From IMG/VR virus record IMGVR_UViG_3300046616_000463, positions 1 through 27,067 of that record: a DNA stretch of 27,067 nucleotides; one strand, 5' to 3'. The notes beneath the pieces are model-generated. The model did not search any database, was not told the origin of the DNA, and saw only the letters and a list, made by a program, of their open reading frames with translations. Numbering within the stretch: position 1 is the stretch's first letter; each line of letters opens with the position of its first letter. This document shows, piece after piece, positions 1-27,067 of this stretch. A program made the translations under genes and the position numbers. The DNA comes from a virus.

Positions 1-123
1 CCTAAAAATAGCTCCGGAGGGACTTTTCCATAGAAGTTTCTTGCCCCGGATGATTCATGGTTGTGGAGAGGCCCGCCTCACGGAGTCTCTTTGCTTCTCA
101 TCGCTTGGTTAAAGTGCTCGTGA

Positions 124-148
124 GGTGGTTCAAATCCATCACGGGACA
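124..148 (+). other. possible tRNA 3' fragment (T-arm-like)
   Basis: A five-base-pair stem (124-128 with 136-140, one G-T wobble) encloses the seven-base loop TTCAAAT, which is the T-arm consensus. It is followed by a seven-base acceptor-like strand at 141-147 and an A. I could not find a convincing 5' acceptor strand (the best, at 43-49, has two mismatches), nor D and anticodon arms. It may be a degenerate tRNA or a tRNA with an insertion, like the element immediately downstream. Confidence 0.3.
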
Positions 149-152
149 CTAT

Positions 153-265
153 GGGCTGGTAGCTCAGATTGGTCGAGCACCGGTTAGTAACAGAGAACCG
201 TCTTGATGGTCATGGCCGTTCCTGCTAGGACCGGAGGTACGCGGGTTCAAATCCCGCCCAGCCCT
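153..265 (+). tRNA. tRNA-like gene with ~38-nt insertion in the anticodon loop
   Basis: The outer parts match a class I tRNA perfectly: a 7-bp acceptor stem (153-159 with 258-264), TA, a 4-bp D stem GCTC/GAGC with GG in the loop, A26, a 5-bp anticodon stem CCGGT (180-184) with ACCGG (230-234), a short variable loop AGGTAC, a 5-bp T stem around TTCAAAT, and discriminator T265. No CCA is encoded. Between the two anticodon-stem strands lie 45 bases instead of 7. Reading the first seven as the loop would give anticodon GTA (Tyr) but with A instead of the near-universal U33, so the amino acid is not assigned. An alternative stem CGGTT/AACCG (181-185/196-200) would give a 10-base loop and a 40-base variable region, which is less tRNA-like. 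It could be a pseudo-tRNA or an interrupted tRNA. Confidence 0.6.
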
Positions 266-279
266 CGCAAGTCATGTCG

Positions 280-336
280 TTAGATACCGTAACGCTGAAA
301 ACACGGCTTGGCTTGTTTTGCCTTATGATCATGAAA
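280..336 (+). repeat. 57-bp intergenic repeat, copy A
   Basis: This segment matches 1672-1728 at 51 of 57 positions by eye. Each copy lies just upstream of a gene for a putative exported lipoprotein. It contains an inverted repeat, AAAACA (298-303) with TGTTTT (314-319), separated by ten bases. TATGAT at 324-329 resembles a -10 box, but there is no matching -35 box at 17 bp, so I do not call a promoter. It could be an operator, a leader structure or a recombination boundary. Confidence 0.6.
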
Positions 337-344
337 GGATCTCA

Positions 345-1337
345 GTGAGAGCCAAGATCGTCGCTGCGTTCGCATCCGCAGTCCTCATCGCTGCTGGGTG
401 TTCCGTGGCCAACGCTCCCGCCATCGCCCTGGCTTCCAGCGATGTCGTCATCGGCAAGCCCCCGGTCGCCACCGCAACGAAGAACCTGCACAATGCGAAG
501 CCCGTCAAGACCGCGTCGAAGGGCGCTCCGCCGGCAACTGGCGGGTTCCACGTGCTGACCACCTGCACGAGCGGTCCGTGTTTCAACTACGCGCAGGGTT
601 ATCAGAACTTTACGTCGAACTACCCGACCACGGTGCAGGCGAACACTCTGATCGCCAACCCGTATCTGGACACCACCAAGGACGCGCACTCCTTGATGGA
701 GATCGCCATCACTCATCACGAGCCTAGCGGTCTCATGTCCACCATCGAGCTGATCGTCACCAAGGATCCGCTGGTGTGCGGGCAGAGCACTTCTCCGTGC
801 TTGACCGTCTTCTCCTGGATCAACGGTGTTCCTCAGGGTTACGGTACCGGGTTCGTGAACTACACGGGTTCGGGGGCTTCGGTCCACCACCCCGGCGACT
901 CGATGTCGACCTACGTGGGCGCCGCCCACGTTCTGGGTTGGCAGCTGGACACCCCGTCCAACACCGTGTGGGCGTACGAGGATGGCGGATGGATCGGCGA
1001 GTACCCGCTGAGCAACTGGACTACCGGCGGCTACAGCATGTCCACGTGGGATCAGGTTCAGACCTTCGGCGAGGTGGCTTCGAAGCAGACCGTGGGCGAC
1101 GATCACCCGTGTTCGGACATGGGCACCGGAGATCTGGCGACCACTTCCGTGGGTGCGTACTTCTCGGCGATCGCCTACAACGCCGCGGCCGGCACTGGAA
1201 ACATGACGTGGAACGTGGTGCCGTCCGGTATCAACGGTGCCTACAACATCGCGCCGATCAGTGCTCGAACGGCGCGACTCGGCGGAACGGGATGGACCAA
1301 CACCGACGGAATTCCAGGCAACAAGGGATCCTGCTAA
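345..1337 (+). CDS. neprosin-like glutamic peptidase, putative exported lipoprotein
   Basis: A 330-residue protein. GTG 345 is chosen because GAAAGGA lies just upstream at 333-339; the in-frame TTG at 318 lacks a comparable site. The N-terminus (MRAKIV, then a hydrophobic stretch ending AAGC at Cys19) looks like a signal peptide with an imperfect lipobox (Ala rather than Leu at -3). The body resembles the neprosin (DUF239) fold: a STIELIVTKDP strand with Glu135, a LTVFSWINGVP segment followed by GFV, a GWIGEYP segment, FGEV with Glu243 (the family's GGEV site), and CSDMGTG near the end. Neprosins are secreted prolyl endopeptidases that use two glutamates; Glu135 and Glu243 are my candidates. 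Several cysteines suit an exported protein. Codons are strongly GC-ending, suggesting high expression. Whether it is in the virion or on the infected cell surface is unknown. Confidence 0.65.
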   Translation: MRAKIVAAFASAVLIAAGCSVANAPAIALASSDVVIGKPPVATATKNLHNAKPVKTASKGAPPATGGFHVLTTCTSGPCFNYAQGYQNFTSNYPTTVQANTLIANPYLDTTKDAHSLMEIAITHHEPSGLMSTIELIVTKDPLVCGQSTSPCLTVFSWINGVPQGYGTGFVNYTGSGASVHHPGDSMSTYVGAAHVLGWQLDTPSNTVWAYEDGGWIGEYPLSNWTTGGYSMSTWDQVQTFGEVASKQTVGDDHPCSDMGTGDLATTSVGAYFSAIAYNAAAGTGNMTWNVVPSGINGAYNIAPISARTARLGGTGWTNTDGIPGNKGSC

Positions 1338-1385
1338 CCACGGCGGTTGCCTGAAAGCACCGTCGACATCGAAGGGAACAACAGT

Positions 1386-1610
1386 ATGTCGAACTCTGTA
1401 CCGATCAAGGCGGTGCTTGCCGCCGGCTCCACCGGCAGTGCGAACCAGACTCCGCTGTCGCTGGCTCTGGTCAACTCCGACGGCACCGCTGCCTACACCA
1501 TCAAGAAGCAGGCCGCTCAGGTCGACAGCACCGCCACCGACGTCGCGGGTCTCAAGACGGACTTCAACGCTCTCCTCGCGAAGCTCCGTCTCGCCGGCGT
1601 CATTTCCTGA
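1386..1610 (+). CDS. small head-fibre-like coiled-coil protein
   Basis: A 74-residue protein starting at ATG 1386 with AGGGA at 1373-1377, eight bases upstream. It has no signal peptide. The N-terminal part (VPIKAVLAAGSTGSANQTP) is followed by a beta-like stretch, and the C-terminus (DVAGLKTDFNALLAKLRLAG) is a short amphipathic, probably trimeric, coiled coil. This shape is common in small phage 'head fibre' or decoration proteins found near structural genes. Codons are GC-ending like those of the capsid gene, consistent with an abundant product. The family assignment rests on the coiled-coil ending and context only. Confidence 0.5.
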   Translation: MSNSVPIKAVLAAGSTGSANQTPLSLALVNSDGTAAYTIKKQAAQVDSTATDVAGLKTDFNALLAKLRLAGVIS

Positions 1611-1613
1611 ACG

Positions 1614-1658
1614 GTGATGGCACGGTCTTGCAAACGAGGGGTAAGGCCGTGCCATCAC
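1614..1658 (+). terminator. strong hairpin, probable terminator
   Basis: A perfect 12-bp inverted repeat (1614-1625 with 1647-1658) starts four bases after the stop codon of the upstream gene. The 21-base loop could pair further (CTT with AAG). The following bases are pyrimidine-rich but interrupted (CCTCCTTGGTTTT), so a classical Rho-independent terminator is likely but not certain; an RNA-stability structure is the alternative. Confidence 0.5.
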
Positions 1659-1671
1659 TCCCTCCTTGGTT

Positions 1672-1728
1672 TTAGATACCGTATCGGCGAAAACACGGCG
1701 TGGCTTGTTTTGCCTGATGATCTTGAAA
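1672..1728 (+). repeat. 57-bp intergenic repeat, copy B
   Basis: Near-identical to 280-336 (six differences by eye). Here the inverted repeat is longer: GGC plus AAAACA (1686-1688, 1690-1695) pairs with TGTTTTGCC (1706-1714) with one bulged G and a ten-base loop. It lies 12 bases upstream of the start of the 69-residue lipoprotein gene. Confidence 0.6.
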
Positions 1729-1740
1729 AAGTAAAACAAC

Positions 1741-1950
1741 GTGAAGCGATTCATCGTGTTATCATTGATCGTTTCTCTGCCGATGTTGTCCGCTCAAGGA
1801 TGTCAGCAGGAAAAGGTCTGCAAACCGTACGCCGTTCGTCATGACTCATATCAACCCGATCGTTGGTGGTTGTGTAACAGCGACGGCACCAAGGAAAAGC
1901 CCGTTCAGGGCCCTATGCCCGGCGTCAACCCACCCCCAGTCAAGACCTAA
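1741..1950 (+). CDS. small putative lipoprotein
   Basis: A 69-residue ORF with GTG start and only a weak purine-rich stretch upstream. The N-terminus MKRFIVLSLIVSLPMLSAQGC has a positive n-region, a hydrophobic core and a Cys at 21, like a lipoprotein signal, although Gln at -2 is unusual. Cys27 and Cys45 could pair. The mature part is proline-rich and ends PPPVKT. No family recognised. Small phage lipoproteins in other systems act in superinfection exclusion, which would be a guess here. The shared upstream repeat suggests co-regulation with the neprosin-like gene. Confidence 0.5.
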   Translation: MKRFIVLSLIVSLPMLSAQGCQQEKVCKPYAVRHDSYQPDRWWLCNSDGTKEKPVQGPMPGVNPPPVKT

Positions 1951-2011
1951 CCCCCTCTTCCCCGCGCCCCCATCACCCCGATCAAAACTCAACGAGAAAG
2001 GAGTTGAAACG

Positions 2012-2362
2012 ATGCCGCGACGAAGGGAAACTACCTCCAGTGATTCTATAAGTCGACGCAGACCCGGAGCAACTCCTGAGTCTCGAGAAAGTCAAATGAT
2101 CGAGTTGGCTGATCAGCTTGCCGAGAGGCAGCTTCGAGAAGGAACTGCGTCAGCTCAAGTCATCACGCACTATTTGAAGCTCGGTTCTTCTCGAGAGCGC
2201 CTTGAGCAAGAGAAGTTGGTTCTTGAGACTAAGCTGGTCGAGGCGAAGACTGAGGCCATTGCCAATCAAGCCAAGTCCGAAGAACTCTTCGCCGAAGCCA
2301 TCAAGGCTATGCGAGCGTATCAGGGTGGCATTGAACCAATCGATGAAGGCGAATTGGAATGA
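2012..2362 (+). CDS. probable small terminase / packaging-associated protein
   Basis: A 116-residue protein with AAAGGAG at 1997-2003 before ATG 2012. The N-terminus is basic (MPRRRE, SRRRPGATPESRE). Residues 27-55 (MIELADQLAERQLREGTASAQVITHYLKLG) form a helix-turn-helix-like segment, and residues 60-100 are a charged coiled coil rich in E, K and A. I recognise this as a conserved phage family typically encoded directly before an HNH nuclease, as here (4-nt ATGA overlap). Its size and DNA-binding-then-coiled-coil plan fit a small terminase subunit, the DNA-recognition partner of the large terminase at 9000. That role is inferred; no other small-terminase candidate is visible in the window. 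Confidence 0.5.
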   Translation: MPRRRETTSSDSISRRRPGATPESRESQMIELADQLAERQLREGTASAQVITHYLKLGSSRERLEQEKLVLETKLVEAKTEAIANQAKSEELFAEAIKAMRAYQGGIEPIDEGELE

Positions 2363-2766
2363 TCAAAACCTATCGCGATCTTCGTCGTTTGGAAACTTTC
2401 GAGGAGAGATACGAATATCTCAGACTTGGAGGTTTTGTCGGTGCTGACACGTTCGGTTTCGATCGTTACCTGAATCAGGAGTTCTACAAATCGGTTCTGT
2501 GGCGTCGGGCTCGCGATTACGTCATCGCTCGAGACTATGGATGCGATCTCGGTATCGAAGGTCGTGAGATCTACGATCGAGTATACGTCCACCATATGAA
2601 TCCGATGACTCCGGAAGACATCAAGCATTCAAATCTTGATATCGTCGATCCTGAGTTCTTGATCTGCGTCACGCATAATACTCATAATGCCATCCACTAC
2701 GGAGATGCTGATCGACTTGCGAAAGGTCCGATCGAGCGTCGACCCGGAGATACCAAACTCTGGTAG
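2359..2766 (+). CDS. HNH endonuclease
   Basis: A 135-residue protein starting at an ATGA overlap with the upstream gene. The N-terminal half (YRDLRRLETFEERYEYLRLGG, then FGFDRYLNQEFYKSVLWRR) is a helical region typical of this phage subfamily. The HNH core is seen as VHHMNP (His78, His79, Asn81) followed by CVTHNTHNAIHYG (His106, Asn107, His109, Asn110, His113). No CxxC zinc pair is seen. HNH nucleases near packaging genes assist terminase cleavage in several phages of the HK97 type. The coupling to the probable small terminase supports such a role here over a homing function. Confidence 0.8.
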   Translation: MIKTYRDLRRLETFEERYEYLRLGGFVGADTFGFDRYLNQEFYKSVLWRRARDYVIARDYGCDLGIEGREIYDRVYVHHMNPMTPEDIKHSNLDIVDPEFLICVTHNTHNAIHYGDADRLAKGPIERRPGDTKLW

Positions 2767-2781
2767 AGAAGGAACCCTCGC

Positions 2782-3111
2782 ATGACGAACCGTTTGATTT
2801 CTTTGACTGTCGGTACCGAAGGAGCGGAAGAGTGGTTCCGCGCTTTCCAGGATCTTTCGGAACTCGCGAACAACCTGGGAACCGTACACCACTACGTCAG
2901 CGTCTCGTCGAGTGCTGTCGGTAATGAGGAATCGGATCCCATCGATGACGACGTCTACCACGACGACAACACGATGGTCAAGGTTCGTGAAGCTCTGGTT
3001 TCAACGCTCAGTCGCCTAGGTGCTGGAACGCATGTCTCGAGCGATGACATCGCCGGAGCTGTCATCCTCGAACTGCAGAATGCAGGAATTCTGTTCCGTG
3101 AGCGTCGATGA
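2782..3111 (+). CDS. hypothetical protein with C-terminal GILFRE module
   Basis: A 109-residue protein; ATG 2782 has GAAGGA at 2769-2774. The middle is acidic (DPIDDDVYHDDN). Residues about 60-109 (DDNTMVKVREAL through AGILFRERR) align with the protein at 3532-3795 (DEDTLFKVYDAL through RGILFREKV), so the two genes share a small helical module. Its stop overlaps the dCMP deaminase start by four bases. No function recognised; the helical module with a conserved ending could be a nucleic-acid-binding or protein-docking unit. Confidence 0.65.
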   Translation: MTNRLISLTVGTEGAEEWFRAFQDLSELANNLGTVHHYVSVSSSAVGNEESDPIDDDVYHDDNTMVKVREALVSTLSRLGAGTHVSSDDIAGAVILELQNAGILFRERR

Positions 3112-3515
3112 CTGACGTTCGCCCCACGTGGGTAGAGTACTACCTGGGCATTGCCGAAGCTGTTTCTCGTCGAGCCGATTGCACACGCCGCAAGGTCGGA
3201 GCAATCATCGTCAAACGTCAACGGATCATATCCACGGGATACAACGGCGCTCCGGCGGGTAGACCTGGTTGCTTGACGTCGGGAGCATGCCCTCGTGGGA
3301 AGCTAACGCACACCGATGTTGCGCCAGGATCCAGTTATGACACGGGAAGCGGCGCCTGCATCGCAGTCCACGCAGAGCAAAATGCAATTCTCCGTGCCGG
3401 CGTTGAGTGTATTGACGCCGCGATGTACGTGACTCATGTTCCGTGCGATGGATGTTCTCGACTCATCGAGGGCTCCGGCATCATTCACGTAATTTTCCCC
3501 GGTGGAATTTCTTAA
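3108..3515 (+). CDS. deoxycytidylate (dCMP) deaminase
   Basis: A 135-residue zinc-dependent cytidine-deaminase-fold enzyme converting dCMP to dUMP, the precursor of dTMP, in the cytoplasm. The signature HAE (His88, Glu90) in VHAEQNAILRAG and the second motif PCDGC (Cys113, Cys116) supply the three zinc ligands and the catalytic Glu. The N-terminal TRRKVGAIIVKRQRIISTGYNG and GCLTSGACPRGK loop match the phage dCMP deaminase subfamily. Length is at the short end for phage enzymes. It overlaps the upstream gene by ATGA and sits between two GILFRE-module genes, so it is probably translated as part of that set. Allosteric regulation by dCTP/dTTP is known for the family but cannot be judged here. 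Confidence 0.92.
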   Translation: MTDVRPTWVEYYLGIAEAVSRRADCTRRKVGAIIVKRQRIISTGYNGAPAGRPGCLTSGACPRGKLTHTDVAPGSSYDTGSGACIAVHAEQNAILRAGVECIDAAMYVTHVPCDGCSRLIEGSGIIHVIFPGGIS

Positions 3516-3531
3516 AAGAGGAGCACGTTCG

Positions 3532-3795
3532 ATGGTTTTCAGCCACCCGGTTCCGGGGGCTCAGGAGCACTACGACGAGGACACCCTCTTCAAGGTCTAC
3601 GACGCACTGCGTGAAGACGGAGGGTTGACCGAAAAGCAAACTCGCGCGTGTATCAACGCGATGCGCGCTCGAGGTATTCTTTTCCGCGAAAAGGTCCATC
3701 CTGTTCCCCCCGGAGGCCTCGTGACTCGCGGAGCCGATCAGGAGGGAAACAACAGTGTCCGATCTTTCGATCCCGATCGTGAGCCGGTCTCGTGA
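3532..3795 (+). CDS. hypothetical protein with GILFRE module
   Basis: An 87-residue protein. ATG 3532 is preferred over the in-frame ATG 3502 because AAGAGGAG lies at 3516-3523 with normal spacing and it avoids overlapping the deaminase. Residues 14-52 (YDEDTLFKVYDAL, LTEKQTRACINAM, RGILFREKV) are related to the C-terminal half of the protein at 2782-3111. The remainder is proline/glycine-rich and looks disordered. Its stop overlaps the next start as GTGA. Function unknown. Confidence 0.6.
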   Translation: MVFSHPVPGAQEHYDEDTLFKVYDALREDGGLTEKQTRACINAMRARGILFREKVHPVPPGGLVTRGADQEGNNSVRSFDPDREPVS

Positions 3796-4067
3796 AGGCG
3801 GAAAGTTTTCCGGATCGAGCAAAAGAGCTCGTCTACGAGCACGTCAAGCGGCGGCTCGAACCAACCGATCAACACGTGACATTCGGCATCGACGAGGTCT
3901 ACGTGGTCTTCTTCACATACGTCCTGGGGTCGTGGAAAGCGTTTCTGAGTACGACTCTCCCGGACGGGATGTACTACGAAGTCATCCACAACTCGATGAA
4001 GAAGGAGACCTACATCTGCTCCTACAAACAGTGGGAGCATATGACCGTGCCGGACGCCAGCGACTGA
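3792..4067 (+). CDS. DUF6275-like conserved phage protein
   Basis: A 91-residue protein. GTG 3792 is the only usable start because an in-frame stop lies at 3780-3782; it overlaps the previous stop (GTGA), so initiation is probably coupled. The pattern RAKELVYEHVKRRLEPTD, EVYVVFFTYVLGSWKAFLSTTLPDGMYYEVIHNSMKKETYICSYKQWE matches a small conserved family of phage proteins that I recall as DUF6275. Its biochemical role is not known. It is mixed alpha/beta with no transmembrane segment. Confidence 0.65.
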   Translation: MKAESFPDRAKELVYEHVKRRLEPTDQHVTFGIDEVYVVFFTYVLGSWKAFLSTTLPDGMYYEVIHNSMKKETYICSYKQWEHMTVPDASD

Positions 4068-4075
4068 TAGAGCAG

Positions 4076-4159
4076 ATGAGTGGCATCATTGCTGCTTATG
4101 AAGCTCGACTGAACTTCACATCCAAGGCTCGAGAACTGGTGTTCGAGCAAGAGGAGTAA
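4076..4159 (+). CDS. possible 27-residue microprotein or gene remnant
   Basis: A short ATG-to-TAA frame fills the gap between the DUF6275-like gene and the next gene. Its product ends NFTSKARELVFEQEE, similar to SFPDRAKELVYEHV at the start of the DUF6275-like protein, which suggests the remnant of a tandem duplication. It has a poor ribosome-binding site. The same frame is open from GTG 3755, overlapping the DUF6275-like gene out of frame. I cannot tell whether it is translated. Confidence 0.25.
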   Translation: MSGIIAAYEARLNFTSKARELVFEQEE

Positions 4160-4161
4160 TC

Positions 4162-4455
4162 ATGAGGTACGGACCTGAGTCGATTCGACACCTCTTCGGG
4201 TTCCATCCGGGAACAGGCGTGACGGCTCCTCGACACGAGCGAGTTCGTGAGGCGTACATCGCCTTTGGTGACTTCCTGGACGGCGTTCTTCAGGATGGTC
4301 CATCCAAGGATGAAGCCATCAAGCGTCTGAAAGAGTCGGCCATGTGGGCCAATTTCGGCATCTCCGAGCTGGCACCCGTCGAGAAGCAGAAGAACTACCT
4401 TCTGACCATGCCGAATGACCCCAATCCGATTCCTCTGACCAATTTCGATCAGTAA
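4162..4455 (+). CDS. Acb2/Tad1-hairpin-like protein (candidate cyclic-nucleotide sponge)
   Basis: A 97-residue protein; GAGGAG at 4151-4156 precedes ATG 4162. The pattern is IRHLFGFHP (residues 8-16), RHERVREAYIAFGDFL (24-39), then SKDEAIKRLKESAMWANFGIS (48-68). This matches the layout of Acb2 (T4 Vs.4 type) proteins: F-x-[FY]-H-P near the start, H-x-x-[VI]-R opening helix 1, and a charged A-x-x-x-L-x-E-x-x-[MF]-WAN helix forming the helical hairpin also present in Tad1. Those proteins bind cyclic nucleotides and block CBASS or Thoeris signalling. Here the usual KLEE is RLKE and the IAR after WANxx is ISE, so the homologue is divergent. The C-terminal 25 residues are a proline/asparagine tail. 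Family call is from memory of the motif pattern; function is inference. Confidence 0.55.
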   Translation: MRYGPESIRHLFGFHPGTGVTAPRHERVREAYIAFGDFLDGVLQDGPSKDEAIKRLKESAMWANFGISELAPVEKQKNYLLTMPNDPNPIPLTNFDQ

Positions 4456-4512
4456 CACTGATCTCCCCCGTCAAAATGATAGTCCGTAACGAGCGGCATA
4501 AGGAGGATTTCG

Positions 4513-5985
4513 ATGAGTTTCCCGCCTTCGTTGACAACACGAACGGTCCATGGCCGTTTCGTTACGTACCCTGACGGTAAACCCGCCAAGGGAACAGCGC
4601 GAATTGTCCTGGATTCCTACATGCAAGGTCCCACGGATGATGCTTTCGTCGCGCCTTTCGATTTGATGATCCCTTTCGATGCGAATGGTGAGATCACTCT
4701 GATTCTTCCCGCTAACGACGACCCTCAATGGTCGGCGTCTAGCTACCGGATTATCGTTTCGTCAGAGGGTGACAAAGAACCTCTTCGGCGAAGGCTTGTT
4801 GTCCCCTATCAGGGAACGGGTATCGTCGATCTCGCGGACGTGCTCAACGTTCCCGACCCGCCAAAGCCTATGACGTCATTCGTTCTGTTGGCCTCCAAAG
4901 GTGTGGCCGGAGGCGTGGCATCACTGGACAACACAGGAAGAGTCCCCGCAAGTCAGCTACCTTCGAGTAGTGGTGGATCTCTTTCGTGGTTGGATCTGAC
5001 CGACAAACCGTCGACGTTTCCTCCGTCATCGCACACCCATGTCATGTCGGATGTCACCGGTCTCGATTCGGTTCTCTCTTCCAAAGCTGATCTAGTAGGC
5101 GGCGTTCTCCCGACATCACAGCTCCCTGCTCTTGCTGTCGTCGATTTTCTGGGATCTGTTTCTGTCGGACCAGCAATGCTGGCTCTCACGGGACAGAAGG
5201 GCGACTGGTGTATCCGTACGGATCTTGGGCAAGTCTTCGTTATTACCGGTTCAGATCCCACGCAACTGAGCTCCTGGACCGCTATGCCTCTCGGGCCAGT
5301 TCAGGTCCAGTCGGTCAACGGTCAGACGGGAACCGTCGTTCTCGCCAAGGGCGATGTTGGTTTGGGAAACGTCGACAACACCAGCGACGCCAACAAGCCG
5401 GTCAGCACCGCGCAGCAGACCGCCCTGAATCTGAAAGCCAACCTCGCGTCCCCAACGTTTACTGGGACCGTATCCGGCGTCACCGCCGCGATGGTGGGAC
5501 TTGGTAACATCGACAACACGTCTGATGCCAACAAACCAGTGAGTACTGCCCAGCAGACTGCCTTGAACCTTAAGGCGAATCTGGCTAGTCCCACGTTTAC
5601 GGGAACAGTCTCCGGTATTTCCAAGTCGATGGTCGGTTTGGGAAACGTTGACAACACTGCCGACTCTGCGAAGAGTTTCACGGCTTCGCAGATTTCCGAT
5701 TCGACAACGACAGGTCGCTCAGTTGTCACCGCTGCAAATGCTGCGGCAGCGCGATCGGCTATTGGTGCTGGGACATCGGATCTCGCTCTTGGGAGCAGTA
5801 GCACCACGGCACTCGCTGGCGATTCGTTGACGACCCACGTTGCGGCATCTGATCCGCACACTCAGTACGGTCGGATTTTCACGTGGAACGGTTCGGCGTA
5901 CGTGGTCAGTACGACTGCTGACATTTACATTGGTCCCGGCGATCCAGGTTCGATCGACGGTTTGTGGATCGATTCAGACGCATGA
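4513..5985 (+). CDS. tail fibre / minor tail protein with 46-residue repeats
   Basis: A 490-residue protein with AAGGAGGA at 4500-4507. Residues 1-110 form a beta-rich N-terminal domain (VHGRFVTYPDGKPAKGTARIVL), probably the virion anchor. Then follow a linker with LDNTGRVPASQLPSS, HTHVMSDVTGL and SSKADLVGGVLPTSQLP fibre motifs, and a SVNGQTGTVVL segment. Two full and one partial repeats begin VGLGN[VI]DNT at residues 282, 328 and 374, a classic phage fibre repeat. The end carries HVAASDPHTQYGR and IYIGPGDPG near the C-terminus. It is likely a trimeric fibre recognising the host surface. Its stop overlaps the next start (ATGA). Position ahead of the head genes is unusual for a fibre. Confidence 0.8.
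   Translation: MSFPPSLTTRTVHGRFVTYPDGKPAKGTARIVLDSYMQGPTDDAFVAPFDLMIPFDANGEITLILPANDDPQWSASSYRIIVSSEGDKEPLRRRLVVPYQGTGIVDLADVLNVPDPPKPMTSFVLLASKGVAGGVASLDNTGRVPASQLPSSSGGSLSWLDLTDKPSTFPPSSHTHVMSDVTGLDSVLSSKADLVGGVLPTSQLPALAVVDFLGSVSVGPAMLALTGQKGDWCIRTDLGQVFVITGSDPTQLSSWTAMPLGPVQVQSVNGQTGTVVLAKGDVGLGNVDNTSDANKPVSTAQQTALNLKANLASPTFTGTVSGVTAAMVGLGNIDNTSDANKPVSTAQQTALNLKANLASPTFTGTVSGISKSMVGLGNVDNTADSAKSFTASQISDSTTTGRSVVTAANAAAARSAIGAGTSDLALGSSSTTALAGDSLTTHVAASDPHTQYGRIFTWNGSAYVVSTTADIYIGPGDPGSIDGLWIDSDA
5356..5679 (+). repeat. in-frame 46-codon fibre repeats (2 full + 1 partial)
   Basis: Repeat units start at 5356, 5494 and 5632, spaced exactly 138 bp. The first two units are nearly identical as protein (VGLGN[VI]DNTSDANKPVSTAQ onward) but differ at many third codon positions. 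The third shares only its first part (VGLGNVDNT). Confidence 0.85.
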
Positions 5986-6608
5986 GCCCGGTTGCGAAAG
6001 TCTGGAACGGATCGGCGTGGGTCCAGGCTCCGGTATCTGGTAAGGTTTTGACGGGTTCGTATGATTTCACCTTTACTCCGCCTGGAGGAAGCCCCACATA
6101 CGAATCGCTGTCATGGCCTAATACTCCGACAGTAACCGATAGCGTCGACGGATCAACGTATTACGCTATGGGAGCTGAATTCAATCTCTCTGCGGGATTC
6201 CATCGAGATTGTTTGGGAATTGAATGGAATCCAGCCCCCAGCAATACCCCCAATCCTGGATCTCCTACCGTCAGTCATTATGCGCAATTGTTTCAGCAAT
6301 CAGACGGCGCGAAACTGGCGGAAAAATCTTTTACGCCGACTCCGGGCGTTAAGAACGAAATCTTCTTCGACACAGCAGTACCTCTTCTTGGGTACGGAGA
6401 AGAAAGTTACTACGCGATTGTCTATACCTGGCATTATGTGTTCAGATTCCCACCAGGAGGGTCTGGTACTTGGGAAGTAACATCCCCTTCGGGAATGATT
6501 CATCATGTAAATTCCCGACTGCAAGATATGAACGCACCAGCATCAAGTGCCTCCGGTTGGGGAACCTTCAATTCCTGGTATTACATCTCCCCCATTGTCG
6601 CGTTGTAA
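5982..6608 (+). CDS. fibre-companion / minor tail protein
   Basis: A 208-residue protein starting at the ATGA overlap with the fibre gene; an earlier in-frame start at 5964 would increase the overlap. The N-terminus KVWNGSAWVQAP is a W-rich beta motif seen in actinophage minor tail proteins. The remainder is rich in aromatic residues, Ser, Gly and Pro (FTFTPPGGSP, YYAMGAEFNLS, YYAIVYTWHYVF, WGTFNSWYYISP), typical of a beta-sandwich carbohydrate-binding or fibre-tip domain. No catalytic motif is visible. Direct coupling to the fibre gene suggests they act together, as a tip, chaperone or second subunit. Exact family not recognised. Confidence 0.6.
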   Translation: MSPVAKVWNGSAWVQAPVSGKVLTGSYDFTFTPPGGSPTYESLSWPNTPTVTDSVDGSTYYAMGAEFNLSAGFHRDCLGIEWNPAPSNTPNPGSPTVSHYAQLFQQSDGAKLAEKSFTPTPGVKNEIFFDTAVPLLGYGEESYYAIVYTWHYVFRFPPGGSGTWEVTSPSGMIHHVNSRLQDMNAPASSASGWGTFNSWYYISPIVAL

Positions 6609-6636
6609 CACACCCCTCGACAAAGAAAGAATCAAC

Positions 6637-6801
6637 ATGACAGACGAAAACCCGAACCAGCTCGCTCTGGACTTCCCCGATCCCGACGACTTCCCGTCGT
6701 ATGACGACGTGGACTCGGAGGAGGGGCAGACGGAGCTCCCGGCCGACAGCTTCGAGCAGGCCGGAGTCAGCGTCGAAGAAGGTTGTGGGTGCGGGCAGTG
6801 A
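6637..6801 (+). CDS. small acidic protein
   Basis: A 54-residue protein starting at ATG 6637 with AAAGAAAGA upstream. It is very acidic (FPDPDDFPSYDDVDSEEG) with a Cys-containing ending, EEGCGCGQ. There is no membrane segment, so it is not a holin. Codons are GC-ending. Its stop overlaps a possible endolysin start (GTGA at 6798). Function unknown; the CxC ending could bind metal or form disulphides. Confidence 0.6.
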   Translation: MTDENPNQLALDFPDPDDFPSYDDVDSEEGQTELPADSFEQAGVSVEEGCGCGQ

Positions 6802-7589
6802 GTATCTCACAGAACGGCTACAAGTCTCGAGATTCGAGTCTGATCGCGTCCTACACTGTCGTTCGGGACGTCAAGCTGTCCCTTCGCAAGGGCGACGCCT
6901 CGGTGGTCCTGCTGCATCTCGCTCGATGGTTCGACAAGAACATCGAGCCGCTCAACAAGGTGGAGTGCGGCGGGTACAACCCGAGGAAGATCTCCGGATC
7001 GCAGACCGACAGCAACCACGCTTCCGGCACGGCCGAGGATCTCAACTGGAACAAGCACGTCCGTGGCAAGAAGAACACCTTCACTGATGAGCAGGCCGGC
7101 AAGATTCGGGCGCAGCTCAAGTTCTACGAGGGTGTGATTCGCTGGGGCGGTGACTACAAGTCCGCACCCATCGACGAGATGCACTTCGAGATCCACAAGG
7201 GTCCGTCCGAGCTCGCTCGTATCGCGCAGAAGTGCAAGATCGAGTCCGACAAGCCCAACGCGACGCCGCCCAAGACTCCAGTCCCCACCCATCCGCACGT
7301 AGCGGTGGATGGCAAGCTGGGTCCTGCGACGATCCGTCTGTGGCAGAAGATCATGCACACGCCCGTCGATGGCAAGATCGATGATAAGGACAGCGAGCTC
7401 GTCAAGGCCGTTCAGCGCAAGCTCAAGGCCACCGTGGAGCATCGGCTCCAGGTCGACGGCGATCTCGGTCCGAAGACGATCGGTGCTCTGCAGCGCTACC
7501 TCAAGAGTCCTGTCGATCAGGTCATCTCTCGCCCGGTCTCCGAGGTCGTGAAGGCGCTTCAGCGTCGACTCAACACGGGGACGTTCTAA
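6798..7589 (+). CDS. endolysin: M15-type peptidase with two peptidoglycan-binding repeats
   Basis: A 263-residue protein from GTG 6798 (GTGA overlap). GTG 6789, in frame, has better spacing from GAAGG at 6778-6782 and is an equal alternative. The N-terminal half carries the peptidase M15 zinc signature: SNHASGTAEDLNW (SxHxxGxAxD) and EMHFEIH (second zinc His). Such enzymes cut peptide bonds in peptidoglycan (D,D- or L-Ala-D-Glu-type). The C-terminal half has two PG_binding_1-like units, VDGKLGPATIRLWQKIM and VDGDLGPKTIGALQRYL, the latter followed by a partial third unit ending VVKALQRRLNTGTF. No signal peptide is seen, so it would need a holin or act from the virion. No holin lies adjacent. 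Codon use is strongly GC-ending. Confidence 0.85.
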   Translation: MSISQNGYKSRDSSLIASYTVVRDVKLSLRKGDASVVLLHLARWFDKNIEPLNKVECGGYNPRKISGSQTDSNHASGTAEDLNWNKHVRGKKNTFTDEQAGKIRAQLKFYEGVIRWGGDYKSAPIDEMHFEIHKGPSELARIAQKCKIESDKPNATPPKTPVPTHPHVAVDGKLGPATIRLWQKIMHTPVDGKIDDKDSELVKAVQRKLKATVEHRLQVDGDLGPKTIGALQRYLKSPVDQVISRPVSEVVKALQRRLNTGTF

Positions 7590-7612
7590 TCAAACATTGA
7601 GGGGATTCCCAC

Positions 7613-7960
7613 GTGGAAGACAGCATCCTCACCACCGTCAAGAAAACGCTGGGGTTGGACGAAGCCTATACAGCTTTCGATCTTGACATCACTCTCCACA
7701 TCAATTCGATTCTGTCGAATCTAAATCAAATTGGCGTGGGACCGGTGAATGGATTTCAGATTGAGGACGAGTCGACCACGTGGGGAGACTTTCTTGGCGA
7801 CGATCCTCGCCTGAACAACGTCAAATCGTTCATGTACCTGAAGGTTCGGATGCTCTTCGATCCGCCGGCAACCTCTTTCGCCATCGATGCGTTTGAGAGG
7901 AATGCCAAAGAACTCGAGTATCGAATCTACACAACCATGGAGGTCGACAAGTGGCAGTGA
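7613..7960 (+). CDS. head-tail adaptor (HK97 gp6-like connector)
   Basis: A 115-residue protein starting at GTG 7613 with GAGGGG at 7600-7605. The sequence runs LTTVKKTLGLDE, FDLDITLHINSILSNLNQIGVGPVNGFQI, WGDFLGD, VKSFMYLKVRMLFDPPATSF. This matches small helical phage adaptors that form a ring below the portal (gp6/gp15 type). It is placed before the terminase rather than after the capsid gene, which is atypical. Its end overlaps the next gene by ten bases. Confidence 0.75.
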   Translation: MEDSILTTVKKTLGLDEAYTAFDLDITLHINSILSNLNQIGVGPVNGFQIEDESTTWGDFLGDDPRLNNVKSFMYLKVRMLFDPPATSFAIDAFERNAKELEYRIYTTMEVDKWQ

Positions 7961-8820
7961 CTCCGTCGTACGCCATTGTCGCCATCGCCTCCCAAGACGA
8001 TTACGTCTGGCGACTCTCGAGCGAAAAGAAGCCACATCTGACTCTTCTGTACTTGGGGAATCAACTCAACAATCTTCCTCAAGTTGAAGATTACATCGCA
8101 CATGCAGTTGATACATCCATGTGCAGATTCGGGATGGACGTAGTCAATCGTGGTCCTCTCGGTCCACATTCGGCTGATGTGTTGTTCTTCGGACAGTTCA
8201 ACCTGAAGAAATTGGAGAATTTTCGAGCATATTTGCTCGCGAACACCGATATTCTCCAGGCGTACAATTCGACAGAACAACATCCGGAATTTGTTCCTCA
8301 TCTGACGATGGGGTTTCCGGAAACCCCTGCAAAACCCGATCTACGAGATTATCCCGGTACACCGTGGGTCAATTTCGACAAGATCGCACTCTGGACAGGT
8401 GACAGCGAAGGAGTTGAATTTCCGTTGAAACCCGACGAGGGCCTGGCAATGAGTGCTGCGAGGGGTCAAGCCTTTATCCAGCACCATGGCATCAAGGGCA
8501 TGAAGTGGGGCGTTCGCCGCGCTAGTAATAATGCCACTGAAGGTCATTCTGAAGATGCCATGCGTGTAGCCGCGGCGAAACAGAAACTCAAGAAGGCAAA
8601 GACCACCAATGTTCTGACGACAAAAGAACTTCAGCATCTGGTGACTCGGATGAATCTCGAACAGCAGTTCGCTACCCTCGCGGCGAAGCAACCTACACGG
8701 CTCGGTAAAGGTCAGAAGTTTCTCAAGAATACTCTGACTGTGGGAAAGACCGTGAACGATGTGGTCTCCTTCGTGAATTCCCCGGCTGGAAAACTCATCA
8801 GAGAGCTGTTGAAAAAGTAA
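7951..8820 (+). CDS. 2H phosphoesterase (LigT-like) fused to GIKGMKWG-motif domain
   Basis: A 289-residue protein; GTG 7951 has GGAGG at 7939-7943. Residues 1-150 show the 2H phosphoesterase plan: strand YAIVAIAS, first HxT as PHLTLLYLG (His29, Thr31), second as VPHLTMGF (His117, Thr119). The superfamily includes LigT/ThpR, cyclic phosphodiesterases and anti-CBASS Acb1, all acting on 2',3'- or cyclic-phosphate nucleotides. Residues 178-190 carry HHGIKGMKWGVRR, a motif also in the products at 10739 and 11070. Residues 200-289 are a basic helical tail. It lies between the adaptor and large terminase, so it may be packaged or head-bound. Both catalytic motifs are intact. The substrate cannot be told from sequence: RNA end repair and cyclic-oligonucleotide hydrolysis are both possible. 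Confidence 0.75.
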   Translation: MAVTPSYAIVAIASQDDYVWRLSSEKKPHLTLLYLGNQLNNLPQVEDYIAHAVDTSMCRFGMDVVNRGPLGPHSADVLFFGQFNLKKLENFRAYLLANTDILQAYNSTEQHPEFVPHLTMGFPETPAKPDLRDYPGTPWVNFDKIALWTGDSEGVEFPLKPDEGLAMSAARGQAFIQHHGIKGMKWGVRRASNNATEGHSEDAMRVAAAKQKLKKAKTTNVLTTKELQHLVTRMNLEQQFATLAAKQPTRLGKGQKFLKNTLTVGKTVNDVVSFVNSPAGKLIRELLKK

Positions 8821-8822
8821 TC

Positions 8823-8984
8823 ATGGGTTTTCTTCATGGTGTGATCAGCGATCGCCTCCGCGCGAAGTTCTCGCCAAGCGACCGCGTGTGGACACCGAAA
8901 CGTCTGAAGGATTCCCTGCCGATGCCGAAAAAGGGTGTCCAGGGAGTCAAACTCAGCTCTGGTCAACGTAAAGGAAAAAGGTAG
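8823..8984 (+). CDS. small basic protein
   Basis: A 53-residue ORF filling the gap before the terminase, starting at ATG 8823 and ending at TAG 8982-8984, just ahead of the terminase ribosome site. It is Lys/Arg-rich (DRLRAKFSPSDR, GQRKGKR end) with no hydrophobic segment. The upstream ribosome site is weak, so coupling to the gene ending three bases before is likely. No family recognised. A DNA- or RNA-binding accessory of packaging is possible but unproven. Confidence 0.5.
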   Translation: MGFLHGVISDRLRAKFSPSDRVWTPKRLKDSLPMPKKGVQGVKLSSGQRKGKR

Positions 8985-8999
8985 AGAGGAGGTTGGCGA

Positions 9000-10742
9000 A
9001 TGACGCTGTCGAACACGGCTACGCCTTATTACTATGGTCAGTTCCGTGACGCGGTAATTCGTGGCGAAATTCCTGTGAATCGGGAAATTTCGTTGGAGAT
9101 GAATCGCATCGATACTCTCATCGCCAACCCCAACTACTATTACGATGACGAGGCGATCAACGGTTTCATTCTCTACTGTGAGAATGAACTGACGCTGACT
9201 GACGGTAGTGACTTGCGTCTTTTGCCGTCATTCAAATTGTGGGCAGAACAGATCTTCGGTTGGTATCATTTCATCGAACGAAGCGTTTACGTTCCCGATG
9301 AGGACAACCACGGTGGTCAATACATCACGAAGATCATCAAGAAGCGACTGACCGTCAAGCAATACCTCATTGTCGCCCGAGGTGCTGCTAAATCGGTGTA
9401 TGAATCGTGCATTCAGAGTTACTTTCTGAATGTGGATACACACACCACGCATCAAATTACCACCGCGCCGACGATGAAACAGGCCGAAGAGGTCATGTCA
9501 CCGATCCGAACAGCTATCACGAGAAGTCGCGGGCCACTGTTCAAGTTCCTGACCGATGGTTCGTTGCAGAACACAACCGGATCAAAGGCGAATCGTGTTA
9601 AGCTCGCTGCTACGAAGAAGGGCATTGAGAACTTCTTGACCGGTTCTCTTCTCGAGATTCGACCTATGTCCATCAATAAGCTACAGGGACTACGACCGAA
9701 AACGTCTACGATCGACGAATGGTTGTCTGGGGATCTTCGAGAAGACGTCATTGGCGCCATTGAACAAGGCGCTTCCAAGCTCGACGACTATTTGATCGTT
9801 GCCGTCAGCTCGGAAGGAACTGTTCGAAACGGTTCTGGCGATACCGTCAAAATGGAACTAGCCACCATCCTTCGTGGAGAGTACCAGGCCCCTCACATTT
9901 CTATCTGGCACTACAAGCTGGATGAAATCGAGGAAGTAAGCGATCCTCGCATGTGGCCTAAAGCCAATCCGAACCTGGGGAAAACAGTCACCTACGATGT
10001 TTACCAACAGGATGTCGAGAGAGCTGAGAAAGCTCCCGCCTCTCGCAATGACATCCTCGCCAAGAGGTTCGGCATTCCCATGGAGGGTTATACGTACTTC
10101 TTCACGTACGAAGAAACCACTCCTTTCCGTCGTCGTCATTTCGATGGGATGGTCTGTTCTCTGGGAGCAGACCTTTCGCAGGGCGATGACTTCTGTGCTT
10201 TCACCTTCTTGTTCCCCGTTCGCACCGGATTCGGCATTAAGACTCGTTCCTACATCACGAGTCTGACATTGGCAAAACTTCCTGGAGCCATGCGGCAAAA
10301 GTACGAAGAATTCATCAATGAGGGTAGTCTTCATGTTCTTGAAGGCGCTGTTCTCGACATGATGGATGTGTATGACGATCTCGATCGTCATATCCAAATG
10401 CATGAATACGACATTCGCGCCTTTGGTTACGACCCGTACAATGCCAAAGAATTCGTCACACGTTGGGAACAGGAAAACGGGCCGTTCGGTATCGAGAAAG
10501 TGATCCAGGGAGCAAGAACCGAATCGGTTCCTCTTGGTGAATTGAAGATCCTTGCTGGCGAACGTCAGCTTATCTTTGACGAAGATCTCATGCAATTCGC
10601 CATGGGTAATGCGATCACTCTGGAAGACACGAACGGTAACCGCAAGCTTCTGAAAGCCCGCTACCAAGACAAGATCGACAACGTGTCTGCCCTGTTGGAT
10701 GCTTATGTCGCTTACAAGCTCAATAAGGAGGCGTTCGAATGA
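9000..10742 (+). CDS. terminase large subunit
   Basis: A 580-residue ATPase/nuclease that translocates DNA into the prohead and cuts it; AGAGGAGG at 8985-8992 precedes ATG 9000. The ATPase domain has a Walker A-like ARGAAKS (126-132), where Ala replaces the more usual Gly before the Lys, and Walker B TSTIDEW (235-241, Asp239-Glu240). The RNase H-like nuclease domain has acidic residues at GADLSQGDD (Asp391), FGYDPY (Asp478) and DKIDNVSALLDA (Asp560 or Asp567). Architecture and length fit the Terminase_1 (HK97-like) family. It overlaps the next gene by ATGA and is surrounded by GIKGM-motif genes. Confidence 0.93.
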   Translation: MTLSNTATPYYYGQFRDAVIRGEIPVNREISLEMNRIDTLIANPNYYYDDEAINGFILYCENELTLTDGSDLRLLPSFKLWAEQIFGWYHFIERSVYVPDEDNHGGQYITKIIKKRLTVKQYLIVARGAAKSVYESCIQSYFLNVDTHTTHQITTAPTMKQAEEVMSPIRTAITRSRGPLFKFLTDGSLQNTTGSKANRVKLAATKKGIENFLTGSLLEIRPMSINKLQGLRPKTSTIDEWLSGDLREDVIGAIEQGASKLDDYLIVAVSSEGTVRNGSGDTVKMELATILRGEYQAPHISIWHYKLDEIEEVSDPRMWPKANPNLGKTVTYDVYQQDVERAEKAPASRNDILAKRFGIPMEGYTYFFTYEETTPFRRRHFDGMVCSLGADLSQGDDFCAFTFLFPVRTGFGIKTRSYITSLTLAKLPGAMRQKYEEFINEGSLHVLEGAVLDMMDVYDDLDRHIQMHEYDIRAFGYDPYNAKEFVTRWEQENGPFGIEKVIQGARTESVPLGELKILAGERQLIFDEDLMQFAMGNAITLEDTNGNRKLLKARYQDKIDNVSALLDAYVAYKLNKEAFE

Positions 10743-11068
10743 TCGTGGGCGGCGAGAAGCCTTCTTTGGATGAGCTTCGCCATTTCGGTATCAAGGGCAT
10801 GAAATGGGGAATTCGACGGGCTGTTAGTCGGTTGAATCCGTCGACGTTGATGACCGTCAAAGAAGGAACGCCAGCGGCCAAAAGAATCCAGAGAGAATCT
10901 GACGCTCGTCAGAAAGTCATCGAGGCAATGACCGATGAGCAACACAAGAAAGCTCTGGATCACCTTGCTCAAGCTCAGATGATGAATCGAATCGAAGTAG
11001 GAAAGACCAAAGTTGCGGATCTGGTCAAACGTCACGGTGCCATCTCCGTCAAAACCATGAGTCACTGA
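10739..11068 (+). CDS. GIKGMKWG-motif head-module protein
   Basis: A 109-residue protein beginning at an ATGA overlap with the terminase stop; AAGGAGG at 10726-10732. The motif HFGIKGMKWGIRR occupies residues 15-27. It is followed by a charged helical region (TPAAKRIQRESDARQKVIEAMTDEQ and onward). No enzyme domain. The same motif occurs in the proteins at 7951-8820 and 11070-11465. Motifs of the form HxGIxGxKWGxRR recur in head-module proteins of many phages; to my knowledge the function is not established. Location between terminase and portal suggests a role in packaging or capsid interior. Confidence 0.7.
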   Translation: MIVGGEKPSLDELRHFGIKGMKWGIRRAVSRLNPSTLMTVKEGTPAAKRIQRESDARQKVIEAMTDEQHKKALDHLAQAQMMNRIEVGKTKVADLVKRHGAISVKTMSH

Positions 11069-11069
11069 C

Positions 11070-11465
11070 ATGGACGAAATTCATCATTTCGGCATCAAGG
11101 GTATGCGATGGGGGCATCATAAACTACATGAACTGACGACACCGTCAAAGGATCAGATCAAAAGTGTTGTTCAAGCAACTGGTCAAAGATCCAAAAAAAT
11201 CGCGGTTACAACTAGCCAAGTCATTTCGTATGCGGCACATCACAAGCGCACGGTTGCTGGTGCCGCAGTACTTGGTCTTCTCCTCCGTGATGTCGGTATT
11301 ATGACAGTTCGTGTGGGAAAAACAGGGATCTTGTTCAAAGCTGCCAAGAATCGACAAGCAGCATATGAAGCAGGAAAACTGGCTGCAAGAGCTCTTTCGT
11401 CCACCGCAGCAAAAGTCAATTACGCCAAATTGGTCAAGGGCGCATACAAGATCACGACGTTGTAG
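11070..11465 (+). CDS. GIKGMRWG-motif protein with hydrophobic segment
   Basis: A 131-residue basic protein starting one base after the previous stop. The motif HFGIKGMRWG is at residues 6-15, close to the N-terminus, followed by HHK rather than VRR/IRR. A hydrophobic stretch (VAGAAVLGLLLRDVGIMTV, about 63-81) could be a membrane segment, which would suit a virion protein that enters the membrane on ejection. The C-terminus is Lys/Ala-rich and helical. Function unknown. It directly precedes the portal gene. Confidence 0.7.
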   Translation: MDEIHHFGIKGMRWGHHKLHELTTPSKDQIKSVVQATGQRSKKIAVTTSQVISYAAHHKRTVAGAAVLGLLLRDVGIMTVRVGKTGILFKAAKNRQAAYEAGKLAARALSSTAAKVNYAKLVKGAYKITTL

Positions 11466-11467
11466 TG

Positions 11468-11478
11468 AAAGGAGGTGA
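11468..11478 (+). promoter_or_regulatory. near-perfect Shine-Dalgarno of the portal gene
   Basis: AAAGGAGGTGA matches the complement of the 16S rRNA 3' end over ten or more bases, with the GGAGG core six bases before ATG 11482. It is the longest Shine-Dalgarno match I saw in the window. Confidence 0.85.
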
Positions 11479-11481
11479 GAC

Positions 11482-12804
11482 ATGCCATTCGTTGACCGAA
11501 TCAAGCATGCGTGGAACGCGTTCCTAGGACTTGAAGTTCGGAACGATTTCGACTTTAGCCGTGGTCCTATGACATATGGACCGACTCGACCCGACCGAGC
11601 GCGATTGATGTTCGGCAACGAACGTTCGATCATCTCCTCGATCTACACTCGTCTGGGGATTGATGCCGCGGCGATCGACATTTTCCACGTTCGTTTGGAC
11701 GATAAGAAGCGTTACGCTGGCGATGTCGATAGTGGGTTGAATAATTGCCTTACTATCGAAGCCAACATCGACCAAGGAGCTCGGGCATTTCGTCAGGATA
11801 TCGCGATGACGATGTTTGACAAGGGTGCTATCGCTATCGTCCCCGTGGATACGACGATCGACCCGAACGCTTCGGGAGCCTTCGACATCAAAACCATGCG
11901 TGTCGGTCACATTACGGGATGGCATCCCCAGCACGTTGTGGTTGAGGTATACAACGAGGTCAAGGGTGTTCGCCAAGAGGTCACGCTCGACAAGAAATTT
12001 GTTGCTATTGTCGAGAATCCTCTCTATTCGGTAATGAATGAGCCGAATTCGACTCTTCAGCGTCTGATCCGCAAGCTAAGCTTGTTGGACTCGATGGACG
12101 AAATGGCGAGTTCAGGAAAGCTGGACATGATCATCCAGCTTCCTTACACCATTAAGTCTGATGCTCGTCGAGTCGACGCTGAACGTCGACGATCTGAAAT
12201 CGAGACACAGCTTCGAGGAAGCAAGTATGGTATTGCGTATACCGACGGTACGGAGAAGATCACTCAACTCAACCGTCCGGTGGAGAATACCCTCCTGAAG
12301 CAAATCGAGTGGCTCACGGGTCAGCTGTATTCTCAACTTGGTCTTACGCCCGAAGTGATGAATGGTACCGCCGACGAAGCGACCATGAAGAATTATCACA
12401 ATCGGACCACCGAACCGATTGTGGCTGCGATCGTCGAAGAGATGAGGCGTAAATTCCTCACCAAGACAGCTCGATCGCAAGGTCAATCGATCATGGCGTT
12501 CCGTGACCCGTTCAAGTTGGTCCCGATCAGCGACATCGCAGAGATTGCTGACAAACTCACTCGAAACGAAATTGTCAGCGCCAATGAGATCCGCGGATTC
12601 ATGGGTATCAAGCCTTCCACAGACCCCAAGGCAGATCAGTTGGTGAACAGCAACATGCCTGAACCCAATCAGCTGCCCAAGTCCAACGTTCCGACGATTG
12701 ATGGGGAAGTGGTCGATCGCAACGCTGCGACATCGGAGTTGTCTGCGAACAATAGACGACAAATCACGGGCTCCGTCGGAGCCAGTACATCCAATACGAG
12801 GTAA
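11482..12804 (+). CDS. portal protein
   Basis: A 440-residue phage portal (HK97/Phage_portal family), the dodecameric ring at the packaging vertex. Recognisable parts are the N-terminal SIISSIYTRLGIDAAAIDIFHV, a central KLSLLDSMDEMASSGKLDMIIQLPY region, KYGIAYTDGTEKITQLNRPVEN, and the crown-proximal QIEWLTGQLYSQLGLTPEVMNGTADEATM followed by VAAIVEEMRRKFLTKTAR. The last 50 residues (NQLPKSNVPTIDGE and a Ser/Asn-rich tail) look disordered. It follows the two GIKGM-motif genes and precedes the protease-capsid gene, the standard head order. Confidence 0.9.
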   Translation: MPFVDRIKHAWNAFLGLEVRNDFDFSRGPMTYGPTRPDRARLMFGNERSIISSIYTRLGIDAAAIDIFHVRLDDKKRYAGDVDSGLNNCLTIEANIDQGARAFRQDIAMTMFDKGAIAIVPVDTTIDPNASGAFDIKTMRVGHITGWHPQHVVVEVYNEVKGVRQEVTLDKKFVAIVENPLYSVMNEPNSTLQRLIRKLSLLDSMDEMASSGKLDMIIQLPYTIKSDARRVDAERRRSEIETQLRGSKYGIAYTDGTEKITQLNRPVENTLLKQIEWLTGQLYSQLGLTPEVMNGTADEATMKNYHNRTTEPIVAAIVEEMRRKFLTKTARSQGQSIMAFRDPFKLVPISDIAEIADKLTRNEIVSANEIRGFMGIKPSTDPKADQLVNSNMPEPNQLPKSNVPTIDGEVVDRNAATSELSANNRRQITGSVGASTSNTR

Positions 12805-12822
12805 GAGAGGAGAACGGTCAAA

Positions 12823-14880
12823 ATGGAACCCGATTTCGGCGGGTATGCCACTAAGGCTGGTCTCAGGTGCTCCGACGGACGAGTGATCAAGGCCGAAGCC
12901 TTCCAGCACATGGACGGCAAGAAGGTCCCGCTCGTCTACCAGCACGGGCACAACGCCCTGGACAACGTTCTAGGTCACGTCATGCTCGAGGCCCGCGACG
13001 ACGGCATGTACAGCTACGGTTTCTTCAACGACACGAAGAACGGCAAGCTGGCCAAGACCTCGGTCCAGCACGGCGATCTCGACTCACTGTCGATCTGGGC
13101 GAACGGGTTGAAGGAGATCAACAAGAACGTCTCGCACGGCAACATCCGCGAGGTCAGTCTCGTTCTCTCCGGTGCCAATCCCGGCGCCAAGATCGACTAC
13201 GTCCGCATTCAGCACGGTGACGATCCCGACGACGTCACGGAGCTCGCGGATGAGGCCATCATTCACACCGGAGAGTCGATCCTCGTTCTTCCCGAGAAGA
13301 CCGAGACCGTCGTCGAGACCAAGGAGGATGACGCGAAGAAGACCGAGACTGTCGAGACCAAGGACGAGGTCCAGCACGCCGACAACCAGGACATGAGCGT
13401 TCAGGACGTGTTCGACTCCATGACCGACCAGCAGAAGCAGGTCACCGAATATCTGATCGGCGCGGCCCTCGAAGAAGCCGCGAGTTCCACGAACGACGGC
13501 GCCGCCGAACACTCCGACAACGATGAGGGCGGCATCGCCCACCAGGAAGGAAACGACGACATGACTCGCAACCTCTTCGAGTCGCAGCAGGCCGGCGCCA
13601 CCGGCACGGCGACCGACAAGCAGCACACGCTGTCCCACAGCGATCTGGAGGGTATCTTCGAGCAGGGCCGGAGGCTCGGCTCGCTCAAGGCGGCCGTGGA
13701 GCAGTACGCCGAGGCGCACCTCGAGCACGGTATCAGCAACATCGACATCCTGTTCCCCGACGCCAAGAACATCACCGGCGCTCCGGAGCTGGACAAGCGG
13801 CGTACCGAGTGGGTCGCGTCGGTCCTCAACAGCACCCGCCACACCCCGTTCTCTCGGATCAAGACCTTCGCCGCGGACCTGACGCAGGACCAGGCCCGTG
13901 CCAAGGGCTACATCAAGGGCAACTACAAGCTCGAGGAATGGTTCGGCGTCACGAAGCGCACCACGACGCCGACCACGATCTACAAGAAGCAGAAGCTCGA
14001 GCGCGACGACATGCTGGACATCACCGACTTCGACATCGTCGCCTTCCTCAAGGCGGAGATGCGGCTCATGACCGAGGAGGAGGTCGCGCGAGCGATCCTC
14101 ATCGGCGATGGTCGGGACGTCTCGGCGGAGGACAAGGTCAAGGACCCGATGGGCGCCTCGGACGGTGCCGGCATCCGGTCCGTGCTGAACGACCACGAGT
14201 ACTTCGTGACCACGCTGAACGTGAACGTCGACGACGCCAACTCGTCCTACGAGGAGGTTGTGGACGCCGTCATGGACGGCATGGAGTTCTACAAGGGGAC
14301 CGGTTCCCCGACCTTCTACACCACGGTCCCGGAGCTCAACAAGTTCCTCAAGGCCCGCGACGGCATGCAGCGGCGCATCTACGCCAACAAGGCCGAGGTG
14401 GCTCAGGCGCTGGGTGTGCAGGACATCGTCACCGTGGAGCCGATGAAGGAGGTCTCGGGTCTGGTCGGCATCATCGTCAACCTCGGGGACTACAACGTCG
14501 GCACCGACCGTGGCGGCGAACTCACGATGTTCGACGACTTCGACATCGACTACAACCAGCAGAAGTACCTGCTGGAGACCCGCCTGTCGGGCGCTCTGAT
14601 CCGGCCGAAGACCGCCCTGGTCATCCGCAAGACCGGTGCGTCCAACGTGCTCGCGGTGCCGCTGAAGCCGGCGTTCGTGGCGTCCACGGGTGTCGTGACG
14701 ATCCCGACCGTCACCGGCGTCGTCTACAAGGGTGCCGACGGTACGACCACGCTGACCGCGGGTGCGCAGACCGCCCTGGCGGCCGGCGCGAGCACCACCG
14801 TCTACGCTGTCCCGGCGTCCGGCTACTACTTCGCCAACACGGTGGACGACTCGTGGCCGTTCACGCGTAACCCGGCCTGA
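12823..14880 (+). CDS. prohead protease-scaffold-major capsid fusion
   Basis: A single 685-residue ORF (GAGGAG upstream). Residues 20-130 are a U35-type prohead protease: VYQHGHN (His41/43), LGHVMLEARDDG, SLSIWANG (Ser90 candidate) and the signature REVSLVLSGANPGAKIDYV. Residues 140-245 are acidic, Glu/Lys-rich and low-complexity, like a delta/scaffold domain. Residues 247-620 are an HK97-fold capsid protein (EWFGVTKRTTTPTTIY, then DITDFDIVAFLKAEMRLMTEEE, AILIGDGR, then DFDIDYNQQKYLLETRLSGALIRPKTAL). Residues about 620-685 form an Ig-like tail domain shared with the major tail protein. An in-frame ATG at 13561 with its own ribosome site could yield free capsid protein. Codons are heavily GC-ending, fitting a very abundant protein. 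Confidence 0.88.
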   Translation: MEPDFGGYATKAGLRCSDGRVIKAEAFQHMDGKKVPLVYQHGHNALDNVLGHVMLEARDDGMYSYGFFNDTKNGKLAKTSVQHGDLDSLSIWANGLKEINKNVSHGNIREVSLVLSGANPGAKIDYVRIQHGDDPDDVTELADEAIIHTGESILVLPEKTETVVETKEDDAKKTETVETKDEVQHADNQDMSVQDVFDSMTDQQKQVTEYLIGAALEEAASSTNDGAAEHSDNDEGGIAHQEGNDDMTRNLFESQQAGATGTATDKQHTLSHSDLEGIFEQGRRLGSLKAAVEQYAEAHLEHGISNIDILFPDAKNITGAPELDKRRTEWVASVLNSTRHTPFSRIKTFAADLTQDQARAKGYIKGNYKLEEWFGVTKRTTTPTTIYKKQKLERDDMLDITDFDIVAFLKAEMRLMTEEEVARAILIGDGRDVSAEDKVKDPMGASDGAGIRSVLNDHEYFVTTLNVNVDDANSSYEEVVDAVMDGMEFYKGTGSPTFYTTVPELNKFLKARDGMQRRIYANKAEVAQALGVQDIVTVEPMKEVSGLVGIIVNLGDYNVGTDRGGELTMFDDFDIDYNQQKYLLETRLSGALIRPKTALVIRKTGASNVLAVPLKPAFVASTGVVTIPTVTGVVYKGADGTTTLTAGAQTALAAGASTTVYAVPASGYYFANTVDDSWPFTRNPA
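13545..13563 (+). promoter_or_regulatory. internal ribosome-binding site and start for free major capsid protein
   Basis: GGAAGGA at 13545-13551 is nine bases ahead of ATG 13561, which is in frame with the protease-capsid ORF. The predicted product (MTRNLFESQQ onward, 439 residues) has the length and N-terminus of an ordinary HK97-type capsid protein. Whether it is used is inference. Confidence 0.55.
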
Positions 14881-14897
14881 TAAAGGTCGATATCGCC

Positions 14898-15221
14898 ATG
14901 GCAAGGTTCTACGGTGAAATCGGTTACGGCGAAACTGTAGAGACTAGTCCAGGGATGTGGGAGGACGTCATCACGGAGTATCCCTCTTATGGTGACGTCC
15001 TCCGTAACACTCGAGGGCTTAACGATGGAACGAGCGTCAATGACGATATTTCCGTCGGTAACTCGATCAGTATCGTGGCAGATGCATACGCCCGCGAACA
15101 TTTCTTTGCCATGCGCTATCTCAGCTGGCAGGGTGCACTATGGAAGATCGAAGAGGTCGAAGTAGTGCACCCCCGCCTCGTGTTGAGGCTGGGAGGTGTA
15201 TACAATGGGCCAACGCCTTGA
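14898..15221 (+). CDS. head-to-tail stopper
   Basis: A 107-residue protein from ATG 14898. The sequence RFYGEIGYGETVETSPGMWEDVI, VNDDISVGNSISIVADAYA and WKIEEVEVVHPRLVLRLGGVYNG matches a conserved family of phage head-closure proteins encoded right after the capsid gene. Such proteins form the ring that plugs the connector and docks the tail. It is a small beta-barrel-like protein without membrane segments. It overlaps the next gene by 17 bases. Confidence 0.75.
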   Translation: MARFYGEIGYGETVETSPGMWEDVITEYPSYGDVLRNTRGLNDGTSVNDDISVGNSISIVADAYAREHFFAMRYLSWQGALWKIEEVEVVHPRLVLRLGGVYNGPTP

Positions 15222-15504
15222 TCTGCACGCGATCTTGGTGGCAATTACGACTCACGTATATTTCCAGCCGCCGGCTAGCCTGGAGATACAGTACCCGTGC
15301 ATCGTCTATCAAATGGACAACGCTCGTACTGAGTTCGCTGGCAATAAGCCGTACATGTACAAGAAGCGGTACCAAATCACAGTCATTGACCGTAATCCGG
15401 ATAGCATTATTCCGGATACTATCGCTTGGCTCGAGTCGGCACTCTTCGACAGACATTACACGGCCAACAACCTTCATCACAGCGTGTTCACGCTCTACTT
15501 CTGA
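15205..15504 (+). CDS. tail terminator
   Basis: A 99-residue protein. ATG 15205 is preferred over the in-frame GTG 15196 because GGAGG at 15192-15196 is eight bases before it. The pattern LHAILVAITTHVYFQPP, YPCIVYQMDN, PYMYKKRYQITVIDRNPDS and a C-terminal FTLYF matches tail terminator/tail-completion proteins of siphoviruses. These cap the tail tube at the end of polymerisation and join it to the head. Position between stopper and major tail protein agrees. Confidence 0.75.
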   Translation: MGQRLDLHAILVAITTHVYFQPPASLEIQYPCIVYQMDNARTEFAGNKPYMYKKRYQITVIDRNPDSIIPDTIAWLESALFDRHYTANNLHHSVFTLYF

Positions 15505-15513
15505 GGACAACAC

Positions 15514-16395
15514 ATGACCAAGCTCCTTTGGGATCAGGTCGGCGAGCGGACCTACGAGACCGGTGTCGACCACGGCGTTCTGTACCCCGTCAACACCACT
15601 ACCGGTGCCTACGACTTCGGTGTGGCGTGGAACGGTTTGGTGACCCTGACCGAGTCGCCGTCGGGCGCGGAGGCCAATGCCCAGTACGCCGACAACATCA
15701 AGTACCTCAATCTGACCAGTGCCGAGGAGTTCGGCGGCACCATCGAGGCTTTCACCTACCCGATCGAGTTCGCGGAGTGCGACGGCTCGGCAGTGGTGAA
15801 CGGCGGCGTTTCCATCGGTCAGCAGACTCGACGCGTCTTCGGTCTTTGCTACCGGAGCCGTCTGGGCAACGACCTCGAGGGTAACGACCACGGCTACAAG
15901 CTGCACCTGGTGTACGGCGCCACCGCGGCGCCGTCGGAGCGGGCGTACGGCACGATCAACGACTCGCCGGAGCCGATCACATTCAGCTGGGAGTTCTCCA
16001 CCTACCCGTTGGGGGTTGGCACCATCAGCGGTGTCACCTACAAGCCGACGTCCACTCTGGTCATCGACTCCACCCTGGTGGACGCCACCGCGCTCGCGGC
16101 GCTCGAGGACCAGCTGTACGGGACCGTCGGCACCGACCCGGCCCTGCCGCTCCCGGCCGCCGTCATCGCCATCTTCGCCGGCACGATCACGGTGGCGACG
16201 CCGACCGCGCCGACGTACAACTCGACCACCAAGGTCATCACCATCCCGACCGTCACCGGTGTCGTCTACAAGATCAACGGTGTCACCAAGACCGGCACCG
16301 TGACCATCACCGAGGACACGGTCGTCAACGCGGTTCCGGCCGCCGGCTACCGCTTCCCCGCGGTCACCGACGACGACTGGTTCTTCGACTTCTAG
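15514..16395 (+). CDS. major tail protein 1 with C-terminal Ig-like domain
   Basis: A 293-residue tail-tube protein (GAGGA upstream of ATG 15514). The tube domain spans about residues 1-225: RTYETGVDHGVLYP, a NGLVTLTESPSGAE segment, YLNLTSAEEFGGTIEAFTYP, EFAECDGS, LGNDLEGNDHGYKLHLVYG and a LYGT segment. Residues about 232-293 are an Ig-like domain (VITIPTVTGVVYK through PAAGYRFPAV) that closely matches the capsid C-terminus. GC-ending codon bias is as strong as in the capsid gene, fitting hundreds of copies per virion. It is paralogous to the product at 16971-17759. I take this copy as the main tube subunit. Confidence 0.88.
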   Translation: MTKLLWDQVGERTYETGVDHGVLYPVNTTTGAYDFGVAWNGLVTLTESPSGAEANAQYADNIKYLNLTSAEEFGGTIEAFTYPIEFAECDGSAVVNGGVSIGQQTRRVFGLCYRSRLGNDLEGNDHGYKLHLVYGATAAPSERAYGTINDSPEPITFSWEFSTYPLGVGTISGVTYKPTSTLVIDSTLVDATALAALEDQLYGTVGTDPALPLPAAVIAIFAGTITVATPTAPTYNSTTKVITIPTVTGVVYKINGVTKTGTVTITEDTVVNAVPAAGYRFPAVTDDDWFFDF

Positions 16396-16417
16396 GAACC
16401 AGAGAGGAGATCAGAGA

Positions 16418-16969
16418 GTGCTCAGCATCAGGGTTACACTGTCGGAAAGCTTCGACGAATCGACAGGGAAGTTCATTACCAACGGTGTCGACCTGGAGTT
16501 CGAGCACTCTCTGTCTTCTCTGTCAAAATGGGAGTCGACTTTCGAAAAGCCCTTCCTCAACACCGAGGAGAAGACCACGGAAGAGACACTTTTCTACATT
16601 GAAAAGTGTATGCTTCTGACAAAAAATCCCCCGGGAGAATTTCTCCAGAAGTTTTCCAAAGCGAATTTCGACGCCATCCAGACCTACATCAATGACAAGC
16701 AGACTGCCACCTGGTTTAACAACAAGAAGAACCGACCTAGTGGTGGAACTCGTCAACAGATCATTACGGCGGAGGTCGTTTATGGCTGGATGGTGCATCT
16801 TCGCATCCCCTTCGAGACACAGTACTGGCATCTCAGTCGACTGTTCACACTCATTCAAGTGTGTAACGAACAGAGTAAGCCCCCCGTGAAGATGGGTCGT
16901 AGTGAGGCTGCTCGGCAGCAGGCAACTCTGAATGCACAGCGCATGAAGCAATTGGGAACCAGGGGATAA
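16418..16969 (+). CDS. tail assembly chaperone
   Basis: A 183-residue protein from GTG 16418 with GAGGAGA at 16404-16410. The signature LEFEHSLSSLSKWESTFEKPFL, EETLFYIEKCMLLT, QTYINDKQTATWF, IITAEVVYGWMVHLRIPFETQYWHLSRLFTLIQVCN and LNAQRMKQLGTRG matches a widespread siphovirus chaperone family. These proteins coat the tape measure during tube assembly. Many phages make a second, frameshifted chaperone product; I see no good evidence for one here. It sits between two major-tail paralogues instead of directly before the tape measure. Confidence 0.8.
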   Translation: MLSIRVTLSESFDESTGKFITNGVDLEFEHSLSSLSKWESTFEKPFLNTEEKTTEETLFYIEKCMLLTKNPPGEFLQKFSKANFDAIQTYINDKQTATWFNNKKNRPSGGTRQQIITAEVVYGWMVHLRIPFETQYWHLSRLFTLIQVCNEQSKPPVKMGRSEAARQQATLNAQRMKQLGTRG

Positions 16970-16970
16970 C

Positions 16971-17759
16971 ATGTCACGTATAACATGGAACGCCGCCGGC
17001 TCTCGCTTCTATGAGGCTGGAGTTGATCGAGGCGTTTTGTACATCGGTACCGCTGCAGGCATACCCTGGGTGGGACTGATTTCTGTCGATGAGAACCCGT
17101 CGGGTGGCGAGGCGAAAGCCTATTACATCGACGGTGAGAAATACCTGAACCTGTCGAGTACTGAGGAATTCGAAGCCACCATCAAAGCTTACACCTATCC
17201 CGTAGAGTTTGCGGAATGCGATGGATCTTCTCGTGTTCGGGTGGGATTGTTCTTCGGTCAGCAAGGCCGGACAAACTTCGGTTTCTCGTACCGCACTAAG
17301 GTCGGTAATGATCTCGAGGGTGTTGACCACGGCTACAAGTTGCATCTAGTGTACAACGCCTTGGCAACTCCGTCGTCCAAATCCGTCGCAACGTTCGGTG
17401 ATTCTCCCGAGGCTTCTGATTTCAGTTGGAATCTCACCACGAAGTCACGAAAAGTATCGGGATATCGATCAACCGCGCACGTTGTTGTGGATTCTCGGTA
17501 TACGCACCCGGTGACGTTGACCGCCATCGAAGATCTTCTCTATGGGACCGACAGTGGAATTTCTCGACTTCCCACTCCCGAAGAGCTTGTCACTATCTTC
17601 GATATTCCTGTGGTCTTCCAGGTCACGGATAACGGCGATGACACGTTCACCGTTGCCGGCCCTGGAGATACTGTTCTGGACATCGGTCTGGGCAAATTCG
17701 TCATCGATTATTCCACGGTAGTGGATAACGGCGATGACACGTTCACTATTTCCGCTTAG
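16971..17759 (+). CDS. major tail protein 2 (paralogue)
   Basis: A 262-residue paralogue of the protein at 15514-16395, sharing SRFYEAGVDRGVLY, LISVDENPSGGEAKAYY, KYLNLSSTEEFEATIKAYTYPVEFAECDGS, FSYRTKVGNDLEGVDHGYKLHLVYN and a LLYGTDSGISRLPTPEE segment. It lacks the Ig-like domain; its end instead has two copies of DNGDDTFT, encoded by an exact 24-bp repeat. Third-position GC bias is weaker than in copy 1, suggesting lower expression. Possible roles are a minor tube ring, a tail-tip or collar subunit, or a spare variant. ATG 16971 is one base after the chaperone stop. Confidence 0.8.
   Translation: MSRITWNAAGSRFYEAGVDRGVLYIGTAAGIPWVGLISVDENPSGGEAKAYYIDGEKYLNLSSTEEFEATIKAYTYPVEFAECDGSSRVRVGLFFGQQGRTNFGFSYRTKVGNDLEGVDHGYKLHLVYNALATPSSKSVATFGDSPEASDFSWNLTTKSRKVSGYRSTAHVVVDSRYTHPVTLTAIEDLLYGTDSGISRLPTPEELVTIFDIPVVFQVTDNGDDTFTVAGPGDTVLDIGLGKFVIDYSTVVDNGDDTFTISA
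17627..17746 (+). repeat. exact 24-bp direct repeat in major tail protein 2
   Basis: The same 24 bases occur at 17627-17650 and 17723-17746, in the same frame, 96 bp apart, each encoding DNGDDTFT. Confidence 0.85.
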
Positions 17760-17776
17760 TAAGAAAGGATGGTCAC

Positions 17777-18418
17777 GTGGCCGTCGTAACCGTATATACC
17801 AGCGATAAAGTCGATGAGCTTGTCCTGGGCACTGTCGTCGGTGCGGCCATCACCAGTGGTCATCTCATCCTCACCCTGCATGACGGAAGCACTGTTGATG
17901 TTGGTGCTGTCATTTCCGCAATTGCCGATGCTTCAGACACTGTCAAGGGTATCGTTGAGCTCGCTACCGATGCAGAGACCGCCACTGGCACTGACACGAC
18001 TCGGGCAGTTACGCCATTCGGTCTTGCTGCTCTGGTTGCTTCCACCACCGCCAAGGGTATCGTTGAGCTCGCGACTACCACTGAGACCACGACTGGCACC
18101 GATGCCGTGCGGGCCACGACTCCAGCGGGAGTGAAGGCTGTTGCCGACACGAAGCAACCGCTCGATTCCGATCTCACCACCATTGCGGCATTGACGCCGT
18201 CGAATGGCGATTTCCTCGAGTATACGAGCGGTGCGTGGGCCAACCGAACCCCCACTCAGGCGGGATCGACACTCTCAACGAGCGGTAGTCTTCCGATCGT
18301 GTGGTATACCTCGGGCAGTACCTATGCTTCGGTAGCTGGTCCCGCAATCTACGTGGGCCCTATCGATCCCGGCACTCCTCCGAACGGATCTATCTGGTTC
18401 GATACGACTGGTGCGTGA
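17777..18418 (+). CDS. second tail fibre-like protein with KGIVELAT repeats
   Basis: A 213-residue protein; AAGAAAGGA precedes GTG 17777. The N-terminus is a beta-rich segment. Two repeats start at KGIVELATDAETATGTDTTR and KGIVELATTTETTTGTDAVR, followed by [AV][VT]TP[FA]G; this is a known phage-tail-fibre collagen-like/triple-beta repeat. A SDLTTIAAL motif and IYVGPIDPGTPPNGSIWFDT near the end resemble the ending of the fibre at 4513-5985. Probably a short trimeric fibre or an adapter for the next gene's lectin-like product. Confidence 0.75.
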   Translation: MAVVTVYTSDKVDELVLGTVVGAAITSGHLILTLHDGSTVDVGAVISAIADASDTVKGIVELATDAETATGTDTTRAVTPFGLAALVASTTAKGIVELATTTETTTGTDAVRATTPAGVKAVADTKQPLDSDLTTIAALTPSNGDFLEYTSGAWANRTPTQAGSTLSTSGSLPIVWYTSGSTYASVAGPAIYVGPIDPGTPPNGSIWFDTTGA

Positions 18419-18421
18419 GTC

Positions 18422-19162
18422 ATGACTCAATATCAGTTCATTATCGATAACTTCAATGACAACTCGATCGATACGACGATTTGGTCCCCGGCGTCAGGAT
18501 CGACTAGTCAGACTGAAACTAGTGGAAAGCTGAACACCCCTTGCGCGTCTTCCGCCGCTCCCACGAGCATGCGAACACAGCGCAACTGGTACGATTTGCG
18601 CAAAGGACGTCTGGCCATTCGGTTGACGCGATCAGGAACCACGGACAGCAACGTCTACACGTACTTCGGTATTCGAGACGTCAGCAACAACTCTTACTTC
18701 CTCTTCGCGAGAAGTAACGACGCAACATTGCAGAATGCTTCAAACAATCTCGGAACCGGTACGGCCACCAACGTTGACACAACGGTGGGGCTGGGTCCTT
18801 CGTGGACCGCAAACAGCTTTATTGGCTGGACGTATACTGAGGGAACCAAAACGTACAGTCTCGGTAAATCCACGGACGGCGTTACGTGGACAGAAATCCA
18901 CAAATACGTCGTTACCACAGCGGGCGCGTTCGATTTCAAACGTGTCGGGTTGATGGTGGGATGTACCAGCTACGGTACCGTCACCAACTTCACTCCCCAG
19001 TGGGATGACTATTCATATTTCATCCAGGACACAGCACTGAAAGTGAAGACTCGATCTGGCGGAGCGTGGGTGGCTTCCTCCGTCAAGGTTCGAGTGGGTG
19101 GATCGTGGAAGCGAGCTGTTCAGAAAACTCGTACCAGCGGAGGCTGGAAACAATCAGTATAG
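18422..19162 (+). CDS. concanavalin-A-like lectin/glucanase-fold minor tail protein
   Basis: A 246-residue protein starting three bases after the fibre stop. The pattern DNFNDNSIDTTIWSP near the N-terminus, then LAIRLTRSGTTDSNVYTYFGIRD, TDGVTWTEIHKYVV and FKRVGLMVG is typical of ConA-like (laminin-G/DUF1349-type) beta-sandwiches that bind glycans. The C-terminus has three K-x-R/T-x-GG-x-W repeats (TRSGGAWV, VRVGGSWK, TRTSGGWK), a motif frequent in actinophage minor tail proteins. No catalytic pair is evident. With the upstream fibre it is a candidate receptor-binding unit. Confidence 0.7.
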   Translation: MTQYQFIIDNFNDNSIDTTIWSPASGSTSQTETSGKLNTPCASSAAPTSMRTQRNWYDLRKGRLAIRLTRSGTTDSNVYTYFGIRDVSNNSYFLFARSNDATLQNASNNLGTGTATNVDTTVGLGPSWTANSFIGWTYTEGTKTYSLGKSTDGVTWTEIHKYVVTTAGAFDFKRVGLMVGCTSYGTVTNFTPQWDDYSYFIQDTALKVKTRSGGAWVASSVKVRVGGSWKRAVQKTRTSGGWKQSV

Positions 19163-19179
19163 AATAGGCGGGAGTCGAC

Positions 19180-19557
19180 TTGATATCCATCCATACAAGC
19201 GGTTCCTTCGATAAAACGAGAAATCATCTCCGAAAATTAGCCCGGGGGGATTTTTACCAGGGACTCGACAAGTATGCTCGTGCAGGAGCCGATGCTCTAG
19301 CACGTGCCACACCAATCGACTCCGGCCTATCTGCTGGTTCGTGGAACTACAAGATCGAGAAGTCCGGCGCAAATCTCACCATATCCTGGTTCAACACCGA
19401 CGTGGAGAATGGTTTCCCCGTGGCAGTCATGCTCCAATATGGATATAGCACGGGAACCGGCGGTTATGTCCAGGGTCGGGATTACATCAACCCGGCTATG
19501 CGTCCCATATTTGATCAGATCGAAGAAGCAGTCAGAAAGGCGGTGACCTCCTCATGA
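19180..19557 (+). CDS. HK97 gp10-like tail completion protein
   Basis: A 125-residue protein from TTG 19180, supported by GGGAG at 19170-19174. The core GLDKYARAGADALARATPIDSGLSAGSWNYKIEK followed by NTDVENGFPVAVMLQYGY and YINPAMRPIFDQIEEAVRKA matches the HK97 gp10 family (tail completion/neck). These proteins normally lie between the stopper and the major tail protein; here the gene is immediately upstream of the tape measure and overlaps it by ATGA. Confidence 0.75.
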   Translation: MISIHTSGSFDKTRNHLRKLARGDFYQGLDKYARAGADALARATPIDSGLSAGSWNYKIEKSGANLTISWFNTDVENGFPVAVMLQYGYSTGTGGYVQGRDYINPAMRPIFDQIEEAVRKAVTSS

Positions 19558-22500
19558 GCACCATCGAAGAACGCGTTGTCTCGATGAAGTTCGACGGCAA
19601 TCAGTTCCTATCGCTCGTCGACAAGAGCCTCAATAAGCTCGATCAACTCAACAACAAGCTCAAGATGACGGAGGGAACCAAGGGTTTCGATCAGGTCGGT
19701 GCTGCTGCAGCGCGACAGTCGGGAGCACTGGCGAAGATCGCGTCGGGTGTTGAGGCGATCTCGGGCAAATTCAAGGCGCTAGGCATTGTCGGTGTTGCGG
19801 CCCTCTCGAGCATCGCCAGTCAGGCGGTGTTTGCTGGCGAGAATATGATCAAGAATCTCGCCTTCGGACCCTTGACTGACGGATTTCACGAGTATGAGAC
19901 GAATCTCAATGCGATTCAGACTATTCTCTCGAATACCGCTGCTGCAGGTACCAACCTGCAAGACGTCAATAAGGCTCTCAACGATCTCAACCACTACTCC
20001 GATCAGACCATTTACAACTTCTCCCAGATGGCGAAGAATATCGGCACCTTCACGGCTGCCGGTGTGGGTCTGGATAAATCGGTAGCGTCGATCAAGGGCC
20101 TGGCGAACCTTGCTGCCTTGTCGGGTTCCAACTCGGAACAAGCTTCGCAGGCTATGTATCAGCTGTCCCAGGCCATTTCTTCGGGAAAGGTCTCACTGGA
20201 GGACTGGAACTCCGTCGTCAACGCAGGCATGGGTGGCACCGTCTTCCAGCGGGCACTGGCCATCAATGCTGAGAAGATGGGGACGCTCAGCAAGGGTGCC
20301 GTCAAGCTCAAGGGTGACATGAAGAATGTCACCATCGAGGGTAAGTCCTTCCGTGACTCCATCACGGCCAAGCCCGGTCAGCAATCGTGGTTGACGTCGG
20401 ACGTTCTGACGCAGACGCTGGCGCAGTTCACCGGTGATTTGACTGATGCACAGCTCAAGGCTGAGGGCTTTAACGATGCCGAGATCAAGGCGATTCAGTC
20501 TCAGGCCAAAATGGCCAAGAATGCGGCAACTCAGGTCAAGACTCTGTCGCAATTGCTCAACACGGTCAAGGAATCTATCGGATCGGGTTGGGCTCAGACC
20601 TGGCAAACCGTGTTCGGCGATTTCGGCGAGGCACGAACGCTGTTCACCAATGTCAACAACGTTCTGAGTGGGTTTGTTTCGGCTTCAGCCAAAGCTCGCA
20701 ACAAGGTTCTGGCTGACTGGAAAGCTCTGGGCGGTCGCACCGCCATCATCAATGCGATTGGGAATGCATTCAACGCGTTGATCGGCTTCTTGAAGCCGAT
20801 TCGAGAGGCTTTCCGCGAGGTATTCCCCGCAACGACGGGACGACAGCTCGCAGATATTTCCAAGTCGATCGAGAGATTCACTCAGAATCTCAAAATCAGC
20901 GGAACCACGGCGAATAATCTCAAGCGGACGTTCGCCGGCTTCTTCGCAGTGCTCGACATCGGCTGGCAGATCATCAAACAGGTCGTCAAGACCATATTTG
21001 ACCTGTTGGGCGTGGCTACCCAGGGAACCAGTGGATTCCTCAACTTCACGGGCAGCATCGGCGATTTCTTGGTCGGTCTGGACAAGGCCATCAAGAACGG
21101 CAAAGGTCTCAAGCAGATCTTCAGCGGTATCGAGAAGGTTCTGTCGGCTCCGATCAAGTTGATCAAGCTCCTGGCTGGATATTTGGGCTCTCTCTTCGAG
21201 GGTTTCAACGGCAGTCAGGCAGCTCAGGACGTCGCTAAGTTCACCTCTGCTCTGAACCCTCTGGGTAAGCTGGGTAGCGTCCTTGGAGTGATCTGGGGGC
21301 ACGCTACGGTCGTCTTCGGTAACGTGTGGAAGGCGATTCAGAAGGTTGGTGAGATCGCACAGAAGATATTTGGTCCTCTGGCGAATCAAATCACCAACGC
21401 TCTGACAGGCTTGGACTACAAAGACTTCTTGAACACCATCAATACGGGGTTGTTCGGGGGTCTTGTGCTTCTTGTGAAGAAGTTCATCGATCACTTCAAG
21501 AATGGTGGCGGTGGAGGAATCCTCGACGCCTTCAAGGAGAGCATCGACGGTCTTACGGGAACTCTGGAGGGGATGCAGAGCGCTCTCAAGGCGACTGCTT
21601 TGCTGGAGATCGCGGCCGCTATCGGTATTCTCGCGGTTTCTCTGAATATCCTGTCCAAGATCGACGCTGCTGGACTGGCTCGAGGATCTGCCGCTATCGG
21701 TGTGATGTTCGGTCAGCTCATCGGAGCGCTCATTCTGTTCCAGAAGTTTGGTGGATTCACAGGCTTCGCTAAGATGCCGTTCATCGCTGCATCCATGATT
21801 CTCATGGCCACGGCAGTGAATATTCTCGCATCCGCAGCCACGAAACTGGCTTCTCTGGATTGGAATGGTCTCGCAAAGGGTCTTACTGGCCTCACGGTGA
21901 TTCTGGCCGCTCTGGTGGCCACCATGCAGCTCATGCCCGACGGCAAGCGCATGATTGCCAGCAGCTTGGGCATGATCGCTATGGCTGCGGCTGTCAAGAT
22001 TCTGGTCAGTGCGGTCACCGACCTTGCAGGACAGAGCTGGGAGGAATTAGGGAAGGGTCTTCTCGGTGTTGCCGGTATTCTGGGTGCGCTGGCTCTCTTC
22101 TCCAAATTCGTCGAGGCTGATAAAGCTGGTGTTCTGTCGGGAGTAGGCCTTCTCCTCCTGGCGGCGGGAATCAAGATTCTCGCTAGCGCTGTGACGCAAA
22201 TGGCTGATTTGTCGTGGGGCGAAATCGCTCGAGGATTGGTCACCATGGCAGGCGCTTTGGTGATCATGATTGCCGGATTGAACGCTATTCCGCCGACTGC
22301 GCCTCTGGCGGCTGCGGGTGTTCTGATCGTCGCCATATCGTTGGGTCAGGTCGCCAATGCTCTTCAGAAGATGGCAAGCATGGGTTGGGGCGAGATTCTC
22401 AAGAGTCTGGTCACCATGTTGGGAGCTCTGGGACTCATCGCTGCGGCATTGACAGTTATCCCACCGACGGCAGCTCTGGGTGCAGCAGGGATCCTTATCG

Positions 22501-24875
22501 TGGCGGTTTCGCTCGGCATGATCGGCGATGCACTCGAGAAGTTCAGCCAATTCAGTTGGCAGGAGATCGCCAAGGCCATGGTGGTTCTTGGCGGGTCTCT
22601 TGCCATCATCGCTATCGCTATGGCGGGGATGACGGAGGCTATCCCTGGTGCCGCGGCTCTCGTGATCGTGGCAGGATCTCTGGCTATCTTGACTCCGGTC
22701 TTGCTGGCTCTGGGATCTATGTCGTGGGAAGAGATTCTCAAGGGTTTGGTGGCTCTTGCCGGAGCTCTGACAGTTATCGGCGTTGCCGCAGCAGTGTTGA
22801 CTCCGGTTATTCCGTCGCTGATCGGTCTGGGTGCAGGAATTGCGCTGTTGGGCGCCGCTATGGCACTCGCCGGCGCAGGCGTGTTCTTGTTCGCCACAGG
22901 TTTGACACTGTTGGCGGCATCGGGAGTAGCGGCAGCATCAGCACTCGTGGGCATGGTCAACATCATCTTGGGAGCCGTTCCTCAGATCGTCAAATTGGTA
23001 GGAGCGTTGCTTGTTGCGCTCGCCGATATGATCATCCAGGCAGCCCCCAAGCTCGGTGAAGCGTTCATGGCAATCCTCAACACCGTTATCAAGGTTGTGG
23101 GATCCATGTCTCCTAAGATCGTTGACTTGATTCTCAAGTTGGCGACAGCGCTTCTGGAGACACTGCTGAAATATGCCCCGCGGATGAGTGATGCGGGCGC
23201 CAAGTTGATCACGGCCATTCTGAACGGCATTGCCAAGCGTATTGGCGGTATCGTCACAGCGGCTACCAACGTCGCCGTGGCCTTCATCAACGGGATCAGC
23301 AAGAATCTCCCAAGGATCATCAATGCTGGTCTGAATCTGATCATCAGCTTCACCAATGGTTTGGCGAATGGTATTCGCAGCCACACCGCAGCCATGCAGG
23401 CTGCGGGTCGCAATCTCGCCATGGCGATCATCGACGGTATGACCGGAGGCTTGGCTTCCGGTGTGGGTCGAATTGTCAGCATGGCTAAAACGGTGGCCAG
23501 CTCGGCTCTCAGCGCTGCTAAGGCTGTCCTTGGCATCCATTCCCCCTCGAAGGAATTCGAGAAGATTGGTAACTACGTCAATGACGGTTTCCGGAAGGGC
23601 CTTGACGGCAATAAGGGACAAATCGATGCGGCATTCAACACGCTGAAGAACCAGATCAAGTCTGCCATGACGGATTCGGCTAAGGACGTGGTGTCTCTCA
23701 CGACCAAGCTGAAGAAGTTGCAGGATGCTCGTCATAAGGATCGCGACGAGATCAACGAGACCAAGAAGGCTCTCGCTCAAGCCAAGAAGGAACACAAGGC
23801 TGAGGTCGCGGCCTACAATGAAGTCACCAAGGCTCTGGCTAACAACCACACCAAGTTGGGTGCGCTGGCCAACCAATACGACGTCTTGACCACCAAGATC
23901 AAATCGGCACAGGATGCTCTGGCTGACGCGACGAAGACGCGAGACGACTTCAACAAGTCGATCAATGATCAGTTCTCGGCAGCTACGGCACCGACCGCGG
24001 ATGACACCGTTACTGATTACATCGCCACTCTGCAGAAGCAGGTGGAGGACACCAAGTCCTTCGCCAACGTCATTCAACAATTGCGTAAGGCTGGTCTCAA
24101 CGACGACGCCTACAAACAGCTTCTGCAAGCCGGTATTGCCGACCTGCCCTTCGCCAAGAACCTCCTCGCGGGGGGTAAGGATGCGATCAATCAAGTCAAC
24201 GCTTTGCAGAAGCAGTTGGATACGACCGCAAGTTCTCTGGGTCAGGTGGCGTCGACACAGCTCTACCAGGCTGCCGTTGACAGCGCTGCAGGTCTCGTGA
24301 AGGGTCTGCAGAAGCAGCAGGCTGCGATCGAGAAGCAGATGGACATCATCGCCGATGCGATGGTGAAATCCATCAAGAAGAAGCTGGGGATCAAGTCCCC
24401 GTCGAAGGTCTTCGGCGAGATCGGTAAGTTCTCTGCGCAAGGTTTGTCGAAGGGTCTGGAGAACAACGTCGACATCGTGGCGGGCTCTGCGGAGACCATT
24501 GCGAATAAGGCGGTCGAGGCGATGCGCGTTTCCTTGTCCAACGTGGACAAGATGGTCGCCGGGAATATCGATCTCCAGCCCACGATCCAGCCGGTCTTGG
24601 ATTTGACGGATATTCAGAAGAACGCTGGAAAGCTCAGCGATTTGATTTCGTCGAACGCCAAGATGAGTGTGGTGGGCGCATATTCTGCTGCGGTGGATGT
24701 CGCCAACGCTGTTCGTGATCGTCAGAGTGTTGATGGTTCTGACGGCACTACAGGCACTGCCTCCACACTCAACTACACTCAGAACAACTACTCACCCAAG
24801 GCGATTGGTGCTGTGGAATTGTATCGCAACACCAAGAACCAGCTATCCACCGTGAAGGGAGCCCTGTCGACGTAA
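19554..24875 (+). CDS. tape measure protein
   Basis: A 1773-residue protein, the longest in the window, which sets tail length; at about 0.15 nm per residue it predicts a tail near 265 nm. The N-terminal 130 residues are helical/coiled coil. Residues about 125-215 (AIQTILSNTAAAGTN, YSDQTIYNFSQMAKNIGTFTAAGV, AMYQLSQAISSGKVSLEDW) are the classic tape-measure N-terminal region. Residues 720-1170 are very hydrophobic with six units spaced 56-59 residues, marked by Trp770, 829, 888, 945, 1002 and 1058. A coiled coil spans about 1374-1480. Two SPSK motifs (LGIHSPSKEFEKIG at 1326, LGIKSPSKVFGEIG at 1611) flank it. No peptidase or lysozyme domain is evident. The hydrophobic part may form the DNA channel through the membrane. 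Confidence 0.93.
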   Translation: MSTIEERVVSMKFDGNQFLSLVDKSLNKLDQLNNKLKMTEGTKGFDQVGAAAARQSGALAKIASGVEAISGKFKALGIVGVAALSSIASQAVFAGENMIKNLAFGPLTDGFHEYETNLNAIQTILSNTAAAGTNLQDVNKALNDLNHYSDQTIYNFSQMAKNIGTFTAAGVGLDKSVASIKGLANLAALSGSNSEQASQAMYQLSQAISSGKVSLEDWNSVVNAGMGGTVFQRALAINAEKMGTLSKGAVKLKGDMKNVTIEGKSFRDSITAKPGQQSWLTSDVLTQTLAQFTGDLTDAQLKAEGFNDAEIKAIQSQAKMAKNAATQVKTLSQLLNTVKESIGSGWAQTWQTVFGDFGEARTLFTNVNNVLSGFVSASAKARNKVLADWKALGGRTAIINAIGNAFNALIGFLKPIREAFREVFPATTGRQLADISKSIERFTQNLKISGTTANNLKRTFAGFFAVLDIGWQIIKQVVKTIFDLLGVATQGTSGFLNFTGSIGDFLVGLDKAIKNGKGLKQIFSGIEKVLSAPIKLIKLLAGYLGSLFEGFNGSQAAQDVAKFTSALNPLGKLGSVLGVIWGHATVVFGNVWKAIQKVGEIAQKIFGPLANQITNALTGLDYKDFLNTINTGLFGGLVLLVKKFIDHFKNGGGGGILDAFKESIDGLTGTLEGMQSALKATALLEIAAAIGILAVSLNILSKIDAAGLARGSAAIGVMFGQLIGALILFQKFGGFTGFAKMPFIAASMILMATAVNILASAATKLASLDWNGLAKGLTGLTVILAALVATMQLMPDGKRMIASSLGMIAMAAAVKILVSAVTDLAGQSWEELGKGLLGVAGILGALALFSKFVEADKAGVLSGVGLLLLAAGIKILASAVTQMADLSWGEIARGLVTMAGALVIMIAGLNAIPPTAPLAAAGVLIVAISLGQVANALQKMASMGWGEILKSLVTMLGALGLIAAALTVIPPTAALGAAGILIVAVSLGMIGDALEKFSQFSWQEIAKAMVVLGGSLAIIAIAMAGMTEAIPGAAALVIVAGSLAILTPVLLALGSMSWEEILKGLVALAGALTVIGVAAAVLTPVIPSLIGLGAGIALLGAAMALAGAGVFLFATGLTLLAASGVAAASALVGMVNIILGAVPQIVKLVGALLVALADMIIQAAPKLGEAFMAILNTVIKVVGSMSPKIVDLILKLATALLETLLKYAPRMSDAGAKLITAILNGIAKRIGGIVTAATNVAVAFINGISKNLPRIINAGLNLIISFTNGLANGIRSHTAAMQAAGRNLAMAIIDGMTGGLASGVGRIVSMAKTVASSALSAAKAVLGIHSPSKEFEKIGNYVNDGFRKGLDGNKGQIDAAFNTLKNQIKSAMTDSAKDVVSLTTKLKKLQDARHKDRDEINETKKALAQAKKEHKAEVAAYNEVTKALANNHTKLGALANQYDVLTTKIKSAQDALADATKTRDDFNKSINDQFSAATAPTADDTVTDYIATLQKQVEDTKSFANVIQQLRKAGLNDDAYKQLLQAGIADLPFAKNLLAGGKDAINQVNALQKQLDTTASSLGQVASTQLYQAAVDSAAGLVKGLQKQQAAIEKQMDIIADAMVKSIKKKLGIKSPSKVFGEIGKFSAQGLSKGLENNVDIVAGSAETIANKAVEAMRVSLSNVDKMVAGNIDLQPTIQPVLDLTDIQKNAGKLSDLISSNAKMSVVGAYSAAVDVANAVRDRQSVDGSDGTTGTASTLNYTQNNYSPKAIGAVELYRNTKNQLSTVKGALST
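21861..22727 (+). repeat. six ~57-residue hydrophobic repeats in the tape measure
   Basis: Each unit carries a variant of W-[EG]-E-[IL]-[LA]-K-[GS]-L followed by a hydrophobic helix and a small/Pro-rich turn. The Trp codons lie at 21861, 22038, 22215, 22386, 22557 and 22725. Confidence 0.8.
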
Positions 24876-25711
24876 TGTCTATTGACAAAGTCGAAGTCAC
24901 GAACTCGCAGGGCAACCTGCTCACTCTGATGTTGGAAGATATTTCCAACGGATATGTCGTGGAAGAGATCGACGGCCTTGACCCGGTCAAGGCCACCATC
25001 GTCACTTCCTCCTTCGCGACGATGGATGGACAGCAATATCAAGCGAGCAGCCGCGACGTCCGAAACATCACGATGAAGCTGGGGTATGCACCCAATTACA
25101 GCATCGACGAGACGATTCGGACGTTGCGGACTCGCTTGTACGGGTGGTTCACCAGTGGTGAGTCCGTCGCTCTCGCGTTCTACATGAGCGACGGACTCGC
25201 CGTCAACATCTCGGGAATCGTGGAGACCGCTGAACAGGCGGTCTTTGCACAGGAACCAGTGATGGATATTTCCATCCTGTGTCCTCAGCCCGACTTCATC
25301 AGCGATAGCATCATCCAAATCCACAGCACGTTCACCACCACGGATACGGTGGCTCATCCCATCAATTACGATGGGACTGTTCCTGCTGGGTTGACGTCGC
25401 TGTCGTTCACCGTCGCTACGACGCTCAGCGAGTTCACGATCTACCACACCGAACCGTCGGGTGTTCTGAATACGATGCTCATCTCGGCCCCTTTGGTTCT
25501 TGGTGACGTGGTGAATATCTGCACTATCAAGGGGCAGAAGAGCATCACTCTGACGCGAGCCAGCGTGACCACGTCGCTCTTGTGGGCGGTCTCACCGCAA
25601 TCCACGTGGATTCAACTCAAGCCGGGAACCAACCAGTTCTACTTGCATGCCTCCTCGGGAAGTCCCAGTGCCGTGTTGCTGGACTATTACAACAGGTACG
25701 GAGGCTTGTAA
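24875..25711 (+). CDS. distal tail protein (Dit)
   Basis: A 278-residue protein sharing one base with the tape measure stop (TAATG). The sequence EVTNSQGNLLTLMLEDISNGYVVEEIDGLDPVKATIV, DGQQYQASSRDVRNITMKLGYAPN and TIRTLRTRLYGWFTSGESVAL, then an ISILCPQPDF segment, matches the siphovirus-type tail component (Dit) family. Dit forms the hexameric hub at the tail tip, joining tube to baseplate or fibres. The C-terminal part (170-278) is a second beta domain. Position right after the tape measure is standard. Confidence 0.85.
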   Translation: MSIDKVEVTNSQGNLLTLMLEDISNGYVVEEIDGLDPVKATIVTSSFATMDGQQYQASSRDVRNITMKLGYAPNYSIDETIRTLRTRLYGWFTSGESVALAFYMSDGLAVNISGIVETAEQAVFAQEPVMDISILCPQPDFISDSIIQIHSTFTTTDTVAHPINYDGTVPAGLTSLSFTVATTLSEFTIYHTEPSGVLNTMLISAPLVLGDVVNICTIKGQKSITLTRASVTTSLLWAVSPQSTWIQLKPGTNQFYLHASSGSPSAVLLDYYNRYGGL

Positions 25712-26907
25712 TGGAGGTGTACACGCTTGACGCGTTGCTCCGACGTCAGGAGCTCTTCGACGATTTCGAGTCTCTGATCTGGACGGAGCGGTACAAGCAA
25801 TATGGAGATTTCGAGATTCATATTGCTTCGACGTATCGGTCACGCAGCCTTCTGAAGGCCGACACGTGGTTGGCGATGAACAAATCCAACCGCGTGATGA
25901 AGATCGAATCCGTCGAGGATGGAACGGATGACGACAACAAAAAGATGTTGATCGTCAAGGGTCGCTCGATCGAGATCCTGATGTACGACCGAGTGGCTAA
26001 GAATTCTTTGGCGGATTTGACAACGTCTCCTACGTGGGACATCACCGGTCTGACGCCGACAGCCACTGCACGCAAGATCTTCCACGATATTTGTGTGACG
26101 GGAATTCTCAGTACCGACGATCAAATTCCCTTCATCCACGAGGGAACTCTCTCTGCCGAGCCCAGCAATATTCCTGAGCCGGTGGACTTGGTGAGTGTGG
26201 CTATTGAACCGACCACGGTCTACGACGCTATCGTACAACTCGCGGATGTGTGGAATTTCGGTTTCCGCATCCTGCGCAATGGCGACACGTCGCAAATCTG
26301 GTTCGATATCTTCATGGGCGCCGACCGCACCACGGGTCAGACGGTATATCCGGCGGTGGTGTTCTCGCCTCAGCTGGATAACCTGCAGAACACCAAAGAG
26401 CTCGTCACCACGGAGAACGCCAAGAATGTGGCGTACGTATTTTCTCCGGGCGGATTTGAAATGGTGTTCGCCGATGGAGTCGATACGGACGTCGATGGGT
26501 TCGACCGTCGGGTTATCATGGTGAATGCCAGTGACGTCACCACGGATGCCTACCCCGACCCGGGAGATCTCACCGCAGCCCTTATTCAAAAGGGCAACGA
26601 GGCGCTGTCACAGAATCAGACGTACCAGGCTTTCGACGGTGAGATCAGCCAGGCAAGTCAGTACAAGCCTGGCCGGAACTACAACCTGGGCGACCTGGTG
26701 GAGATGCGTAATGTGGATGGCGTGGCCAACGAAATGCGGGTCACCGAGATCATCTACGCATCCGACAGTGAGGGTGAGCGGTCATATCCCACGCTCAGCA
26801 TCAACAAGTTCATCAACACGGGTTCCTGGCTTTCCTGGCTTAATAACAAGAAGTGGGTTGACCTGGAGAGCGAAGCAGTAACCCCGTACTGGGCTGACCA
26901 ACCCTAA
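25711..26907 (+). CDS. ReqiPepy6 Gp37-like tail protein
   Basis: A 398-residue protein. ATG 25711 overlaps the Dit stop (TAATG) and has GGAGG at 25700-25704. Features include EVYTLDALLRRQELFDDFESLIWTERY near the start, GDFEIHIASTY, LIVKGRSIEILMYDRV, PTTVYDAIVQLADVWNFGFRI, NLQNTKELVTTENAKNVAYVF and a C-terminal YNLGDLVEMRNVDGVANEMRVTEIIY segment. This is the 'Siphovirus ReqiPepy6 Gp37-like' family, a Tal-like hub protein at the tail tip. It probably binds Dit and closes the tube. No peptidoglycan-hydrolase domain is attached. Confidence 0.85.
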   Translation: MEVYTLDALLRRQELFDDFESLIWTERYKQYGDFEIHIASTYRSRSLLKADTWLAMNKSNRVMKIESVEDGTDDDNKKMLIVKGRSIEILMYDRVAKNSLADLTTSPTWDITGLTPTATARKIFHDICVTGILSTDDQIPFIHEGTLSAEPSNIPEPVDLVSVAIEPTTVYDAIVQLADVWNFGFRILRNGDTSQIWFDIFMGADRTTGQTVYPAVVFSPQLDNLQNTKELVTTENAKNVAYVFSPGGFEMVFADGVDTDVDGFDRRVIMVNASDVTTDAYPDPGDLTAALIQKGNEALSQNQTYQAFDGEISQASQYKPGRNYNLGDLVEMRNVDGVANEMRVTEIIYASDSEGERSYPTLSINKFINTGSWLSWLNNKKWVDLESEAVTPYWADQP

Positions 26908-26922
26908 TGAAGGAGGTTTGTC

Positions 26923-27067
26923 ATGGCTATCGGTGATGCAGCGGCGGCTGCGGGTTATAACCTTGTTCCCGAGACCGGAAGCGACGATGCCCGAGTTCGT
27001 TGGGGAGCTCGCGAGATCAACCGTACGCGAGATTACATCGCTGCAGTGAAGGCGATGATCCCTGTGG
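26923..27067 (+). CDS. small conserved tail-region protein, 3' end outside window
   Basis: The window ends within this ORF after 48 codons. AAGGAGGT at 26910-26917 precedes ATG 26923. The N-terminus MAIGDAAAAAGYNLVPETG, then RWGAREINRTRDYIAAVKA, resembles small conserved proteins of unknown function encoded just after tail-tip genes in actinophages. The codon use and spacing fit the tail operon. Function cannot be stated. Confidence 0.7.
   Translation, partial: MAIGDAAAAAGYNLVPETGSDDARVRWGAREINRTRDYIAAVKAMIPV

Follow-up and report, generated by a model that had tools for sequence, protein, structure and literature searches.

Head-packaged 2H counter-defence enzymes have already been proposed: where a 2H domain is part of a MuF or portal protein, it was suggested to be packaged and injected to act against nucleotide signals (Iyer 2017, 2022; PMC5512222, PMC9503650). 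LigT-like phosphodiesterases are established viral anti-immunity enzymes (PMC9117128, PMC11410667). Here we analysed a window of 27,067 bases, that is, the whole stretch of DNA under study (IMG/VR virus record IMGVR_UViG_3300046616_000463), which encodes a 2H phosphoesterase joined to a short motif, DUF7211. What this locus adds is the attachment of such an enzyme to another anchor, together with a possible role of DUF7211 as a general cargo tag. No description of DUF7211 as the cargo tag of one head lineage was found in the searchable papers.

The locus

The 2H gene (P0001, positions 7951 to 8820, on the plus strand like the head genes that follow) starts with GTG and encodes 289 amino acids with Pfam and PHROG matches. 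It adjoins the upstream gene for a connector protein (PF24829, 7613 to 7960, plus strand, E 2.5e-38), whose 3' end it overlaps by 10 nt. A GGAGG within the connector gene (7939 to 7943), 7 nt ahead of the GTG, is the likely ribosome-binding site. The product is made up of a 2H phosphoesterase domain (residues ~5 to 165, 7963 to 8445), the DUF7211 tag (residues 174 to 192, 8470 to 8526) and a helical C-terminal region (8527 to 8817), the last defined from the alignment and the AlphaFold2 model and carrying a LTTKELQHLVTRMNLEQQF pattern common to tag proteins. Downstream lie TerL, the terminase large subunit (9000 to 10742; Pfam and PHROG matches), two DUF7211-type tag proteins without an enzyme domain (P0002, 10739 to 11068; P0003, 11070 to 11465), the portal protein (11482 to 12804; Pfam and PHROG matches) and a protease-major capsid fusion (12823 to 14880, phrog_3270 E 8e-237), which serves as the head-lineage marker co-occurring with the tag. 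Against the nearest relative (L004), the 2H part had a dN of 0.146 and a dS of 1.48, and the tag a dN of 0.045. The 2H gene is therefore under purifying selection and is not a chance reading frame.

Some further features of the window were recorded. A basic ORF of 53 aa (8823 to 8984) without a PHROG match lies between the 2H gene and TerL. The protease-capsid gene has a third-position GC of 0.90, compared with 0.42 to 0.66 in the adjoining head genes, which points to recent exchange or to strong selection on codon use. At their C-termini, the capsid fusion (about 14700 to 14877) and the protein at 15514 to 16395 (16190 to 16395) both carry an IPTVTGVVYK...AVPA.GY.F-like domain with a weak Flg_new_2/InlB-like match, as if one surface domain decorated both capsid and tail. 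Finally, a tail-fibre-like protein (4513 to 5985) contains repeated GLGN(V/I)DNTSDANKPVSTAQQTALNLKANLASPTFTGTVSG units.

The 2H domain

The first-pass annotation, made from the sequence alone, had reported two intact HxT motifs, and this holds. H29-L-T31 (8035 to 8043) aligns with the LigT HLT, and H117-L-T119 (8299 to 8307) aligns with the second HxT of both LigT and Acb1. In the alignment of 26 relatives all four residues were invariant (H29 in 24/24, T31 in 25/25, H117 in 26/26 and T119 in 26/26, the denominators being the relatives with sequence present at that position), while the mean column identity of the full-length 2H-tag family alignment was 20%. Sequence models alone stayed below their thresholds: Pfam 2_5_RNA_ligase2 matched with a sub-threshold E of 3.8e-4, and TIGR02258, the ThpR/LigT equivalog, scored 24.2 bits against a curated cutoff of 65.7. 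The assignment is nevertheless secure because of three other results, namely a whole-family match to phrog_24711 (E 2e-63), the predicted fold, and a profile alignment in which the two HxT motifs fall into register with those of E. coli ThpR/LigT. The AlphaFold2 model reached a pLDDT of about 95 over residues 1 to 160. At E <= 0.001 it matched 36 PDB chains, of which the best were all 2H enzymes, with Z values of 13.1 for plant CPDase, 12.9 for YjcG, 12.5 for Usb1, 12.2 for LigT, 11.4 for rotavirus VP3 and 8.1 for Acb1. The model superposes on 2H folds and, by profile alignment, the HxT motifs stand in the LigT register, which speaks indirectly for a putative single active site. Sequence, conservation and the predicted fold mark the N-terminal domain as a putative metal-independent 2H phosphodiesterase with an intact HxT/HxT site, and it is almost certainly catalytically competent.

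The earlier suggestion of a link to Acb1 survives at the level of the superfamily and no further. Structural comparison with Acb1 and ThpR, which the first-pass annotation had named as a check, returned a 2H fold nearer to LigT than to Acb1; the Acb1 Z value of about 8 contrasts with 11 to 13 for CPDase, LigT, Usb1 and VP3. A Pfam search of the 2H protein gave no match to Acb1 (PF23474) at E <= 1, and the Acb1 model matched the distant relative L026 alone, at an E of 0.024 that falls short of the cutoff. Profile alignment to T4 Acb1 covered only 32 columns, with the second HxT aligned. Acb1 stacks nucleobases with the aromatic residues Y12, W74, F107 and W147 (PMC9117128). Only F107 could be aligned to the window protein; it corresponds to His111, a position that is mostly Phe or Tyr in the relatives. 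With no Pfam match and weak profile overlap, membership in the Acb1 family was rejected. PADLOC gave no match.

The DUF7211 tag and its head lineage

The motif HHGIKGMKWGVRR at residues 178 to 190 of the 2H protein (8482 to 8520) belongs to Pfam DUF7211 (PF23847; E 2.8e-11, 43.1 bits, gathering cutoff 27). The family was also matched in the ORF at 10739 to 11068 (E 5e-9, 35.9 bits, over the same cutoff), and the ORF at 11070 to 11465 carries the tag as HFGIKGMRWG (E 7e-6), at 25.7 bits slightly under it. The two further copies that had been described as flanking the terminase are thus present, but both lie downstream of TerL, with the 2H gene upstream. The tag alone was predicted to be disordered (pLDDT < 50 in the AlphaFold2 model), as expected of a short binding motif. 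Two other interpretations were rejected. Proteins with several tags between domains prompted us to consider prohead-protease cleavage at the tag; the preceding residue is variable (A, E, Y, S or Q), which gives no support to a cleavage consensus. The tail following the tag was also considered as a scaffold protein, for which there was only a low-complexity match (E 0.046). One 1129-aa protein (L173:3943-7332) has three tag copies separating domains without assigned function. In the searched literature no paper mentions DUF7211, and for GMKWG the only match is a clinical paper on another subject.

DUF7211 follows a single head lineage, defined by its connector, TerL, portal and protease-capsid fusion. 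Phage searches with the tag and with the protease-capsid fusion as queries, compared by genus counts and not by accessions, gave 95/95 for Arthrobacter, 55/55 for Gordonia, 54/54 for Streptomyces, 7/7 for Curtobacterium, and 4/4 each for Rhodococcus and Microbacterium. Relatives of TerL are spread far wider (1152 phage records). In bacterial genomes, 46 of the 52 tag loci lay near this lineage's genes for connector, TerL, portal or protease-capsid fusion, with TerL at E <= 2e-55. The tag was absent from a small control set of phages (HK97, phiC31, TP901-1 and three of MuF type), and these phages matched the head genes weakly at most (HK97 TerL, 9e-18). The 2H domain and a head-module motif do share one chain, as the first-pass annotation had it, the motif, DUF7211, being peculiar to the head module of a single lineage of phages. 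The correlation between tag and head could also come from mere co-inheritance of neighbouring genes, with no loading function. A literature search found no virion proteomics of the DUF7211/protease-capsid lineage. Tag-bearing head modules also turned up in contigs that binning had assigned to a Thermoplasmata archaeon (L234), Dependentiae (L251) and Saccharibacteria (L242), placements that could be binning errors.

The slot upstream of TerL

Among relatives, wherever a locus had a 2H match and TerL in reach, the 2H gene shared the strand of TerL and lay directly upstream of it (37 loci with 2H were listed, some of them redundant and one too short to include TerL), usually straight after the connector gene. 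Cultured phages with a 2H protein in this slot are Streptomyces phage Miek (gp6), Gordonia phage Nithya (gp16) and Rhodococcus phage ReqiPoco6 (gp015). A tag protein lacking 2H occupies the slot in Arthrobacter phage Gordon (gp6) and Lactococcus phage 1706 (orf7); the 1706 protein has two tags and is annotated by its depositors as a structural protein. ReqiPepy6 gp013 is listed as hypothetical, and the label 'structural protein' seen under the ReqiPepy6 and ReqiPoco6 matches was discounted, as it belongs to the overlapping connector gene and not to the 2H gene. Judged by genus counts and annotated hits, most of the Streptomyces members lack 2H, and every listed Arthrobacter match to 2H is of the MuF type, so the domain is optional in the lineage. 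It has the look of an extension that a core head-module protein may or may not carry.

Names given to these proteins differ between records such as OQ938581 and MZ388556, where 'RNA ligase', 'phosphoesterase' and 'hydrolase' all occur; Miek gp6 and Nithya gp16 are both named RNA ligase. The 'RNA ligase' label is unsupported by any ligase domain. A scan of bacterial genomes found no 2H-tag fusion, all 52 of 52 loci matching the tag part only, and therefore gave no host for the window phage.

Other domains on the tag and a second anchor for the enzyme

The tag is joined to other domains as well. Among the tag proteins of at least 230 aa (n=105), 26 matched 2H, nine a papain-fold Gln_amidase, two GNAT and one a zincin (M90). 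One chain (L136:1854-3455) combines 2H, tag, GNAT acetyltransferase, a second tag and a helical tail. The commonest unnamed partner domain, found in L010:7692-8453 and 14 relatives (alignment A6), is encoded beside TerL and portal and conserves D71, Y75 and GY...DxND. Outside the tag its model mostly exceeded a pLDDT of 90, and its fold matches were modest (Foldseek E 5e-3; Z 6 to 8). Most of the best ones came from the ADP-ribosyltransferase/NADase superfamily, with MbcT, a RES-domain toxin, as one of them; a cyanophage ejectosome protein was also among the best. This large family has a predicted fold like that of ART/NADase enzymes. 2H, papain, GNAT and ART-type domains are kinds known from injected phage effectors (PMC5512222). 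Another 2H-tag protein (L010:3276-4613) has a C-terminal region with FFTHESAHALFH, a possible HExxH zincin motif.

Searching with the 2H domain only, we found a homologous domain in Arthrobacter and Microbacterium phages as well, between the MuF and protease regions of a capsid maturation protein. The MuF-fused copy of SilentRX gp19 is 34% identical to the window domain (blastp, E 3e-22), and such copies keep the HxT motifs (HCT, HAT or HMT for one and HVT for the other). The proteins of SilentRX, MellowYellow and Blab that contain this 2H homologue also have PF04233 (MuF); a Pfam search found no match to PF04233 in the window 2H protein. Homologous 2H domains in tag and MuF chains have therefore been attached to two unrelated head anchors. 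We regard this as the strongest argument, by inference from sequence, for a function that would be delivered with the head.

Proposed function and alternatives

Our overall reading, to which we give a little less than an even chance, is that a head-associated 2H phosphoesterase is delivered with the DNA and cleaves a host nucleotide signal. The enzyme would be made late in the packaging and head operon as an N-terminal extension of the DUF7211 tag protein, its position being seen and its lateness presumed. Tag and helical tail would direct it to the head in this lineage of phages, and some copies would enter the next cell together with the DNA. There it might cleave a small nucleotide or an RNA 2',3'-linked phosphate, with an alarm nucleotide of the host as the likeliest target, which is the weakest step. 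The gene lies in the head module, on the same strand before TerL, and we consider it probable that the product is head-associated or packaged. If it is, we lean towards host nucleotide signals as what it acts on.

The closest solved folds (CPDase, YjcG, Usb1 and LigT, Z 12 to 13) and the best PDB profile matches, which are archaeal 2'-5' RNA ligase-like proteins, would also suit an enzyme of RNA end-processing. Such a ThpR/LigT- or CPDase-like protein, packaged or not, would act on 2',3'-cyclic phosphates or 2'-5' links of RNA, for example after a host anticodon nuclease. However, fold similarity does not fix the substrate, and the TIGR02258 score is far under its cutoff. Moreover, the complete genome of Streptomyces phage Miek has no annotated RNA ligase, kinase, RtcB or other RNA-repair enzyme, and no ligase association was seen for head-fused 2H domains (Iyer 2017; PMC5512222). 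We consider this alternative rather unlikely.

The location of the gene within the head and packaging operon, overlapping the connector gene, agrees too with an enzyme that is never delivered and works in the producing cell, acting during assembly against late-triggered defences while the tag only tethers it to proheads. Yet a cytoplasmic enzyme would have no obvious need of a head tether, and the homologous 2H domain has been built independently into MuF head proteins; we think such a role unlikely. Invariance of the four catalytic residues in a family as divergent as this one, and also in the MuF-fused copies, argues against a structural or assembly role, in which the tag protein would count among the core minor components of the head and its 2H fold would serve for binding or as an accessory, with no catalysis of relevance. 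The tag-only proteins in the same slot (Arthrobacter phage Gordon gp6 and 1706 orf7) and a weak match of low complexity between the tail and a scaffold protein would fit that role, which we nevertheless hold to be quite improbable.

If delivery with the DNA is the right reading for the 2H protein, host nucleotide-based immunity may be disarmed ahead of any phage gene expression. DUF7211 itself might be a short cargo-loading tag of one HK97-type head lineage, the one with a protease-capsid fusion, in phages of many bacterial phyla, by which interchangeable effectors (2H, ART/NADase-like, papain-fold, GNAT and zincin-like) are packed and injected. We put this forward tentatively, as a possibility that we do not quite favour, and with the same reserve we see in DUF7211 a potential counterpart to MuF fusions and encapsulin targeting peptides. 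If true, an unexplained family in hundreds of phages would become a sequence handle for injected effectors. DUF7211 would then also be a short and directly testable peptide for putting chosen reporter proteins into phage heads of laboratory strains. Even if the cargo reading is wrong, the 'RNA ligase' label in many actinophage records is corrected.

Comparison with known systems

The ThpR/LigT RNA 2',3'-cyclic phosphodiesterases share with the window protein the 2H fold, with HxT motifs in register and Z of about 12. By contrast, the window protein is far under their family cutoff, stands in a phage head context and carries a tag and a helical tail. The anti-CBASS nuclease Acb1 (T4 57B, FBB1) has the same fold and HxT/HxT tetrad, and an aromatic-x-P-H-x-T pattern at the second motif is common to T4 Acb1 and the window protein. 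However, the Pfam Acb1 model is unmatched, Z is 8.1, and T4 Acb1 is a free-standing protein. In the 2'-5' phosphodiesterase domain of rotavirus VP3 (Z 11.4), a viral 2H enzyme is likewise joined to a viral structural protein, but rotavirus is a eukaryotic RNA virus, the substrate is 2-5A, and we do not claim shared descent.

Encapsulin cargo-loading peptides are short peptides found on diverse enzymes and used with an HK97-type shell. Their likeness to DUF7211 is an analogy only: DUF7211 may stand internally or at the N-terminus and is sometimes repeated, and loading is its candidate function. MuF-effector fusions and polyvalent injected proteins resemble the tag proteins in having interchangeable effector-type domains on one head-associated anchor, whereas the anchor in the window is a 25-residue DUF7211 motif without a MuF domain. 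In the MuF/portal-2H fusions described by Iyer, 2H and a phage head component are likewise found in one chain. The window protein differs from them in its partner, DUF7211, in its protease-capsid lineage, and in being encoded by a separate small gene before TerL.

Follow-up and report, generated by a model that had tools for sequence, protein, structure and literature searches.

A conserved in-frame start site within a phage protease-capsid fusion gene suggests separate initiation of a capsid precursor

The fusion of a prohead protease and a major capsid protein in a single gene is known and not new in itself, being recorded as 'major capsid and protease fusion' in hundreds of phages. It was noted in 2017 for the Arthrobacter clusters AM, AU and AN in a paper that also mentions the scaffold-protease fusion of lambda (PMC5513430). 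The known fusions of Streptomyces Bingvirus, Arthrobacter AM/AU, Gordonia DJ-type and Lactococcus P078/CHPC971 phages are the same gene, with the same domain order, as the fusion studied here and share about 34–67% identity with it over most of its length. The records of these fusions that we examined treat the product as a single protein without an annotated internal start, and all 13 annotated relatives examined carry a single CDS. In the literature searched, outside which most subscription papers fell and in which many key papers were not open, we found neither a description of an internal start in such fusions nor anything relevant on the proteomics of Lactococcus 1706-like, Rhodococcus and Arthrobacter relatives. 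In HK97 proheads, about 60 protease subunits accompany about 415 of capsid, and the proheads of D3 have about 90 protease copies (PMC12749128). Since capsid greatly outnumbers protease in proheads of this kind, a fusion supplying the two strictly 1:1 would be out of the ordinary, and the annotation of a single protein leaves it unexplained how these hundreds of phages avoid a 1:1 supply of protease. A nested capsid start would answer this question.

The window analysed here is the whole 27,067-nt stretch of the IMG/VR record IMGVR_UViG_3300046616_000463. Profile matches identified TerL (9000–10742), portal (11482–12804) and a major tail-type protein (15514–16395), and the gene order of terminase, portal, fusion, then connector and tail genes is present in the window and alike in relatives. 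The claim of the first-pass annotation that no stop separates a U35 protease, an acidic linker and a capsid domain was borne out by a stop-free frame of 685 codons on the plus strand (12823–14880; 74.7 kDa), which is preceded by the Shine-Dalgarno-like sequence AGAGGAG at 12806–12812. The phrog_3270 match spans the whole fusion protein (E 8e-237), and 244 phage records contain matches to the ORF. With its N-terminal S78 domain, an HK97-fold capsid in the same ORF and this gene order, the locus belongs to the phrog_3270-type fusions.

The protease domain covers residues 1–130 (12823–13212, pLDDT mostly 81–93), and Pfam PF04586 (Peptidase_S78, formerly U35) was matched above its cut-off at residues 19–127, with an E-value of 2e-4 in the full-length scan that improved to 1.5e-5 when the scan was limited to residues 1–246. 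Alignment columns revealed the invariant residues His41/His43, Ser90 and Glu110 as candidate active-site residues. The following linker (residues 131–246, 13213–13560) is mostly disordered, hypervariable in length and strongly acidic (34 D+E vs 6 K+R, pI 4.05), and LxH[SAG][DE] motifs recur in it at H131, H185 and H230. It includes a conserved helical segment (residues 193–221, 13399–13485), restricted to the long product, which may act as a scaffold and is thus a candidate mini-scaffold. In Arthrobacter phage Gordon, this helix occurs in three tandem copies at fusion residues of about 165–320, with another EGGNM start-like site (HTEGGNM) between the copies.

The remainder of the protein consists of an HK97-fold capsid domain (residues 303–606, 13729–14640) and a C-terminal add-on domain (residues 607–685, 14641–14877) that is common to the tail protein encoded at 15514–16395. 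The capsid add-on (14605–14862) and the tail-protein C-terminus (16147–16386) are 46% identical, so that one domain is found on both a head and a tail protein. This tail protein is paralogous to a second major-tail-type protein (16971–17759; 48% identity, both phrog_2645, one gene between them), which is without the add-on domain. An apparent insertion in one relative (L044) proved to be an artefact, as its contig begins within the gene, and what matched a second time was the shared tail-protein C-terminal domain. In Rhodococcus phage ReqiPepy6, the gene at 4297–5115 is annotated as 'head protein' where relatives have the major tail protein, and the capsid resides in the gene called prohead protease.

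Structure models were consistent with a capsid unit that begins within the fusion. The full-length model comprises a confident protease (about residues 1–152), the helix pair at 193–221, disorder at 222–268 and then the capsid; the putative internal start falls within the disordered stretch. A Pfam scan of the full-length protein missed the capsid domain, whereas a scan of residues 247–685 alone recovered a Phage_capsid match (E 3e-4, below the family cut-off). The capsid-only model from residue 247 (pLDDT 82, pTM 0.74) showed a complete HK97 fold, ahead of which lie a disordered N-terminus and two helices forming a short helical propeptide. Superposed on HK97 1ohg, the model gave a Z-score of 16.6 over 258 aligned residues (rmsd 4.3), with HK97 residues 104–383 aligned to precursor residues 55–359, that is, fusion residues 301–605.

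The first-pass annotation had also pointed to an in-frame ATG at 13561, preceded by GGAAGGA and opening a capsid protein of 439 residues. This ATG is indeed codon 247 (13561–13563), and GGAAGGA lies at 13545–13551, one of only two occurrences on the plus strand of the window; the internal Shine-Dalgarno (SD) sequence AGGAAGGA at 13544–13551 ends 9 nt before the ATG. Translation from this codon to 14880 would give a second product of 48.0 kDa. The open frame, the domains, the conservation of the start codon, the ribosome-binding site and the open mRNA were all obtained by computation. For the comparison, 183 genes from IMG/VR and annotated phages were used, after fragments beginning downstream of the internal start site had been left out; in seven genes where the automatic anchor failed, the site was placed by hand. 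Pseudomonas phage Hadban and Arthrobacter phage Adaia encode protease-capsid proteins that are near-identical over the part compared, a likeness that is odd for such distant hosts and possibly reflects a host or sample mix-up.

In the relatives, the linker always ends with Met, Val or Leu, with a conserved segment, typically (S/T/K)(R/H)NVF(D/E), within a few residues. The aligned codon was ATG in 149 genes, GTG in 30 and TTG in four, and no other codon was seen in any of the 183. Valine at this position is always encoded by GTG and never by GTC, GTT or GTA, and leucine, which occurs in Lactococcus phages, always by TTG, whereas GTG and TTG make up 18% of Val codons and 6.5% of Leu codons, respectively, in a background of 86 genes. 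A capsid tree of 161 sequences, built with the start-site columns excluded, shows 20 changes of the codon, all of them among ATG, GTG and TTG. In-frame NTG makes up 4.2% of all codons, and the chance that a stretch of seven codons contains one is 24%; because the start was looked for no farther than about seven codons from the conserved motif, this 24% is the null expectation per gene, and an NTG codon at the site in 183 of 183 relatives is far beyond chance. It counts against the two-start model that a recent Met-to-Val change gives GTG through mutation alone, so that the codon test is weaker where changes are young, but the lack of Ile, Thr, Lys, Arg and CTG-encoded Leu at the site is untouched by this argument.

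The nucleotides upstream of the codon are conserved as well. Among 114 non-redundant genes, 83% have an SD match of at least 5 nt to AAAGGAGGT upstream of the internal start, compared with 7% of 2986 other in-frame NTG codons. In the 77 actinophage relatives, the Glu preceding the start is encoded by GAA in 74 and the Gly by GGA in 59, where 27 and 10.8, respectively, were expected from each gene's own usage, so that the SD sequence is conserved as nucleotides through the rare codons GAA-GGA. The rumen and gut relatives keep the SD as AGGAGG or GGAGG while the encoded residues differ (EEDxx, EGGxx, MEDxx, FGGxx). The p-values for SD and codons are raw and ignore shared ancestry, and the figures are too large for shared ancestry alone. 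Within the 300 nt scanned in 91 genes, mRNA structure was weakest around the internal start, at 1.4 s.d. above the gene mean. In the window, the predicted energy at the start is −9.4 kcal/mol, compared with −17.1 kcal/mol on average, and only 3.7% of the gene's windows are less structured.

The idea of a maximised SD was dropped, since the hybridisation energy of the full anti-SD tail ranked the site first in just 23 of 95 genes, and a conserved moderate SD is the reading that we keep in its place. The synonymous GAG-GGN would pair better with the anti-SD than the conserved GAA-GGA, and it is avoided; what is constrained therefore appears to be a moderate site, or else its spacing. That the SD is not the strongest allowed by the amino acids was counted against the two-start model, and the avoidance of GAG-GGN suggests that initiation is tuned and not maximal, or that spacing is constrained. 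Dual initiation, proposed in the first-pass annotation, is strongly supported by this comparison across 183 relatives, through the retained start codon, SD, codon bias and weak mRNA structure.

Three other explanations were weighed against these data. The 685-aa polyprotein might be the sole product, with free capsid released purely by proteolysis and ATG 13561 serving as an ordinary Met codon. Such a reading agrees with the annotations examined, which all give one protein, and with a linker rich in motifs that resemble cleavage sites. However, it leaves unexplained the variation of the codon among ATG, GTG and TTG only, the conservation of the SD through rare codons, its retention under changing residues and the unstructured mRNA; moreover, protease and capsid would come in equal amounts. 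We consider it unlikely. The internal ribosome-binding site could also be a relic, now unused, of a capsid gene that was separate in an ancestor. Separate protease and capsid genes do occur in distant Streptococcus phage relatives, which makes fusion by stop loss plausible, but a relic would decay, whereas start codon and SD are both retained in relatives down to 35% capsid identity, and the synonymous choices at the site are contrary to the gene's own codon usage. This explanation seems very improbable.

It is also conceivable that the short product is made but has another role, such as an assembly regulator or a decoy, and is not the main capsid subunit. In favour of such a role are the moderate SD and a product ratio that is itself a prediction. 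Nevertheless, the short product is a complete HK97-fold capsid with a propeptide, and capsid far exceeds protease in HK97 and D3 proheads; we regard this role as improbable. By contrast, we hold it to be very probable that two in-frame starts yield a minor protease-scaffold-capsid fusion and a bulk capsid precursor, which co-assemble and are then trimmed.

The placement of putative cleavage sites fits this two-start model. The pattern [HQ][SAG][DEN] occurs 324 times in the linkers of 109 genes, compared with 80 in shuffles, and its recurrent form is [LIVA]-x-H-[SAG]-[DE]. In 72 genes, the density of LxH[SAG][DE] was 2.71 per 100 aa in the linker between protease and helix, compared with 0.01 in the capsid body. 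This motif placement suggests that the S78 protease cuts after the His of LxH[SAG]. Related motifs are found at H272 (LSH) and H302 (LEH) within the predicted propeptide (residues 247–302, 13561–13728), both of them conserved; the H302 stretch has one in 65 of the 72 genes, and H302 is shared by all 39 relatives in the alignment. The mature capsid chain of HK97 starts with residue 104, whose counterpart is precursor residue 55, or fusion residue 301, and the H302/G303 bond falls within one or two residues of the HK97 cut in the structure alignment. Because of this alignment and the invariance of H302, a cut at H302/G303 is preferred over H272/S273, which is less favoured as the mature N-terminus, though both may be cut. 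The first residue of the mature capsid is thus probably G303 (nt 13729) or one close to it, after a cut at LEH302/G303, and the product from 13561 would be a precursor with a 56-residue propeptide. As this product is probably trimmed, the N-terminus of the capsid in virions could differ from M247 even with initiation at 13561.

Taken together, initiation at 12823 would produce the 74.7-kDa protease-scaffold-capsid fusion as a minor product, and initiation at 13561 would produce the 48-kDa capsid precursor without protease as the bulk product. Two starts would therefore give minority fusion and bulk capsid, resolving the 1:1 protease:capsid problem. Sharing the capsid domain, the minority fusion subunits could join bulk capsid in assembly and bring the protease, and perhaps the scaffold helix at 193–221, covalently inside the prohead. 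There, both products would be trimmed by the protease, which would cut linker and propeptides, probably at [L/I/V/A]-x-H/[S/A/G] with H302/G303 as the last site, leaving a single uniform mature capsid protein. The making of both products, their ratio, their co-assembly and the cleavage sites are what we infer here, and the model makes the testable predictions of a 48-kDa precursor and of a mature N-terminus at or near G303. A nested capsid start would change the annotation of the whole gene family and would represent a compact means of fixing the stoichiometry of two assembly partners.

A similar arrangement is seen in the fusions of 14–18-kb siphophages (Arthrobacter AN, Microbacterium EE, RRH1, GMA5), which form another family, with AN and EE in phrog_2263. 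Like the window gene, they have one ORF with an ATG or GTG and an SD-like sequence at the boundary, but they show little or no sequence similarity to the window fusion and lack the LxH linker. In 14 of the 15 such fusions inspected, an ATG or GTG lies in frame where protease and capsid meet and leaves 319–413 aa; the exception is Gordonia phage Emperor, in which no such boundary start was found. The boundary start is preceded by AGGAGG, AGGAG, AAAGGA or AAGGA in eight of the 14, two of which are near-identical, and by weaker 4-nt SD matches in the other six. In the Streptococcus phages Javan457 and Javan400, protease and capsid are split genes, and a plausible simple history is that the fusion arose by stop loss with the capsid ribosome-binding site retained. 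Whether tailed-phage fusions generally yield two products, with an internal capsid start retained in families that are only distantly related or were fused independently and its moderate ribosome-binding site setting protease dosage, and with S78 here cutting LxH/[SAG] between every module, is a proposition that we judge to be evenly balanced.

In the C/Nu3 genes of lambda, an in-frame start inside the protease gene gives a shorter C-terminal product. The analogy to nested scaffold genes drawn in the first-pass annotation holds for the conserved in-frame internal start with its ribosome-binding site, but not for the identity of the product: the nested product of lambda is a scaffold and its capsid gene is separate, whereas the predicted nested product in the window is the capsid itself. 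The gp4/gp5 pair of HK97 resembles the window gene in its S78 protease, its HK97 fold and an N-terminal propeptide whose removal site aligns to within about 1–2 residues of the predicted one; it differs in being two separate genes and in that every HK97 capsid subunit carries a 102-residue scaffold domain.
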